A stretch of DNA of 64,000 nt, taken from positions 1-64,000 of the forward strand of contig NZ_AULZ01000002.1 in assembly GCF_000422545.1 (NCBI RefSeq), written 5' to 3'. The notes beneath the pieces were generated by a model. That model was given only the letters and a program-made list of their open reading frames with translations. It was not told the DNA's origin and did not search any database. Positions 1 through 64,000 of the stretch are shown here, in pieces. Made by a program: the position numbers and the translations under genes. This stretch comes from Desulfocurvibacter africanus subsp. africanus DSM 2603 (GTDB taxonomy: Bacteria > Desulfobacterota > Desulfovibrionia > Desulfovibrionales > Desulfovibrionaceae). Every line of letters starts with the position of its first letter. The stretch's first letter is position 1.

Positions 1-10
1 TTTGCCAAAT

Positions 11-127
11 TTCCTGGCGGCCATAGAGGTGGGGCCACACCCGATCCCATTCCGAACTCGGCAGTTAAGACCACCCTCGCCGATGATACTTGGAGTCCAC
101 TCCTGGGAAAGTAGGTCGCCGCCAGGT
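11..127 (+). rRNA. rrf: 5S ribosomal RNA
   Basis: Standard bacterial 5S rRNA of about 117 bases. The terminal helix is visible: CCTGGCGG at 13-20 pairs with CCGCCAGG at 119-126. The conserved internal block CCGATCCCATTCCGAAC lies at 41-57. It is presumably the last gene of an rRNA operon whose 16S and 23S genes lie before the window. A short frame overlapping it is not coding. Confidence 0.95.
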
Positions 128-140
128 TTTTTCTTCCACA

Positions 141-175
141 GCAAGGCCCCGAAGCTCAACGCTTCGGGGCCTTGC
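141..175 (+). terminator. rRNA operon terminator hairpin
   Basis: A perfect 15-bp stem (141-155 with 161-175) encloses the 5-base loop TCAAC, 14 bases after the 5S gene. The following U tract is weak (CGCGTTT), so it is a strong hairpin with a poor T-run. Its position makes it the likely end of the rRNA transcript. Confidence 0.7.
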
Positions 176-308
176 CGCGTTTGCGGGGTCCAATGACCAG
201 CCGACCTACCCCAAGGCCGGCCGCGCCAAGACGACCCAAGTTCCTTAGCCTTCAGACCCCACTGCGCGTCCCCGCGAGCCGCACGGGCGATGGGCGGGGA
301 CATGTCAG

Positions 309-779
309 TTACTCACGCAATGTGGCCGTCAGGCGCAGCGGGTGCAGCAATAGGTCTAGGCCATCGGTGATGTTTGCGGCCACTATGTCCGCGGCAGTCA
401 TAGCGGCCACCGACATGCCCTCATGACCTAGGATGGCGATGCCCAGGGCTGCCTCGGCCAGCATGAGCCGGTCGTTGCGGCCATTGCCCATCGCCGCGCA
501 GCGCTGTGCGCCCAGGCTGCGTATATGATTGCGCTTAGCCTCGGCTTGGTTGCCCGGGGCCAGCACAGCCACTTGGCAGTGCAGTCCCTGGAGCTGCAAG
601 CGCACACTGCCGAAGGTGTCGGCGGTAATGACGTGCACGGATAAATACTGGGCCAGGACAGTCATGCGCTCCACGGCTTCGGGCAGCACCGCGCCGTCGC
701 GAGCGATGGTGCCATTGTAGTCCAGCACGAGGTGCTCCAGCTCCAGACGGCCCAGTCCGGGTATGTCGAACGCTTTCAT
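309..779 (-). CDS. HAD-family phosphatase, soluble P-type-ATPase-like
   Basis: A 156-residue cap-less HAD hydrolase related to the cytosolic phosphorylation domain of P-type ATPases (COG4087-like). Motif I is DYNGT (nucleophile Asp at about residue 20) and motif IV is GNGRND, the arrangement of soluble P-type ATPase-like proteins. The substrate is unknown. The ATG has a GGAG 6 to 9 bases upstream. It lies 24 bp downstream of pstB on the same strand, so it is probably the last gene of the pst operon. A role in phosphate recovery fits the location but is inference. Confidence 0.8.
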   Translation of the reverse strand: MKAFDIPGLGRLELEHLVLDYNGTIARDGAVLPEAVERMTVLAQYLSVHVITADTFGSVRLQLQGLHCQVAVLAPGNQAEAKRNHIRSLGAQRCAAMGNGRNDRLMLAEAALGIAILGHEGMSVAAMTAADIVAANITDGLDLLLHPLRLTATLRE

Positions 780-803
780 GCATACTCCTTCACTGCTCAG
801 ATA

Positions 804-1559
804 TCAGAAACAGTCGTCCAACACCTCTTCCAGTGAGCCGGCCCTTGCCAACTCTTCCTTCTCCAGCACGCGTGACATCTGTCCGGCGCGCATGACCACG
901 ATGCGCTCGGCGATGCGCTGGGCTTGGCGCAGGCTGTGCGAAACAACCAGCAACGTGTAGCGCTCCTTGAGGCGCAGCAACAATTCTTCCAGACGTAAGG
1001 CCGACTGATAATCTACCGAGGCAGTGGGTTCGTCCAGCAGCAGTACATCGGGCTCCAGCGCTATGGCGCGGGCCAGGCATAGCCGCTGCTGCTGGCCGCC
1101 GGAAAGGGTCTGCGCTCCCGCGTTCAAGCGGTTCTCGACTTCGTCCCACAGCCCTGCTTCGTTCAGAGCCGAGCGCATGCGCTCATGGGCTTCTAGGCCC
1201 GCAATGCCGCACACCAGCCGTAAGGGCAGGAGCAGATTTTTCTCCACGCTCATAGGCAGCACGTTAGGCGTCTGGAAAACCATTCCGACCCTGCGGCGCA
1301 GTTCTTCCACATCCCTATCCGGAGCGTAGACGTCCAATTGTCCATCTTTTAGCGCAAGGCGCACCCGACCCGATGTTGTGCAGCCCGGGAAGCACTCATT
1401 GAGTCGGTTTACGGCTCGCAACAAGGTCGTCTTGCCCGAGCCGGAGCGACCCAGGAGCACTGTGATGCCGCCAGCTGGAACTTCCATGTCCACGTCCCTG
1501 ACCACGGGCGTTCCACCGAATGCAACGGTCAACCCTTCAATACGCACGGTGGTGCTCAT
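804..1559 (-). CDS. pstB: Phosphate ABC transporter ATP-binding protein PstB
   Basis: A 251-residue ABC ATPase. It has a Walker A (GRSGSGKT, about residues 33-40), the signature LSGGQQQR, Walker B plus catalytic Glu (LLLDEPTAS) and a switch His (VVSHS). Length and motifs match PstB, the ATPase that drives phosphate uptake on the cytoplasmic face. Its start overlaps the stop of pstA by 4 bases (ATGA), so the two are translationally coupled. The partner permeases and binding protein lie directly upstream. No phoU gene follows; the next gene is a HAD phosphatase. Confidence 0.92.
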   Translation of the reverse strand: MSTTVRIEGLTVAFGGTPVVRDVDMEVPAGGITVLLGRSGSGKTTLLRAVNRLNECFPGCTTSGRVRLALKDGQLDVYAPDRDVEELRRRVGMVFQTPNVLPMSVEKNLLLPLRLVCGIAGLEAHERMRSALNEAGLWDEVENRLNAGAQTLSGGQQQRLCLARAIALEPDVLLLDEPTASVDYQSALRLEELLLRLKERYTLLVVSHSLRQAQRIAERIVVMRAGQMSRVLEKEELARAGSLEEVLDDCF

Positions 1560-2437
1560 GCCGAAGTCCTCCAGCGGCGCTGCATGGTCGCGTGCAGCAG
1601 ATGAGCGCCCAGAAAAATACCCGAGGTCAGCAGCAGGAGCACCAGGGCCGCGCCGAATCCGCGGTTCAGCTCCCCAACCGTCTGGTGCTCGGCCGCGGTG
1701 GTAAAGATGAAGAAGGGCAAGGCCTCGTATTTATCCAGCAAGCCGCGCGGCAGGCCCGCATTGGCCACCACGCCGGTGAGCAAAATCACGGCCGTATCTT
1801 CGGCGGCTCGGCCTATGGCCAGCACGGCGCCGCCCAGGATGCCCTTGCCCGCGGCGGGCAGCTGGATGTGCCGGATGGCCTGGAGCTGCGTCAGACCCAG
1901 GCTCGGCCCCAGAAGTCGCAACTCCTCAGGCAGGCCTTCCAAGGAGGCTTGGGTGGTTTTGATGAGGTAGGGCAGGATGAGCAGGGCCATACAGGTCGCC
2001 GACAGGAGCAGGCAGGTGGTGGCATCGGGCATCAGCGTTTGGCGCAGCAGCAGGATGAGCGCAAAGCCGAACAGGCCCATGACGATTGACGGCACACCGG
2101 CCAGCAGATCCGCGCCCAGGGATAGGGCGGCTTTGGAGCGGCCTGTAGCGAATTCGGCCAAGTGGATGCCACAGGCCACGCCCACGGGAATGGCCAAGGC
2201 GGCGGATAGGATCACCAGGCTCAGGGTTCCGGCGCAGGCCGGCCAGATTCCGTCCCAGACCGGCGCGCGGCCCAGGAGAGCGGCCAGAGGCTGTGTATCA
2301 CCGAAAAAAAGGGCGGCCGAGACCGTGGGCAGGCCTCGGGCTGCCAGGAAAGCCAACAGCGCGACCACGCACAGCACGGGGATGAGCGCGCTAAGCCAAC
2401 AAAAAATTATGAAGGATGTCTGGCCGGATCTGCTCAC
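1556..2437 (-). CDS. pstA: Phosphate ABC transporter permease PstA
   Basis: A 293-residue inner-membrane permease with about six hydrophobic segments. It carries the PstA/CysTW-type BPD transport signature, including the EELRLLGPSLG coupling-helix region that contacts PstB, and GVPSIVMGLFG in the third segment. It forms the channel heterodimer with PstC. It overlaps pstC and pstB by 4 bases on each side, the usual tight pst arrangement. Length is normal for the family. Confidence 0.92.
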   Translation of the reverse strand: MSRSGQTSFIIFCWLSALIPVLCVVALLAFLAARGLPTVSAALFFGDTQPLAALLGRAPVWDGIWPACAGTLSLVILSAALAIPVGVACGIHLAEFATGRSKAALSLGADLLAGVPSIVMGLFGFALILLLRQTLMPDATTCLLLSATCMALLILPYLIKTTQASLEGLPEELRLLGPSLGLTQLQAIRHIQLPAAGKGILGGAVLAIGRAAEDTAVILLTGVVANAGLPRGLLDKYEALPFFIFTTAAEHQTVGELNRGFGAALVLLLLTSGIFLGAHLLHATMQRRWRTSA

Positions 2438-3282
2438 GCGCGGCCTCCGTCAGACCTGTTCAGGCTGCGCAAGGTCAGGTTCACGGCCACGCTGGTGACG
2501 AAGAGGATCAGCCCGCAGGCGAACAGTGACAAATAAGCCGTGCTCTGGCTGTCCGTGGCCACGACCAGGGCGATATGCGCCGTGAGCGTGCGCGTGGCGT
2601 CCAGGAGAGATCCTGGCACCTGAGGCGCGTTGCCGGCGAGCATGAGCGGCACCAGGGTGTCGCCCACGGCGCGGCCGAATCCCAGTGCCGAAGCCGCCAA
2701 TAGCCCGCGCTGGGCGGCAGGCAGGACCACGTATCTCACGGCTTGGGCGCGGGTCAGCCCCAGGGCCGCCGTGGTCAGGCGAACGCGCGGCTCGATGAGC
2801 TCGAACTGGGCGTGCAGCATGAGCACAACCGTGGGCAGCACGAGCAGGCTCAGGGTCAGGGACGCGGCCAGCCAGGAGAAGCCCGAGCCCGAAACAAAGG
2901 CCGCGCGCACGAGCGGCACGAGCAGGAAGACCGCCACGAAGCCGTAGACCACCGTGGGTACGCTGGTCATGAAGCGCACAACGCCCATGACCAGAGCCGC
3001 CGGCTTCCGGGGGCCGACCCCATGGGCGAAGCAGCACAGGCCCAAACCCATGGGCAGGGCCACGGCCATGGATGTGGTGGACAGGCATAGCGAGCCCACG
3101 AGCATAGGCAGAATACCGAATTCGCCCTGGAAGGGCCGCCAGCGCCAGGACAGGACCTGGGTCAGCCCCTCGCCGCACAGTAGCGGCAGGCTGAACCAGA
3201 CCAGGAAGCCGAGGATGGCCAGCACGGCCAGACCAGCCACCAGGGCCGACAGCAGGAGCAGGCCGCGTGTTATTCGTTCCAT
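2434..3282 (-). CDS. pstC: Phosphate ABC transporter permease PstC
   Basis: An inner-membrane permease of 282 residues from the chosen start. The coding frame stays open 102 bases further upstream, but that part is arginine-rich hairpin sequence without membrane character. The ATG at 3282 has CGGAGG 12 bases upstream and is followed directly by the first membrane helix, so it is preferred. Hallmarks include the periplasmic loop after helix 1, the SVPTVVYGF segment and the cytoplasmic coupling region LGLTRAQAVRYVVLP. It forms the channel with PstA. Confidence 0.9.
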   Translation of the reverse strand: MERITRGLLLLSALVAGLAVLAILGFLVWFSLPLLCGEGLTQVLSWRWRPFQGEFGILPMLVGSLCLSTTSMAVALPMGLGLCCFAHGVGPRKPAALVMGVVRFMTSVPTVVYGFVAVFLLVPLVRAAFVSGSGFSWLAASLTLSLLVLPTVVLMLHAQFELIEPRVRLTTAALGLTRAQAVRYVVLPAAQRGLLAASALGFGRAVGDTLVPLMLAGNAPQVPGSLLDATRTLTAHIALVVATDSQSTAYLSLFACGLILFVTSVAVNLTLRSLNRSDGGRA

Positions 3283-3343
3283 AGGATGAAGATGCCTCCG
3301 GCGGCTGGGGGAACGTGGTCCCCCCAGACCCCCCCGCATTTCT

Positions 3344-3383
3344 TGGCGGTGTATTCGCGACAGAGTCGGCGAATACACCGCCA
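3344..3383. repeat. 15-bp perfect inverted repeat between pstS and pstC
   Basis: Arms at 3344-3358 and 3369-3383 pair perfectly (TGGCGGTGTATTCGC and its complement) around a 10-base loop. In the pst transcript it would form a stable hairpin after pstS and just before pstC, next to two further hairpins of the neighbouring repeat. No T tract follows on the minus strand. A role in transcript stability or attenuation is inference. Confidence 0.7.
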
Positions 3384-3391
3384 CGAAACAC

Positions 3392-3455
3392 GGGGTCCAG
3401 GGGAATGATTCCCCTGGTGGGGTGAGGTCTGGAGAGGGGCAACGCCCCTCTCCAG
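3392..3455 (-). repeat. Intergenic hairpin repeat, family B, copy 1
   Basis: Two back-to-back hairpins: 3397-3417 (CCAGGGG / CCCCTGG) and 3429-3455 (12-bp stem, loop AAC), ending 4 bases from the pstS stop codon. The same pair of motifs, in the opposite orientation and slightly diverged, occurs at about 47041-47111, showing that this is a dispersed element. Placed between pstS and pstC, it could reduce read-through so that PstS exceeds PstCAB. Confidence 0.7.
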
Positions 3456-3459
3456 TTAA

Positions 3460-4290
3460 CTACTTCGTGGGGATGTAGCCGCTGGCCTTGGTGATCTCCG
3501 CGCCCTCGGGGCCACGCACGTATTCGATGAAGCTCTTGACGAGTCCCTGCGGCTCGCCCTTGGTGTTCATGTACAGCAGCCGCGTGACTTTGTACGCGCC
3601 ACTGACGGCAGTCTCCTGGCTGGGCTCCACGCCGTCGAGCAGCGGAGCCTTGAGCGTGTCGTCGATGTGGCCGATGCTCACATAGCCGATGGCGTTCTTG
3701 TCGCCAGCCACGGCGGTCTTCATGGCTCCGTTGGAAGCCACCACGTTGGCCGAGTCGATGATGGCGCCCTTGGAGAGCATCTTTTCCCAGAACACCTCGC
3801 GCGTGCCGCTGGCCTCGTCGCGGGTGTACACGTCGATGGCCGCATTGGGGCCGCCGAGCTGCTTCCAGTTGGTGATCTTGCCGGCGAAGATGTCCTTGAC
3901 CTGGGTCTGAGTCAGCCCATGCAGCGGGTTCGCCTTGTGCACCACCACGGCCACGCCGTCGATGGCGAAGGGGAAGGAAACCAGGCCGTACTTGCTCTTC
4001 TCGGCCTCGGTCACGGCCCGGCCGGTATTGCCGATGTCCACCAGGCCCTCGCCGGCCTTTTGCACGCCCACGCCCGAGCCGCCGCCCGCCACGGTTATGC
4101 GGATGGCTGGATTGGTGGTCATGATGCGCTTGGCGGCTTCCTTCATGACCGGAATGTGCGCCGTGCCGCCGCCAATCTCGATGTTGCCGGACTTACCTTT
4201 GAAGGCATCCAGACCCTGGGCCGAGGCCAGCGTGGACATGGCAAGAATGAAGAACGTGATGATTATAAATGTTTCGAGCTTCCTCAACAT
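3460..4290 (-). CDS. pstS: Phosphate-binding periplasmic protein PstS
   Basis: A 276-residue substrate-binding protein of the PstS-like family (PBP superfamily domain). A Sec signal peptide ends near residue 24 (STLASA). The phosphate-binding loops are recognisable in GGGSGVGVQ and in TRDEASGTREVFWE. It captures phosphate in the periplasm and delivers it to PstC/PstA. The ATG has GGGAG 9 bases upstream. It is the first gene of the operon and is separated from pstC by 177 bases containing three hairpins. A possible Pho box lies about 75 bases upstream. Confidence 0.92.
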   Translation of the reverse strand: MLRKLETFIIITFFILAMSTLASAQGLDAFKGKSGNIEIGGGTAHIPVMKEAAKRIMTTNPAIRITVAGGGSGVGVQKAGEGLVDIGNTGRAVTEAEKSKYGLVSFPFAIDGVAVVVHKANPLHGLTQTQVKDIFAGKITNWKQLGGPNAAIDVYTRDEASGTREVFWEKMLSKGAIIDSANVVASNGAMKTAVAGDKNAIGYVSIGHIDDTLKAPLLDGVEPSQETAVSGAYKVTRLLYMNTKGEPQGLVKSFIEYVRGPEGAEITKASGYIPTK

Positions 4291-4363
4291 GGTGGTTCTC
4301 CCTGCATGCGGTTGTTGATGCCTCGGCGCGGCTATAAGTCGATCGTTGCAAGGGTTCTACTCA

Positions 4364-4381
4364 TGTCGCAAAGCTGTAACA
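4364..4381 (-). promoter_or_regulatory. Candidate Pho box upstream of pstS
   Basis: On the minus strand, TGTTACA and TGCGACA form two 7-base direct repeats separated by 4 bases, an 11-bp period. This is the geometry of PhoB boxes (consensus repeat CTGTCAT). It ends 74 bases before the pstS start. Match to the consensus is partial, so this is a candidate only. Confidence 0.4.
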
Positions 4382-4495
4382 AATCGAAATGGCCAATTAT
4401 TTAGCTAAAAATGTATTTGGATTTATGATGTGCCGATCGCGATTCGTGCCTGTGGGAAAGGATAGCTAAGGAGGGAATTGCTCAGCGCCTGATGT

Positions 4496-4957
4496 TTACC
4501 CGGCGTTCAACGCTTTGAACAGGAAGCGATCCAGGGCTGCAGCGAAACGGTGCCGGTCCTTGGCCCCGAGCTGCGGCGGGCCGCCCTGGGCCAGGCCCAT
4601 GGTGCGCATTTCCTGCATGAAGTTGCGCATGGTCAGCCGAGCGCGGACATTATCCTCGGTGTACAACTCCCCGCGCGGATCGATCCCGGTGGCTCCTCGT
4701 TCGACGATCATGGCGGCCAGGGGAATGTCCGCGGTGACGACCAGATCGCCCGGCGAAACCTGATTCGCGATGTACTTGTCCGCCTCGTCGAAACCGCCGG
4801 GCACGCGTATGGCCGTGATGAGCTCCGAGCCTGCGCCTACGGCTCCCAGGTGCCGATTGGCGACCAAGTATACCGGAATGCGCAGGCGCTGCGAGGCCCG
4901 AAGGATGATCTCGCGGATGGCCGCCGGGCAGGCGTCGTCATCGATCCATATCTTCAC
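4496..4957 (-). CDS. DUF188 (YaiI/YqxD, UPF0178) protein
   Basis: A 153-residue member of the DUF188 family, a PIN-like nuclease-fold group of unknown function. The signature IWIDDDACP is at the N-terminus, followed by VTADIPLAA and [13 protein letters not shown] further on. The frame is open upstream, but the GTG at 4957 has GAGGAG 7 bases upstream and gives the usual family length. The metal-binding acidic residues DDD are intact. It stands alone between pstS and the helicase gene. Confidence 0.85.
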
Positions 4958-5106
4958 CGGAGTTCTCCTCATGGCAGGTGCGGCACCATTTGCCGGACAT
5001 AAAGATGTCCCGGCATCCGGCGAAGCTCCCATGAACTTCAGGCGGCCGGGACATGATTGTCCTTTGGGCGGGTAGGGCAAAATCCCTTCACCGTATTGCA
5101 GGCAGC

Positions 5107-6705
5107 CTATCTCTTGACTGCGGGCTCGATGTAGATGCGGTTGCCCCTGATCTGGTTGTTGCTCATGATGCGCAGGACATCCTCGGCATACTCTTCCGGA
5201 ACTTCCACGAAGGTGAACTTGTCGTAGATCTCGATCTTGCCGATGAGCCGGCCCGGCATGCCTGTTTCGCCGGCGATGGCGCCGACGACATCCTTGACGC
5301 CGATCTTCAGTCTGCGGCCGACATTCATGAACAGCCTGACCATGCCGGGCTCCGCGCCTGTGTCGCCGTACTTCACAGGGGTTCCGGGCTTGGACTTCTC
5401 GGGTTCCTCGGTCGTGCCCATGAGCATCTTCAGGAGCGCCGCGGCCAGATCAAGCGTGGTGGCTTCCTGCTCCTCCTCGACGAATTCCTGGGCGATGCGC
5501 AGGTACTTGTCGATGCCGCCTTCGGCAATCGTCTCCCGCACCGCGGCAAGGAACTTCTCCGTCCTTGCCTGCTCGACATCGGTGACCGTCGGCACCTTGT
5601 GCTGCACGATCTTGGCCTTGGTGAAGCGCTGGATGTCCCGGAGCTTGTAGAACTCCTTGCCCGAGGCGAAGGTGAAGGCCCTGCCCGAACGTCCGGCACG
5701 GCCGGTGCGGCCGATCCGGTGCACGTAGTACTCCACGTCGCTCGGGATGTCGTAGTTGAACACGGCCTCGATGTCTTCGACGTCGATGCCGCGCGCAGCC
5801 ACGTCCGTGGCTATCAGGATTTCGATGGACCCGGCGCGGAACTTGGCCATGACGCGATCGCGTTGGGCCTGGTTCATGTCGCCGTGCAGGCCGTCGGCCA
5901 TGTAGCCCCTGGCCTGCAGGTGCTCCACCAGCTCATCCACGCCTTTCTTGGTATTCGCGAAGACAACGGTCAGCTTGGGATTGTAGAAATCAATGATCCG
6001 GCACATGGCCTCAAGTCGTCCGAAACGCGGAACCTCGTAGTAGATCTGCTCGACGTTCGGAACGGTCAGGACCTTGTGCGAGACCTTCACGAACTCGGGT
6101 TTGTCGAGGTACTTTTCTGCCAGGCGCATGATCTCCGGGCGCATGGTAGCGGAGAAGAAGATCGTCTGCCGCTCCTCGGGGACATCGTCGAGTATGCGCT
6201 CGATGTCTTCTCGGAAGCCCATGTCGAGCATCTCGTCGGCCTCGTCGAGCACGACCATGCGCACCTTGCCGAGCTTGAGCGTGCCCCGCTCCATGTGGTC
6301 CATGACTCGGCCGGGAGTGCCGATGACGATCTGCACGCCCTGACGCAGCGCCTTGAACTGTCGGTCGATGGGCTGGCCGCCATAGACGGGCAGGACGCGC
6401 AGGTTGAGCTTGTATTTGGCCAGCGTGTTCAGCTCTTCGGCCACCTGGATGGCCAGCTCGCGAGTAGGGCAGAGCACCAGGGCCTGGAGGTCGTGGCTGC
6501 GCGGGTCGACCGCTTCCAGAATGGGAATGCCGAAAGCGGCGGTCTTGCCCGTGCCGGTCTGCGCTTGGCCGACCACGTCCCGTCCTGCCATGACCAGTGG
6601 TATGGCCAGAGCCTGGATGGGAGAAGCTTCCTCGAAGCCCATATCCTCAATAGCCTTGAGCATCTCCTTGGAAAGAGTCAGGCTTTCAAATCGCAAATTT
6701 TCCAT
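5107..6705 (-). CDS. deaD: DEAD-box RNA helicase, CsdA/DeaD type
   Basis: A 532-residue ATP-dependent RNA helicase. Visible motifs are the Q motif near residue 30, AQTGTGKT (48-55), [19 protein letters not shown] (motif II), FFSATM (III), [18 protein letters not shown] and [11 protein letters not shown] (VI). The last 75 or so residues resemble the DbpA-type RNA-binding domain found in DeaD/CsdA ([13 protein letters not shown], then [18 protein letters not shown]). Such proteins remodel rRNA and mRNA structure, often in the cold. It is monocistronic and its ATG matches the family start. Confidence 0.9.
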
Positions 6706-6993
6706 GCTTATTTCCTTGTCGCGCGAAGCGCAGCGTAGTGTCAGCGTAATGTAATTGTCGCCGAACAGAGTTCGCCATTATAAGGAAATTGGCCAGGAAG
6801 TCACCTGCGGATGTGCCCTGTGAAGTCCGGACTCTTCGAGGGTAACCGCAGGGCGGGCGTATGCCTGCGGCAAGGCCCGCCTTGCGTGAGCCGCAGGGGC
6901 GACGTATAGGAGGTTGACAGCGCCGGCCCGGCTTTTTCGATCATCCGTGCCGGTTCTTCCATTCATTACCGAATTACCAAATAACGAGGCCGC

Positions 6994-8169
6994 ATGTTCA
7001 CACTCGCCCGCGAAAGCTCCATACTTGTCTCTTGCCCCAAGGGCATGGCCCCCTACGTCGCCCTGGAGATGGGCGAGCTTGGCTATGAAACGCAGGAGCT
7101 GGAGGCAGGGGTGCGCACCACGGGCACGCTTCACGACTGCATGCGCCTGAATCTGCATCTGCGTTGCGGCCACCGCGTTCATTACCGCCTCAAGCGCTTC
7201 GGGGCCTTGCATCCGGACATGGTCTACCGCGAGGTCAACTCCATCCCCTGGGAGGAGATCTTCGCGGCTGACGGCTACCTGAGCGTGCACTCGTCGGTCG
7301 TGCACCCCACCATCAGCGACACCCGTTTTCCCAACCTGCGCATCAAGGACGCAGTGGTGGACCGTTTCTCGCAAAAGACGGGAAGCCGGCCCGACTCCGG
7401 CCCTGACGAGGGCAAAGGGGTCTGCCTGTTTCTGCACTGGCGCGAAAAGAAGGCCGAGTTGTTCCTGGACACCACGGGCATTCCGTTGCCCAAGCGCGGC
7501 TACAGGCTCAATCCTTTCCGCGCGCCCATGCAGGAGACTCTGGCCGCGTCGGTGATCCGGGCGACCTTCTGGGACCCGGCCGACAACTTCGTGAACCCCA
7601 TGTGCGGCAGCGGCACGCTGGCCATCGAGGCCGCGCTCATGGCCCGCAACATCGCGCCCGGCCTGCTGCGCGAATCCTTCGCTTTCATGCACCTTTCAGA
7701 GTTCGACGCCTCCGCGTGGCAGCAGATGCGCACCGAGGCCGAAGCCGCCATCCTGCCTCGGCCCAAGGGACGCATCATCGCCTCGGATATCGATCCGCAG
7801 GCAGTGGACGCGGCCCGTGACAATGCCCGTCAGGCCGGGGTGGAGGAGAACATTGAATTCACGGTTTGCGACTTCCGTCAGACAACGGTGCCGGAAGGCA
7901 AGGGCGCGGTGCTCGTGAACCCGGAGTATGGCGAGCGACTGGGTGAAGCGGACGAACTCGGCGAAACCTACCAGGCTGTGGGCGACTTCCTGAAGCAGCG
8001 CTGCGCCGGTTACCGGGCAGGCATATTCACGTGCAATCTCGCCTTGGCCAAGCGCATCGGCCTGCGCGCCGAGCGCAAGGCGCCATTCTTCAGCGCCAAG
8101 TTCTCCTGCACGCTGTTCGTGTACAACATGTGGGAGGGAGCGGCGGCGAAGCGCGGAGCATCGGCGTAG
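6994..8169 (+). CDS. RlmL-like THUMP/UPF0020 RNA N2-guanine methyltransferase
   Basis: A 391-residue class I SAM-dependent RNA methyltransferase. An N-terminal THUMP-type region (about 1-165) is followed by a UPF0020 methylase with motif I NPMCGSGTLAIEAA (about 201) and SDIDPQAVDAAR. This resembles the RlmL-K/L family, which modifies 23S rRNA guanines at N2. The catalytic motif IV, usually NPPYGERL, reads NPEYGERL here (about residue 309), an unusual Pro-to-Glu change. It is divergent from the helicase gene. A long antisense frame here is a shadow. Confidence 0.82.
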   Translation: MFTLARESSILVSCPKGMAPYVALEMGELGYETQELEAGVRTTGTLHDCMRLNLHLRCGHRVHYRLKRFGALHPDMVYREVNSIPWEEIFAADGYLSVHSSVVHPTISDTRFPNLRIKDAVVDRFSQKTGSRPDSGPDEGKGVCLFLHWREKKAELFLDTTGIPLPKRGYRLNPFRAPMQETLAASVIRATFWDPADNFVNPMCGSGTLAIEAALMARNIAPGLLRESFAFMHLSEFDASAWQQMRTEAEAAILPRPKGRIIASDIDPQAVDAARDNARQAGVEENIEFTVCDFRQTTVPEGKGAVLVNPEYGERLGEADELGETYQAVGDFLKQRCAGYRAGIFTCNLALAKRIGLRAERKAPFFSAKFSCTLFVYNMWEGAAAKRGASA

Positions 8170-8467
8170 TTCCTCCTCCGCCTTCGCAACGATCCGGGCA
8201 GCTTCCACGCAACATGACGGCACGTCCTGTAGTCTGCAGGCCGTGCTCGTGTTTGCGTGTGGATAAAACCCGACGGCGTTGTCTAGTCATCAGCTACGTG
8301 ATGATGCGACTGCAAGGGCGGCCTTGAATGTGTTTTTCTTTCAACGTGTTGGGCTGGCGTTGATTTCCTTGGAGGCTTGGACTAGAGCCTGATGTATCCA
8401 GAATGGCTTCAACCTTGCGTTGTTTCGGCTTTCGCAACAGCCGCACGCGTCACCCCCGAGGTTTTCC
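8170..8467. other. Intergenic gap
   Basis: 298 bases between the methyltransferase gene and the chemoreceptor gene. No convincing gene, terminator or repeat was seen. An open frame runs through its end but precedes the chosen chemoreceptor start. Confidence 0.5.
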
Positions 8468-10303
8468 ATGCTCATGTCCCTGGCCGCTATACTGGCCACG
8501 GCCTTCGTCGTGTTCTCCGGCTTGTTTGTGCTTATGCTCGCAGTCGTGGGCGATTCTTTCGGCATGTCTGCCGTTTCCGGCCTCATGGCCGCGGCCGTGG
8601 CGCTGCTCGTGGTTTGGGTTCTATTGCGCCGGGCGCTGGACGCCTCGTCAAGCCTGCTTCTGAGCCATGTGCGTGATCCGGGCAAGGCCTCAATTCCTCA
8701 TGGAGCTGTGCTGGAAGAGCTGTTCGGGCTCTCGGCCACCCTTGAGTCAGTGGCCAAGACCCATCGCGAGCGCGTGGCCGCGCTGAGCAAGGCCAAGGAC
8801 GAGGCCGAGTCGCGCGCCGCTGGCCTGGAAGCCGCCGTGGCCAAGTCCAGCAACGTCTGCACCGAGGCGGAGAAGCGCACCGCGAGCCTTGAGGGCACGG
8901 CCCTCAAGGCTTTTGAGATCGCCGAGAACCTGTCCTACTCGGCCGCGACGCTCAACTCCCAGGCGGACCAGGTGGCCGAGGCCATGGTCGTGCAGAAGGA
9001 CCGCGTGGCCGAGACGGCCACGGCCATGGAGGAGATGAACGCCACGGTCCTGGAGGTGGCCCGCAGCGCGGAGCGGGCGGCTAGCAGCGCCGAGCGCTCG
9101 CGGGAGAAAGCCGGTCAGGGCTCGGGCATCGTGGGCAGGGCCGTGCAGGCCATCGATCGCGTGGAAGTCATGAACAAGGAACTGGAAACGGCCATGAGCC
9201 GCCTGGGCGAGCAGGCCGGCGGCATCGGCGAGATCATGAACATGATCACCGAGATCGCGGACCAGACCAACCTGCTGGCTCTCAACGCGGCCATCGAGGC
9301 GGCCAGGGCCGGCGATGCGGGAAGAGGCTTCGCGGTCGTGGCCGACGAAGTGCGCAAGCTGGCCGAAAAAACCATGAACGCAACGCGCGACGTGGAGGAG
9401 TCCATCAAGACCATCCAGCAGTCCGTGGCGCATAATCTCACGAGCATGTCGGCCGCCTCGGCGGCCGTGACCGAGGCGGCCGACCTGGCCCGGCGCTCGG
9501 GCGAGATGCTGGGGGAGATCGTGGCCCTGGTGGGTGACAACTCGGACCAGGTGCGTTCCATTGCTACCGCCGCCGAGGAACAGTCCGCGGCCAGCGAGGA
9601 GATCAACCGGGCCATAAGCGAGATCAACCGCCTGTCCGACGATACCACGAGCGAGGTCCAGGGCACGGTGCGCACCATTCAGGATATCCGCAAGCAATCG
9701 GAGCGGCTGCACCAGATATTCAAGGAAGTGCGCGGCGCGCAGAAGAATTCCCTGGCCGCTTCCGAAGGCCAGATGAAGGGCGTGTTGCCCAAGCTCATGG
9801 TCGACTACATAGGCAAGACCTACGGCGACGGCGTGCGTCGCAAGCTGCTGGAGGAGCTGGGCAATCCGGTGTTCATGATCCAGAACAGCTACCCCGACGC
9901 AGTCATGGGCCAGATGGCCGGTATCGTGTCCAGGCTCACGGGCGACACCAAACGCAAGATCCTCTTCGATCTGGGTTCCTACACGCCCGGCGAATTCGCC
10001 AAGCTCTACAAGAAGCACATTCACGGTTCGGAGCTGGGAAAGACGGATCTCAAGAAATTCCTTCTGCGCATGAACGAGGTGCACGAGGAAATCACCAAGG
10101 GCATGCCCGGAATCACGCCGCCGCGCTTCAGCTATGAGGACAAGGGCGACACCCTGGTCATGACCTACCATTCCAAGCGCGGCTTTTTCGACTATTTCGA
10201 AGGCATCTTGCATGGCGCGACCAAGATGTTTGGCCGCAAGGCGGAGATCAAGGTCAAATCCAAGGACGCGGCCACGGCTGTGGCGACCATCCGCTTTCAG
10301 TAG
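8468..10303 (+). CDS. Methyl-accepting chemotaxis protein with C-terminal H-NOX domain
   Basis: A 611-residue receptor. Two membrane helices (about 5-25 and 32-52) enclose almost no periplasmic loop. A coiled-coil signalling domain follows with the conserved hairpin tip ([18 protein letters not shown]). From about residue 436 to the end is a heme NO/O2-binding (H-NOX/HNOB) domain. It has the proximal heme His in [14 protein letters not shown] (His539, 104th residue of the domain), PPRFSYED, and the YxSxR propionate-binding motif in YHSKRG. Input is therefore cytoplasmic gas sensing by heme, with output to CheA/CheW. The ATG at 8468 has GAGG 8 bases upstream; a start 48 bases earlier is possible. 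Most known H-NOX chemoreceptors of clostridia carry the domain at the N-terminus. Confidence 0.9.
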
Positions 10304-10325
10304 AGCCGTTGATAAGCTTCCAAAG

Positions 10326-10362
10326 AAGGAGCGCTGCCGCCGAAGCGGAGCGCTCCTTTTTT
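10326..10362 (+). terminator. Rho-independent terminator after the MCP/H-NOX gene
   Basis: Stem AGGAGCGCT (10327-10335) pairs with AGCGCTCCT (10349-10357), followed by a run of T to 10362. It begins 22 bases after the stop codon. Confidence 0.85.
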
Positions 10363-10399
10363 GTTGCTGATGTCGGAGAGAGGTCGCCTTTACGGAATT

Positions 10400-10527
10400 T
10401 AGAGCATTTTGCTTTTGAAAATGCTCTGCAAGCCGTGCGTCGGCATGGCTTGCCGCCGCGTAGGCGTAGGCGCAATTCACTTGCGCCGCCAACGCCGGAG
10501 CGGGCATCTTAAAGGCAATTTGCTTTA
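10400..10527 (+). repeat. 128-bp TA-ended hairpin repeat, family A, copy 1
   Basis: First of five copies in the window (others start at 18940, 27979, 46911 and 49972). It begins TAGAGCA and ends TGCTTTA. Internal features shared by the copies are a 10-bp stem with 7-base loop (AGAGCATTTT / AAAATGCTCT), an 11-bp stem with 4-base loop (GCAAGCCATGC / GCATGGCTTGC, one mismatch in this copy) and GGCGCAA / TTGCGCC. It carries no coding capacity. It lies 38 bases after the terminator. Confidence 0.9.
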
Positions 10528-11238
10528 AAAGATCTTCACCAAAGAGAAACAGGAATCTGGCCATTCCAATTTCTTGGCGGATTGCTATGGTAAGCACAAT
10601 CCTCCAGGCAAGACACATTTTCGGACAGTTCTTATTACTTCGGTTTCAATTGGGATTTGGCGGCCCGATTTGACTTGGTTAGCTAGGGAGCCTTCGCATT
10701 CCCCCCTAGAAAAGGTAGGAGCCCGGCCAAGTTGAACCTGACCGGGCTAAGGTGAAGGGGCGAGTGAGGAGCTGACCGTCCTCGGAAGGATGTAGGAAAG
10801 GTAATCGCCGGCAGGCATCTGCCGGATGTTTCCTGCGGCGACGTGAGCACATACTAGCTGTTTAATTTTTTAGGGATATAGGAAGTGTTCTGATTTTTCT
10901 GTCAGGCTATGACCTATATGCTTGTAGGAATGTGACTGACAAGAATGGAATGTCTTATGGGCGCAGGAGCAAATTGGTGCATGTCCCTTGAAGGCCGGAG
11001 CGGCAAGAAACCTGACGTGAATCGTCGCGGATGGTCGCCCAGCGTGGGATCATGAACTCGGCAAGGGCATCCATGGGCATGCACGCAAGCATGTCTGCGC
11101 AGCCGGAGCGTTCATTGATGGAATGCGGCAGGCGCAAGCCACGGGTCGGCCAGACTTGCTGAGAGTCAGGCGCGTGCAGTGGCGTTCGACTGGGCGGCTT
11201 TAACAGATCTAGGACGATTCAAGGCGGCAATGTGTGTA
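10528..11238. other. Long intergenic region with stable hairpins
   Basis: About 710 bases with no convincing gene; a 60-codon minus-strand frame at 10955-11137 lacks family features. Two hairpins stand out: AGCCCGG/CCGGGCT (10720-10726 with 10742-10748) and CCGGCAG/CTGCCGG (10808-10814 with 10819-10825, loop GCAT). An AT-rich stretch follows near 10860-10890. A structured small RNA at about 10685-10860 is possible but unproven. Confidence 0.35.
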
Positions 11239-11799
11239 TTACGGCAACCCGAAGCGGCTACGTAGCCTCAGTTCCTGCTCCGTCAGCCAAGCTTGCGCGC
11301 CGGAAGAATCGGGTGCGGGAGCCCAGGGCGCGAAGTCCTTGTCATCCAGTGGATCGTAGGGTCCAGGCTTGATCTCGAAGAGCACCGAGCCTGGAGACAT
11401 GCTCACCAGCATATGCCAAACGCCGGGGCGGATGTCCACGGCAAAGGGGCCGTATTGCGCATCCAGCAGTATAAGATCCTCGTCGGCCGCGCGTCCCTGA
11501 TCGTCAAAGAAGGCGAAGCCGACCAGGCCGCGCAGGATGATGAAGCACTCGGCCTTGGGCGGGTGCAGGTGGCGGTGAGGCCGGATATAACTGCCCGGCT
11601 CAACGGCATTGAGCATGCGGTGCAGGGAGCTGGTGTCGCTGCCGTGAAACTGATGCATCTCGCGCAGCCGTGCGTTGGCCGCGGCGTCGGCGGCTTTGCG
11701 ATCCAGGAGCGCGGCGTCCACCACGGCGAAGCGTTCATGCGTGGAACGCGTGGCCAGAGCGGAAATGCGCCGGAGTTCGTTTGCGTCGCAATGTGGCAT
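11239..11799 (-). CDS. WbuC-family cupin metalloprotein
   Basis: A 186-residue cupin-fold protein. The metal-binding cupin motif 1 is seen in IRPHRHLHPPKAECFIILRG (two His, Glu) and motif 2 in PGVWHMLVSM. The pattern, including SSLHRMLNAVEPGSYI just before motif 1, is typical of WbuC proteins, often linked to surface polysaccharide loci, although no such genes adjoin here. The frame is open 141 bases further upstream; ATG 11799 was chosen because homology-like sequence starts there. No strong ribosome site is visible. Confidence 0.75.
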   Translation of the reverse strand: MPHCDANELRRISALATRSTHERFAVVDAALLDRKAADAAANARLREMHQFHGSDTSSLHRMLNAVEPGSYIRPHRHLHPPKAECFIILRGLVGFAFFDDQGRAADEDLILLDAQYGPFAVDIRPGVWHMLVSMSPGSVLFEIKPGPYDPLDDKDFAPWAPAPDSSGAQAWLTEQELRLRSRFGLP

Positions 11800-11896
11800 G
11801 GTCGAGACATATACCGTCGTAGTATGGCTGGCAATGTCAGCGGCGCTACGATGGCGCGAACTGCACGCCGCCGTTACTTCCCGGTCGGGGTTAGGC

Positions 11897-12340
11897 TTAC
11901 GCGACTTCCGAGCTTTCCGGATCGGCATCGACCTGCACACGATCGAGCAGGTTCGCCAGGTCGTTTAGCATCTCGGGCTCTGTCTCTACCAAGGCCTGAT
12001 CGATGGAGTCCATGGTCAACTGGTGCAAGACGGCAAGCACATCGAGCCCTTCGCTGGTGATATGGATACGCAGATGCCTCCGGTCCGCGGCTTCACGCTT
12101 GAGCCTGATGAGCTTGGCCTTTTCCAAGACGTCCAGGGCCCGCCGCAGAGGCGGCTGATCCCTGCCGAAAATGGCCGTGGAGATGTACTTCAAGGGAATG
12201 CCCTTGCCTGGAGGGATCGCGGAGAGAAAGATGTAGTGCTCGAAGCGCCAGGGATATCCCCCTCGCTTGATGGCGGCATTGACCTCCCTGCGAATGACTG
12301 AGTGGAGAAGGAACAGCTTGGATATGAGATCCGTCGTCAT
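11897..12340 (-). CDS. MarR-family transcriptional regulator
   Basis: A 147-residue winged-helix regulator. The recognition-helix region runs through ISTAIFGRDQPPLRRALDVLE, followed by the wing (RLKREAADRRHLRIHIT), a typical MarR pattern in which the wing Asp-Arg contacts DNA. It lies just downstream of, and on the same strand as, the outer-membrane protein, RND pump and adaptor genes (27-base gap). It probably represses that operon. Its effector is unknown. Confidence 0.85.
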   Translation of the reverse strand: MTTDLISKLFLLHSVIRREVNAAIKRGGYPWRFEHYIFLSAIPPGKGIPLKYISTAIFGRDQPPLRRALDVLEKAKLIRLKREAADRRHLRIHITSEGLDVLAVLHQLTMDSIDQALVETEPEMLNDLANLLDRVQVDADPESSEVA

Positions 12341-12367
12341 GGCGTCGCTTCCTTGTTCGGCGGTCGG

Positions 12368-13363
12368 CTAGAAGTGCAGGATCACCTTGGCCGATGCGCC
12401 TAAGGCGTCTTCCAGATGGTATTTGTCGATGCGGTCCTCGTTGCTGTCGAAGAGCTCGAATTCCCGATAGAAGAGCATGTCCGCGCCCAGGCTGGTCTCG
12501 ACCATGGGCAGCGGCGTCCAGCTCAGTCCTAGCCGACCACCGACATCCAAGGTCTTATAGTAACCGCGCGGCGCGGTGGGGTTGTCGTCGGTCAGGCGGT
12601 AAGTGCCGGACTCCAGGACCGCCGCCATCCGCACGGCCCAAGATTGGTTGAAGCGGTAGGTGACTTCCGTGGCCGGAAAACCCAGCGAGAAGGACACGCC
12701 TTCAGGGGCGGAACGATTATAGGACAGGAAAAAGGCGGGCAGCACCTGGCTGTCCACGGCCGAAGCCCCATACCCCGCGCCCAGACCGACATGCCACTTA
12801 GGCGATAGGAACAGCATGCCGCCTAGCCAGACATCGCCGCTGACCGAATTGTCCAGTTCCTGCTCGAAGCCCGACGATAGAGAAAAACCGCCGAACCAGC
12901 CGTATATTCCCTGTATATGATCAAGGCGGTGATAGGCCAGGGCGACCGAGTGCAGGAGGCCCCACGGCTCGTCGCGGCCGTTGCCGAAGGGCAGGCGATC
13001 CGAATCCTCGAAATCGTGGTCCACAAGGGCATACGAGAGGCTCAGGCCCGAGCGCTCCAGGGATACGCCGGTCCTGGCCATGGACATGGACCCGCGATCC
13101 GACTTGACCTCCGCATGCCCGTAAGCCGCCGCGCTGCTGGTGATCTCCCATTGCGGCTCCTGAGGAGGCTCCTGATCCTCGGCAGCGGCTGTCCTGGCCA
13201 GCACGAGCAGGCACAGGACGGCTGAGAGGGCAATGGCAATCCGCCAATGCGCCGCATGCGTCCAGAAGCGCGCCCGCGTTTGACGGATGGAGGCCAGAAA
13301 GGGCCTGCCTATTTCCTTTTCGTGCCTGGGCATGGCTTGGTTCGAAGCGGGTACGGTCGGCAT
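12368..13363 (-). CDS. Predicted outer-membrane beta-barrel protein
   Basis: About 331 residues. A hydrophobic signal segment (IALSAVLCLLVLA, cleavage near AAA-ED) is preceded by a long basic N-terminus. The rest consists of alternating amphipathic strands rich in Gly, Tyr and Ser, and it ends in a C-terminal Phe (VILHF), the outer-membrane insertion signal. The family was not firmly recognised; it resembles DUF6268-type barrels. Its ATG shares a base with the TGA of the RND pump gene (TGATG), with GGGGAG just upstream, so it is co-translated. It is not a TolC homologue. Confidence 0.65.
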   Translation of the reverse strand: MPTVPASNQAMPRHEKEIGRPFLASIRQTRARFWTHAAHWRIAIALSAVLCLLVLARTAAAEDQEPPQEPQWEITSSAAAYGHAEVKSDRGSMSMARTGVSLERSGLSLSYALVDHDFEDSDRLPFGNGRDEPWGLLHSVALAYHRLDHIQGIYGWFGGFSLSSGFEQELDNSVSGDVWLGGMLFLSPKWHVGLGAGYGASAVDSQVLPAFFLSYNRSAPEGVSFSLGFPATEVTYRFNQSWAVRMAAVLESGTYRLTDDNPTAPRGYYKTLDVGGRLGLSWTPLPMVETSLGADMLFYREFELFDSNEDRIDKYHLEDALGASAKVILHF

Positions 13364-16300
13364 CACGCTCCCCTTGTGTTCAGGGCCGTTTGCGCGGGGT
13401 TGGCTTTACGCTCCCGGCTCCGCGCCTCGCGCCGCGTAGCCCAGGCCGCCGCGCTCTCGCGCAGCGAGCAGAGTACGGGCACCACGATAAGGGTGAGCAT
13501 GGTGGCCACGCCCAGGCCGAAGATGACGGCCACGGCCATGGAGCCCCACCACATGGAAGACTCGCTGCCGACCTCCAGCCGGAAGCCGATGAAGTCGAAG
13601 CTTACTCCCGTGGCCATGGGCAACAATCCCAGCAACGTGGTGATGGCCGTGAGCAGAACCGGCCGGAAGCGGGTCAGGCCGGTGGTGATGAGCGCCTCGG
13701 TCGCTTCCATGCCCCTGGCCTTTAGTTGCTCGAAATAGTCGATGAGCACGATGGCGTTGTTGACCACCACGCCGGCCAGGCTGATGACGCCTATGCCGGT
13801 CATGATGACGCCGAACGGCCTGCCCGTGACCAGCAGGCCCAGGAATACGCCGATGAAGGACAGGATTACCGAGGTCAATATGATGAACGGCACGGCCGCG
13901 GAGTTGAATTGCGTAACGAGCACGAGGAAGATGAAGAACACAGCCGCGATAAAGGCCTTGCCAAGGAAAGCCTGAGCTTTGGCCTGCTCCTCCTGCTCGC
14001 CGGTGAACTGCCAGGAGTAGCCACGGGGGAACTCCACATGCGAGAGCTTGGCCGTGATCTCGGCGATGACCTCGTTTGCCAGCCGTCCGGACACGTCGCT
14101 GGACACTGTCACCACGCGCTTGAGGTCCTTGTGGTTGATGGCTCCGTATCCGCTGCCGATGCGCACCTCGGCCAGGCTGGTCAGGGGCACGGGATCGCCG
14201 TCCGGACCCGGCACGGTGATGCGCCGGATGCCTTCCAAACTGCTCACGGCCGCATCGGGCAGCTTGGCGAGGATGTCGTATTCGTCCTTGCCCTCCCGGT
14301 AGACGCCGACTTTGGCTCCGGCCACGGCGGTCTTGACGGTCGTGCCCACGCTGGCGGCGTCCAGACCGAGAATGGCGGCCTTCTCCTTATCCACGTCCAC
14401 CCGGATTTCCGGCTTGCCCTCCACGAAGTCGTCCTTGAGGTCAACCACGCCGGCCACGCCGGACATGATCTTGCGCGTCTGCTCCACCAGACCGCCCAGC
14501 ACGGCTATGTCGTCGCCGTATATTTCCATGTTCACGGCCGCGCCGCTGGGCGGGCCTTCCTTGCGGCGCTCCACCAGGTATTCCGCCCCGCCCATTGTCG
14601 AGTTGATGGCCTCGCGCACTTCGCGGATGATGTCGAAGGAGTTGCGCTCGCGCTCGTCGAAGTCCACGAAGTCGATGGTCATCTCGCTCTTGTGCGTGCC
14701 GTATGTCGCGTCGCCAACCGTGGAGATGACGCTCTGGATGTCCTTGTGGCCGCCGTCGGCGAGGATTCGTTCCACCTGGCGCACCAGGCGGTCCGATGCG
14801 TCCAGGTTGGTGCCCACGGGCGCGTCGATGGTCACGGTGGCTTGCTTGGGCTCGATGTCCGGAAAGAATTCCACGCCCTTGCCGAACATGCCGAAGGCGA
14901 CGGCGGAACCCACCAGCATCGCGAAAGACAGGCCGATCACGGCCAATCGGTGGCGCAGAGCCCAACGCAGCATGGCGCGGTAGAATCGAAGCACACGCCC
15001 AAGGTTCGCTTCGTCGATCTCGTCCGGATGGCGATCGCCGGCCTTGATGGTCTGGAAGCGGGCCGAGAGCACCGGGTTGACGACCAGGGCAACGAACAGC
15101 GAAGCCATGAGGGCGATGATGACCGTCTTGGGCAGGAAGCTCATGAATTCGCCCATGATGCCCGGCCAGAAAATCATGGGAATGAAGGCTCCCACGGTAG
15201 TCAGGGTGGAAGTTATGACCGGCCAGGCCACCTCGTCCACGGCCACGCGTGCGGCCTCCATGCGGGTCATGCCTTCCTGCATGTGGCGGTAGACGTTCTC
15301 CACGATGACGATACCGTTATCCACGAGCATGCCTAGGGCTAGGGTCAGGGAGAACAGCACGACCATGTTCAGGGTTATGCCGAAGGCCTGCAGCATGGCG
15401 AAGGTGATGAGCATGGATAAGGGGATGGACAGGGCCACGAACACCGCCGAGCGGCCGCCGATGAAGGCGAACACGACCACGAGCACGAGGAGCAGGCCCG
15501 TGAGTATGTTGTTCTCCAGATCCTTGACCATCAGGCGGATATCGCGGGCCTGGTCGCCGGTGGTGTCGATGATCAGCGAGGGTGGGAGCTGCTGGCGCAT
15601 GTCGGCGATGATGCGGTGCGTCTCGTCCACGATGTCGATGATGTTCTCACCGCTGCGCTTCTTGATGGCGATGGTCACGGCGTCCTGGCCATTGATGCGG
15701 CTGATGGTCGTCGGGTCCTTGTAGCTGTCCTCGATGCGCGCCACGTCGCGCAGGTAGATGGGCTTTCCGTCCTTGACGAAGGCCACAATGGAGTTGATCT
15801 CGGAAGGATGCTTGAAGTCGGCGGGTACGCGCACGAGGTATTTGGCGTCCCCGATGTCAACCGAGCCGCCGGGCATGTTCACATTGCCCCCGCTCAGGGC
15901 GGCCGTCACGCTGGATACGGGAACGCGCAGCCCCTGCAGGCGGTCCAGGTCGAATTCCACATGGATTTCGCGGTCCAGGCCGCCCAGTATCTCTGCGTCC
16001 AGCACGCCGGGGATGGCCTCGAAGCGGTCTTCGAACTGCTCGGCAAAGGTCTTGAGCCGTTTGAGGCTGAAGGGACCCGATAGCACCACGCGGATGATCG
16101 GGAAATCGGAGAAGTTCATCTCCTTTACCAGCGGGTCGTCATCCAAGTCGTCGGGCAGGTCGCCCTTGGCCTGGTCCACCTTGTCGCGCACCTTCTGCAA
16201 GGCGTCGTCGATGTCTACCGAGGGAGCGAATTCAAGAGTGATGGAGGACAGGCCGTCGCCGGACATGGAGGTGATCTCCTCCAGGCCGTCCAAGCCCTTG

Positions 16301-16512
16301 AGCTTGCGCTCCAGGGGGATGGTCACGAGCTTCTCCATATCCACCGGGGCCACGCCCTCGTAAGTCGTGGTCACGAAGATGTACGGGATATTGATGTCCG
16401 GGTCCGACTCGCGGGGCAGGCTGAAGTAGCTGGACAGGCCGGCCAGCACGATGATGATCACCAGCACGAGGACCGTGACATGGCGTTTGAGGGCAAGCTG
16501 ATTGATGATCAT
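13363..16512 (-). CDS. RND efflux transporter permease
   Basis: A 1049-residue resistance-nodulation-division pump, close to the AcrB/HAE1 length. The first helix begins at residue 11, followed by the large periplasmic loop. The proton-relay helix includes LGMLVDNGIVIVENVYRHM. The second half repeats the fold, with SLAGVVVNNAIVLIDYFE and LRFRPVLLTAITTLLGL-like sequence. It exports drugs or other small molecules by proton antiport together with the adaptor encoded directly upstream (4-base overlap). No TolC gene is in the operon; an outer-membrane channel must be supplied from elsewhere. Confidence 0.9.
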   Translation of the reverse strand: MIINQLALKRHVTVLVLVIIIVLAGLSSYFSLPRESDPDINIPYIFVTTTYEGVAPVDMEKLVTIPLERKLKGLDGLEEITSMSGDGLSSITLEFAPSVDIDDALQKVRDKVDQAKGDLPDDLDDDPLVKEMNFSDFPIIRVVLSGPFSLKRLKTFAEQFEDRFEAIPGVLDAEILGGLDREIHVEFDLDRLQGLRVPVSSVTAALSGGNVNMPGGSVDIGDAKYLVRVPADFKHPSEINSIVAFVKDGKPIYLRDVARIEDSYKDPTTISRINGQDAVTIAIKKRSGENIIDIVDETHRIIADMRQQLPPSLIIDTTGDQARDIRLMVKDLENNILTGLLLVLVVVFAFIGGRSAVFVALSIPLSMLITFAMLQAFGITLNMVVLFSLTLALGMLVDNGIVIVENVYRHMQEGMTRMEAARVAVDEVAWPVITSTLTTVGAFIPMIFWPGIMGEFMSFLPKTVIIALMASLFVALVVNPVLSARFQTIKAGDRHPDEIDEANLGRVLRFYRAMLRWALRHRLAVIGLSFAMLVGSAVAFGMFGKGVEFFPDIEPKQATVTIDAPVGTNLDASDRLVRQVERILADGGHKDIQSVISTVGDATYGTHKSEMTIDFVDFDERERNSFDIIREVREAINSTMGGAEYLVERRKEGPPSGAAVNMEIYGDDIAVLGGLVEQTRKIMSGVAGVVDLKDDFVEGKPEIRVDVDKEKAAILGLDAASVGTTVKTAVAGAKVGVYREGKDEYDILAKLPDAAVSSLEGIRRITVPGPDGDPVPLTSLAEVRIGSGYGAINHKDLKRVVTVSSDVSGRLANEVIAEITAKLSHVEFPRGYSWQFTGEQEEQAKAQAFLGKAFIAAVFFIFLVLVTQFNSAAVPFIILTSVILSFIGVFLGLLVTGRPFGVIMTGIGVISLAGVVVNNAIVLIDYFEQLKARGMEATEALITTGLTRFRPVLLTAITTLLGLLPMATGVSFDFIGFRLEVGSESSMWWGSMAVAVIFGLGVATMLTLIVVPVLCSLRESAAAWATRREARSRERKANPAQTALNTRGA

Positions 16513-17600
16513 CGCACCACCACCCGCATGCCTTCCTCGACCATGTTCTGGCCGTTGACGATGATCCGGTCACCGGCCGTCAGGCCTTCCAGCACCTGGA
16601 CGCGGTCGGCCTCGATGATGCCGAGACGCACGGTGCGGGCCTTCGCAATGCCGTCTTCCTCTACATAAACCAACCGCTCGCCGCCTTTATCCAGCAGACA
16701 GAACAGGGGTACGCCCAAGGCGTCGGGCACAAGGCGGCGTTGCAGGCTGGCGCGGGCGATCATGCCGGGCCGGATGCGGCCGTCACCATTGGCCACCGTG
16801 ACTTTGGTCGAGAAAGTACGCGTGCTGGAGCTGGCCTTGTAGGCCAGGAAGGTTATCCGGCCCTCCCAGGCCTGACCGGGATAGGCGTCCACCGTGACCA
16901 GTACCGGCTGGCCCATGGACAAATGGCGCACATCCAACTCGGGCACGCCGAGCCGCACGTCGATGATGTCGGTGTTGACCACCTCGGCAACCGGAGCGCC
17001 CTCCGCCACGAACTCGCCGGGGTCAACGTGCAGTTCGTTCACCACGCCGTCGATGGGCGAGTGGACCAGGCCCTGATCGTAAGCCACCTGGGCTTCGTCC
17101 AGGCCGGACTTGGCCAGGCGCAGCTCAGTTTCGGCCTTGTCCAGCTCCTCGCGGCTGATGAATGCCTGCTCGTAAAGGCTCTTGCGGCGCTCGGACTGAT
17201 CCTTGGCCAGCTCGTACGAGGCTTGGGCCTTGCGCAAGGAAGCATTGAGAGCCGACAGGTCGATCTTGGCGATGAGCTGGCCCTTGCGCACGCGTTCGCC
17301 CTCCTCGGGGCCGATCCACTCCACGCGGCCGCCGCGCTCGGCGGACAGGACCACGTCCTCGGAGGCCTCGGTATCTCCCGGCAAGGTAAGAACATCGCGC
17401 ATGGCCATGGGCTCGATCACGGCCACGCTGACGGCCACGGGATTTGGGGCTGTCTGTGCCGTTGGCGTATCCGCCTTGGCCTTGTCCCCGCCGCAACCGG
17501 CCAGGGACAGCGCAGCCAGGCAGAGCAGAGTCGGCAGCAGGAGTTGGGAACCCGCCAGGGGAAGTGCGCGGGCTTTATGGATAGGAGTTCGCATGGGCAT
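16509..17600 (-). CDS. RND efflux periplasmic adaptor lipoprotein
   Basis: A 363-residue membrane-fusion protein. The signal ends in a lipobox LAGC (lipidated Cys36). A barrel-sandwich lipoyl half (SAERGGRVEWIGPEEGERV), a coiled-coil hairpin (about 120-190) and the second lipoyl half (IDGVVNELHVDPGEFV) follow in order, then beta-barrel and membrane-proximal domains. It links the pump to an outer-membrane channel. The ATG at 17600 has GGAG about 8 bases upstream; longer upstream frames lack a signal. It is the first gene of the four-gene RND operon. Confidence 0.88.
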   Translation of the reverse strand: MPMRTPIHKARALPLAGSQLLLPTLLCLAALSLAGCGGDKAKADTPTAQTAPNPVAVSVAVIEPMAMRDVLTLPGDTEASEDVVLSAERGGRVEWIGPEEGERVRKGQLIAKIDLSALNASLRKAQASYELAKDQSERRKSLYEQAFISREELDKAETELRLAKSGLDEAQVAYDQGLVHSPIDGVVNELHVDPGEFVAEGAPVAEVVNTDIIDVRLGVPELDVRHLSMGQPVLVTVDAYPGQAWEGRITFLAYKASSSTRTFSTKVTVANGDGRIRPGMIARASLQRRLVPDALGVPLFCLLDKGGERLVYVEEDGIAKARTVRLGIIEADRVQVLEGLTAGDRIIVNGQNMVEEGMRVVVR

Positions 17601-17691
17601 GATTCGTCTCCGCTGTATTAGTTTAGCTATCGCTAGCGGTTGCAGTCTTGGACTTATGTAAGGCCTGAGCCTGCTCAGGAGAGGCGCCCGG

Positions 17692-18066
17692 CTAGTCGGC
17701 GCATTCCGGCTTTTCTCCCGCGTGGCGTTCGACGGAAGCCAGTAGGGTATCGGGGTGTATGGGCTTGACCAGGCACTCGGCAACCAGGGCGCTGGTCTGG
17801 CGCACCACGGCGGCGTCCTCGGATGAGGCGGTGAGAATGACCGCCATGGCCGGGTGGGCCGCCAGGACTGCCCGTAGCGGATCAAGGCCAGCGCGCAGAA
17901 GCGCCGCATCCAGGAGCAACGCATCGAAGCGCAAGGATTCCAGGATGGGCTTCAGACCCTCGAAGCCTGGTCTGGTCAGCACGCGTATGTCGTGCAGCCG
18001 CAGCTTGCGGGCCACAGAGGTCTGAAAGACCTTTTCGGGATCCAGCACCAGGACGGAAATAGGCAT
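17692..18066 (-). CDS. Stand-alone response-regulator receiver protein
   Basis: A 124-residue CheY-like receiver with no output domain. The first acidic site is LVLDPEKVF (reduced compared with the usual DD pair), the phospho-acceptor Asp is in ALLLDAALL, the switch Thr in ILTASSED, and the conserved Lys in CLVKPIHPD. The ATG at 18066 has AAGGAG 8 bases upstream. It lies 91 bases upstream of the RND operon on the same strand. No partner kinase is adjacent. Confidence 0.75.
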   Translation of the reverse strand: MPISVLVLDPEKVFQTSVARKLRLHDIRVLTRPGFEGLKPILESLRFDALLLDAALLRAGLDPLRAVLAAHPAMAVILTASSEDAAVVRQTSALVAECLVKPIHPDTLLASVERHAGEKPECAD

Positions 18067-18436
18067 GCGTTTCTCCTTGGAAGGGCATGTAGTTCCGTCC
18101 TGCAAAGAGCAAAGCCGGTGCCAGAACGGCCTGGCCCGGAAGCGGCGGTTTGCCTGCATTCCGCGCCCAGGAGTACGCTTGGCCATGCTTCGGCCCCATC
18201 AGATCAACGCGCTTTCTACGCGGGAAGACGTGAAAATGTCTTGATGAATCTTGCCATGTGGCTCGACATGCTCAAAATGATACACCTGCTCTTTTTGATT
18301 AACCCAGCCCGCTCGTGCTATGCATGCATAATGGCGCGCTTTGAGGCTTGGCGAAGTCCGGATGGCGATCCTCCATGAGGAACATGCCTTGCTACGAGGT
18401 TCGCCGCATGACGCACTACGCTTCCCGGAGGAGTAC
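18067..18436. other. Intergenic gap between divergent genes
   Basis: About 370 bases separating the leftward receiver gene from the rightward lipoprotein gene. It presumably holds both promoters. No clear gene or repeat was found. Confidence 0.45.
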
Positions 18437-18942
18437 ATGTCTATTCTTAAGGCCAAAAGCAACCAGTTTTTCGTCATTTTATTGCGCATGGTCTGTATCG
18501 TGTTGCTCATGCTGGCCCTGCTTGGCGGATGCAGACTCAATGGTGAGGATGACGATGACGGCGGTGGCGGCGGCGGGGGGATGTCGAGTACGATACCGAG
18601 GACAACGATACACCGGGGACCGCCCAGCAGGTAAGCCTGCCGGTCACCATTATCGGTTTTGTCCAAACGTCGGATGATCCCAATGACTACTTTAGGATCA
18701 GCCCGGACGAAGATCTGCAGTATAGGTTCCTGCTCGCGTCGTTCAACAGCATGGATAACGATCTCACCCTGTATTTGTACGACGCGGATGAAAACGTCCT
18801 GGCTAGCAGCGATACCGACGACCCCGAGGAAGCCTTCAACTACACTCTGAATGATGGTGAAACCTACTATGTCCGGGTGCAGGCCGAGTCAACGGTCAGC
18901 GCGGGTGCCAGCTACGTGCTGAGCATAAGCGAGGAGAATTAG
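18437..18942 (+). pseudogene. Lipoprotein with pre-peptidase C-terminal (PPC)-like domain, frameshifted
   Basis: The ATG at 18437 has GGAGGAG 5 bases upstream and opens a lipoprotein signal with lipobox LLGGC (Cys32), then an Asp/Gly linker. The reading frame breaks in a run of six G at 18575-18580. Adding one G joins it to an open frame that continues to 18942 (VEYDTEDNDTPG, then DYFRISPDED, LTLYLYDADENVLASSD, YYVRV). That part has the beta-sandwich pattern of PPC domains. As written, translation stops at 18634. The cause could be a sequencing error, slippage-based phase variation, or decay. The final TAG stop is supplied by the repeat element that follows. Confidence 0.7.
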
Positions 18943-19067
18943 AGCACTTTGCTTTTGAAAATGCTCTGCAAGCCATGCGTCGGCATGGCTTGCCGCCGCG
19001 TAGGCGTAGGCGCAATTCACTTGCGCCGTCAACGCCGGAGCGGGCGTCTTAAAGGCAATCTGCACTA
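18940..19067 (+). repeat. 128-bp TA-ended hairpin repeat, family A, copy 2
   Basis: Same element as at 10400 and exactly the same length. It starts TAGAGCA, whose TAG is the stop codon of the preceding lipoprotein frame, and ends TGCACTA. Confidence 0.9.
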
Positions 19068-19165
19068 AGGCGAGCCTGCAAAGCTGGCGGGGCCAAGGCG
19101 TCGGTACGCCCTGGCAAGAAAGCATGAGAAGGGCGACCCCCCCTCATGCTCACTATTCGATCACT

Positions 19166-19942
19166 CTATTTAGACCTTTGGGCGTCAGCCTGCTTCCCGT
19201 CAAACCCCTGAAAATTCTTCTGCTTAAGACCGAGCTGGTATGTCTTGCCGCTTTGCCAGGAGTTGGCGTCCGGGTCCACCTCGGGCATGGGGATATCCTC
19301 TCGCCCCTCGCGCTTCTCCTGTGTCGACACGTCCAGGCGTTCATCACGCGCCTTGAGCATGCGTTCGTTGATCTGCCCGTCCTCGGTGAAGCCCATCATG
19401 AGCGCAGGGATGCCAACGGGCAGCTTGTGCTTGTGTGAGTCCCAGGTATGCCAGGTCTTGCCGTAGGTGCTGACGAGTTTCTCCATAAGCTCGTGCTCGG
19501 CGAATTCAGGAACGCCGGGAGCCACGAGCTGCCCTGACTTCACTTCATAATGGTGGCTATGCCACAACCGTTTCTCTTCCTTGGGCAATTGCCCGTAAAG
19601 GCGCTTGCTGACGATGTACTCCACGCCGATGAGCCGGGATGCGGTTTCGTTGCCGTCGTAGATGACGCACTGGTGCATCTCCTCGCCGATCTGCGAGCAG
19701 AAATGGTGGGCTTCCATCTGGTGGCCCGCGTCGTCGGCGTAGAAATGAAAGCCGTCCAGGTACATGTTCAGGGCTTCTACTGGTTCCATGTTCTGCATCA
19801 GTTCTGCTCCGGCCTCCAGGGCGCGGGACTTGAGTCTCTTCTCCTCGCCCGGCGTGCCCCGTTCCTGCTCAGCGGTCCAGGCCAAGGTCCCGGCTGAACA
19901 GGCGAGGAGGACCAAGCTGCACAACACGATGATCCGGCGCAT
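19166..19942 (-). CDS. OBAP-family (DUF1264) protein, exported
   Basis: A 258-residue protein with an N-terminal signal (VLCSLVLLACSAGTLA; either a Sec or a lipoprotein site). The DUF1264 pattern covers most of the rest: MYLDGFHFYADD, AHHFCSQIGEEMHQCVIYDG, LWHSHHYEVKSGQL and WHTWD. This family is best known from plant oil-body-associated proteins and also occurs in bacteria; its activity is unknown. His- and Cys-rich motifs suggest metal binding. The start has TGGAGG 6 bases upstream. It is monocistronic. Confidence 0.78.
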   Translation of the reverse strand: MRRIIVLCSLVLLACSAGTLAWTAEQERGTPGEEKRLKSRALEAGAELMQNMEPVEALNMYLDGFHFYADDAGHQMEAHHFCSQIGEEMHQCVIYDGNETASRLIGVEYIVSKRLYGQLPKEEKRLWHSHHYEVKSGQLVAPGVPEFAEHELMEKLVSTYGKTWHTWDSHKHKLPVGIPALMMGFTEDGQINERMLKARDERLDVSTQEKREGREDIPMPEVDPDANSWQSGKTYQLGLKQKNFQGFDGKQADAQRSK

Positions 19943-20070
19943 GGCATGCCTCCAGGTATTGGTTTCCCTCGGGAGTATAGGCTTGCGTCGGAGCCAGGGG
20001 AATCAGTGGCGGGACTATGCCTGGAGGGGGTTGGTCCTGCGAGGCGTGTAGGATGGCGGCAATTGTTCGC

Positions 20071-21417
20071 CTATTTTGCACCGTAGCCCTTGAGCTTGCG
20101 CTGCAAGGTGGCCAGACCGATGCCCAGCACGCGCGCGGCTTGAGTCTTGTTGCACTCCAAGGCCTCGTACACGGCCAGGATGTGTAGGCGCTCCACCTCG
20201 GCCAAGGGTTCCAGGCCGCCATTTTCCAGAGCCTGAATAAGGCCGGGTGCAGGCTCGGGCAGATGGAGCTGCTCAGGCTGAATCCGACCGTTCTCGGCCA
20301 GGTTGGCGGCGGACTCAATCACGCCCCGCAGTTCGCGCACGTTGCCCGGCCAGTCGTGGGCCAGCAGACGGCGCATGGCCTGCTCGGATAGCGTCACCTG
20401 GGGATGCGCCGAACCCTGGATGAAGGCTTCGGCCAGGGCGCGGATGTCGTCCTTGCGCTCGCGCAACGGCGGCAGGTGCAGGGCCGCGAAGCGCAGGCGG
20501 TAGTAGAGGTCCTTGCGGAAGCGGCCCTGGCTCACAAACGCATCCAGATCGCAGTTCGTGGCGGCCACGAAGCGCACGTCGGCCTTCTCGGGCCTGGTCT
20601 TGCCCACGGGCGTGAACTCGCGCTCCTGCAGGATGCGCAGGAGCTTGCCCTGTAGTTCCAGGGGCAGGTCGCCAATCTCGTCCAGGAAAAGGGTGCCTCC
20701 GCGAGCCTGGGCCAGATAGCCGGCTGTGTCTGTCATGGCGCCGGTGAAGGCGCCCTTGGCGTGGCCGAAGAACTCGGACTCGAAGAGCCCGGTTGAAAGG
20801 GCCAGCATGTTCACGGCAATAAACGGCCCCGCCTGGCGCGGACTGGCTTTATGGATGGCTCTGGCCAACAGTTCCTTGCCCGTGCCCGTCTCGCCAGTCA
20901 GAAGCACGGCGATGTCCGAGCGGGCGTGCAGCTCGGCCTCGCGCAGCACGCGCAGCATGTTTTCGTTGGCCGTGGTCAGCTCCGCGAAGGCCTCGGAATT
21001 CTCGGGGCCGCGCACAGCTTCCTGGCGCAGGCGCAGCAGGTCGAGCATGGCCCCGCGCTCCAGGGCTCGCTTCAGGGCGTGCACGAGCTGGTCGGGCTGC
21101 AGTGGCTTGACCAGATAGTCGAAAGCGCCCTGCTTGATGGCTTGGATGACCATGGGGATGGACTCGTTGGCCGTGACCATGATGCACTCGGTGCGCGGGC
21201 TCTCGCGCTTGATCAGCTCCAGGACCTCCAGGCCGTCCATGCCGGGCATGGTGATGTCCAGGATGGCCGCGTCGAAGCGTTTTTCCGCCAGCAATCCGGC
21301 CACGGCAGTGGGGTCCGGCGTGGCGGTCAGGTCGTCGAAGCCTTCCAGACGCAGCTTGCGCGTAACGGAATTGAGGAAGGCCTGTTCGTCGTCCACAATG
21401 AGAATGCTTGCGCCCAC
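20071..21417 (-). CDS. Sigma-54-dependent response regulator (AtoC/NtrC type)
   Basis: 448 residues: receiver (acceptor Asp in AAILDITMPGMDG), AAA+ domain with Walker A GETGTGKE, the sigma-54-contacting GAFTGA loop and LFLDEIGDLPL, then a C-terminal Fis-type helix-turn-helix (NKTQAARVLGIGLATLQRKL). It activates sigma-54 promoters once phosphorylated. The GTG at 21417 has AAGGAG 8 bases upstream, overlapping the end of the kinase gene, so the pair is one operon. The frame is open far upstream inside the kinase gene; that part is not real. Confidence 0.9.
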   Translation of the reverse strand: MGASILIVDDEQAFLNSVTRKLRLEGFDDLTATPDPTAVAGLLAEKRFDAAILDITMPGMDGLEVLELIKRESPRTECIMVTANESIPMVIQAIKQGAFDYLVKPLQPDQLVHALKRALERGAMLDLLRLRQEAVRGPENSEAFAELTTANENMLRVLREAELHARSDIAVLLTGETGTGKELLARAIHKASPRQAGPFIAVNMLALSTGLFESEFFGHAKGAFTGAMTDTAGYLAQARGGTLFLDEIGDLPLELQGKLLRILQEREFTPVGKTRPEKADVRFVAATNCDLDAFVSQGRFRKDLYYRLRFAALHLPPLRERKDDIRALAEAFIQGSAHPQVTLSEQAMRRLLAHDWPGNVRELRGVIESAANLAENGRIQPEQLHLPEPAPGLIQALENGGLEPLAEVERLHILAVYEALECNKTQAARVLGIGLATLQRKLKGYGAK

Positions 21418-21422
21418 GGGCG

Positions 21423-23879
21423 TCACTCCTTGGCCGCGGGCAGACGCAGGCTGAAGACCGTGCGGCCGGGATGGCTGTCCACGGCAAGGCTCCCGCCGTG
21501 CTCTTCGGCGATGCGCTGAGAGATCGCCAGACCCAGGCCCGTGCCGTGCTGCTTGCCCTTGGTGGTGAAGAAGGGCTCGAAAACCGAGCTCAGGATTTCT
21601 GGCGGGATGCCCGGACCGTTGTCCTCCACGTCCACGCGCACCATTCCGGTCCCATCGGTGCGGGCGCGCAGGACGATGGCCGCCTCGGCGTGGGGCACGC
21701 CCTCCAGGGCCTGGGAGGCGTTGATTAGCAGGTTGATGAGCACCTGCTCGATGCGGCCCGGATGCATGACCACGCGCGGCAGGTCGGCCGGCACGTCCAC
21801 CGTGAGCGCGCCCACGGACTTGCGCACCTGTTTGCCCACCAGAGTCATGACCTGCCCGGACACGGTGGACAGGCTCTCGGGCCGCATCTCCTCGTCCTCG
21901 CCCTGGCCGCGGATGTAGTTCTTGAGCTCGTCCACGATGCCCGTGATGCGCCTGGAGCCGTGCTCCATGTCCTCCAGCAGTTGGAACACGTCGTTCATCA
22001 AATCCTCGGGCAGCATGTTCATGATGCGCGCCTCGGGCCGCTCCTTGAGGCATTCGTCCAGCTCGGCGCGGATGGCCAGCAGGTAGTCGCGCAGCACCGG
22101 CAGGTTGAAGTAGATGAAGTTGTTCGGATTGTTGATCTCGTGGGCCACGCCGGCAATGATGCGGCCCAGGGCGGCCATCTTGTCCGCGTGGTACATCTGC
22201 TGCTGCACGCGGTGCAGCTCGGTCACGTCGCGGCCTTCGGCCACCATGAGCTGCACCTTGCCATCCTCGCCAAACACGGGCTTGATCGAGATATCGACAT
22301 GATTGCCATGCTGGGACAGCTCGAAACGCATGAATTCACCCTGCCCGGCGCGCGCCAGGGCGTCACGGAGGATCTCGCGTCGTGCGGGGTTAAAGTGCGG
22401 ATCCACTTCCGACAACGGCCGGCCGATGATATCCTCCCGCTTAATTTCGTGGTGTTCCAGGACCGACCGGTTGATCTCCAGGACGCGGCCTTGGGCGTCA
22501 AGCAGGCTCATGAACTGGAAACTCTGGTCGAAGATGGCCCGCACGCGGCGGTCACGCTCCTCCAGGGCCTCGACCGCTGCCCGGCGGGCCTGCTCCAGGT
22601 TCTCGCTTTCCCGGCGCAGCTCGCGGATGCGGTCCAGCAGGGCCAGGGACATGCTGGCGGCCATGAGCATGGTTCCAATCTGGAAGGAGTTCATGGTCAG
22701 CACGTTGCGCGGCAACAGGTTCATATCGGCCAGGATGTAGACACAGGTTCCCAGTGGGAAGAAGGACACGGCCATGAGGAAAAAACGGGCGGGCTTGAAG
22801 CCCTTGATCCTGCACCAGATGCCCGTGCCGATGACCGCGAAGGGCGCGGCCAGCCCCAGGAAATTGAGCCACATGTCCAGCAGCTTGGGGTTGTGCAGAA
22901 AGGCCACGAGCACGGCGCTGAGCCCCAGCAGTCCGTAGAGCCGGAGCAGCTTGTCCAGCACGGGTGCGGTGCGAGCGGTCATGAGGAAGGCACGGGTGAA
23001 CTTGGTGGCCGAGTAGATCATGGCCGCCAGGACCAGCGAATAAAGGAGGTTCACCTCCTCATGGTTCCAGTTCTTGAGCAGCCGATCCAGGAAGTTGTTG
23101 TCGAGCACGAAGAAGGCCGTCAGGAAGACGAGCAGCAGCGAGAACCAGAGCATGCCGCGGTCGCGCGTTACCAGGAAGAGCAGCAGGGCCAGCGGTGCCA
23201 TGAGCAGCATCACGCCGTAGAACACGCCCAGGAGCACGTTCCAGACCACCAGGGCGTTGTAGTAGCTCTGGCTCTCGAAGAGGAACAACTTTTTCAGATA
23301 ATGGAAGCTGTTTTGGACGCGGATGTACAGATACAGCGGCTCTCCCTGCGCCGCCCGGATATCCGGTTCCGGACCAAGGGCGAAGGGGATGGCCAGGTGG
23401 CCGTGCGGATGGAACATGGACCGGCCGGTCTCCTTGACCATCCATTGGCCGGGGTGCCTCGTGTTTGGTAAATACAGGCTCAACCTGTCGTAATAGACGT
23501 CCTCAAGTACGAGCACCCAATCGCGGACGGGCTGGCCGTCGGCCCCAAGGACGTCCTCCGGCCTCAGGGGCAGGCGGAGCCAGACATTCAGGCCGGGCTC
23601 GAAACGCCGGTAGGACTCGACGAGCGGAGCGAACATGCCTTCCGTCCGCGGGGATGCGACATCCTGGATTGTCATGGTCCTGGAGGGGTCTTCCAGAAAA
23701 TCCATGCGCTCCGAGAGTTCGGTGAAGCCGTGCAGGGCCAGGCTATGCGCCATGCACGAGCCGTGTTCACAAATATCCGGCTGGCAGGCCTGCAGGAGCA
23801 AGGCGCAGAGCAGAATCGCGCACAGCAGGGCAAAGCGCAAAAAGTGCGCACGGTAAGGCAGGCTCCGTCGGGTCGTCAT
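21423..23879 (-). CDS. 7TMR-DISM sensor histidine kinase
   Basis: About 818 residues. A signal/lipoprotein-like N-terminus (LLLQAC) is followed by a periplasmic carbohydrate-binding-like 7TMR-DISMED2 region, seven membrane helices (about 205-400), a coiled coil, a PAS domain (about 440-560), HisKA with GVAHEINNPNNF (phospho-His) and HATPase (NLLINAS, DNGPGIPPE, GTGLGLAIS). It phosphorylates the adjacent AtoC-type regulator. The ATG at 23879 directly precedes the signal; the upstream extension lacks features and its ribosome site is weak. Confidence 0.88.
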   Translation of the reverse strand: MTTRRSLPYRAHFLRFALLCAILLCALLLQACQPDICEHGSCMAHSLALHGFTELSERMDFLEDPSRTMTIQDVASPRTEGMFAPLVESYRRFEPGLNVWLRLPLRPEDVLGADGQPVRDWVLVLEDVYYDRLSLYLPNTRHPGQWMVKETGRSMFHPHGHLAIPFALGPEPDIRAAQGEPLYLYIRVQNSFHYLKKLFLFESQSYYNALVVWNVLLGVFYGVMLLMAPLALLLFLVTRDRGMLWFSLLLVFLTAFFVLDNNFLDRLLKNWNHEEVNLLYSLVLAAMIYSATKFTRAFLMTARTAPVLDKLLRLYGLLGLSAVLVAFLHNPKLLDMWLNFLGLAAPFAVIGTGIWCRIKGFKPARFFLMAVSFFPLGTCVYILADMNLLPRNVLTMNSFQIGTMLMAASMSLALLDRIRELRRESENLEQARRAAVEALEERDRRVRAIFDQSFQFMSLLDAQGRVLEINRSVLEHHEIKREDIIGRPLSEVDPHFNPARREILRDALARAGQGEFMRFELSQHGNHVDISIKPVFGEDGKVQLMVAEGRDVTELHRVQQQMYHADKMAALGRIIAGVAHEINNPNNFIYFNLPVLRDYLLAIRAELDECLKERPEARIMNMLPEDLMNDVFQLLEDMEHGSRRITGIVDELKNYIRGQGEDEEMRPESLSTVSGQVMTLVGKQVRKSVGALTVDVPADLPRVVMHPGRIEQVLINLLINASQALEGVPHAEAAIVLRARTDGTGMVRVDVEDNGPGIPPEILSSVFEPFFTTKGKQHGTGLGLAISQRIAEEHGGSLAVDSHPGRTVFSLRLPAAKE

Positions 23880-24094
23880 GGGCTTTGCCCCTGGCCAAGG
23901 GCCGGTGATCGGTTCATCGCGGCAAGCGGATATGCAGGGAATTCCCTTATTTCCGGTGCGAGCGCAACCCCCTGCGCTGGAAGAATGCGGGACGGCCGGC
24001 TCTTTGCAGTCGTCCGCCGCTACGGATAAACGGCCATGGGCCACGGTCGGCAAGGCCGCAGAGCGCATGGTCACAGTCATTCCCGAGGTATTGC

Positions 24095-25729
24095 ATGCGA
24101 AAAGTGATCGCCACGCTGTGGCTTGCCGCGGCCCTGCTCATGTGCGGCCTGCCGGCTCTGGCCCAGGATGGCCGGGAGCTGGTGGAGACCTTGATGTCCA
24201 TACAGCGCGCCATGAACGAGGTCCGGGCCGACATCGCCGATGTCGAGACGCAGATGGCCGACGCCCCCAACCGGGCCCGGCGCGAGGCCATCGGCCAGGA
24301 GCTGACCGAGTTGCGCACGAAGCTGGCCAGGCAGCGCCAGAACTTCGAAACTATCGCCTCGGGCCTGAACCTGCAGGCCGCTACGGATAAGACCGAAGAG
24401 AACCTTGACTGGCAGGCGGAGCTCAAGGAGCTTATCAGTCCGCTACTCAAGGAACTCAAGCAAATCACCGACCGCCCCAGAGAGATCGACCGTCTGCGCA
24501 CGGAGATCGCCGCGCATCAGTCCAGGCTGCAAGGAGCGGACAAGGCCATGGCACGCATCGGCGAGGTCCGCGCGAGCGCCGTGGACCCCGAGTTGCGGAC
24601 TGCCTTGGACAACCTGGAGCTGAAATGGCGGGAGCACAAGGAGCAGCTCCTGAGCGATATCGCCGTGACTCGCTACCAACTGGAGCAGAAGCTCTCGGAG
24701 GAACAGTCCTTTGCCGCATCCGCACGCAACATATTCGAGAGCTTCTTCAAGAGCCGGGGCAAGAACCTGCTGGTTGCCGTGGGCGCGTTTTTCCTGGTCT
24801 TCTTCGCCCTGCGCTTTTTGCACGGAGTAATTCACCGTCGCACGCCAATGCAGCGCATGGAGCAGGAGAGCTTCCTGCTGCGCCTGTTCGACGTGCTCTT
24901 TTACATGGGCATTGTCCTGGCGGCCTCGACCGCTTCGCTGGTCGTGCTTTACCTGTCGGGCGACTGGGTGCTGCTGGGTCTTACCTTCATCCTGCTGGTG
25001 GCCATCGTGTGGTCGGCCAAGGAAGGCCTGCGGCGCTTCTGGGAGCAGGGCAAGCTCATCCTGAACATCGGCGGCGTGCGCGTGGGCGAGCGTATCATCT
25101 GGAACGGCCTGCCTTGGCGAGTGGAAACCCTGCACTACTACTCCACGCTAGTGAACCCGGCCTTTTCGGGCGGGCGCATCCGCGTGCAGCTCAACGATTT
25201 GATTGAACAGGTCTCGCGGCCCTTGGGCAACGAAGAGGACTGGTTCCCAAGTCGCGAAGGCGACTGGGTCATGCTCGCCGACGGAAGCTACGGCCAGGTG
25301 CAGCGCCAGACTCCCGAACACGTGCGGCTGCAATTGATAGGCGGAAGTCACAAGACGTTCCAGATAGCCGACTACCTGGGGCAGACGCCGCGCAACCTTT
25401 CCCAGGGCTTCACCGTGGGTACGACCTTCGGCGTGGACTACAAGCACCAGGCCATCGCCACGCACGAGATCCCCGAAACCTTCCGCGCGGCCGTGGAGGA
25501 GGGCATCCGCCACGCTGGGCTGGGTGACATGCTGGATTCCGTGAACGCCGACTTCAAGGCCGCCGGCGCATCGTCCCTGGACATCGGCGTGTGGACCACC
25601 ATGAAGGAAGGCGCGGGCCACAAATTCTACGCCATCGAGCGCCTCATGCAGCGCATATGCACCGAGACCTGCACTGCCAGGGGCTGGGAGATTCCTTTTA
25701 CCCAGATCACGGTGCACCAGGCGGAGTAG
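24095..25729 (+). CDS. MscS-family mechanosensitive ion channel with long periplasmic domain
   Basis: 544 residues. A cleavable signal (cut near residue 23, ALA-QD) is followed by a largely coiled-coil periplasmic region (about 25-215), a few membrane helices (about 230-320) and a cytoplasmic region with an MscS-type beta domain (GGVRVGERIIWNGLPWRVE) and alpha/beta C-terminal domain. Such channels open under membrane tension in hypo-osmotic shock. The membrane pore helix is less Gly/Ala-rich than in classic MscS, so the exact subclass is unclear. It is divergent from the kinase gene (215-base gap). Confidence 0.75.
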   Translation: MRKVIATLWLAAALLMCGLPALAQDGRELVETLMSIQRAMNEVRADIADVETQMADAPNRARREAIGQELTELRTKLARQRQNFETIASGLNLQAATDKTEENLDWQAELKELISPLLKELKQITDRPREIDRLRTEIAAHQSRLQGADKAMARIGEVRASAVDPELRTALDNLELKWREHKEQLLSDIAVTRYQLEQKLSEEQSFAASARNIFESFFKSRGKNLLVAVGAFFLVFFALRFLHGVIHRRTPMQRMEQESFLLRLFDVLFYMGIVLAASTASLVVLYLSGDWVLLGLTFILLVAIVWSAKEGLRRFWEQGKLILNIGGVRVGERIIWNGLPWRVETLHYYSTLVNPAFSGGRIRVQLNDLIEQVSRPLGNEEDWFPSREGDWVMLADGSYGQVQRQTPEHVRLQLIGGSHKTFQIADYLGQTPRNLSQGFTVGTTFGVDYKHQAIATHEIPETFRAAVEEGIRHAGLGDMLDSVNADFKAAGASSLDIGVWTTMKEGAGHKFYAIERLMQRICTETCTARGWEIPFTQITVHQAE

Positions 25730-25750
25730 GGCAATTTGCCCTGGAAATGA

Positions 25751-25786
25751 AAGCCGGGAAGGGTAACGTCCTTCCCGGCTTTTTTT
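25751..25786. terminator. Bidirectional terminator
   Basis: A 12-bp stem (AAGCCGGGAAGG and its complement) is followed by seven T on the plus strand. It lies between the convergent MscS and sensor-kinase genes and can serve both. Confidence 0.85.
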
Positions 25787-25799
25787 CATGAGCATAGAC

Positions 25800-27158
25800 T
25801 TATGCGCTGCTCAGGGGACCAAATGGTAAGCGTATGGTCATGAGCAACCCCCGCTCTTCCCGGTTTTGCGCCTCTATCGAACCGCCGTGGGCGGCGATGG
25901 CGCGCTTTGCGATGGCCAGCCCCAGTCCGAAGCCTAGGCCCATGGCGGCGTCGGGCAGCCTGACAAACGGTTCAAACATGCTCTGAAGGGCGTCCTGCCT
26001 CACTCCCGGGCCTTCATCGGCCACGCGGATCACGAAAGAGCGCGCATCCCAATCGGCCGAGACATTAACATCGACCTTCTGCCCGCTCGTGGAGTGATGG
26101 ATGGCATTGCGAACCACGTTCTCCACGGCGCGGCGAATCAGCTCCGCGTTGCCTCGGACAGTCGGGTTGGCCCCGGATGGCTCGCGCGCATCGATATTCG
26201 TTTCGACCAGGACCCCGGAAGCGTTGGCCTCGAAGCTGGCGTCGCTTACGACGGCTCGTACGAGGCTGTCGAGGTCGAAATAATCGTCGAGCTGTGGTGC
26301 TCCGGCCTCCACGCGGGACAAGGTCAGCAGTTCCCCCACCAATTCGTCGAGCCGGCAGGACTCGAGTTCGATCCGGTCCAGCGAAGCCTGGAGCCGTTGC
26401 GGGTTCTGGCGCGCCAGTCCGATGGCCATGTGCAGTCGCGCCAGCGGCGAACGCAACTCGTGCGAAACGTCATGCAGGAGCTGCTCCCGCGATGCGACAA
26501 GCTGCTGCAGCCGTTCGGCCATCAAGTCGAAATCCCGCGCCAGGTCGGCTATTTCGTCGCGGCGTCGTCCCATGTGGGGTTTGAGCCGCACGCCCAGCTG
26601 ACCTTGCGCAAGCTGCTCGAATCCGCTGCGGATGCGCCTGACCGGCCTGGTCAGATACCAGGCCAGGGTGGCGCTGAACATGAGCCCTCCGATCACGCCA
26701 AGACTTAGCATCTCTAGCGGAATATTCAGCGGGCCCGGCCGGGGCGGCCTCGGGAACATGTCGCGCATGTCGTAGGTCAGTCGGTATGCGGCCTGATCTC
26801 GGTCCTGGACCATTTCCGTCACCATGCTCCGGTCGTCACCGGCGTTTGGTGACGATGGGCGCACGGCCTCTTCCTCCGGGGCAGCCGCCTGCTCCGAGTT
26901 TACGGGCGCAACGGTCAACCGCCGCCTCTCCGCTTCAGGCCATGAAGCGAGCAGGGCTTCGGTCGCGGACATTCCGCCTAGGCGCAAGACGGTCGCGGCG
27001 GAGGCGATCTGAGTGTAGGCGATTCTTTCGGCATGCTGCGTCGCAAAGGGCTTGCGCGATGCGTCATGGAGCGCGAACATGACCCAGACGCCTTCGACGA
27101 TGAGCATGAAGGTCAGCCAGAAGCTGAACAGAATCTTCCAGAACAGCCGTTGCTTCAT
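25800..27158 (-). CDS. Sensor histidine kinase, CpxA-like
   Basis: 452 residues. One N-terminal membrane helix, a periplasmic sensor region (about 35-160), a second helix, then HAMP (LTRPVRRIRSGFEQLAQG), HisKA with DVSHELRSPLARL (phospho-His) and HATPase (NVVRNAIHH, DEGPGV, GFGLGLAIAKR). Architecture and length match CpxA/envelope-stress kinases. It begins immediately after the regulator gene stop codon, forming a regulator-kinase operon. The periplasmic region contains a low-complexity Ala/Glu/Pro stretch. Confidence 0.85.
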   Translation of the reverse strand: MKQRLFWKILFSFWLTFMLIVEGVWVMFALHDASRKPFATQHAERIAYTQIASAATVLRLGGMSATEALLASWPEAERRRLTVAPVNSEQAAAPEEEAVRPSSPNAGDDRSMVTEMVQDRDQAAYRLTYDMRDMFPRPPRPGPLNIPLEMLSLGVIGGLMFSATLAWYLTRPVRRIRSGFEQLAQGQLGVRLKPHMGRRRDEIADLARDFDLMAERLQQLVASREQLLHDVSHELRSPLARLHMAIGLARQNPQRLQASLDRIELESCRLDELVGELLTLSRVEAGAPQLDDYFDLDSLVRAVVSDASFEANASGVLVETNIDAREPSGANPTVRGNAELIRRAVENVVRNAIHHSTSGQKVDVNVSADWDARSFVIRVADEGPGVRQDALQSMFEPFVRLPDAAMGLGFGLGLAIAKRAIAAHGGSIEAQNREERGLLMTIRLPFGPLSSA

Positions 27159-27854
27159 TCAACTCCGCCTTACGCGGTAGCCGATGCTCCGCACTGTTTC
27201 GATACAGATCTCGTCGCCTGCGGCGGCATGCAGCTTCTGCCTTAGGTTGCTCACGTGCACGTCGACGCTGCGATCATACGGCTCGCGCGGGCGGCCGAGC
27301 GCACGCTCCGACAGCTCATCCTTGGATACGACCCGATCCCCTTCGTGCAGCAGGATTTCAAGCAGGTTGAATTCCGAAACGGTGAGATCGAGCGGCTTGC
27401 CGTCCCAGCTCACTTTTCGTTGCGGCGGCAGGAGCTTGAGCTTGCCCTGGACCAGCGTCTCGCCTGGCGGCCGCTCGCTCGCATCGGCCATCCTTCTGAG
27501 GACCGCCCGCAGGCGGGCCACCAGCTCGCGGGGGTAGCACGGCTTGGGCACGTAATCGTCCGCGCCCATTTCGAGCCCGACGATGCGGTCCACATGGTCT
27601 CCCTTGGCCGTCAGCATGATGATGGGGATGCGGCTCGCCTGCCGCACTCTGCGCAGGACCTCGACGCCGCCCAGTCCCGGCAACATCACGTCCAGGATGA
27701 CCGCGTCGTAAGCGCCGGAAAGCGCCGCCTCGGCGCCGGTGTCTCCATTGAGTATGGTGGTCGTCTCGAAACCCTCGCCGGCAAGATACTCGGTGAGCAT
27801 GGAGCCCAGGTCGGCATCATCGTCTATCAGCAGGATCCGTGTTTTTGTATCCAT
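27159..27854 (-). CDS. OmpR/CpxR-family response regulator
   Basis: 231 residues from ATG 27854: receiver with DDD near the N-terminus, acceptor Asp in AVILDVMLPGLGG, Lys in VPKPCYPREL, then an OmpR winged helix (LTVSEFNLLEILL, VDVHVSNLRQKL, ETVRSIGYR). It controls transcription on phosphorylation by the kinase encoded next to it. A TTG 39 bases upstream could also start the frame. A GTAAA direct repeat about 50 bases upstream suggests that it regulates itself. Confidence 0.88.
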   Translation of the reverse strand: MDTKTRILLIDDDADLGSMLTEYLAGEGFETTTILNGDTGAEAALSGAYDAVILDVMLPGLGGVEVLRRVRQASRIPIIMLTAKGDHVDRIVGLEMGADDYVPKPCYPRELVARLRAVLRRMADASERPPGETLVQGKLKLLPPQRKVSWDGKPLDLTVSEFNLLEILLHEGDRVVSKDELSERALGRPREPYDRSVDVHVSNLRQKLHAAAGDEICIETVRSIGYRVRRS

Positions 27855-27905
27855 GTCGAACACTCTATAAGGCAGTGGCAAGGAAAGGAACAAGGTTGGG
27901 CTATC

Positions 27906-27921
27906 TTTACGCTATCTTTAC
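27906..27921 (-). promoter_or_regulatory. CpxR-type box (GTAAA-N6-GTAAA)
   Basis: The minus strand reads GTAAA GATAGC GTAAA, part of an 11-bp tandem repeat. This fits the CpxR recognition pattern of two GTAAA half-sites separated by a few bases. It is 52 bases upstream of the CpxR-like regulator start, consistent with autoregulation. Confidence 0.6.
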
Positions 27922-27978
27922 GCATCCCTGGCTGCCTTCTTACCCTCATCGCACAGCGTTCCCGCTATAGTGCCCGCC

Positions 27979-28106
27979 TAGAGCATTTTGCTTTTGAAAA
28001 TGCTCTGCAAGCCATGCGTCGGCATGGCTTGCCGCCGCGTAGGCGTAGGCGCAATTCACTTGCGCGGTCAACGCCGGAGCGGACGTCTTAAAAGCAATCT
28101 GCTCTG
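27979..28106 (+). repeat. 128-bp TA-ended hairpin repeat, family A, copy 3
   Basis: Full-length copy lying between the divergent CpxR-like and efflux genes. It starts TAGAGCA and ends TGCTCTG; the last base of the right-hand TA is changed. Confidence 0.9.
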
Positions 28107-28188
28107 AGTCGCCGGAGCCAAGCATTCGAAGACTTGCTGCATTCCTTGGCAAGCGATTGATGCAAGATACATATCCCGTGGGTTGATC

Positions 28189-28258
28189 ATGAAAATGCAT
28201 ATGGGTTGGAGTAAACGGTTCGCGCTCGCCGTCGCGCTGCTCATAGTGGCGGCGGCTG
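28189..28258 (+). pseudogene. 5' remnant of an efflux adaptor gene (MacA-like)
   Basis: The frame beginning at 28189 encodes a basic N-terminus and a membrane anchor ([18 protein letters not shown]) as in MacA adaptors. It then runs directly, in another frame, into the middle of a MacB ATPase domain. The adaptor's coiled-coil and barrel domains are absent. The simplest reading is a deletion removing most of macA and the start of macB. MacA identity rests on position and the signal anchor only. Confidence 0.45.
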
Positions 28259-29722
28259 GGTCTGGGGGACCGCACGGGCTATCGGCCGGGACAGCTTTCC
28301 GGCGGTCAGCAACAGCGAGTCAGCATCGCACGGGCCTTGATGAACGGCGGCCGGGTGATTCTGGCGGACGAGCCCACGGGCGCACTGGACAGTCGTAGCG
28401 GCCGGGAGACCATGAAGCTGCTCACGGAGCTGCACGCCGAAGGGCATACCATCATCGTCGTCACCCACGACATGCAGGTGGCGAACTACGCCGGGCGCAT
28501 CATCGAGATCCGCGACGGCGAAATCGTGGCCGACAGGCCCAACGGCGACGTTTCCGCTCCCACATCCCGCGCATTGCCAGAGGAGAAACCCAAGGGCAAC
28601 GGCCTGCGCGCCGGCATCGACAAATCCAAGGAACTGCTGCGCATGGCGCTGGTGGCCATGGCCGCGCATAAGCTCCGTACGTTCCTGACCATGCTAGGCA
28701 TCATCATCGGCATCGCCTCGGTCGCCTCGGTGGTGGCTCTGGGGCAAGGTTCCCAGCAGCGAGTGCTGAACGACATCAGCGCCATCGGCACCAATGTCAT
28801 CAACATATTTCCGGGAAAGGACTTCGGCGACCGCGATGCTCAGAGCATCCATTCCCTGGTGCCGGCCGATGCCGACACGCTCGCGCAGCTGAGCTTCGTG
28901 GACAGCGTCACGCCCAAGGTATCCAGCTCCGTCACCTTGCGCTATCGCAACATCGCGGTTTCGGCCTCGGTCAGCGGCGTGGGCAGCCAGTACTTCCGCG
29001 TGTACGGCTACGAAATAGCCCAGGGCAGGGCCTTCGCCGACGAAGCCATCCAACGACATACCCAGGGGGCGGTCATCGACCAGAACACCCGCAAGCGGCT
29101 TTTCGGCGAAGCGGGCGATCCGCTGGGGCAGGTCATCCTCCTGGGCAGCGTGCCCTGCCGTGTCATAGGCGTCACCAAGGCAAAGCAATCCCCCTTCGGC
29201 AACAGCGAGGATCTGAACATCTGGATTCCCTACACCACGGCCATGAGCCGGCTGCTGGGGCAAGCCTACCTGCAGAGCATCACCGTGCGCGTCAGCGACG
29301 GCGCACCCATGAAGGCCGCGGAGCAGGGCATCCTCAATCTCCTGACGCAGCGCCATCGGCTCAGGGATTTCTTCGTCATGAACACCGACACCATACGCAA
29401 GACCATCGAGAGCACCACGGCCACTATGACGCTGCTCATCTCGGCCATCGCCGTGATCTCGCTGGTGGTGGGCGGCATCGGCGTCATGAACATCATGCTG
29501 GTGTCCGTCACCGAGCGCACCCGCGAAATCGGCGTACGCATGGCCGTGGGGGCCCGGCGCAACGACATCATGAGCCAGTTTCTCATCGAGGCCGTGCTGG
29601 TCTGCCTTCTGGGCGGCATTCTGGGTATCCTCCTGGCCCTGTCCATCGGCGTGATCTTCGGCTTCCTGCCGGCCCGCAACGCGGCCAGGCTCGATCCGGT
29701 GGAGACGCTGGCGCGGGAATGA
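28258..29722 (+). pseudogene. macB: MacB ABC transporter, N-terminally truncated
   Basis: Homology begins at [12 protein letters not shown] and continues through [16 protein letters not shown], Walker [11 protein letters not shown], the switch His, then the MacB_PCD periplasmic domain and four-helix FtsX-like permease ([20 protein letters not shown]), ending [10 protein letters not shown]. The first roughly 140 residues with Walker A are missing, and no Walker A occurs upstream. An ATG at 28337 could still start a 461-residue product, but it would not bind ATP normally. Full MacB exports macrolides or peptides with MacA and an outer-membrane channel. Confidence 0.75.
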
Positions 29723-31249
29723 GCACCTTGAAAACTTCGGATGCTCCCATGAATAGATGCATACAGGCCGCCCGTATGACCACGGAATTGCCTGCGCAAG
29801 CGTGGGGAAGGGCAGCATCCTCCCTGAGTATCACTTGCCAGAGACGAGCGCGCCACTCGGCTCGAAAAATCTTTTGGGCGATCCTCATGGCCTTGCTGCT
29901 TGGGGGCTGCGGGCTGCTGCTGAAGACGCCCTATTCCGCGCCGGAAGTCAGCATGCCGCAAGGCTGGAGCGCAGCCTCGGCCCCCACGGCCGAGTCCCTG
30001 TCCACGTCTCTGGCGGGCTGGTCGAGCGGCTTTGGCGACCCGGTGCTGGACAGGCTGGTGGAACAGGCCCTGCTGCGCAACAACGACCTCGCCGCGGCCA
30101 CCATCAGGGTGCGCCGGGCGCAGTTGCAGGCCGGCTTGGCGGCGGACCAGATGATACCCACCCTCGGCGCGACCGCGAGCACGAGCCATGAAAAGGACAT
30201 ACGCCATGGCGGGGGTACCGCGCGCCTACGCGTTGAACGGGTCGGTCAGCTACGAGGCCGACCTGTGGGGAAGGCTTTCCAGTCAGTATGATGCAGCCAA
30301 GTGGGAGGCCTTGACCACGGAGCAGGACCGACAGAGCACGGCCTTGTCCCTGGTGGGCACCACCATGAACCTGTACTGGCGGATAGCCTACCTGAACGTG
30401 CGCATCGACTTGAGTGGGCAGAGCATCGCCTATGCCGAGAAGACCTTGGCTCTGGTGCGCGCGCAGTACCGCTCCGGAGCGGCGTCATCCCTCCAGGTAT
30501 CCGAGGCGGAGCAGAGCCTGGCCAGCCAGCAGGCAGACCAATTGGACCTGCTGCAGCAGCGGGTGGAGGCGTACAACGCCCTGGCGCTGTTGTTCGACGG
30601 TCCTCCGGGCGACATCGTGGCCAACCCGCAAGTCATGCCCGAAGGGGAGCTCCCGCCCGTGGATGCGGGACTGCCAGCGGAGCTTCTGGGCCGGCGTCCG
30701 GACCTGCAGGCAGCAGAGTTGCGTCTGCGCAAGCTTTTGGCCGATACCGACGCCACACGGGCCAGTTTCAACCCGTCCCTCACGCTGACGGGCACCCTCG
30801 GCAGCTCGAGCACGTCCTTGAGCGAGGTCCTGCGGAATCCCATCGCGGCTCTGGCGACGCAATTGGCGTTGCCTTTTCTGCAGTGGAACGAGATGCGGCT
30901 TAGCGTCATAAGTTCCCAGGCCGAATACGAAGAGGTCGTCGTGAACTTCCGGCAGACGCTGTACCAGGCCCTGGGCGAAGTGGAAAACGCCCTGTCGGCA
31001 AGACGCATGCTCGCCGAGCAGGGCGCAAGTCTTGAACGGGCTCTGGCGGCCGCCCGCCAGGTCGAACGCATGTACGAGGTCCGCTACAAGGCCAGCTACG
31101 TTTCCCTCAAGTTCTGGCTCGATGCCCAGGAAACACGCAGGACATCCGAAATCGCTCTCGCGGAGAACCTCCTGAACCGGCTGGCCAACCACGTCACCCT
31201 GCTTCAGACGCTTGGGGGCGAGGCTGCCTTGCCAAGCCAGCCCTTATGA
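29719..31249 (+). pseudogene. NodT/TolC-type outer-membrane efflux lipoprotein, frameshifted
   Basis: It starts with an ATG overlapping the macB stop. The lipobox is LLGGC, followed by YSAPEVSMPQGW and the first outer-membrane efflux repeat. The frame breaks at a run of five G at 30211-30215: removing one G joins SHEKDIRHGG to VPRAYALNGSVSYEADLWGRL, and the rest is intact to 31249, including LGRRPDLQAAELRL and the second repeat. As written it yields a 190-residue protein plus an open 353-codon frame. Either a sequencing error or genuine decay alongside the truncated macB would explain it. Confidence 0.75.
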
Positions 31250-31316
31250 TCGAGCCCATTGCCAGCCCGCGCCGCAAGGCGCCTTTCCTCCCTGCATCCG
31301 GCCCTTTCGGACGGTT

Positions 31317-31478
31317 TCAGACTCTTCCGCGGCCCATGATGAGCGAGACGATGAACAGGACCAGGAAGACGAAGAAAAGAATCTTGGCGATGCCCGTGGC
31401 GGTGCCGGCGATGCCGCCGAAGCCGAAGATGGCGGCAACGATGGCGATGATGAGGAAAATGACTGCCCATCTCAGCAT
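31317..31478 (-). CDS. DUF1328 small membrane protein (YtjA family)
   Basis: A 53-residue protein with two hydrophobic segments, starting [17 protein letters not shown] and containing [20 protein letters not shown], the DUF1328 signature. The ATG has AAAGGAGG 6 bases upstream, a very strong site. These proteins sit in the inner membrane and are often stress-induced; the function is unknown. It is convergent with the efflux lipoprotein gene. Confidence 0.88.
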
Positions 31479-31829
31479 GATTGACCTCCTTTGCCCTTGC
31501 CGGTGTCGCCGGCCGTTTTTGCCTTTTACGAGGATGCTGTGGGCATGAGGAGAAGGCCATGATTAAGGACGAGCGTTAGACTCAAGGGAAAGGCTCTGCC
31601 CGTACAGGCTGCCTGCTTGTGCGCCGAGGACGCGCAGGCAAAAGGCGCATGTCTCGTGCGGCAACTTGCAACCAAGAAAGCCCGTGAAACTTCAGTTGAT
31701 CTTGTCAGTATGCTCGATTGGCTGCCGCACATGCATGCGTGACCCGATGCGGCAAGATCCCAAGCATCGTAAGTATGGTCGGATAGTCAAAGAGGCCTTG
31801 CGAGGATGCCCTGCCGAGCAGAGGACATA

Positions 31830-31872
31830 AAAAAGCCGGCTTGGCGATCGTAATCGCCAAGCCGGCTTTTTG
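31830..31872. terminator. Strong terminator downstream of the HU gene
   Basis: A 19-bp perfect stem (31830-31848 with 31854-31872 approximately) has A-rich and T-rich flanks. It works for the leftward HU gene, whose stop is 20 bases away. Confidence 0.88.
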
Positions 31873-31892
31873 AAATGCTTGCGGCGTGACCG

Positions 31893-32180
31893 TTAGGGAT
31901 TGAGGTCTTCCTTCAGGGTCTTGCTCGTGGTGAACTTCACGACCTTCTTCTCGGGGATCGTGATCTCCTGGCCGGTCTGCGGATTCCTGCCGGTGCGGCT
32001 GGCGCGGGCGCTCAGGGCGAAGGAGCCGACATTGGGCAGGCGCACGCCTTCATTGCTCTTGATCCCCTGCGCAAGCGTTTCGCAGAAGACATCGAATGCT
32101 TTCTCGGCGCTCACTTTGGTGGTGAATACGTCGGGAAGCGCCTGGCGCAGTGACTCAACAAACTGCGTTTTAGTGAACAT
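31893..32180 (-). CDS. HU/IHF-family DNA-binding protein
   Basis: A 95-residue histone-like protein. It shows the helical N-terminus, GVRLPNVGSFAL, and the DNA-clasping arm ARASRTGRNPQTGQEI with the conserved Pro, then VVKFTTSKTLKEDLN. It bends and compacts DNA as a dimer. AAAGGAGG lies 6 bases before the second of two ATG codons (32180), which is preferred to 32186. It is monocistronic with its own terminator. Confidence 0.93.
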   Translation of the reverse strand: MFTKTQFVESLRQALPDVFTTKVSAEKAFDVFCETLAQGIKSNEGVRLPNVGSFALSARASRTGRNPQTGQEITIPEKKVVKFTTSKTLKEDLNP

Positions 32181-32523
32181 GGTCATCCTCCTTTGGGCTG
32201 CTCGTGCAACACCTACGCGGAGCGAGGTGTCACCCTTCCTTTTGCGTACTAGGTGGTCTTTGCCCCGCAACGGCCTGCTTGTCAAATGGTTCCGCTGGTA
32301 GGTCCTGCAAACACGGGCCTTCTCGGCCGGTCTCTGCGTTTCGTCACGGAGAGATCATCAACTTTTATTCAGAGTAATGCTTGGAAATTCAATGGGATCC
32401 TGGTAACAACGGCATCGGCTCCATGCAAGGGGCTAAAAATTTGCATGTTGTATCCAGAATATAGCTAAAGGCCCTGGCCCAGAGCAAAAACAGGCGGATA
32501 TTGCCCGTGTAGGAGGACTGTTC
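32181..32523. other. Intergenic gap between divergent HU and PilZ genes
   Basis: About 340 bases, with an AT-richer middle near 32340-32470. It presumably holds promoters for both neighbours. No repeat or gene was found. Confidence 0.45.
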
Positions 32524-33282
32524 ATGCTGCGAGTGCTGCTTTTGGCCGAGTACGGCGAGAGGCGGAACCGCTACGAGCAGGCCTTGGCGGAGCGCGGAGT
32601 GGACATCGCGTGTGTGGCCGGTCTGGACGAGATGTGCGTCAGCCTCGCGAGAAGGCCATGCAGCGGTCTGCTCCTGGATGTGCCCACGCTCATGCGCGCC
32701 TCGTGTGAAAGCAATATGCAGGTTGCGGAAGCCATGGCTATCTTTCCCGTGTTGCGCCTGAACTGGGACCACACTCAGGATGTCATGCGCTGTCTTTTTT
32801 ATGGGCCATCCGGAGCCGGGCACTCGCTGGACGATTTCCTGCGTATCCACGCGGCGGCCTTTCACCCGCGCCTATTGCGCCGCGACCCCCGGCAAACTTG
32901 CATATTGCATGTGGAGCTTGTACGCGAAGCAAAACAGGGTTACTGGCCGGCGGAACGCACGGCGGTGCTCAGCCTTTCGAAATCAGGTTGCTTTGTGTTC
33001 ACAACGGCCGCGTGGCTTCCGGGCGATATCGCCTGGCTTACGATTCCGTCCCTTGGAATTCCGGCTTTGCGTGCTGTCTGCCGCAGGGTGGTTCCCTGGC
33101 GCGGCGATGCGCTGGGACCGCAGCCATGGCCAGGACAGGATCGGGATTCGCCCATGGGTAAGGCCGGCGGGCTGGTGCCCGGCATCGGCCTGAGCTTCAA
33201 CGACATCACACCGACCCAGCGCGCGGCCCTCGACGTCCTGCTTTCCGGGGCGGCCGCTTCGCGCCACGGTCAGGGAGCTTAA
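32524..33282 (+). CDS. PilZ-domain protein
   Basis: 252 residues. The N-terminal 80 or so residues look like a degenerate receiver-type fold (LRVLLLAEYG, then GLLLDVPTLM). The C-terminal half is PilZ-like: TAVLSLSKSGCFVFT, a hydrophobic beta-barrel and VPGIGLSFNDI. The c-di-GMP motif D/NxSxxG reads SLSKSG, so the first acidic residue is missing and nucleotide binding is uncertain. The ATG has AGGAGG 8 bases upstream. A tiny membrane-protein gene follows after 1 base. Confidence 0.7.
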   Translation: MLRVLLLAEYGERRNRYEQALAERGVDIACVAGLDEMCVSLARRPCSGLLLDVPTLMRASCESNMQVAEAMAIFPVLRLNWDHTQDVMRCLFYGPSGAGHSLDDFLRIHAAAFHPRLLRRDPRQTCILHVELVREAKQGYWPAERTAVLSLSKSGCFVFTTAAWLPGDIAWLTIPSLGIPALRAVCRRVVPWRGDALGPQPWPGQDRDSPMGKAGGLVPGIGLSFNDITPTQRAALDVLLSGAAASRHGQGA

Positions 33283-33283
33283 C

Positions 33284-33457
33284 ATGGCTGATAAGAACGT
33301 CACCGATGCCCTGGTCAGGGGCATTCTCTTGGGCGGTTCCGTGGGCATCGTCGGCGGCCTCGTCCTGTCCATAGACCTTTCCCGGGCTCTGTTTCTGGGC
33401 ATGCTGTGCGGCGTGCTAGGCGCAGTGACCAGTTATAGCCGCTCCAAGAAAAAATAG
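33284..33457 (+). CDS. Small two-helix membrane protein
   Basis: 57 residues with two predicted membrane helices (GILLGGSVGIVGGLVLSI and ALFLGMLCGVLGAVTSY) and a basic C-terminus (SRSKKK). GGGAG lies 6 bases before the ATG, and the gene starts 1 base after the PilZ gene stop, so the two are almost certainly one operon. The family was not recognised. It may anchor or partner the PilZ protein, but that is a guess from position. Confidence 0.7.
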   Translation: MADKNVTDALVRGILLGGSVGIVGGLVLSIDLSRALFLGMLCGVLGAVTSYSRSKKK

Positions 33458-34061
33458 CCTGTCCTTACGCCTGGGCCATTTATGCGTGGTCAGCCCTGGG
33501 CGGTGATACCTCCGGCGCGGGCGGAGAGCCGGAGTCTCTTCCGCAAGCGGCCTTCCCGTTGTGGCGAATTTTTGGGCGGAGAGGTATGCCAAGAGGACTC
33601 GCGGCCCTGTCAGCTGTTTATGAATGCCAGGGCAGCCTCCGCTAGTGTAAGTCAAAACTCATCTTAACGCATAAGTGGCGTTATAGCCTGTGGTTATTCG
33701 GAAGCTCGGTCCTGTCCAGGGAACCGAGCTTTTTTGCGTGCAACAACAAATATTCCTTCTTATAGGCCAACCTGTCAGAGTAAGTATGACAACTATTGTA
33801 TCCAATAATATGACATGGAGGCTTTTGTTGTGCAAAAATTAAAAGAAAACCGTTTTGGCGTAGTAAGCTAAAAATTAAAACAAAAATTTTATTGATACAG
33901 CGTAATTTGCTCAAAGGCTGGTTCAGCTCTTCTCAGTGTTGATAAAAATGTGGCAGAGTGCGTCTCTGCCGCTTGTCCGAAATGCGCCGGAAGGCTGGCA
34001 CCGCTCACCTGCGCATGGAATGGGAGGAGAACTGCCGAGTTCGCCTTCCGAGGTGCAGTAC
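33458..34061. other. Intergenic region, partly AT-rich
   Basis: About 600 bases. It contains the terminator at 33702-33735 and then an AT-rich stretch (about 33740-33910) far below the window's average GC, probably promoter DNA for the glycosyltransferase operon. Open frames here show no recognisable protein features. Confidence 0.5.
33702..33735 (+). terminator. Rho-independent terminator
   Basis: AAGCTCGGT (33702-33710) pairs with ACCGAGCTT (33723-33731), followed by a T run to 33735. It lies downstream of the PilZ/small-membrane-protein operon. Confidence 0.8.
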
Positions 34062-35168
34062 ATGAAGATCGCCCATGTATCGCCTCTTTTCGAAAGTGTG
34101 CCTCCAAAGCTGTACGGAGGTACGGAAAGAGTGGTTTCTTACTTGGCCGAGGAGCTTGTCCGGCAGGGGCATGAGGTGACTCTCTTTGCCAGCGGCGACT
34201 CGTTGACCTCGGCCAGGCTCGTGCCCATGTGCCGCAAATCACTGCGCTTGAGCGACTGTGTGGATGATATGCCGCACCATGTCTACATGATCGAAAAAGT
34301 CGCTCAGCTCGCCGCGGGGTTCGATGTCGTGCATTTCCATACAGGCATCCTGCACTTCCCCCTGGCCAGGCGTCTGAGCGCGCCGCACGTGACGACCATG
34401 CACGGCAGGTTGGATCTGGCTAACCTGAAATCCCTGGCGACTGAGTTCAGTGACCTTCCGCTGGTGTCCATTAGCGACAGCCAGCGCCTGCCCTGGCTGT
34501 TCATGAATTGGGCCGGGACTGTCTACCACGGCTTGCCCTTGGACCTGCTGCCATTCAGCGAGCGCCACCAAGGTTATCTGGCTTTCCTGGGCCGCATCAG
34601 CCCCGAGAAGCGCGTGGACCGGGCCATCGCCATGGCCGTGGCCGCGGGCGTGCCGCTCAAAATCGCGGCCAAGATCGACAAGAAGGATGCGGAGTATTTT
34701 GAAACACACATCAAGCACCTGTTCGACCATCCCCTGGTGGAGTACGTTGGCGAGATTGGCGAGGCGGAGAAGGGCGCTTTTCTGGGCGGGGCCATGGCTC
34801 TGCTTTTCCCCATCGACTGGCCCGAGCCCTTCGGCCTGACCATGATCGAGTCCCTGGCCTGCGGCACGCCGGTTATCGCCTATGACCACGGCTCGGTGCC
34901 CGAGGTTCTCAGGCAAGGCCATACGGCCTTTATCGTGGACAGCGTGGAAGCGGGCGCCAAGGCCATAGGGCAAGTGGAGAGTCTGCCGCGCCGCCAATGC
35001 CGGCAGGAGTTCGAGCGTCGTTTCAGCGTGCGGACCATGGCCAAGCGCTACGTGAAGATCTATGAGACGCTGATATCCGATTGGGAACCCAGGAGCAGGC
35101 AGTTGCCGAACGGGAGCAGGAGCACATGGCAGAAGTCATCCAGATTGGCCAACAGTACTATGTCCTAG
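34062..35168 (+). CDS. GT4-family glycosyltransferase
   Basis: A 368-residue GT-B enzyme. The N-terminal domain begins IAHVSPLFESVPPKLYGGTE, with GHEVTLFASGDS. The C-terminal nucleotide-sugar domain contains GRISPEKRVDRAI and PEPFGLTMIESLACGTPVIA (the EX7E pair). It transfers a sugar from a nucleotide donor; donor and acceptor are unknown. The ATG at 34062 has GAGG 8 bases upstream. The last 43 bases overlap the next gene, a glycogen-debranching-type enzyme, suggesting a glycan or storage-sugar pathway. Confidence 0.85.
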   Translation: MKIAHVSPLFESVPPKLYGGTERVVSYLAEELVRQGHEVTLFASGDSLTSARLVPMCRKSLRLSDCVDDMPHHVYMIEKVAQLAAGFDVVHFHTGILHFPLARRLSAPHVTTMHGRLDLANLKSLATEFSDLPLVSISDSQRLPWLFMNWAGTVYHGLPLDLLPFSERHQGYLAFLGRISPEKRVDRAIAMAVAAGVPLKIAAKIDKKDAEYFETHIKHLFDHPLVEYVGEIGEAEKGAFLGGAMALLFPIDWPEPFGLTMIESLACGTPVIAYDHGSVPEVLRQGHTAFIVDSVEAGAKAIGQVESLPRRQCRQEFERRFSVRTMAKRYVKIYETLISDWEPRSRQLPNGSRSTWQKSSRLANSTMS

Positions 35169-37291
35169 CCACCGCGGCCCGGGCCGACAGCTCCCGGCGC
35201 GTGCTCAAGCATGGCGACACCTTCGCCGTGTTCGACCGCTACGGGGACATCCTGCCTCTGGGCCTTGGCGAGGAAGGCGTCTATCATGAGGGCACTCGCT
35301 TCGTGTCGCGCCAGGAGCTGCTCATCGACGGCAAGCGGCCGCTCATCCTGAGTTCCAACATCCAGGACGATAATTCGCTCTTTTCGGCCGATCTGACCAA
35401 CCCGGACCTTGTCGAAGGACGAGCGAGCATGCTCGCCAGGGGCACTGTGCATATCATGCGCTCGCGATTCCTCTATGACGGCGCCTGCCACGAAGCCATC
35501 CGCCTGTCCAACTTCGGCGAGGAAGAGGCGGAATTTTCCCTGAGTCTGATACTCGATGCGGACTTCGTGGACATGTTCGAGGTGCGGGGCATCCACCGCG
35601 AAAGCCGCGGGCGCTTTCTGCCCCTGGAAACTTCTGGCGATCGCCTTTCGCTGGGCTATGAGGGGCTGGACGGCCTGACCCGAACGGTGCGTTCCGTGTT
35701 CACCGTGGCCCCGGAGCGATTCGAGGGCGGCGAGGCCATCTTTCCCTTGCGCCTGGCCCCGAAGGAGCAGGCGCACATAGGCCAGACCATCGTTTGCGAA
35801 AGCGGAACCCCCAAGTCTTCCATACCTTCTTTCGAAACGGCCTACCGGCACGTCAAGGCCAGCCACCGACGCATTTGCGAGGAGGGTTGCGCGGTCGAGA
35901 GCGACAACGATTTATTCAACAACTTCCTGACCCGCTCCCTGGCCGACCTGCGCATGCTCATGACCTCCATGGACGACGCCTTCTATCCCTACGCCGGGAT
36001 TCCCTGGTTTTCCACGCCCTTCGGTCGGGACGGCATCATCACGGCCCTGGAAAGCCTGTGGCTCAACCCCGGCAATGCGCGCGGAGTGTTGACCTTCCTG
36101 GCCAGGACCCAGGCCGCGGACTTCAGCGCGGTGCAGGATGCCGAGCCCGGCAAGATTCTGCACGAGGCGCGCAAGGGCGAGATGGCCAATACCGGCGAAG
36201 TGCCATTCGGCAACTATTACGGCTCCATCGACTCCACGCCGCTGTTCATCATGCTCGCCGGCGAGTACCTGCGGCGCACCGGCGACCTGGCTTATATCCA
36301 GTCCCTGTGGCCGCACGTGGAGCGCGCCCTGGAGTGGATCGACAAGCACGGCGACGCCGACGGCGACGGCTTCGTGGAATACTGCAAGCGATCGGAACGC
36401 GGGCTGCGCAACCAGGGCTGGAAGGATTCTGAGGACTCGGTGTTCCACGAGGACGGCAGGCTGGCCGAGGGCTCCATCGCACTATGCGAGGTGCAGGCAT
36501 ATGTTTACGGGGCCAAGAACGAAGCGGCGTACATAGCCGAGACATCGGGCCGCAGGGCCGAAGCCATGCGCTTGCGCGCCGAAGCATATGAGATGCAGCG
36601 GCGTTTCGAGGCCACCTTCTGGGACGAGGAGCTGGGCGTCTATGTTTTAGCCCTGGACGGCGAGAAACGTCCCTGCCGGGTCAAGTCGTCCAATGCCGGC
36701 CAGTGCCTGCTGACTGGCATCGCCTCGGAAGAGCGAGCCAGGCGGTTGGAGAGCGAACTATTGTCACAGGAGTTCTATTCGGGCTGGGGCGTGCGCACCA
36801 TCGCTTCGGACCAGCCGCGCTACAACCCCATGTCCTATCACGACGGCTCGATCTGGCCCCATGACAACGCGCTTATCGCTTATGGCCTGTCGCGCTACGG
36901 GCTGCGCAAGGGCCCCGTGCGCATGCTGGAGGACATGTTCCGGGTGGGCCTGTATGTGGACCAGCAGCGGCTGCCCGAGCTGTTCTGCGGGTTTCATCGC
37001 CGCAGCGGCGAGGGGCCGACCCTCTATCCGGTGGCCTGCGCGCCCCAGGCCTGGGCCAGCGCCACGCCCTTCCATCTCCTGCAGGCCTGTCTGGGCCTGA
37101 ACGTGGACGCCGTGGCGCGCACCGTGACTTTGGACCGCCCCGAGTTGCCCGAATTCATCGGGCGCATCCGCATGCGCAATCTGCGCGTGGGGCAAGCCAG
37201 GCTGGATCTGGTGCTAACACGCCAAGCCGGCGATGTGGGCGCGTACCTGGAACGCCGCGAAGGCGACGTGACCTTGCGCATCCTCAAGTGA
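35126..37291 (+). CDS. Amylo-alpha-1,6-glucosidase / glycogen-debranching-type enzyme
   Basis: 721 residues from ATG 35126 (a TTG at 35081 is an alternative). The N-terminal GDE_N_bis domain includes DRYGDILPLGLGEEGVYHEG and LILSSNIQDDNS. The (alpha/alpha)6-barrel catalytic domain contains IPWFSTPFGRDGIITALESL, FGNYYGSIDSTPLFI, EYCKRSERGLRNQGWKDSED and SYHDGSIWPHDNALIA. Family members hydrolyse alpha-1,6 branches or related alpha-glucosides in the cytoplasm. Coupled translation with the preceding GT4 gene is indicated by the 43-base overlap. Confidence 0.85.
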   Translation: MAEVIQIGQQYYVLATAARADSSRRVLKHGDTFAVFDRYGDILPLGLGEEGVYHEGTRFVSRQELLIDGKRPLILSSNIQDDNSLFSADLTNPDLVEGRASMLARGTVHIMRSRFLYDGACHEAIRLSNFGEEEAEFSLSLILDADFVDMFEVRGIHRESRGRFLPLETSGDRLSLGYEGLDGLTRTVRSVFTVAPERFEGGEAIFPLRLAPKEQAHIGQTIVCESGTPKSSIPSFETAYRHVKASHRRICEEGCAVESDNDLFNNFLTRSLADLRMLMTSMDDAFYPYAGIPWFSTPFGRDGIITALESLWLNPGNARGVLTFLARTQAADFSAVQDAEPGKILHEARKGEMANTGEVPFGNYYGSIDSTPLFIMLAGEYLRRTGDLAYIQSLWPHVERALEWIDKHGDADGDGFVEYCKRSERGLRNQGWKDSEDSVFHEDGRLAEGSIALCEVQAYVYGAKNEAAYIAETSGRRAEAMRLRAEAYEMQRRFEATFWDEELGVYVLALDGEKRPCRVKSSNAGQCLLTGIASEERARRLESELLSQEFYSGWGVRTIASDQPRYNPMSYHDGSIWPHDNALIAYGLSRYGLRKGPVRMLEDMFRVGLYVDQQRLPELFCGFHRRSGEGPTLYPVACAPQAWASATPFHLLQACLGLNVDAVARTVTLDRPELPEFIGRIRMRNLRVGQARLDLVLTRQAGDVGAYLERREGDVTLRILK

Positions 37292-37569
37292 CAGACGCGG
37301 GAAGTGCGCTGGTATACAGGCTGCGTCATGTGACCAGATACACTTTAGTGATTCTCGTTATATAAATCATCTATTCTTCTAACAGAAGATTAGCTGACCA
37401 CGCAGGACCGTAAGCTCATATTATGCTTGTGGATAGTGTCACATGCGATGCGCGTGGGCCATTCCCCTACAACTTGACGACTTGTCATCCTATGCCAGGC
37501 GGAATCTCAGGCAGTTATGCAGATGCAAGAAAGCAATAGCACTGCAACTTGAACCGAGGAGGATAGGTC

Positions 37570-38898
37570 GTGGAAAGAAGCATGCTCGTTAAAGGGTTAA
37601 TGCTGCTCTCTTGCATTTGCCTTGCGTTTCCGGCCACAGCTTTGGCGGCGGATGCCAAGTCCGGGGCTCAGGCAGGGGACAAATGCGCAAATGGGGGCGA
37701 TTACGAGCAACAGACGCTGAACAACGCAGAGGAGCAATTCGATCGAGGCAAGGAAGTCTTCCGTTTCGACACGTTCGGAAGCGAGGAGTTCTGGGGTGGA
37801 CAGCTCAGGCTGCATGAGACGTTGTCGGTCCTTCCTCCTAGTGCGGCCTTGCAGTTAGGTTTGAAGGTCGATGCTGAAGCCTTGCCGGGAGATTTCATCG
37901 ATCAGCTGGAGCAAGGCATGGTGGATCTGGACGATCCTGCCGGTACGCTGTTGCTGCTCAAGCAGGATGCCGTGGTTGGCGTGAAGGGCTTTTTCGAGGG
38001 TGATAATCTTGTCAGCGTAGGCATCAACTGTTCGCTGTGCCATTCCACCGTGGACGACTCGCTTGCGCCCGGGGTCGGCCGGCGTCTGGATGGTTGGGCC
38101 AACCGCGACCTCGACGTGGGCAAGGTCATTGCCAGCGCGCCCACGCTTCAACCGTTTGCCGAAGTGCTCGGGGTGAGCGAGGCCGCGGTGGAGCAGGTGC
38201 TCACGAGTTGGGGGCCAGGAAAGTTCGATGCGATCCTTGTCCTGGATGGCAAGGGCTTCCGGCCGGACGGCGGTTCGGCCTCGGTGCTCATTCCGCCGGC
38301 ATTTGGCTTGGCTGGGTTCAATCTGGCGACCTGGACCGGGTGGGGATCAGTGACCTACTGGAACGCATTCGTCGCCAATCTTGAGATGCGCGGCATGGGA
38401 ACTTTCTTTGACGAGAGGCTGACCGATGCCGAGAAGTTCCCGATAGCAGCTGAGAATGGATTCAATGATATCCGGAATACACCGGACTTGATCACGCCCA
38501 AGCTTGCCGATCTGCATTTCTATCAGCTCGCGCTGCCGGCTCCCGAACCGCCCGCGGGCAGCTTCGATACCGCAGCTGCGGAGCGCGGCGAGGAACTCTT
38601 CTCCGGCAAGGCCGAATGCGCCCGTTGTCATGTTCCGCCTCTATACACCGAGCCGGGCTGGAACCTGCACTCTCCCGATGACATTGGGATCGATGACTTC
38701 CAGGCCTCGCGTTCGCCGACCGATCGGTATCGGACCGCGCCGCTCAAAGGCCTGTGGGCGCATGTCGAAGGCGGGTTCTTCCATGATGGTCGTTTCGCGA
38801 CTCTGCTGGATGTGATCAACCATTACAATACGAACATGGACCTGGGACTGACCGAAGCCGAGAAGATGGATTTGGAGCAATACCTGCTTTCGCTCTAA
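37570..38898 (+). CDS. Periplasmic diheme cytochrome c, peroxidase/MauG-like superfamily
   Basis: 442 residues with a Sec signal (cut near ALA-AD, residue 27). There are two CxxCH heme sites, CSLCH (about 154-158) and CARCH (about 350-354). The C-terminal part, GLWAHVEGGFFHDGRFATLLDVINHYN, matches the second heme domain of cytochrome c peroxidases and MauG-like proteins. The GTG start has GAGGAGG about 9 bases upstream. Whether it has peroxidase activity or serves electron transfer is unknown. It is monocistronic. Confidence 0.82.
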   Translation: MERSMLVKGLMLLSCICLAFPATALAADAKSGAQAGDKCANGGDYEQQTLNNAEEQFDRGKEVFRFDTFGSEEFWGGQLRLHETLSVLPPSAALQLGLKVDAEALPGDFIDQLEQGMVDLDDPAGTLLLLKQDAVVGVKGFFEGDNLVSVGINCSLCHSTVDDSLAPGVGRRLDGWANRDLDVGKVIASAPTLQPFAEVLGVSEAAVEQVLTSWGPGKFDAILVLDGKGFRPDGGSASVLIPPAFGLAGFNLATWTGWGSVTYWNAFVANLEMRGMGTFFDERLTDAEKFPIAAENGFNDIRNTPDLITPKLADLHFYQLALPAPEPPAGSFDTAAAERGEELFSGKAECARCHVPPLYTEPGWNLHSPDDIGIDDFQASRSPTDRYRTAPLKGLWAHVEGGFFHDGRFATLLDVINHYNTNMDLGLTEAEKMDLEQYLLSL

Positions 38899-38916
38899 AC
38901 GATCAAACATAACTGT

Positions 38917-38948
38917 TGTCGAGCCCCGGTCCATTCCGGGGCTTATTG
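38917..38948 (+). terminator. Terminator-like hairpin after the cytochrome gene
   Basis: AGCCCCGG pairs with CCGGGGCT around the loop TCCATT, followed by TATTGTT. The U tract is interrupted, so termination is probable but not certain. Confidence 0.65.
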
Positions 38949-39056
38949 TTGGAGCGTCAGGCGATGGCCTGCAAGGGACGTTTATTTCGAAATGTCCGAA
39001 CGTGGATCGCATGAAGCTTGCATTGCCTCCGGGGTCGACCAACCCTGGAGGTGCTC

Positions 39057-39569
39057 ATGGCTTGTCGCGGACGTGGTTACATTTTCCTGGCTCTCGGATT
39101 CGCTTTCATGCTGTTGCCTGCAATGGCCCAGGCCGACATGGCCGAATTCACCGACAAGGTCGTGAACAAGACGAAGAATGTCGCAACCAAGGTCGGTGAT
39201 GGTGTGGAGAAGGCCGCGACAAAAACTGGGGAAAAAATCGAGCGGGCAGGTGCAAAAATTCAGAGCGGCGTGTCACGTTCGAGCGCCAAGGCCCAGGACG
39301 GCGTGGTCCGCGCAAGCGACAAGATCGACGGCAAGGCTCAGCCGGTCCAGGATAAGCTGGCCCAAAACGAGTACGTGCTGACGCGCCACAGCGAGCTGCG
39401 AGCGAGCCCCACTCCCAGGGCCCGCGTGCACGGCACGTTCAAGGCCGGGGCCAAGGTCGTGGTGGACGATTGGTCGGACGACAAGCTCTGGGGCCACGTA
39501 CGTATACGCCACGAGGGCAGAGTTCACGATGGCTGGGTGCCTAAGGCGAGCCTGAAGAAGGTCGATTGA
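39057..39569 (+). CDS. Exported SH3-domain protein
   Basis: 170 residues. The signal peptide is cut near MAQA-DM (residue 26). An Ala/Lys-rich amphipathic, probably coiled-coil region of repeated TK/KAxxKxG units (about 30-95) follows. The end is a bacterial SH3 domain (RHSELRASPTPRARVHGTF, then WGHVRI and DGWVPKASL), typical of cell-wall targeting. GGAGG lies 6 bases before the ATG. Function is unknown; a peptidoglycan-associated role is plausible. Confidence 0.75.
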   Translation: MACRGRGYIFLALGFAFMLLPAMAQADMAEFTDKVVNKTKNVATKVGDGVEKAATKTGEKIERAGAKIQSGVSRSSAKAQDGVVRASDKIDGKAQPVQDKLAQNEYVLTRHSELRASPTPRARVHGTFKAGAKVVVDDWSDDKLWGHVRIRHEGRVHDGWVPKASLKKVD

Positions 39570-40378
39570 AAATCGGAGCGGCCGTCGCCCGGTCTTCGAT
39601 GGCGGCTGCTCCGGAAAGAGGTCCTCAAGGGACGCACTTCTCCCGGGAGGAAGGCAGGGAGCACCGCGCATCCTGAAATGGGCGCCTCAGTCGTCGAGCA
39701 TGCGCAGGATGGCCGGCAGGCGCGGCAGATACTTGCCTTCAAGCAGGGCCATGGCCCGATCGCAGCCCCGGCCCTTCCAAGAATTATTCCAAACCAGACA
39801 ATACCGATAAACCGTCCGAGCCCCCAAGCCTGCAGCAGGGTAACCGTGTTTGGACTTGCGGTGGAATGTGACGGATCGGATCAGTATTCCACCTGTGGAA
39901 CATGCGGCAATCTAAAGTTGAACGCCGCATTTTTAGCCACACAGATGGGGTTGATTCGTGCAGTTCTCTTGCAGAGATCTCTAGAAAGAGCATGGACACG
40001 AAGTCGTATTGACTTAGTAATCTTAAGGAAGGACTACTATATAGGGCAGATGCTTCCTGCAATGGCATGGAGCAGGGAGAGTCTACAGTTACCATATATC
40101 GTTGCCATGAGTTGCAGAGGAATTATATATGTCGATAGGTGCCGTAATGACTAATCACTTGCGCTAAAATTGCCGTGTTATATAATTTGGCATAGGTCTG
40201 TTGGTGCGATTATCCGCTCCAGGACTTGCCCGGAACTCCTCGGGAATGACATTCTTGAGGAGTCTAGGTATGAGCCGTAGTTCTTGAGTTTACAGGTGGT
40301 TCCGCAACAACCCCTTTGAATATCGCCGACGGGGTATCTGCCTCGAAAAGTACTTATCGGCAAATCTCGGAGGACAGA
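39570..40378. other. Long intergenic region upstream of the stressosome operon
   Basis: About 810 bases. An imperfect GC-rich hairpin follows the SH3 gene (about 39575-39613). From 39900 the DNA becomes AT-richer. A possible sigma-70-type promoter is TTGCGC (40159-40164), 16 bases, TATAAT (40181-40186). On the minus strand about 75 codons ending at 39687 stay open and end in a protein-like stretch (MALLEGKYLPRLPAILRMLDD), possibly a gene remnant, but there is no clear start. Confidence 0.4.
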
Positions 40379-41251
40379 ATGCCGAAGACGGACAAGTCGA
40401 CCATTCAGATGATCATGGCCCGAAAGAAGGAGATTCTAAAGGCTTGGCTGGAAGCCCAATACGACAGCAAAAGCATCCGCCTGGATCTCATCAACAAGGG
40501 AGAACTGGCGACCCAGTCCGAGGATTTCCTGGACGCTTTCGTGGACGCCATCAAAACTGAGAACCTCACGGACATCTCGGCTCCCGAGTATAAGTACGTG
40601 GTCCAGATGCTCGGTGACATCTCCAGGTCGAGGACCAGGCAGGGCTTCAGCCCCTCCGAAACGGCCATGTATGTTTTCAGCCTCAAGGACACGCTCCTGC
40701 ATTTCCTGCAGGATGCATTCAGCGACAAGCCCGAGGAGCTGAACAAAGAGGTCCTCAGGTTCTCCAAGTTGCTCGACAGCCTGGGACTCCTCACATTCGA
40801 GGCCTATACGCACAGCCGCGAGGACGTGATCCAGCGCCAGCAGCAGGAGATCCTCGAACTCTCCACCCCGGTCATCCGCATCTGGAAGGGCGTGCTGTCC
40901 GTGCCGCTCATCGGCACACTCGACAGCGCGCGCACCCAGACCATCATGGAGAGCCTCCTACAGCAGATCGTGGCCACCGAGTCCTCCGTGGCCATTCTCG
41001 ATATCTCGGGAGTGCCGGCGGTGGATACCCTAGTGGCTCAGCACCTCCTCAAGACGGTCAGCGCAGCCCGGCTAATGGGCGCGGAGTGCATCATCAGCGG
41101 CATTCGGCCCGAGATCGCCCAGACCATGGTCAACCTTGGCGTGGATATCAATGTGAAGACCAAAGCCACGCTGGGCGAGGCGCTCAAGGAAGCTTTTAGT
41201 CGAATAGGCCTGCGGGTCGTCCGGAGCGAGGCCGCTCCCGAGAGGAGCTAG
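40379..41251 (+). CDS. rsbR: RsbR-type stressosome scaffold protein
   Basis: 290 residues. An alpha-helical RsbRD-type N-terminal sensory domain (about 1-150) is followed by a linker and a C-terminal STAS domain. The latter contains STPVIRIWKGVLSVPLIGTL and DISGVPAVDTLVAQHLL; the Thr residues in IGTL and VDTL align with the two phosphorylated Thr of Bacillus RsbR. RsbR and RsbS form the core of the megadalton stressosome. GGAGG lies 6 bases before ATG 40379. The next gene starts at the base after its stop. Confidence 0.88.
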   Translation: MPKTDKSTIQMIMARKKEILKAWLEAQYDSKSIRLDLINKGELATQSEDFLDAFVDAIKTENLTDISAPEYKYVVQMLGDISRSRTRQGFSPSETAMYVFSLKDTLLHFLQDAFSDKPEELNKEVLRFSKLLDSLGLLTFEAYTHSREDVIQRQQQEILELSTPVIRIWKGVLSVPLIGTLDSARTQTIMESLLQQIVATESSVAILDISGVPAVDTLVAQHLLKTVSAARLMGAECIISGIRPEIAQTMVNLGVDINVKTKATLGEALKEAFSRIGLRVVRSEAAPERS

Positions 41252-41647
41252 ATGGATAAAATACCCATCCTAAAAATGGGCCAGTTCCTGCTGGTGACCA
41301 TTCAGGTGGACATGCACGACCGCCTGGCCATGACGCTCCAGGATGACCTGACGCGGATGGTCGGCACGAGCGGTGCGCACGGAGTGCTCATCGACATTTC
41401 GGCCCTGGATATCGTGGACTCCTTCATGGGCCGCATGCTCAGCAGCATCGCGTCCATGACCCGGATAATGGACGCCGAAACGGTGGTCGTGGGCATGCAG
41501 CCCGCCGTCGCCATCACGCTCGTCGAGCTGGGCTTGTCACTGCCTGGGGTGCTCACGGCCCTCAACGTGGACAAAGGCATGGAAATGCTGACGACGCGTC
41601 TGGGATCGTCACGTGGAGACAGCAAGGCCTCGCATGAAGACGATTGA
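41252..41647 (+). CDS. rsbS: RsbS-type STAS stressosome scaffold protein
   Basis: A 131-residue single STAS domain. DISALDIVDSFMGRML carries the Ser that the RsbT kinase phosphorylates in RsbS, and MTRIMDAETVVVGMQPAVAI is highly characteristic. It packs with RsbR to form the stressosome and holds RsbT. The ATG follows the RsbR stop without a gap; its end overlaps rsbT by 14 bases. Confidence 0.9.
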   Translation: MDKIPILKMGQFLLVTIQVDMHDRLAMTLQDDLTRMVGTSGAHGVLIDISALDIVDSFMGRMLSSIASMTRIMDAETVVVGMQPAVAITLVELGLSLPGVLTALNVDKGMEMLTTRLGSSRGDSKASHEDD

Positions 41648-42038
41648 GCGTGAGGTCATGCAGGTCGCCAACGAAGCCGGAGTCGTCACGGCGCGGCGTA
41701 TGGCGCGCGATCATGCCATTCGGCTGGGCCTGAACCTTGTGAATCAGACCAAGCTCGTGACCGCTGTGAGCGAGTTGGCCCGCAACATGGTAGTCTACGC
41801 CGGAGGCGGAAAAGTCACCATCGAGGAAGTCGAGGCCGGGATAAAGAGGGGGCTGCGGATAACCTTCGCGTACAACGGGCCAGGCATAACGGACCTGGAG
41901 TTGGCCATGCGCGACGGTTATACCACTGGCGGCGGACTCGGGCAGGGGTTGCCCGGCTCCAGGCGTCTGGTGAACGAATTCACCATTAATTCAGAGGTGG
42001 GCGTCGGAACGACGGTGACCATCATTAAGTGGAAATAG
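41634..42038 (+). CDS. rsbT: RsbT-like switch kinase with altered ATP-binding box
   Basis: A 134-residue GHKL-fold protein. The N-box Asn is present (TAVSELARNMVVYAGGG), as are TGGGLGQGLPGSRRL and GVGTTVTIIKW. The adenine-binding DxGPG box, however, reads YNGPG: the Asp is Tyr. In RsbT this Asp is needed for kinase activity, so catalysis may be lost while the protein could still bind RsbS. ATG 41634 was chosen over an earlier in-frame start. It overlaps rsbS and directly abuts the next gene. Confidence 0.87.
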   Translation: MKTIEREVMQVANEAGVVTARRMARDHAIRLGLNLVNQTKLVTAVSELARNMVVYAGGGKVTIEEVEAGIKRGLRITFAYNGPGITDLELAMRDGYTTGGGLGQGLPGSRRLVNEFTINSEVGVGTTVTIIKWK

Positions 42039-43082
42039 ATGCGCACGCTTATGAATGGTCTAAAGGCGCACGAGCGCTACCCCGTGGCCGAGTCGAGCCA
42101 GGTGGGCAGCCTGCGCCGCGCTGTGGCCGGCTTGGCTCGAGACCAGGGCATGAGCCAGGAGCAGACGGCCAAGGCGGCGATCATGGCCACGGAGATGGGC
42201 ACCAATCTCGTAAAGCATGCGCACGGCGGGGGCGAGGTGCTCGTGCGCGCCATTGCCGGAAGGTTCGGCGGCCTGGAGCTTCTGAGCCTGGACAAGGGAC
42301 CCGGCATGGAGAACCCGGCTCACATGCTCCAGGACGGGGTCTCCACGATGGGCAGCGCCGGCACTGGCCTGGGCGCGCTCAGACGCCTCTCCAACGAGTT
42401 CGCCATCTACTCCCGCGTGGGATCGGGCACCGTTGTCCTTGTGCGCTCGTGGGCCAGTCACTATGAGGAGCAGCCAAACGTCATCCCCTGCGAGATGGGC
42501 ATGGTCATGCTCCCCAAGCCCGGCGAAGAGGCCTGCGGCGACGGCTGGTGCGTCTCGCTTACTGATAACGGATTGACCGTGCTGGTCATTGATGGGCTTG
42601 GGCACGGACCCCAGGCGGCAGCGGCTTCCCAGGAAGCCGTGCGTGCATTCAGTGAGCAGCCGGATTTAGTGCCTTCCGAGGCAGTGCACAACCTGCATGG
42701 ACGGTTGCGACATACTCGCGGGGCAGCCGCTGCCGTGGCCGACATCCGCACCGGACGTGACACGCTTGTCTTTGCTGGCATCGGCAACATCGCCGGCAGG
42801 ATCGTGCGTCCGGACGGCGCCATGACAAGCCTTGTGTCCATGAGCGGGATCGTTGGCCATCAATTCCGCAAGCTGCTGGATTTTTCCTACGCATGGGGAG
42901 ACGACGACCTGCTGGTCATGAACACCGATGGACTGCGCACCGGTTGGGATTTCTCGGCTTACCCCGGCCTTGAGCACCAGCACCCGGCCATCATCGCCGG
43001 CGTTCTATACCGGGACTTCGTTCGAGGCAGCGACGATGTCGCGGTAGTGGTCCTGCGAATGGCGCGGAGTGGACGTCGATGA
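42039..43082 (+). CDS. Fused RsbT-like ATPase and RsbX-like PP2C phosphatase
   Basis: 347 residues. Residues about 10-140 form a second RsbT-like GHKL domain with intact boxes (MATEMGTNLVKHA, LDKGPGM, GSAGTGLGALRRL). Residues about 150-347 form an RsbX/SpoIIE-type PP2C phosphatase with metal-binding DGLGHG and a closing GSDDVAVVVL. RsbX resets the stressosome by dephosphorylating RsbS and RsbR. Having kinase-like and phosphatase domains in one chain would place both opposing activities together. The start abuts the rsbT stop. Confidence 0.85.
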   Translation: MRTLMNGLKAHERYPVAESSQVGSLRRAVAGLARDQGMSQEQTAKAAIMATEMGTNLVKHAHGGGEVLVRAIAGRFGGLELLSLDKGPGMENPAHMLQDGVSTMGSAGTGLGALRRLSNEFAIYSRVGSGTVVLVRSWASHYEEQPNVIPCEMGMVMLPKPGEEACGDGWCVSLTDNGLTVLVIDGLGHGPQAAAASQEAVRAFSEQPDLVPSEAVHNLHGRLRHTRGAAAAVADIRTGRDTLVFAGIGNIAGRIVRPDGAMTSLVSMSGIVGHQFRKLLDFSYAWGDDDLLVMNTDGLRTGWDFSAYPGLEHQHPAIIAGVLYRDFVRGSDDVAVVVLRMARSGRR

Positions 43083-44551
43083 GCCTGCCGATCCTGCAGA
43101 TCGAGATCCGCTCCGAGGAGGACTTCATCCTGGCGCGCCAGCGAGCGAGAAAGATCGCCTCCCTGGCCGGTTTCTCGGTGCAGGACCAGACTCGCATCAC
43201 CACCGCCGTCTCCGAGATCGTCAGGCACACCCTCCAGCATACCGCCTCGGTGGGCCTTGATTTTCGCATTGGCGGGCGGGCCGGGTTTGAAAATGGCTCC
43301 AGTCTCGAAATTGCCGTCAATGCTGATGAATGCGACGTTGCGAGCGTGCGGCGGACTTTCCAGAATTCCGCCAGCAATTGGAGCGACGTGGGGTTGTATG
43401 GAGCCCGGCGGCTTATGGACGGCTTCCAAATGGAGAGCCGAGCCGATTCGAACGTGCTTTTGTCGATGGTCAAGGCTCTGCCGCCCGGAGCGCCGGAAGT
43501 CACGCCGCAGGTCATCGCCCAGTGGCGGGACATCCTCATGCGCGAGGTTCCGGATTCGCCCCTGCGGGAGGTCGAGCGACAGAACAGGGAGATGTTGCGG
43601 ACCTTGGAGGAGCTTCGTGCCAAGGAGTTGGAACTGGCCCGTCAGCTGGAGGAGGCCGACAGGCTGAATAGCGAACTGGATCGGACGAATCAGGGTGTCA
43701 TCTCCCTGTACAACGAGATCGAAGACAAGAACGCCGAACTCAGGCACGAGATCCAGGAGCGTGAGTCAGCCGAGCAGAAACTCCGGGTGACCATGCAGGA
43801 GCTTGAGCGCTCCAATGCCGAGCTTGAGAGCTTCGCATACGTCGCCTCGCACGACCTGCAGGAGCCGTTGCGCATGATTTCGAGTTTCCTGCAGCTCCTG
43901 GAGGCCGAGCACGTCGGCGGACTTGACGCGGAGGCGCGGGAATATATCCGCTTCGCGGTCGGCGGGGCGGTCCGCATGCAGGATCTCATCGAGGATCTGC
44001 TCACGTATTCGCGGGTCGGAAGGAAGGGCAAGCCCTTTACGAGCACGGACCTAGGCTGCGCCCTGGATACGGTGATCGAGGATATCGGCAAGCTCGTGGT
44101 CGAAACCGGGACCAGGATCACCAGGGATGCGCTCCCCACGGTATACGCGGACCCAACCCAGATGATGCAGCTCCTTTCGAACCTCATCAGGAACGCCATC
44201 AAGTTCCGCAAGCCGGACGAGCCGCCCCGGGTGCACGTCGGCGCACGGGAGGAGTCGCACGAGTGGATCGTGTGGGTGGCCGACAACGGCATCGGCATCG
44301 AGCCCCAATATTTCGAGCGCATCTTCGTCATTTTCCAGCGCCTGCACGCCAGGGACGAGTATCCGGGCACAGGCATCGGCTTGGCGGTCTGCAAGCGCAT
44401 CGTCGAGCGTCACGGCGGCCGCATTTGGGTCGAGTCGGAATCGGGCAAGGGATCGACCTTCTTTTTCTCCATCCCCAAACGCCAGGATCAGGGTGCTCAT
44501 GACCAGGGACAGGAAACCCGTCATCCTTCTGATAGAGGACAATCCGGGTGA
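43079..44551 (+). CDS. Histidine kinase with degenerate RsbT-like N-terminal domain
   Basis: 490 residues. Residues about 1-140 resemble RsbT (ITTAVSEIVRHTLQH) but the N-box Asn is His and the GPG loop is gone, so it probably docks rather than phosphorylates. A coiled coil (about 160-240) leads to HisKA (YVASHDLQEPLRMI, phospho-His) and HATPase (NLIRNAIKF, DNGIGIEPQYFERIF, GTGIGLAVCK), as in phytochrome-type kinases. It could turn stressosome state into a phosphorelay. Start overlaps the previous stop (ATGA); its end overlaps the next gene by 59 bases. Confidence 0.85.
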   Translation: MSLPILQIEIRSEEDFILARQRARKIASLAGFSVQDQTRITTAVSEIVRHTLQHTASVGLDFRIGGRAGFENGSSLEIAVNADECDVASVRRTFQNSASNWSDVGLYGARRLMDGFQMESRADSNVLLSMVKALPPGAPEVTPQVIAQWRDILMREVPDSPLREVERQNREMLRTLEELRAKELELARQLEEADRLNSELDRTNQGVISLYNEIEDKNAELRHEIQERESAEQKLRVTMQELERSNAELESFAYVASHDLQEPLRMISSFLQLLEAEHVGGLDAEAREYIRFAVGGAVRMQDLIEDLLTYSRVGRKGKPFTSTDLGCALDTVIEDIGKLVVETGTRITRDALPTVYADPTQMMQLLSNLIRNAIKFRKPDEPPRVHVGAREESHEWIVWVADNGIGIEPQYFERIFVIFQRLHARDEYPGTGIGLAVCKRIVERHGGRIWVESESGKGSTFFFSIPKRQDQGAHDQGQETRHPSDRGQSG

Positions 44552-44936
44552 TGTGCGCCTGACATGCAAGACGCTTGAGAAAGGGAAAATCGAGGCCGAG
44601 GTCGTAGTGGTCAAGGACGGCGCCGAGGCCATGGCCTACCTGCGCCAGAGCGGGCGGACCGCCGATGCCCGGTTGCCGGACATCATTCTCCTTGATCTCA
44701 ACTTGCCAAAAAAGGATGGCCGGGAAATACTGGCCGAGATCAAGCAGGATCCCCAACTCAAGGTTATTCCAGTCATCGCCCTCACGAGTTCCAAATCGGA
44801 GGACGACGTTGTCAGAAGCTATCGGCTGCAAGCCAACAGCTACATCATCAAGCCTTCGAGCTGGGATGAATACGAACGGGTTATTTCGGCGACGTTAAAT
44901 TATTGGCTGAGAATCGCCAAGCTGCCGGACAGGTAA
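44493..44936 (+). CDS. Rcp1-like single-domain response regulator
   Basis: A 147-residue receiver: IEDNPGDVRL, acceptor Asp in ILLDLNLPKKDG, ALTSSKSEDDV, and Lys in IIKPSSWDEY. This matches Rcp1-type regulators, which pair with kinases having the YVASHDLQEPLR phosphorylation site, like the one encoded upstream. A GTG (44493) or the ATG two codons later starts it. There is no output domain; it is 3 bases before the next gene. Confidence 0.87.
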   Translation: MLMTRDRKPVILLIEDNPGDVRLTCKTLEKGKIEAEVVVVKDGAEAMAYLRQSGRTADARLPDIILLDLNLPKKDGREILAEIKQDPQLKVIPVIALTSSKSEDDVVRSYRLQANSYIIKPSSWDEYERVISATLNYWLRIAKLPDR

Positions 44937-44939
44937 ACA

Positions 44940-46910
44940 ATGGACCAAGCAATCAAGGTTGTTCTTTTTGAAGATAATCCTGGCGACGTGCATCTGCTGC
45001 GCGTCATGCTGCGGGGGGCGCTCGACAGTTGCTTTGAACTGGTGAGTTTCGACAGGCTGTCTGGAGGCCTGGAGTACTTGAAGAGCAATGCAGTCGACAT
45101 CATCCTCTTGGATCTGGGACTGGTGGATACCCAGGGACTGGATACCTTTCACACGCTGCACGCGGAGATCCCGGATATTCCGACCGTGGTGCTGAGCGGG
45201 CTGAGCGACGAGGACGTGGCGGTCCAGACCATCCGCGCCGGCGGGCAGGACTATCTCGTCAAGGGGCAGTTCAATGTGCAGGTCCTGGCCCGGGCCATGC
45301 GCTATGCCATCGAACGCAAGCGCGCGGAGAGAATCCTTCATCAGCGAGAGCAGGAATATAAAGCGCTCATAGAGAACGCGCCAAATATCATCGTCAGGTT
45401 GAACAAGGATCTGCTCGTCCAGTTCGTAAACCCCGCCATCGAGCCGGCCATGGGCCAACCGCCGGCGTATTACCTTGGCAAGCCGCTCCACGAGGCGTGC
45501 TTCCCGCAGGAGCTTTCCGGCAAGTACGAGGAAGTGGTCAAAGGTGTCTTCTCGCGCGGGAAGGAGGACAGCCTGGTCTTCGAATGCTTCGCCCAAAACC
45601 AGCGCAGGCATTATCATGCCCGCTTCGTGCCGGAGTTCTCGGCCAAGGGCGAGATAGAGACCGTGCTGAGCATCCTGAACGACATCACGGCCCTCAAGGA
45701 GACCGAGGAGGAACTGCGGCAAGCCAAAGACCTGGCCGAGGAGGCCAGTCAGGCCAAGAGCGCGTTCCTGGCGGCCATGAGCCATGAGATTCGCACTCCC
45801 ATGAACGGCGTACTGGGCATGATCGAACTGGCGCTCATGCGCAGGCCGACCTCCAGGGTCCAGCAGTACCTCGATCTGGCCAAGCAGTCGGGCCAGGCGC
45901 TCCTGCTCATCATCAACGACATCCTCGATCTCTCCAAGATCGAGGCAGGGATGATAACCATAGAAGAGCAGCCCTTCGATCCGCGCGCCATGCTCGAGTC
46001 GCTGTTCGCCACCATGTCCCTGGCAGCCGAGCAAAAGGGGCTCGAATTCAGATCCAACGTCGCCCCGGCACTGTCCTCCATGGCTCTAGGTGACGAAGGG
46101 CGGCTGCGGCAGGTACTCTTCAATATCATCGGCAATGCCATCAAGTTCACCGAGCAGGGCGAGATTGTCGTCAGCATTGATGTGCCGCGCGGAGAAAGAT
46201 GGCGGGACATCTGCGGGGCCGAGGGCTCCTTTTGTCTGCTTGCCTCGATCCGGGACACCGGAGTGGGCATCCCTGCCCATATGCTTGAGAAGATCTTCGA
46301 CAGCTTCACCCAGGTTAACGGACGCAACTACGAGTTCGGCGGCACGGGATTGGGCTTGGCCATCTCCAGACAGCTCGTGGAGATGATGGGCGGCAAGATT
46401 TGGGTGGAGAGCGAACCGGGCAAGGGTTCCCTGTTCACCTTCGTGGTTCCGCTTGAAGCCCTCGCGGCCGAGCCGATCGCGACCGAGACCCAAGCCGTGG
46501 AAGCCGTCCATGCCGAGGCTCGCTCGCTCAAGGTGCTTATCGCCGAGGACAACTCGATCAACCAGATCCTGGCCTCGGAGATCCTGAAGGAGAAAGGACA
46601 CTCGATGTTTGTGGTGGAAAACGGCCAGGCTGCGCTAGAGGCTCTGCGCAAGGAAAAGTTCGATCTGGTGCTCATGGACGCCAAGATGCCGGTGATGGAT
46701 GGGGAAGAGGCCACGCGACGCATCCGAGCTGGAGAAGCAGGGGACCCGGATGTGCCTATCGTGGCCTTGACCGCTTACGCTCTCAAAGGCGATCGGGAGA
46801 GGTTTCTGGCCGCAGGCATGGACGACTACATATCCAAACCGATAGACATGCAGGAATTGGAAAGGGTGCTGCAGGAAGTGCACGACAAAGCTACGCTAAC
46901 CGAACAGTAA
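44940..46910 (+). CDS. Hybrid sensor kinase (REC-PAS-HisKA-HATPase-REC)
   Basis: 656 residues, cytoplasmic. An N-terminal receiver (FEDNPGDVHLL, IILLDLGLVDTQG) is followed by PAS (about 140-255), HisKA (AMSHEIRTPMNGVLGMIE, phospho-His), HATPase (NIIGNAIKF, DTGVGIP, GTGLGLAIS) and a C-terminal receiver (AEDNSINQIL, LVLMDAKMPVMDGEEA). It likely passes phosphate along a relay from the upstream kinase and regulator. It is the last gene of the stressosome operon; a repeat element begins at the base after its stop. Confidence 0.88.
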   Translation: MDQAIKVVLFEDNPGDVHLLRVMLRGALDSCFELVSFDRLSGGLEYLKSNAVDIILLDLGLVDTQGLDTFHTLHAEIPDIPTVVLSGLSDEDVAVQTIRAGGQDYLVKGQFNVQVLARAMRYAIERKRAERILHQREQEYKALIENAPNIIVRLNKDLLVQFVNPAIEPAMGQPPAYYLGKPLHEACFPQELSGKYEEVVKGVFSRGKEDSLVFECFAQNQRRHYHARFVPEFSAKGEIETVLSILNDITALKETEEELRQAKDLAEEASQAKSAFLAAMSHEIRTPMNGVLGMIELALMRRPTSRVQQYLDLAKQSGQALLLIINDILDLSKIEAGMITIEEQPFDPRAMLESLFATMSLAAEQKGLEFRSNVAPALSSMALGDEGRLRQVLFNIIGNAIKFTEQGEIVVSIDVPRGERWRDICGAEGSFCLLASIRDTGVGIPAHMLEKIFDSFTQVNGRNYEFGGTGLGLAISRQLVEMMGGKIWVESEPGKGSLFTFVVPLEALAAEPIATETQAVEAVHAEARSLKVLIAEDNSINQILASEILKEKGHSMFVVENGQAALEALRKEKFDLVLMDAKMPVMDGEEATRRIRAGEAGDPDVPIVALTAYALKGDRERFLAAGMDDYISKPIDMQELERVLQEVHDKATLTEQ

Positions 46911-47148
46911 TAGAGCATTTTGCTTTTGAAAATGCTCTGCAAGCCATGCGTCGACATGGCTTGCCGCCGCGTAAGCGTAGGCGCAATTCACTTGCGCCGT
47001 CAACGCCGGAGCGGGCGTCTTAGAGCATTTTGCACAAGAGCTGGCAGAAACTGGGCAGGGCTTTGCCCTCCCAGACCCTCCCACCAGGGAAATGATTCCC
47101 CTGGACCCCCCATTTCAAATGCAATCTGCTTTAAAAGCGATCTGCTCA
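46911..47148 (+). repeat. Compound repeat: family A copy 4 interrupted by family B
   Basis: Starting at 46911, TAGAGCA and the three family A hairpins run to about 47022. Instead of the usual right end there is a second TAGAGCATTTTGCA (from 47021), then a family B element (about 47041-47111) and a doubled right-end motif (GCAATCTGCTTTAAAAGC, then GATCTGCTC). This looks like one repeat inserted in or next to another. Confidence 0.75.
47041..47111 (+). repeat. Intergenic hairpin repeat, family B, copy 2
   Basis: It has the hairpin GGGCAGGGCTTTGCCCTCCC followed by CCACCAGGGAAATGATTCCCCTGGA, the inverse arrangement of the pstS-pstC element at 3392-3455. It is embedded in the right half of family A copy 4. 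Confidence 0.7.
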
Positions 47149-47296
47149 ATTGGCTTGCGTCGTTCAGGACGCTGCTGGATTTCGATACACATCTCAGCAA
47201 AACGCAGCAGGTAGCCGTTCAGGCCCAGGGCTCACGGCGACAGGGAAACCGACGGCCCTTGAAGCAGACTTGCCAGGCCGTCGGTTCAGTTGCGCG

Positions 47297-48343
47297 CTAT
47301 CGGGACACCGTGGCGTAGTCCTGCCTGATGAACTCCAGGATCGCCTTGGCTCCGTCGCTGTAGAGTTGGGGAGCCGAGAAGTCGGGCGCGGCGGCGATCT
47401 TCTGCATGAGCAGCACGTCCTGCCCGGTCCAGAGCGGCAGCAAGCCGCCCATGAAGTAGCCGCGTCCACGAGCTGCCTCCACGGCCGCCGGCAGACCTGG
47501 ATTTGTCAGAGGCAGGAGCAGTTGATAGGCGTAGCGGCCCGGATGTTCGGCCTCAAAACGCCCCAGGACACTGGAAAAGTCCATGCCCACCTCGTGCACG
47601 GCCATCTTGGCGATCGACGCCTCGGCGTACTCGCTCGCATCCCAGCGGGTTTCGCCGGTGGGAGTGCCTTGGGCGGCGAAGTCGCGCTTGAGGCCGTTCA
47701 AGGCGTAAACGCCGCGCAGAAACACGTCGTAGACCTGGGGCAGGTAGAGCGTCTGCGGAGTATCCTGAAGAATCTTGAACTCGTTGAGCAGGGAGATGCG
47801 GCCGTTGGCACCGCCCTCCACGCCGGGTCGCGCCGGTATGCTCTCCATCTCAAGGGCAAAGCCACGGGAGCCGAAACGATCGCCGAACTTCTGCGTAATG
47901 AGATGGTCGCAGACGCTCTGGCCATAGACCCCCTGCAAGCCCAGACGTGGTGGAAGCTCGTTCATGGTCATCCTGATCAGCTCGTAAGCCAGCCTGCCAG
48001 CCCTGTACTCGGGCAGGACCATGAGCGAGCCGGATTCCATTAGGCTTTCGTTCGGCGGGGCTTTGAACAGCGCGGATAAACCCACCACGTCTCCCGAGGC
48101 GGTCCGGCCTACGACCTGGTACAGGTCCGGCCCTTGGTTGGCTTCAAGAATCCGTTCCGGGTCGTACACGTAGTCCAGGGGGAACTTGTCGCCGTAAATG
48201 GCGTAATAGAGCCGGGCCACGCCCTCGGCATCTTCGGGCTGGAAATCGCCGATCGCGATCTTCTGATTAGGGGCGATGTCCCTGGTGTTCTCCGTCAGCC
48301 TAGCCAGGCATTCCTGCCTCGTGCGATACTGCTTGCCGCTCAT
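47297..48343 (-). CDS. GNAT-like acetyltransferase-fold protein, two-domain
   Basis: 348 residues. The N-terminal half is GNAT-like (DAEGVARLYYAIYGDKFPLDYVY, GDVVGLSALF, GSLMVLPEYRAGRLAYELI, the acetyl-CoA loop region). The C-terminal domain ends in a pattern also seen in the protein encoded at 54051-55379 (large-side-chain Gly-rich turn, then DVLL/DLVI near the end), so the two share architecture. The substrate is unknown. ATG 48343 has AGGAGG 7 bases upstream; the frame upstream of it is not credible. Confidence 0.68.
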   Translation of the reverse strand: MSGKQYRTRQECLARLTENTRDIAPNQKIAIGDFQPEDAEGVARLYYAIYGDKFPLDYVYDPERILEANQGPDLYQVVGRTASGDVVGLSALFKAPPNESLMESGSLMVLPEYRAGRLAYELIRMTMNELPPRLGLQGVYGQSVCDHLITQKFGDRFGSRGFALEMESIPARPGVEGGANGRISLLNEFKILQDTPQTLYLPQVYDVFLRGVYALNGLKRDFAAQGTPTGETRWDASEYAEASIAKMAVHEVGMDFSSVLGRFEAEHPGRYAYQLLLPLTNPGLPAAVEAARGRGYFMGGLLPLWTGQDVLLMQKIAAAPDFSAPQLYSDGAKAILEFIRQDYATVSR

Positions 48344-48755
48344 TGCGACCTCCTGAAGGGCTCCGCTGTTGAAACGGACCGGCCGATCCGTGCAATCGAC
48401 AGTGAGGAACTGCCGGAAAGAGGGTTGGCGGTCCATGTATTTAATAATGTTACGTGACAGATTAGTACCGTGCTTCCGGGCGAATGCGCAAGCATGGCCT
48501 GTTCCAAGGGTTAAAGCATCGCGCATGCGTTGCATTCGACAAGCATTCCCGGCCCATGAGCCGTGTATCTCCGTCCTGTATCCCATTCTCCATGCGGGCG
48601 TTTGTCTCACACATTGGCTGGACGGCGCAGGATCTGCCATGTCTTGGTTTTGCTGCCTCGAAATGGTAAGTAGACCATCACGCCAGCGACGAATCATCCC
48701 GCTTCAGTTTCCCGGCACCAGTTCCGAGGAAGCCTGTCGCGCGTAAGGAGCGCAA
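48344..48755. other. Intergenic gap between divergent genes
   Basis: About 410 bases between the leftward GNAT-like gene and the rightward MFS gene, with an AT-rich patch near 48435-48465. No convincing gene or repeat was seen. Confidence 0.45.
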
Positions 48756-49970
48756 GTGGACGCATCGCCCCGTCAGCCCGACAGGCTGCTCAGCTTCGAA
48801 TTCGTGGCCCTGAGCGCGATTTCCTTTCTGGCCTTCTGCAACCTGTCCATCTTCTACGGCTTCAACGCCTACCTGGAGCGGCAGGGGATCGATCCGGCCT
48901 GGCGCGGTGCGCTGCTCGCCCTGGAACCGGCGGCGGCCTTTGCGCTACGTCCGATCATCGGGCCGTTGCTCAACCTGGGCAATGGAGTGCGGGTCATGGG
49001 CCTGGGGCTGGCCACGGTCATGGCCGCCCTGGCCGGGTATTCGTTCGCGGAGGGTTTGGGAGCGCTCGTTCTGGTGCGTGTCCTGCATGGCGTGGGCTTC
49101 GTGCTGCTCGTGTCGGCGGTGATCTCCGTGCTCGTGCACTACGTGCCCAAGGAACGCAGCGGCCAGGGCTTCGGAGTCTTCTCCATCATGACCCTGCTGC
49201 CCTATGCGCTCATGCCACCGCTCGTGGAAAGCCTCCTGCCCGGCGCCGGCGACGAGGCGGGCGTCTACCTGCTTGCCGCGCCCCTGTTCCTGCCGGCCTT
49301 CCTGCTGCTGGTTCCCCTGGGCCGCCGCGCGCGGGCTCTCGCCGCCGTGCTCCCGCGACGCTCCATGTCCAGGCCGAGCCTGGGCGAAATTCGGGCCGAT
49401 CTGCGTTCGCCCGGCGTGGCCAGGCTGCTGCTGGCCAACCTGTTTGTCTTCACGGCCACCACGGTGGTCTTCTTCCATATGAAAGACCATCTGGCGGGCC
49501 TGGGTTCCGCTAATCCGGGTCTTTTCTTCAGCATATTCACGGCGGCGACCATCCTGGTCCGCGTGGCCTGCGGGCCGCTCCTGGACCGCGTGAACAGGGC
49601 GGCCATGCTCGCCGTCGTCCTGCCGATCCTGGGATTGTGCCTTTACCTGTTCGGCGCGGCGACCGAGCCCGCCTGGGTCATGGCCCTGGCCGGCCTTTAC
49701 GGCGTCTGTCTCGGCTTCATCATGCCCCAGCTCAACGCGGCCATGTTCGTCATCTCGCCGCCGCATTTACGGGGCTTGAACACGAACCTGATGCTTTTCA
49801 CCATGGACGGCGGCTACTGGCTCGGGCCGCTTCTGGCCGGGTTCTTGTCGGCGGGAGGGATGGGCTATGCCGGAATCTTCGGCCTGATCGGGACGCTTCC
49901 CTTGGTAGCCGGGGTCGTGGCTCTGAGCATGGCCCGCTTGACCAGAAAGGCTCAGCCTGCCCCGGCCTGA
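48756..49970 (+). CDS. Major facilitator superfamily transporter
   Basis: A 404-residue membrane protein with about 12 hydrophobic helices in two halves. The A-motif between helices 2 and 3 is weak (RPIIGPLLNLGNGVRVMG), and the second half repeats it (GPLLDRVNRAAML). It probably moves a small metabolite or drug; the substrate cannot be read from sequence. The GTG start has AAGGAG 7 bases upstream. It is convergent with the molybdenum hydroxylase operon, and a 128-bp repeat starts 2 bases after its stop. Confidence 0.85.
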   Translation: MDASPRQPDRLLSFEFVALSAISFLAFCNLSIFYGFNAYLERQGIDPAWRGALLALEPAAAFALRPIIGPLLNLGNGVRVMGLGLATVMAALAGYSFAEGLGALVLVRVLHGVGFVLLVSAVISVLVHYVPKERSGQGFGVFSIMTLLPYALMPPLVESLLPGAGDEAGVYLLAAPLFLPAFLLLVPLGRRARALAAVLPRRSMSRPSLGEIRADLRSPGVARLLLANLFVFTATTVVFFHMKDHLAGLGSANPGLFFSIFTAATILVRVACGPLLDRVNRAAMLAVVLPILGLCLYLFGAATEPAWVMALAGLYGVCLGFIMPQLNAAMFVISPPHLRGLNTNLMLFTMDGGYWLGPLLAGFLSAGGMGYAGIFGLIGTLPLVAGVVALSMARLTRKAQPAPA

Positions 49971-49971
49971 T

Positions 49972-50099
49972 TAGAGCATCTGCCTTTGAAAATGCTCTGC
50001 AAGCCATGCGTCGGCATGGCTTGCCGCTAGCTTCGGCGTAGGCGCAATTCACTTGCGCCGTCAACGCCGGAGCGGGCGTCTTAAAAGCAATTTGCTCTA
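49972..50099 (+). repeat. 128-bp TA-ended hairpin repeat, family A, copy 5
   Basis: Full-length copy filling the gap between two convergent genes. It begins TAGAGCA and ends TGCTCTA, a perfect terminal inverted repeat. The right-hand TA plus the neighbouring base forms, on the minus strand, the TAG stop codon of the hydroxylase FAD subunit. Confidence 0.92.
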
Positions 50100-50933
50100 C
50101 AAAACGGCCAGACGCAGGAGCAGGTTGCCGGCGACTTCCTTGCGGTATGCGGCCGTGGCGCGGATGTCGTCGATGGGCGAGACGGCCGAACGGACCAGCT
50201 CGGCGGCCTGACGCAGGGCGGTGAGCGAAAGCCGTCGTCCCGCAAGGGCCTCTTCGGCCTCGCGGGGCCGCACCACGGTGGGGCCGACGCTTCCCAGGGC
50301 CAAACGGGCCTCTTCCACTATCCCGCGCCGGTTCAGGCGGACCAGCGCGGCCAGGCTGACCACGGCGATGGCCTGGGCATTGCGCTGGCCGACCTTCTCG
50401 AAGTGCTGGACCTGGAAATCAACAGCCGACGGAATGCGGACCTCGACGAGGATTTCACCGGGCCGCAGGTCGGTTTTGCCTGGCCCGCGGATGAAGTCCG
50501 CGATGGGCAGCACACGTTTGGATTTCCGCGAGCGGAGCACGACTTCGGCGTTGAGAATATGCAAGGCAGGCAGGCTGTCGCCGGCCGGTGAAGCGGTGCA
50601 GATGTTGCCGCCGATGGTGCCCATGTTGCGCACCTGAGGCGAGCCGATGCGGCATAGGGCCAGGGCCAGGACCGGCGCGTGTTTGTTCACGAGCGGCGAG
50701 GCGCTGCACGCGGTATGCGTGATCCCCGCGCCGATGCGCAGCAGACCGTCGGATTCGTGAATTTCACGCAGTTCCGGGATGCGATCCAGGCAGACCAGCG
50801 GCTCGCCGTGGGCAAACCCGGCGCGCTTGCGCACGAGCAGATCCGTGCCCCCGGCAAAGACCGCGCAGCCCGGTTCGTCGCCCAGCATGGCCCACAGTTC
50901 GCCAAGGCTTGCCGGCAGGAGCACCAGGCTCAT
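50097..50933 (-). CDS. Molybdenum hydroxylase FAD-binding subunit (XdhB/CoxM type)
   Basis: 278 residues. FAD-binding motifs are AGGTDLLV (about 28-35) and TIGGNICTASPAGDSLPAL (about 107-125), followed by the CO dehydrogenase flavoprotein C-terminal domain. It passes electrons from the 2Fe-2S subunit to the final acceptor. ATG 50933 has GGAGG upstream and shares bases with the stop of the 2Fe-2S gene (TAATG). Its own TAG stop lies inside the adjacent repeat element. Confidence 0.9.
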   Translation of the reverse strand: MSLVLLPASLGELWAMLGDEPGCAVFAGGTDLLVRKRAGFAHGEPLVCLDRIPELREIHESDGLLRIGAGITHTACSASPLVNKHAPVLALALCRIGSPQVRNMGTIGGNICTASPAGDSLPALHILNAEVVLRSRKSKRVLPIADFIRGPGKTDLRPGEILVEVRIPSAVDFQVQHFEKVGQRNAQAIAVVSLAALVRLNRRGIVEEARLALGSVGPTVVRPREAEEALAGRRLSLTALRQAAELVRSAVSPIDDIRATAAYRKEVAGNLLLRLAVL

Positions 50934-51421
50934 TATTCGTCCTCCTGCATGGCCGGCTTGGCTTGCATGGCCAGCGCCGCTGATTCGACGGCATCGATGA
51001 TCTTTTGGTAGCCGGTGCAGCGGCACAGGTTGCCGGAGAGGCCCTCGCGGATTGCCTGGCGATCCGGCGACGGATTCCCGGCCAGAAACCCAGCGGCCGT
51101 TACGGCCATGCCCGGCGTGCAGAAACCGCACTGGACCGCGCCGCACTCGGCCAGGGCCGTCTGGATCGGATGGGGCGCTTCAGCCGTGCCCAGACCTTCC
51201 ACGGTGGTGATGTCCCGACCTTGGAGCTGGGCCGCGAGCATGAGGCAAGACAGCCGCGTCACGCCGTCCACGAGGATGGAGCAGGCTCCGCACTCGCCGC
51301 CTCCGCAGCCTTCCTTGGTGCCGATCAGCCCCAGGTCCTCGCGCAGCAGATCGACGGCTCTGCGCTCGGCGGGGGCCTCGACCTCCACGGGTTTCCCGTT
51401 GAGCACGAAGCGGATGGTCAT
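50933..51421 (-). CDS. Molybdenum hydroxylase 2Fe-2S subunit (XdhC/CoxS type)
   Basis: 162 residues with both cluster motifs: plant-type CGGGECGACSILVDG near residue 40 and, in the second domain, CGFCTPGM and CRCTGYQKI near residues 98-140. It carries electrons from the molybdenum centre to the FAD subunit. It overlaps the large-subunit gene by 4 bases. Confidence 0.93.
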   Translation of the reverse strand: MTIRFVLNGKPVEVEAPAERRAVDLLREDLGLIGTKEGCGGGECGACSILVDGVTRLSCLMLAAQLQGRDITTVEGLGTAEAPHPIQTALAECGAVQCGFCTPGMAVTAAGFLAGNPSPDRQAIREGLSGNLCRCTGYQKIIDAVESAALAMQAKPAMQEDE

Positions 51422-53754
51422 GATTTTCTCCGTGCGCGCCCTGTGCGCCCTATGCGCCCTGTGCGTCGGGCGCGCATGGCCGCCAGCACGTTCTCGGCCG
51501 TCAGAGGCGCCCGGCGGACATCCGCGCCGCAGGCGTCCTGCACTGCTCCGGCCACGGCGGGCAGCGGCCCGTTGAAGCCGATCTCGCCCACTCCCTTCAT
51601 GCCGAAGGGACCGCTGGGCTCATCGATTTCGGCCGATGCGCAGTGCATGTCCGGCACGTCCAGGGCGGTGGGAATGATGTAGGTGGCCAGGTTATTGGCC
51701 AGCACGCGGCCTTCCTTGATCCGCATGTCCTCGCACAGGGCGTAGCCCAGGCCCTGCGCCATGGCGCCCTGGACCTGCTGCTCGAAGGTTTGCGGATTGA
51801 GCACGCGGCCGGCCTCGGTCACGGCGATGTAGTCCGCGACCTCCACCTTGCCCGTGAGCTGGTCAACCTCCACGAAAGCCGCGTGGGCCGCGTGTGAGAA
51901 GAGCAGATGGGGGTAGCCCAGCATGAATTCCTTTCCGGAGCTGAGGCTGTCCTGGGCCACGGGCATGAAGGCCTCGCGGATGGAAAAGCGGTCGACCTCG
52001 GGCAGCAACGCAGCGAGCCGCTCCAGGGGCAGGTCCCGGCCCGTGGGCAGGTGCCTTATCAAGCCTGGCAGCAGGGCGAAGCCCTCGGGCTGCTCCACGA
52101 AGAGCACCAGGGCGGCGCGGGCCAGCAGCTTGAGTCGCAGGTCCTCGCAGGCCTTAATCAGGGCCTTGCCGAAAGTATACGTGGTCCGGCCTGCTGTGGC
52201 CGAGCCGGACGGGTGGGACAGGGCCGTATCGGGCTGTAGCACCTCGACGCCCGAGGCGTCCTGGCAGAGGATTTCACCCGCGATCTGGGCGTAGGCTGTG
52301 GCGTTTCCCTGGCCCATGTCGGCCACGCCGCTGTAGATGCGAAACAGACCTTCCGGTGTGAGCTCCACCTTGGCTATGGCCGTATCGGGCAGGCCCCGGC
52401 CGTAGCCGATGGCGTTGTGCACGGTCGCCACCCCAACGCCGCGCAGCTTGAAGCGCGGCGCGGCGCGTTTCCACTCCTGGCGCTCCCGCCAGCGCGGATG
52501 GCGCAAAAGCTCGTCGATGCAGCTCTCGATGCCGGTGGAGGCCGTGAGCGTCACGCCGCAGGCGTTGCGGTCGCCCCGGCGCAGGACGTTCTTGCGGCGC
52601 AGCTCCAGCGGGTCTATGGACAACTTCAGGGCCAGGGCGTCCATGATTCGCTCGATGCCGAAGGTGGCCTGAGCCACGCCGAAGCCGCGCATGGCCCCGG
52701 CCACCGGGTTGTTCGTATAGATGGCAAGGCCTTCGATAAGCACGCTGGGAATGCGGTATGGGCCGCCGGCGTGCTCCATGCCGAGCGCCAGGACTTCGCC
52801 GCCCAGGTGGGCGTAGGCCCCGGTATCGTAGAGCAGGCGGCAGTGCAGGGCGCGTAGCGTCCCGTCATGGTCCGCGCCCAGGCTGAAGCGCATGCGCACG
52901 GCATGCCGCGTGTAGCCTGCCAGGAAGCTCTCCTCGCGGTCCCAGCACATCTTGACGGGCCGCCCGCCGGCATGCAGCGCGGCCAGGCCCAACAGGCACT
53001 GCACCGTGGAGCCGTCCTTGCCGCCGAATCCGCCGCCCAGATAGGGCGCCATGACGCGGATGCGCATCGGATTGAGCCCAAGGGCGTGCGCGACCTCGAA
53101 ACGGTCGCGGAAGGGCGCCTGGGTGGAAACGTTCATGTGCAGCACGCCGTCGTTGTCCAGCCAGGCAACGCCGTTCTCCGTCTCCAGGAAGGCGTGGCGC
53201 TGGGCCGGGACTTCGTACTCTCCGCGCACGACCACCGGACACTCGCGCAAGGCTGTTTTGCCCTGGCCTGTCTCGATGTTGGCGCGCACGAGCACATTGC
53301 CTTTGGCATGCTCTTCGTGCACGCGGGGAGCATCGGGCCGCAGGGCTTCCTCGGGGTCGAATACGCCCGGCAGCGGCTCGATCTCCGCACGCACAAGGCC
53401 CAGGGCGCGGGCCAGGGCTTCCCGGCTCTCGGCCAGCACCAGGGCCACGGGGTCGCCGCAGTGGCGTACCTTGGACCCGGCCAGCACGGGCTGGTCCTTG
53501 TGCACGATGCCCTGCCGGTTGGTGCCGGTCACGTCCTTGCGCGTGAGCACGCGAACGACGCCTTCCGCGCGCTCGGCTTCATCCGTGTGCACGGCGAGGA
53601 TGCGGCCATGGGGGATGCCCGCGCGCTTCACGCCTGCCCACAGCACCCCCTCGGGATAGTGGTCCGCGCTGTAGCGCTCGGCTCCCACGGCCTTGGACAA
53701 TCCGTCGATGCGCTTGGCTGGGCGGCCGATTTCAAGCGGATTTGGGCGCGACAC
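51418..53754 (-). CDS. Molybdenum hydroxylase large subunit (xanthine/aldehyde oxidoreductase family)
   Basis: 778 residues binding the molybdopterin cofactor. The hammerhead domain begins the protein; cofactor motifs include GGGFGGKDG and GAMRGFGVAQATFGIERIM, and the catalytic Glu lies in GVGEIGFNG near the C-terminus. Members hydroxylate purines, aldehydes or nicotinate-like rings; the substrate here cannot be fixed. It is first in a three-gene operon with tightly overlapping genes. No maturation chaperone (the other XdhC family) is present in the operon. Confidence 0.9.
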   Translation of the reverse strand: MSRPNPLEIGRPAKRIDGLSKAVGAERYSADHYPEGVLWAGVKRAGIPHGRILAVHTDEAERAEGVVRVLTRKDVTGTNRQGIVHKDQPVLAGSKVRHCGDPVALVLAESREALARALGLVRAEIEPLPGVFDPEEALRPDAPRVHEEHAKGNVLVRANIETGQGKTALRECPVVVRGEYEVPAQRHAFLETENGVAWLDNDGVLHMNVSTQAPFRDRFEVAHALGLNPMRIRVMAPYLGGGFGGKDGSTVQCLLGLAALHAGGRPVKMCWDREESFLAGYTRHAVRMRFSLGADHDGTLRALHCRLLYDTGAYAHLGGEVLALGMEHAGGPYRIPSVLIEGLAIYTNNPVAGAMRGFGVAQATFGIERIMDALALKLSIDPLELRRKNVLRRGDRNACGVTLTASTGIESCIDELLRHPRWRERQEWKRAAPRFKLRGVGVATVHNAIGYGRGLPDTAIAKVELTPEGLFRIYSGVADMGQGNATAYAQIAGEILCQDASGVEVLQPDTALSHPSGSATAGRTTYTFGKALIKACEDLRLKLLARAALVLFVEQPEGFALLPGLIRHLPTGRDLPLERLAALLPEVDRFSIREAFMPVAQDSLSSGKEFMLGYPHLLFSHAAHAAFVEVDQLTGKVEVADYIAVTEAGRVLNPQTFEQQVQGAMAQGLGYALCEDMRIKEGRVLANNLATYIIPTALDVPDMHCASAEIDEPSGPFGMKGVGEIGFNGPLPAVAGAVQDACGADVRRAPLTAENVLAAMRARRTGRIGRTGRARRKS

Positions 53755-54050
53755 GCTCCGTCCTTGCCCTAGGCTGGGCGAGTTGCCATGTGTTCCGAAT
53801 GTTACCTAATGATAGGTGTTTGAGTGCCTTCCGCCTACCATGGCCAATCAGGAACGGCAAGGATTGCATGGTTCCCGAAAAGTTGGCGCGACCGACTGCG
53901 CCGCACACTATCCTGACTTCGACACAGGGTCGGCTCGTGGCCCGGCGGTGGTCCTTTGGATGCACAGCATAGACCGGGCTTGCATGAATCATCTGGATTG
54001 ACATATGCTTTAGCATCTTACCGCACTACCCTTTGGCAATTGAGGATCCC

Positions 54051-55379
54051 TTGATCAGCGAACGGCATGTCACACTACTCCTGCCGACGGAGACTGCCTC
54101 GGCGGCCGTGGTGAACACGGCGGTGCCGCGCGCCGCGGAGGCATTCGGCCTTGGAGCCGGCGCGGCCCTCAAGCTCACCCTGGCTGTGGAGGAGGTCTTT
54201 CTCTACCTGCTCGACGCGGCCTCGCGCGAGCGGCGCATGGAGCTGGACATCATTCCTCGCCCCACGGCCGTGGAAGTCGCCTTCGGGTTCGAGGCGCGCA
54301 CGCTCGACCTCGGTGCGCTGAACCTTACGGCCCAGGCCGACGCTTGCGCATTCCTGGAGCAGGAGGACTTCGCTCAGGTTGGTCTGCTCCTGGCCGCCTC
54401 GGCCGTGGACAGAATGCGCCTGGAGCACCTGGGCGCCGGCCGCATGCGGTTGGCTTTGGAGCTGGATCGCGATTATCCCGAGCCGCCCGCACCGGCAGCC
54501 GTCGATTTCGAACCACAAGGCCCGTTCCGCCTGGAGCTTGCGCCTGCGTCGGAGCTGCTCCAGGAGGCCTGCCTGCGAGTCCTTGCGCGCCACGCGGCCG
54601 GGGACCTGCCGCGCATGATTCGCGCACCCGGCATGCTCATGGACCTCGTGGCAGGCGGTGAAGCCAAGGCCATGGTTGCCCTGGACGGCCGCGAACGGGT
54701 CTGCGGGCTCTTGTGCTGGACAGGCCGAAACGCGAAAACGATTACCTTCCATGGGCCCTACGTCTCGCTGTCCGCAAAGCGCGAGGAAACCGCAAGACGA
54801 CTGCTGGACGTCTTTCTGCAAGGCGTGGCCAAAAGCGGAGCCTCGGGCGTCATGACGCCGCTTGCCTCGGACCTTCTGCCGTCCGGGGAGTACGAAGGTC
54901 TTGGTAGCCTGGACCGCCTTTTGCCGGACGGCGCGAAGCAGGTCCGGCATGCGGCCTTCAGGCTCATCGCCGAGGACATGGGCGCAACGGTCTGGGCGCA
55001 TCCCGCTATCCAGGAATTCCTGGAACGCGAATACGAGCGGCTCGATCTCGTGCGTGACCTGCGCTCCGTGGTGTCGCTGGGAGAAAGCCGGCCCGAGTCC
55101 TCGGTTTTCAGCGCAAGCCTTGAAGTCGGTCCGGGCGTCGCCCTGCTCAGGCCGCTCATGGAAGGCCGCGACGCATCCGCGAACATAGGCCGCCACGTGA
55201 GTGCGCTCAGGGCCAAGGGCTTCCCGAACATCCTTTTTGAACTAGATCTGGCCCACGGCTGGCAGGCTGCCATGGCCGGCCTTCTGGCGGACAACGGCTT
55301 CAAGCCGCGCATGGTCCATCCTCTCGGCGGGCGCTCCGATCTCGTGATATTCCAGCATGAATTCCCTGTCGCTCCATAG
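54051..55379 (+). CDS. Fused RsbW-like ATPase and GNAT-like protein
   Basis: 442 residues from TTG 54051 (GAGGA upstream; TTG 54033 also possible). Residues 1-140 resemble an anti-sigma-type GHKL ATPase (ALKLTLAVEEVFLYLLDAA), but the N-box Asn is absent, so ATP use is doubtful. The rest has two GNAT-like halves (VCGLLCWTGRNAKTITFHGPYV, then GVALLRPLMEGR and a closing SDLVIFQHE), comparable to the protein at 47297-48343. It probably works with the partner-switch genes downstream on the other strand. The next gene begins inside its end. Confidence 0.55.
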   Translation: MISERHVTLLLPTETASAAVVNTAVPRAAEAFGLGAGAALKLTLAVEEVFLYLLDAASRERRMELDIIPRPTAVEVAFGFEARTLDLGALNLTAQADACAFLEQEDFAQVGLLLAASAVDRMRLEHLGAGRMRLALELDRDYPEPPAPAAVDFEPQGPFRLELAPASELLQEACLRVLARHAAGDLPRMIRAPGMLMDLVAGGEAKAMVALDGRERVCGLLCWTGRNAKTITFHGPYVSLSAKREETARRLLDVFLQGVAKSGASGVMTPLASDLLPSGEYEGLGSLDRLLPDGAKQVRHAAFRLIAEDMGATVWAHPAIQEFLEREYERLDLVRDLRSVVSLGESRPESSVFSASLEVGPGVALLRPLMEGRDASANIGRHVSALRAKGFPNILFELDLAHGWQAAMAGLLADNGFKPRMVHPLGGRSDLVIFQHEFPVAP

Positions 55380-56469
55380 TCTCGTGCCCGAGCACGTGCG
55401 GCGTTTCGAGCCGTACACGCCGAGCCGCCCGGACCCGGTGCTCATGCGCATGTACGGCGTCGAGCATCTGCATCGGCTCAACAACAACGAGAACGCCCTG
55501 GGGCCTCCGAACGCCGCGCGCTTGGCTATCGAAGCCTTCCACTCCGAGCGGGCAGCCATCTATCCCAGCGGCGACTGCTTTCTGCTGCGCGAGGCCTTGG
55601 CCGAACGGTTCGGCAAGCTGCCGGAGCAGTTCCTCGTGGGCAACGGCTCCTGCGAGGTCATCACCAGCGTCATCAAGGCCTTCTGCGGCCCCGGCGACAA
55701 CATCGTCACCGCGGACAAGACCTTTGCCGTGTACGAGTGGGTGGCGGAGTTCTCAGGTTTCGAAGCCAGGCTCACGCCGTTGCGCGACTATGCCTTCGAT
55801 CCCGAGGCCATGCTCGCGGCCATGGATGCGCGCACCAAGATCGCCTTTGTCTGCAACCCCAACAATCCCACCGGCACCTACTGGAGCGAGGCCGCACTGT
55901 GCGCCTTCATGGATGCCGTGGACAATCGATGCATAGTGGTCGTGGACGAGGCCTACCTGGAGTACGTGGACAAGCCCGACTTCCCCGACGGCATGCGCCT
56001 CATGGAGCATTACCCGAACCTCGTCGTTTTTCGGACCTTCTCCAAGATGTACGGCCTGGCGGCCCTGCGCATCGGCTACCTGTGCGCGAGCCAGGAACTG
56101 GTGGACATGGTGCGCCGCACGCACATCGTCTACTCGGTGAATACGCAGGCGCAGGCGGCGGCTGCGGCGGCTATCGCCGACGACGCGGGACACATTGCGG
56201 CCACCCGGCGCATGGTCGCCGAAGGCAGGACCATCCTTGAAGGGTGTTTTACCCGGCTGGGGCTCGAATTCGTAAGCGGCGAGGGAAACTACATCATGGC
56301 CCGCGCGCCCCTGTCGGATACGCTCCTCTACCGCAAGCTTATGAAGCGTGGGGTCATGGTCAGGACCATGACCGGCTTTCGCTTTCCAAACTGGATCAGG
56401 GTCAGCCTGGTGCAACGGCCGGTCATGGAAGAGTTCTGTCAGGTGCTGGAGGATGTGCTCGGAGCCTGA
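55357..56469 (+). CDS. Class I/II aminotransferase, histidinol-phosphate aminotransferase-like
   Basis: 370 residues, fold type I PLP enzyme. It has LNNNENALGPP near the N-terminus, the CNPNNPTGTYW loop, VVDEAYLEYVD (PLP-contacting Asp and Tyr) and the Schiff-base Lys in FRTFSKMYGLAALRIGY. This matches HisC-type transaminases, but no other histidine genes are near, so the true substrate may differ. It overlaps the preceding gene by 23 bases, so the two form an operon. Confidence 0.82.
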   Translation: MNSLSLHSLVPEHVRRFEPYTPSRPDPVLMRMYGVEHLHRLNNNENALGPPNAARLAIEAFHSERAAIYPSGDCFLLREALAERFGKLPEQFLVGNGSCEVITSVIKAFCGPGDNIVTADKTFAVYEWVAEFSGFEARLTPLRDYAFDPEAMLAAMDARTKIAFVCNPNNPTGTYWSEAALCAFMDAVDNRCIVVVDEAYLEYVDKPDFPDGMRLMEHYPNLVVFRTFSKMYGLAALRIGYLCASQELVDMVRRTHIVYSVNTQAQAAAAAAIADDAGHIAATRRMVAEGRTILEGCFTRLGLEFVSGEGNYIMARAPLSDTLLYRKLMKRGVMVRTMTGFRFPNWIRVSLVQRPVMEEFCQVLEDVLGA

Positions 56470-56481
56470 GCTCGGCCCGTA

Positions 56482-56913
56482 TCACGAAACAGGCAGTCGG
56501 GGCGAGAAAGCCGCCATAAGGCTGTTCCTGTCGTCCGCCCTTTGATAGCTCAAGGCATCGGCCATCTCCTGTGCCAGGAATATGCCCAGCCCTCCCACCT
56601 GTCGCTCGTCCATGCTCGCAAGCACATCGGGGGACGGCCTCTCCAGCGGATTGAACGCCGGGCCGTGATCCTCGATGACCAGCAGGAACCGTCCCTGGTC
56701 ATCGAGGCCGCAGCCCACCCGCACCGGACCCGGCCCGGTGCGGGTGGGCTGCGGGTAGGCGTATTCGATGACGTTGACGAGCATCTCCTCCAGCACGAGC
56801 TCTATCCTGGCGAGCATTTCCACAGACAAGGAAAGTCCCGCGCCCCTGGTCAGGATATGGTCCCGCAGGGGCGGAAACGATTCGTGCCCGGCGGGAAGTT
56901 CCAGCCAAGCCAT
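56482..56913 (-). CDS. RsbW/SpoIIAB-like serine kinase (anti-sigma type)
   Basis: A 143-residue GHKL ATPase with intact boxes: ELVLEEMLVNVIEYAY (N-box), IEDHGPAFNP and GGLGIFLAQEMAD. It would phosphorylate the STAS protein encoded upstream and release or hold a target in return. ATG 56913 starts 10 bases after that gene's stop. It is convergent with the aminotransferase gene. No sigma factor lies nearby, so the target is unknown. Confidence 0.85.
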   Translation of the reverse strand: MAWLELPAGHESFPPLRDHILTRGAGLSLSVEMLARIELVLEEMLVNVIEYAYPQPTRTGPGPVRVGCGLDDQGRFLLVIEDHGPAFNPLERPSPDVLASMDERQVGGLGIFLAQEMADALSYQRADDRNSLMAAFSPRLPVS

Positions 56914-56923
56914 GTTATTCGGC

Positions 56924-57256
56924 TCAGGATTTGCCAAGGGCCTTGTCCACCGTGTCATGGATGGGGAAGATCGTGGCGAAGCCAGAGACCGTGACGACCT
57001 CCTGAACCATGCCCTTGAGACCGCACAGGCTCAAGCCGCCGCCACTGGCCTTGAGGCGCTTGCCCACCACGAGGATGCTGCGCAGTCCGGCGCTGCTGAT
57101 GTACTCGAGCCCGGACAGGTCGGCCACCATGCGCTTTTGCCCCTTATCCAGCCACGTTTGACACTCCTTCTCGAACTTGGGGGAGCTGGTGACATCCATT
57201 CTGCCCTTGACCGCGAGTACGAGGCTGTCGCCCACAGGTGTGCCGATAAACTCCAT
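56924..57256 (-). CDS. STAS anti-sigma-factor antagonist (RsbV/SpoIIAA-like)
   Basis: A 110-residue STAS domain. VADLSGLEYISSAGLRSI contains the conserved phosphorylatable Ser. It switches between binding the RsbW-like kinase (dephosphorylated) and release (phosphorylated). AAAGGAG lies 7 bases before the ATG. It sits between the phosphatase gene and the kinase gene. Confidence 0.9.
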   Translation of the reverse strand: MEFIGTPVGDSLVLAVKGRMDVTSSPKFEKECQTWLDKGQKRMVADLSGLEYISSAGLRSILVVGKRLKASGGGLSLCGLKGMVQEVVTVSGFATIFPIHDTVDKALGKS

Positions 57257-57270
57257 ATTCTTCTCCTTTG

Positions 57271-59250
57271 TCAGGTGCGCTTGCCCCGGTACTCCAGGGC
57301 CAGCAGGGTGATGTCGTCGGATTGCGGCTCGCCGGCCGTATGGGCCCGCACATCCGCCAGCACGGCGCGGACCAGCTGCTCCGATCCGTTGGGACCATAG
57401 GTCAGCAAGGATCTTTCCAGGCGCTCGTCGGAATAGAGAGTATTGTCCCCGTCCATGGCCTCGGTAACTCCGTCGGTATAGAGCACGAGCATGTCGCCGG
57501 GCTGGAGTTCCATGCGTTGCGTCGTGTAGCGTGCGTCTTCCATGACACCGAGGACCAGCCCAGGCGGCAAGGGCAGGTTTTCCACGGCTCCCTGGCGGAG
57601 CAGAAGCGGTGAACAGTGCCCTGCATTGGCCAGTCGCAGCTCGCCGCTGGTTAGGTTGAGGCTTCCGCAGATGACCGTCACGAACATCATGCTCTCGTTG
57701 TCCCGACAAAGTTCCAGATTGACCTTGTCCAGGATGTCCGACGGTTCGGTGCCGCCCTCGGCCACGCCCTTGATGAGCGTCTTGGTCACGGCCATGAACA
57801 GGGCCGCGGGCACGCCCTTGTCCGAAACATCGCCGATGACGAAGAACAGATGATTCTCGTCTCGCAGGAAGAAGTCGTAAAGGTCGCCGCCGACTTCCTT
57901 GGCCGGCTCCAGGAAGGCGAATATGGAGAATTCGTCCCGCTCCGGGAAAGGAGGGAAGTGCTTGGGCAGGAAGCTCATCTGGATGGTGCGGGCGATCTTC
58001 AACTCGCTGTCCAGGCGTTCCTTGGCCGCCGTGGTTTCCACGAGAGTGGCGATGTGCTCCTTGAGCGCCTGGCGCATGGACTCGAAGGAGTTGCGCAGTT
58101 CGCCGATCTCGTCCTTGCGCCGTACGGGTGGCAGGGCTGTGTCCAGGTTGCCCTGGGCAATAGTGGCCGCGCTATGGGCCAAGGCTTCCAGTGGTCGGAC
58201 TATGGCCTTGGAGATGGCCGCGAGCACGAAGAGCATGAGCGCGAGGCCTGCCCCGCCCATGATCAGGGCCTTGCGGCTCAAGCTTTGTAGATCGGCGAAG
58301 AGTTCAGCCTCGGGCACGAGCACGCCCAGGCTCCAGCCCGTGGATTGCAGCGGCGCGTAGTAAAGCCAAGCGTCCTTGGGGAGCCCGGGGCCGGATGCGG
58401 GGCCAAGCACGGGGTTGGAGATACGCGTGAAGCCGCTTCCGCCGGCGATCATGCTCCTGCCCACGGCGCGCAGGTCCTTGTCGCCCGTGGCCTCGGCCAC
58501 GCTGAATATGCTTTCGCGCATGACCAGCTGCTCGTTCGGGTGGGTGATGAACACGCCCGCCTGCGAGACGAGGAACGCATGCCCGCTGCGGTTGAAGCTG
58601 ATGGATGAGACAAGTTCCCGCAGCCACTGCAGTGAAAGGTCGGCCGTGACCACCCCGGCGAAGGCGCGTGCGCCATCCGCCACTTTGTAGAAGGGATGCG
58701 AATAGGTGGTCATGACGACCTTGCCGCCGTTCTCGTCAAAGTAGGGCTCGCTCCAACTCGGCCGCCCCATGACCTTGGGGAGCAGGTACCAGTCCATGTG
58801 GAAGTAGTTGTAGGTCTCGCTTCCGAGATAGTTGAAGGCGAGAGGCTGTCCGTCTTGACCTCGACAGCAGTAGGGCGCGTAATAGCGTTGCTCCGGGTTG
58901 GCGGCATACGGCTCGAAGGCGATGGTCGAGCCGAAGACTTGCTGGTTGGTCTCAAGCGCGTCCACGATCTGCGCCTGTAGGTCGGCCTGGGACAGCTCGG
59001 TCGTTTCCAGCCGCCTGGCGACATAGGCCGGCAGCTTTTCGGCTCCGGCCATCACGGTCTCCATGCGGTACACCGTGGCCAGGGTCAGGTTGCGCGCGCC
59101 TTCTTCCACGTTCCTGAGCACGGTCCTTTCGGATTCGCGGTACGTGTAGGCGAAGACCGCCAGGAAGATGGCGCACGCGCTTGCCAGAATGGACAGAGCC
59201 AGCCTGAGCGCCAGCCCGCGGGGCTTAGCGCGCATGGGCAAGGTCGGCAT
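57271..59250 (-). CDS. Cache-HAMP-SpoIIE serine phosphatase (RsbU-like)
   Basis: About 659 residues. N-terminal membrane helix (about 15-35), a large periplasmic dCache-type sensor (YYAPYCCRGQDG, WSEPYFDENGGKVVMTTYS), a second helix (about 320), HAMP, a coiled coil and a PP2C SpoIIE phosphatase (PAKEVGGDLYDFF, VIGDVSDKGVPAALFM, YTDGVTEAMDG, SDDITLLAL). It should dephosphorylate the STAS antagonist in response to a periplasmic signal. Several ATGs are possible; 59250 is used. It overlaps the NMT1 gene end, suggesting coupled expression. Confidence 0.87.
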   Translation of the reverse strand: MPTLPMRAKPRGLALRLALSILASACAIFLAVFAYTYRESERTVLRNVEEGARNLTLATVYRMETVMAGAEKLPAYVARRLETTELSQADLQAQIVDALETNQQVFGSTIAFEPYAANPEQRYYAPYCCRGQDGQPLAFNYLGSETYNYFHMDWYLLPKVMGRPSWSEPYFDENGGKVVMTTYSHPFYKVADGARAFAGVVTADLSLQWLRELVSSISFNRSGHAFLVSQAGVFITHPNEQLVMRESIFSVAEATGDKDLRAVGRSMIAGGSGFTRISNPVLGPASGPGLPKDAWLYYAPLQSTGWSLGVLVPEAELFADLQSLSRKALIMGGAGLALMLFVLAAISKAIVRPLEALAHSAATIAQGNLDTALPPVRRKDEIGELRNSFESMRQALKEHIATLVETTAAKERLDSELKIARTIQMSFLPKHFPPFPERDEFSIFAFLEPAKEVGGDLYDFFLRDENHLFFVIGDVSDKGVPAALFMAVTKTLIKGVAEGGTEPSDILDKVNLELCRDNESMMFVTVICGSLNLTSGELRLANAGHCSPLLLRQGAVENLPLPPGLVLGVMEDARYTTQRMELQPGDMLVLYTDGVTEAMDGDNTLYSDERLERSLLTYGPNGSEQLVRAVLADVRAHTAGEPQSDDITLLALEYRGKRT

Positions 59251-60241
59251 GGAAGTCCCCATACTCCGGCATGCTGCTGATGATGCCGTTTTCCATGAGT
59301 TGCTTGGCAACGAATCTGTACTCGTCGGGCAGGAGTGTGCCCATGGGAATATTCTTGCCCGGCGGCATGATAATGTCGCGCATGTGTTCGAGCATCCACT
59401 TCTGATGCACCCTGTTGGTGGGCAGGTTGGCCGCGCGCACGTGCTTCATGACGATATCCAGGGCTTCTTCGGTGTGCTCCAGGGCATATGCCCAGCCTTC
59501 GATTGAGGCCAGCACAAAGTCCCGGCAGAGTTCGGGAGATTCCTTGAGGGTCTGCTCCAGGCAGTAGATGCCGTCCTCGGGGAAGTTGATGCCGTAATGG
59601 CTGAAATCGAAGACCCTCAACTCCGCTGGGTCGAGGCCTGAATTCAGTATGGTGTGGTACTCGTTGTAGAGCATGACCGAGGCGGCATCGACTCCGCCGC
59701 GCAGGAACAGACTGATCGAACCGCCCTGGGGGGCCACCCGCACATGCAGGTTGTACTTGCGGAAGAAGGCCCTGGGCTGGAGCGCGAAATCCGGCCAGAT
59801 GGACACGGCCTTGCCGTCAAGGTCCTTCACGGCTCGGATGCCGCTCGAACGCTTGGCTACGAGGGCCAAGGCCGAGCGCTGTACGATCTGGCCGATGTTC
59901 AGAATCTCAAGCCCGTTGGAGCGCAGATCGATGCCCGTGGAGAGGAACAGGGTGACGAATTCGACTTCCTCTTGGGCCAAGGCTTGAGCGGCTGGGCGGT
60001 CCGGGCCTCCGCGCAGGATTTCCAGGTCGATGCCGCGGCGTGCGTAGAAGCCCTTGGCGTGCGCAACGTAATACCCAGCGAACTGCGCCTGGGGAGACCA
60101 TTGAGGGAGGAACGTGGCCTTCCGCAACTCCTGGCATGGCGCCGGACCGGCGAGCATCAACACTGCCAGAGCCGAAAGACAGAGCACATGAAGACCAATG
60201 CGTCGCGCACTCGATATCATTTTTTGAATCCGGGTTGTCAT
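59225..60241 (-). CDS. NMT1/THI5-like periplasmic binding protein
   Basis: 338 residues with a signal peptide (LSALAVLMLAGPAPC; Cys could mark a lipoprotein). It shows the NMT1 pattern FLPQWSPQAQFAGYYVAHAKG and IDLEILRGGPDRPAAQALAQ, as in binding proteins for thiamine precursors or sulfonates. No ABC permease or ATPase gene accompanies it; the next gene encodes a Cache-type sensor phosphatase. It may present its ligand to that sensor rather than to a transporter. The start is uncertain (60241 or 60220). Confidence 0.82.
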   Translation of the reverse strand: MTTRIQKMISSARRIGLHVLCLSALAVLMLAGPAPCQELRKATFLPQWSPQAQFAGYYVAHAKGFYARRGIDLEILRGGPDRPAAQALAQEEVEFVTLFLSTGIDLRSNGLEILNIGQIVQRSALALVAKRSSGIRAVKDLDGKAVSIWPDFALQPRAFFRKYNLHVRVAPQGGSISLFLRGGVDAASVMLYNEYHTILNSGLDPAELRVFDFSHYGINFPEDGIYCLEQTLKESPELCRDFVLASIEGWAYALEHTEEALDIVMKHVRAANLPTNRVHQKWMLEHMRDIIMPPGKNIPMGTLLPDEYRFVAKQLMENGIISSMPEYGDFHADLAHAR

Positions 60242-60692
60242 GCAGTGAGCTTGCGATAGTTTGTTATCGTATTTCTTTTCGATATGCACGCTCATCATGG
60301 CCATGCCGCGCAGTCGATTCGCCTATACTGGCTTTGAGGGGTTCAAACGCCGGGATTGTGCTTTGATAGCAGAGAAGGTTTACGCAAGGCCGTTTGGATA
60401 AGCGGCGAAATACGTGGCTAGAACGCAATTCACGGCAGAACTTCGAGACCTTGGAGATCATCCAGCGGCGCTTCTGCTGCTGGCAGCGCAAGCTTTTGGA
60501 GATCGCGGGAAATGATTTGCAGTCCGACAGCATGGAGCGTCTGGCGCGCGGCGACTGTCTCGGCGCGGGAAGCGGCTGAAGCCGCGTGAAACCCTTCGCC
60601 GCCAGCAAGCTGCATTATCTGAATCTCAGGCAGTCGCGCGGGAGCTCATAACAGCCTTTGGCCGTTACGCCCGGTTCTGATCCGCGTCCGGC
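60242..60692. other. Intergenic region with a possible small ORF
   Basis: About 450 bases. A 61-codon plus-strand frame (60394-60579, TTG start, no strong ribosome site) has coding-like GC-rich third positions but matches no family I know. Otherwise no feature is evident. Confidence 0.3.
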
Positions 60693-61307
60693 CTATGCTT
60701 CGATAAGGATGGCCCTGACCGGCGCCCCATCGGTGCGCAGCTTGAGCGGCAGCCCGCAGAAGATGTAGCGCCCAGGCTGGACATCCTTGAGGTACAGGCT
60801 CTCGAACACGGTCATGCGCTGCACGAGCAGTTCGTGCACGCGGCCCGAGCCTTCCTGGGCCTCAATGCTCAGGTAGTCGATGCCCAGGGTGCGCAGGCCC
60901 TTGTCCACTAGATACTGCGCCGCGTCCTCGGAGAGATAGGTGTAATCCTCGCGGAAGGATTCGTATTGTTCCAGTGAGTTGCGCGTCTTGAGCAACACGA
61001 TGGAGCCGTAGTCGATGTCCTGGCCCTGCAAGTGCTTGGCATGGATCACCCGGCCCACGCCGCTCAGGTCGAGCACCTCGCAAGGTCCATAGAGGCTGTC
61101 CAAGGGCAGGTCGGCCACGCTGCGCCCTTGGTCGGAGATGTGCAGTTGCGCATCCACATGGGTGCCCGTGTGACTGCCCATGGTCAGCAGGGACACATTC
61201 ATTTCGCCCTCGGCCAGAGTGGATAACTGCTCGAAGCGAGGCGCGGGATCGCCTGGATAGACAACCATGTCCGCGTGAATTTCCATGGAGATGTCGATGA
61301 TGCGCAT
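60693..61307 (-). CDS. Cyclase-family (kynurenine formamidase-like) hydrolase
   Basis: 204 residues. The metal-binding motif HTGTHVDAQLHI corresponds to the family's HxGTHxDxPxH with Ala for Pro. It begins IDISMEIHADMVVYPGDP, typical of this group, and includes GIDYLSIEA later. Members hydrolyse formyl-kynurenine or related amides in a metal-dependent way; the substrate here is unproven. ATG 61307 has GGAGG 7 bases upstream; the upstream extension is not credible. Confidence 0.88.
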   Translation of the reverse strand: MRIIDISMEIHADMVVYPGDPAPRFEQLSTLAEGEMNVSLLTMGSHTGTHVDAQLHISDQGRSVADLPLDSLYGPCEVLDLSGVGRVIHAKHLQGQDIDYGSIVLLKTRNSLEQYESFREDYTYLSEDAAQYLVDKGLRTLGIDYLSIEAQEGSGRVHELLVQRMTVFESLYLKDVQPGRYIFCGLPLKLRTDGAPVRAILIEA

Positions 61308-61610
61308 GCTCATGCCTCCGTTTGGATTCAGTTTCGTTTCTGATTGGCGGCCAGGGCGTGTTCTCTCTGGTGGTCTCTCCCACTCGCTCCCGGGTCGGGC
61401 GACTTTGCCTGCCGTGAACCAAGGCTGCTCGACCAGTTGGACCATTTCTGCGGCATGGCTCGCCTCTTGCGCTCTGATTCTCCTCCGCTCCGGTAAAGGG
61501 CATCTTGGAGTATAGGTGAAGAGAGAATCCAAGGGAACTTGATTCCGAGTACTGACGAGGGCGGGTGCGGTCCGATCTCGACAAGCGTATCAGCGAGCTG
61601 TTGACGTGGC

Positions 61611-62291
61611 CTAAGTTCTTCGGATTTGATCAAGGTCGGCCAGCAGGTCGTCGAGGCCGGGCAGGGCAGGGTAGAACAGGTCCGGCTTGGAAGCCTGCAC
61701 GGCCTCGGGCTTGGCCTGGCCATTGCCCACGATAACGGCCACGGCGTCGATGGCTCGTGCGGCGGCCACGTCGCGCGGGGTGTCGCCCACGACCACCAGC
61801 CTGCCCGGTCGCAGGGTCAGGGCCTCGGCCGCCGCGTGGCGGGCAATGCGCGCCCGCGCCGGTCCGTGCTCAGCAAATCCGCCTGTCAGCTCCGATACGC
61901 TGAGCCCGGAGCCCGCCAGCTTGGACGCGGCCACCTGCCGGAAGTTGCCCGTGAGGAAGAAGTTGCTGCACAAGGGCGACGAGGCGGCCTCGCGGAACAA
62001 GGCCTGAGATGCGGGCAGGGGCGGGCAGGGCTGCGTCCGCAAGTTGCGGCAGGCCAGCTCGCGGTAGGCCGCGCAGATTTGCTCGGCCGTGCAGTAGTCG
62101 GCGGCCTCGGGGAACAGGTCGCAGATGCCAGCGGCGATGAGCGGATCGGTGCTGCCGCCCGCGTCCAGCTGGTCCCACTCGAAGCGGCTGCCGAGCATCC
62201 TCTCCGCCAGCTCCTTCCAGGCCTCGATAGGGCCTTCGGAGCGGCCCACCAAGGTGCCGTCAATGTCCCACAGAAAATGAATGGCTTGCAT
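61611..62291 (-). CDS. HAD-superfamily hydrolase (phosphatase-like)
   Basis: 226 residues: motif I FLWDIDGTLV at the N-terminus with nucleophile Asp, a helical cap (about 20-85), motif II FLTGNF, and motif IV VVVGDTPRDVAAARA. This resembles phosphoglycolate-phosphatase-like enzymes. Only short gaps separate it from its neighbours and no operon partner is clear. Confidence 0.85.
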   Translation of the reverse strand: MQAIHFLWDIDGTLVGRSEGPIEAWKELAERMLGSRFEWDQLDAGGSTDPLIAAGICDLFPEAADYCTAEQICAAYRELACRNLRTQPCPPLPASQALFREAASSPLCSNFFLTGNFRQVAASKLAGSGLSVSELTGGFAEHGPARARIARHAAAEALTLRPGRLVVVGDTPRDVAAARAIDAVAVIVGNGQAKPEAVQASKPDLFYPALPGLDDLLADLDQIRRT

Positions 62292-62468
62292 GGGACTTTA
62301 GCATGCAAGCTTTGTGCACGTCCGCATGGCACCATCTGCGGATAGAAGGTGATTCGCTACCAGACCTGCCTGAGCTACCAAGCCGGACTTGAGGCTATCC
62401 TTAGCTGGCCCAAGACTGGGGAAGTCTGCTATGCAAGCCCATCAATCTCATCAAGGAGGACGATCGCC

Positions 62469-62633
62469 ATGGATCATCCACTGGCTTTGGGCCTGGCCGC
62501 ATTGGCCGGGGTGCTGACCTTCGCGGCACTGGTGCTTGGGCTGCGCAAACGCTGCATCCCCTGAGTCTTGCTCTACGGCTCCCTGGGCGTGGGAGCTCTC
62601 GTTTATTATCTGCTCAGCAAATGGCTGTACTGA
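62469..62633 (+). CDS. Small membrane protein with an in-frame TGA
   Basis: ATG 62469 has AAGGAGG 10 bases upstream. The first 31 codons encode a membrane helix (ALGLAALAGVLTFAALVLGL) and RKRCIP, then TGA at 62562-62564. The same frame continues for 22 codons with a second helix (LLYGSLGVGALVYYLLSKWLY) and stops at 62631-62633. Downstream of the TGA a hairpin (62578-62583 with 62591-62596) has a G-containing 7-base loop 19 bases away. It could be a mutated Trp/Arg codon (a disrupted gene), a sequence error, or selenocysteine recoding with a CxxU motif. The 31-residue product alone is also possible. Confidence 0.5.
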
Positions 62634-62637
62634 AGGC

Positions 62638-63384
62638 TTACGGAATGCTGTCCAGCGCGGCGAAGCGCGGCTCATGCAGCGGGATGATGATGTCGGCCAT
62701 CTCGCGCACCTTGAGCATGGTGTCGTAAGCCTGAGCCGGATTGGTGCATGTGCCCGGAGGGATGACCTCCATCTCCATGGCCCTGACCTCCTGCGGCGGC
62801 TCGAAGTTTTCCTGGATGACGCAGAAGCCGGTGATGGCCGCCGTGCCTTGGGTCGTGTCCACGAGCACGGTCAGGCCGCCCTCGGTGTGCGCCGGAGTGT
62901 GCACCACGCGCACGCCAGGGACGATCTGCATGTCCTGGCGCACGATCCTGAGCTGGCCGTTTTCCTCCACATCGAGGATGTGGTCCTCCAGATAGCGGAA
63001 GTCGAGCGGGTGCGAATCGTGGATGCGCTCCAGTTCCTTCTCGTGCACATGGATTTCCGCGTTCACGCATTTGTAGTCGTTCTCGCAGTGATCGGCGTGC
63101 AGGTGCGTGTGGATGACGATGTCGATGTCCTCGGGCGCGAGCCCGAAGCGGGCCAGGCCCTCCTCGAAGGTGTAGATCTTTCCGCCGATGGCCTGCTCGC
63201 GGTCAGGCGACTGCAGGGGTCTCAGTTCGCCCGTGTCCACCAGGATGCGCTTATCCCCGCCTTCAAGAAACCAGCTGTAGATAGGAATGACGTACGGCTG
63301 CCCATAGCCCTGCTGGTAGGTCATCATACCCTTGTCGAAGCGCTTGGTGCCCATGACGATGGGATGAATGGTGAATGTCGGCAT
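62638..63384 (-). CDS. Metallo-beta-lactamase-fold hydrolase, AHL-lactonase-like
   Basis: 248 residues. The zinc motif HTHLHADH lies near residue 105, a further His in VHTPAHTEGG and Asp in ITGFCVIQ-type region follow, then IPLHEPRF near the end. Pattern and length resemble N-acyl homoserine lactonase family proteins, but activity on AHLs is not proven. A strong GGGGAGGAG lies close before ATG 63384. Divergent from the gene at 63844, with a palindromic site in between. Confidence 0.85.
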   Translation of the reverse strand: MPTFTIHPIVMGTKRFDKGMMTYQQGYGQPYVIPIYSWFLEGGDKRILVDTGELRPLQSPDREQAIGGKIYTFEEGLARFGLAPEDIDIVIHTHLHADHCENDYKCVNAEIHVHEKELERIHDSHPLDFRYLEDHILDVEENGQLRIVRQDMQIVPGVRVVHTPAHTEGGLTVLVDTTQGTAAITGFCVIQENFEPPQEVRAMEMEVIPPGTCTNPAQAYDTMLKVREMADIIIPLHEPRFAALDSIP

Positions 63385-63632
63385 AGCTCCTCCCCATAGG
63401 GTGCGAAGATTTCCTGAGCGGCATCTGTCCTGATCTAACTCTGGCGGTGCGAGAGGGCAAGGCGCTCCCTGGCGCCATACACGGCAGGGGATGTTGCAAG
63501 CCATCCCGTATTCTTTTGACATATGCGGACCGTTTTCCCTTGGCTGCCAAACGTAGCTCTGCGCTTATACCTGCACTATTCAGCTGATTAGCTTAGCGAT
63601 CCAGAAAAATCAATTCTAGTCCAACCATTAGG

Positions 63633-63684
63633 ATGTTGCATCTATGTTGCGCATACGCAACATGACAAGATGCATGCACGCAAC
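63633..63684. promoter_or_regulatory. Palindromic operator cluster
   Basis: ATGTTGCG and CGCAACAT form a perfect 8-4-8 palindrome (63644-63663, spacer CATA). Extra half-sites are ATGTTGC at 63633-63639, 11 bp away, and CGCAAC at 63679-63684. Such helically phased half-sites suggest binding of a dimeric regulator controlling one or both divergent genes. Confidence 0.5.
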
Positions 63685-63768
63685 CTCCAATCAATTACCA
63701 TGTAGCCTTTGCTGGAGCACACTTTATAAGTTACTAACTAGCTTGATGTTTTTATGTGTAGTCGTGCT

Positions 63769-63784
63769 TGGCACGAGTCTTTCT
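63769..63784 (+). promoter_or_regulatory. Candidate sigma-54 promoter
   Basis: TGGCACG, 4 bases, TTTCT matches the -24/-12 consensus TGGCACG-N4-TTGCW except for one base in the -12 element. It lies 59 bases upstream of the gene at 63844. Confidence 0.4.
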
Positions 63785-63843
63785 ATAGATGCCGCAATCC
63801 CGTAGCCGGAATTTGCGGCAAAGCATAACGGGAGGAGCATGCG

Positions 63844-64000
63844 ATGACATTGACGGACATCATGCCGGTAGATGGCTGGCGGAAGCTGGAAGAGGACCTG
63901 CACGCTTTCTCGCACATGAATTCGTGCGTGTTCGATTCCCAAGGCCGCCGAATCACGGATTACGCCAATTGGGGCAACAAGCTGTGCCCGCGCATCAAGT
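63844..64000 (+). CDS. PocR-like sensor-domain protein, partial
   Basis: The first 52 residues of a gene cut by the window edge. DGWRKLEEDLHAFSHMNSCV and FDSQGRRITDYANWGNKLCP resemble the start of PocR ligand-binding domains, which sense small hydrocarbon derivatives in regulators and signalling proteins. GGGAGGAG lies about 7 bases before the ATG. The output domain is outside the window, so the role remains open. Confidence 0.6.
   Translation, partial: MTLTDIMPVDGWRKLEEDLHAFSHMNSCVFDSQGRRITDYANWGNKLCPRIK

Follow-up and report, generated by a model that had tools for sequence, protein, structure and literature searches.

The receptor gene at positions 8468..10303 lies on the forward strand of the window, by which we mean the whole 64,000-nucleotide stretch of DNA analyzed, and encodes a predicted MCP-H-NOX chemoreceptor of 611 residues; all of the features described below are on this strand unless stated otherwise. 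In the open reading frame survey a continuous frame spans the gene from a TTG at 8420 to 10303, and within it the ATG at 8468, which is preceded by GAGG at 8458-8461 with a gap of six bases, appears from the sequence to be the likelier start. Hydropathy predicts two membrane helices near the N-terminus, at residues 8-26 (8489..8545) and 35-53 (8570..8626), and because only the eight residues VGDSFGMS separate the two hydrophobic segments, there is almost no periplasmic loop, as the first-pass annotation had proposed. These are followed by an MCP signaling domain (PF00015) at residues 240-389 (9185..9634), whose hairpin scores 150.3 bits in Pfam against a cut-off of 34.6 and establishes membership of the MCP family. 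A linker at residues 423-435 (9734..9772; pLDDT below 50 at 418-426) connects the end of a long modeled helix at residue 422 to the H-NOX domain (PF07700), which profile, alignment and model alike place at residues 436-611 (9773..10303). GC3 is 0.85 in both parts of the receptor. The same Pfam search of the 611 residues gave no scoring PAS or periplasmic domain, and as relatives usually carry PAS_9 this supports the earlier suggestion that the H-NOX domain is probably the only sensor. A HAMP-like stretch behind the second membrane helix, suspected by eye, was dropped when no HAMP model scored. Antisense to the gene, a 623-residue open frame runs over 8747-10618, which we take to be a by-product of high GC3 coding.

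The identity of the C-terminal 176 residues, beginning at Met436 (position 9773), was assessed by profile, residue and fold. Their match to the Pfam HNOB profile reaches 119.2 bits (E 2.1e-34) against a cut-off of 25.5 bits, and extends over profile positions 1-163 of 163, corresponding to a full domain. In sequence, the closest PDB entry is Tt H-NOX (3nvr, E 1e-12). The hallmark residues named in the first-pass annotation could all be located: the predicted proximal heme ligand, His539 (10082..10084; His104 of the domain), aligns with His102 of Tt H-NOX, PPRF lies at residues 551-554 with a proline aligned to Tt position 115, and YHSKR at 567-571 (10166..10180) corresponds to the YxSxR motif, which we take to be the heme propionate motif. 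The proximal histidine, Pro115 and YxSxR are thus all present, and the domain contains no cysteine. An AlphaFold2 model of the domain, built from the window domain and 43 relatives, has a mean pLDDT of 90.2 and adopts the H-NOX fold, with Tt H-NOX 3sj5_A as its top structure match in Foldseek (E 2.7e-12) and close VIA-align superpositions on Nostoc H-NOX 3tfd_B (Z 23.2, rmsd 1.7, 173 residues aligned) and Tt H-NOX 4it2_A (Z 22.2, 171 residues). A five-residue insertion near domain residue 86 falls in the part of the model with the lowest confidence (block mean pLDDT 55); none of the 16 other alignment rows has it in full, one locus (L034) keeping a single residue of it and the remaining rows none. 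Given that HNOB matches nowhere else in the genome (4.4 Mb), that the E-value to 3nvr is 1e-12 and that the model fits solved structures, the match is not a chance one. Judged by sequence and predicted fold, the chemoreceptor ends in a complete H-NOX domain, encoded by 9773-10303, much as had been read from the letters, and this domain would be expected to bind heme.

The AlphaFold2 model of the full-length receptor has a mean pLDDT of 70.6 and consists of one long helical element at residues 127-422, a poorly defined linker and a confident H-NOX domain, with pLDDT below 50 over residues 16-132. Beta strands drawn at residues 88-126 have a block-mean pLDDT of 33-40, and were discounted as an echo of the PAS domains of relatives in the alignment. 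Since the chain returns from the hairpin tip, the model implies that the heme domain should sit at the membrane-proximal end of the receptor.

A profile search for HNOB gave matches in 18 of 59 genomes when the own genome and its relatives were searched, and in 106 of the 348 genomes of the order, at 107 places (the own genome counted in both cases). Frames of at least 600 residues hold 97 of these places and shorter frames the other ten, among which one (L083) is stand-alone and two (L033 in G026, L035 in G057) are cut short. A long frame does not by itself show domain order. This was read directly in 15 relatives, each of which has HNOB as well as MCPsignal, and in 39 of 44 loci. The 44 loci were retrieved from genome contigs with an alignment-based query, a single-sequence scan of the same contigs having given no match; one of the two patterns in the 44-locus query includes the Tyr motif and so introduces a bias, of which the HMM searches are free. 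In a phylum-wide sample HNOB occurs in 12 of 395 genomes, counting our own, with five others from the same family in frames of 717-734 residues and six from other families in frames of 186-246 residues. From these sequence comparisons the C-terminal H-NOX arrangement looks like a trait of the window's order, and among the HNOB-bearing genomes of that order it is the usual form. The named relatives that bear the receptor are mostly Desulfovibrio-like, in keeping with the Desulfovibrio-type organism that had been suggested.

The receptors of the order are also uniform in their geometry. Hairpin and H-NOX are 155-157 residues apart in 39 of the 44 loci, the hairpin being unreadable in the other five, and 155 in the window; a second count, in which the domain starts one to two residues later, gives 156 for the window and from 157 to 161 for six relatives, among them G002 and G282, the genes of loci L077 and L078. 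The H-NOX domain of the window is 38-54% identical to those of relatives in the order. In two scans, of 15 and 24 relatives, 12 and 22 respectively match PAS_9, and the window protein does so in neither; another receptor without PAS is found in G115 (L081). A further variant at 2810-5512 of L084 (G296) is a C-terminal H-NOX receptor of 901 residues with a large N-terminal region and HAMP in place of PAS. HNOB matches G296 at another place too, in a frame of 723 residues, so that one genome can hold two. The stand-alone H-NOX of L083 (4303-4968, 174.7 bits) lacks the distal Tyr and belongs to a genome of the window's family. A tblastn search of plasmids returned eight distant records, seven from Vibrio and one from Acetoanaerobium, the last of which serves below as the clostridial contrast.

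Trp9, Asn74 and Tyr140 make up the distal network of Tt H-NOX. By alignment the window domain keeps the tyrosine, as Tyr576 (10193..10195), which is the sequence marker of the O2-binding subclass of H-NOX; Trp9 is replaced by Met and Asn74 by Thr, such that two of the three distal residues differ and, on this pattern of residues, the affinity for O2 may be lower than in Tt H-NOX. Alignment to Tt H-NOX shows the distal Tyr in 16 of 17 relatives and in 43 of 44 loci, two overlapping sets in each of which the lone exception is truncated before the Tyr column. It is missing from all seven stand-alone H-NOX controls, of which six belong to other families within the phylum and one (L083) to the same family, while the clostridial MCP fusion L080, with its H-NOX at the N-terminus, does have it. 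The portions available of three papers describe the distal Tyr as required for or stabilizing O2 binding in H-NOX, and H-NOX proteins with this residue from strict or obligate anaerobes as MCP-fused (PMC8738867, PMC12329717, PMC9814294). Because the tyrosine is present in the window and in all readable MCP-fused relatives, and absent from the stand-alone proteins, and because of this literature, oxygen appears likelier than NO as the ligand. Of the NO or O2 taxis put forward in the first-pass annotation, the evidence therefore favors the O2 half over the NO half, with O2 the presumed ligand and taxis the presumed output. H-NOX domains nevertheless bind NO as a rule, and the Met and Thr substitutions could weaken O2 binding, so that one might picture a domain that shuts out O2 in vivo and reports NO produced by neighboring denitrifiers or by nitrite reduction. 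Ct H-NOX, according to the available part of one study, binds NO, CO and O2 (PMC9814294). The distribution of the distal Tyr between MCP-fused and stand-alone proteins, and its association with O2 binding in the partly available literature, nonetheless make an NO sensor unlikely here. A signal arising from oxidation or loss of the heme, as opposed to gas binding, has precedents in Vibrio cholerae H-NOX, described in the accessible part of one report as oxidatively activated in its heme-free form through Cys residues (PMC7108781), and in the oxidative activation that an extract of another ascribes to Cc H-NOX (PMC12329717). The cysteine-free window domain makes a switch of the Vc H-NOX type impossible, and the residues of the heme pocket are conserved among the loci; we consider such a redox or heme-availability sensor quite improbable.

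In its own genome the receptor stands alone, without adjoining che genes, and directly 3' of it lies a predicted intrinsic terminator (10321..10363; hairpin of -32 kcal/mol, z -6.83, with a T run). The promoter and terminator scan missed this element because the loop between its perfect arms exceeds the limit of 8, and folding revealed the hairpin. No sigma-70-like promoter was found in 8160-10420, and no Rfam family reached its gathering score in 8000-11400. From the terminator up to 10618 no frame other than the antisense one is running, and an imperfect 19-nt inverted repeat is located at 10392-10436; the roughly 600 bases at 10619-11238 hold neither an ORF of 80 residues nor a known RNA family. 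The four window neighbors compared (a DEAD helicase, an RlmL-like methyltransferase, a DUF6016/cupin-like protein and a MarR-like protein) lie beside the receptor in none of the 44 loci.

A CheA-like gene follows the receptor on the same strand in 18 of the 44 loci, either 28-146 bp behind it (11 loci) or with a degenerate MCP-like gene and CheY in between (seven loci: L037, L038, L054, L057, L058, L061 and L075, in which the next gene is a degenerate MCP-like one of about 600-670 residues). CheB occurs in nine of the 44. The CheAs of these 18 loci were named by BLASTP to the CheA of contig C7 of the own genome, those of L052 and L062 being truncated where the contig or locus stops, and L076 is the single locus in which CheA and CheB were checked, and confirmed, by Pfam. 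Each of the 18 gives a better score with the C7 CheA than with the C10 CheA of the same genome, although the 44 loci are mutually related and the 18 linkages are not independent events. Downstream sequence of at least 3 kb was available in 39 of the 44 loci; as no CheA is seen close by in 26 loci (23 with 3 kb or more of downstream sequence, three with less), the linkage is not universal. The own genome, which has 34 MCPsignal matches (some in one frame), two CheA dimerization-domain matches and five Flagellin_N matches, keeps a che cluster on C7 (L087, 5678-12736) comprising a degenerate MCP, STAS, a CheY-like receiver, CheA, CheR and CheB, all confirmed by Pfam; the degenerate MCP-like protein at its head has 621 residues and an MCPsignal score of 70.5 bits. 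It matches the arrangement of the seven loci above, where the H-NOX receptor precedes a cluster of this kind. Separation from this cluster, a terminator of its own and the lack of a scoring PAS might suggest that the window receptor is a decayed orphan, no longer signaling since it lost its PAS and its place in a che operon. Yet the 611-residue frame is intact, with its ribosome-binding site, the tested motifs and equal GC3 in both parts, the receptor of G115 is likewise intact without PAS, and the majority of the loci share the lack of a nearby CheA. Decay is consequently very improbable.

Our preferred reading, to which we assign a probability of roughly 0.7, is that of a membrane-anchored receptor in which a cytoplasmic C-terminal H-NOX domain, the sole recognizable sensor, passes an O2 signal to CheA. 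In this model, O2 diffusing into the cell would bind a ferrous heme that has His539 as its ligand, and Tyr576 would donate a hydrogen bond to the bound O2. The resulting shift in the H-NOX fold might then act on the C-terminal helix of the hairpin, pulling on or repacking its last part, and this change at the base of the receptor, close to the membrane, would alter CheA activity. The route of coupling between H-NOX and the MCP helix is a guess, because the linker is of low confidence in the model. CheA would in turn set the swimming response, avoidance of harmful O2 being the most plausible behavior, although we infer the ligand, the direction of the signal and the behavior alike. The kinase fed by the receptor is probably the CheA encoded on C7. 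A more speculative extension, which we hold only tentatively and at somewhat less than even odds, is that these receptors serve a dedicated O2 pathway of the Desulfovibrionales with its own CheA lineage (18/44 loci), together with CheB (9/44) and CheY plus a second, degenerate MCP-like protein (7/44), the window's genome keeping this cluster, with STAS and CheR, on C7 and apart from the PAS-less receptor, and that the heme domain signals through the membrane-proximal C-terminal helix, not through HAMP or the membrane helices.

The architecture is known in kind, and being widespread in the order it is not novel; what may be new is the tie between the receptor type and one CheA lineage. Such a connection of a gas-sensor receptor to one particular lineage of CheA among sulfate reducers would bear on Desulfovibrio vulgaris, for which the available part of one paper states that the conditions for the function of CheA1 and CheA2 await exploration (PMC3944678). 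If the link is true, O2 behavior that runs by way of an H-NOX receptor and a dedicated CheA could be tested directly. The window domain itself would be a further O2-type H-NOX from nature whose distal pocket is altered. No statement on a C-terminal H-NOX attached to a chemoreceptor was found in the literature searched, mostly papers available without subscription and in part, nor is there anything on this arrangement in the accessible portions of PMC1592074, PMC10383989, PMC8396549 and PMC8846402.

Comparison with described receptors places the window protein among several related designs. It resembles the Tar4H type (Tt H-NOX; 1u4h, 3nvr) in combining H-NOX and MCP in one membrane protein, in fold and in the distal Tyr, and differs in the Met and Thr found at the positions of Trp9 and Asn74 in Tt. 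Tar4H is the name for the H-NOX receptors of clostridia and Thermoanaerobacter. In these the H-NOX is N-terminal, ahead of the membrane helices, as reflected in the numbering of the Tt H-NOX PDB chains from residue 1 and in the clostridial example from Acetoanaerobium (L080; HNOB 8-165, MCPsignal 403-555), whereas in the window receptor it forms residues 436-611 of 611, behind the MCP domain. The reversed domain order relative to the clostridial type that the first-pass annotation had pointed out is therefore real, as judged against this one clostridial example, yet it is widespread in the receptor's own order. DcrH shares with the window receptor the layout of an MCP of a sulfate reducer with a C-terminal sensor, but its sensor is a di-iron hemerythrin of unrelated fold and it has both HAMP and a periplasmic region, whereas the C-terminal domain here is HNOB. 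The parts available of two papers describe DcrH as a Desulfovibrio vulgaris MCP whose C-terminal cytoplasmic domain binds O2, with a proposed role in negative aerotaxis (PMC9388753, PMC13401364). With the TM-TM-PAS-MCP-H-NOX receptors of the Desulfovibrionales, the window protein shares domain order, H-NOX subfamily and near-constant spacing. HNOB-MCP fusions in Desulfovibrio were reportedly noted by Iyer et al. in 2003, and the C-terminal H-NOX of a Desulfovibrio desulfuricans MCP, expressed as residues 728-899, is said to bind O2. Where the Desulfovibrionales receptors mostly carry PAS_9, the window protein has no scoring PAS.
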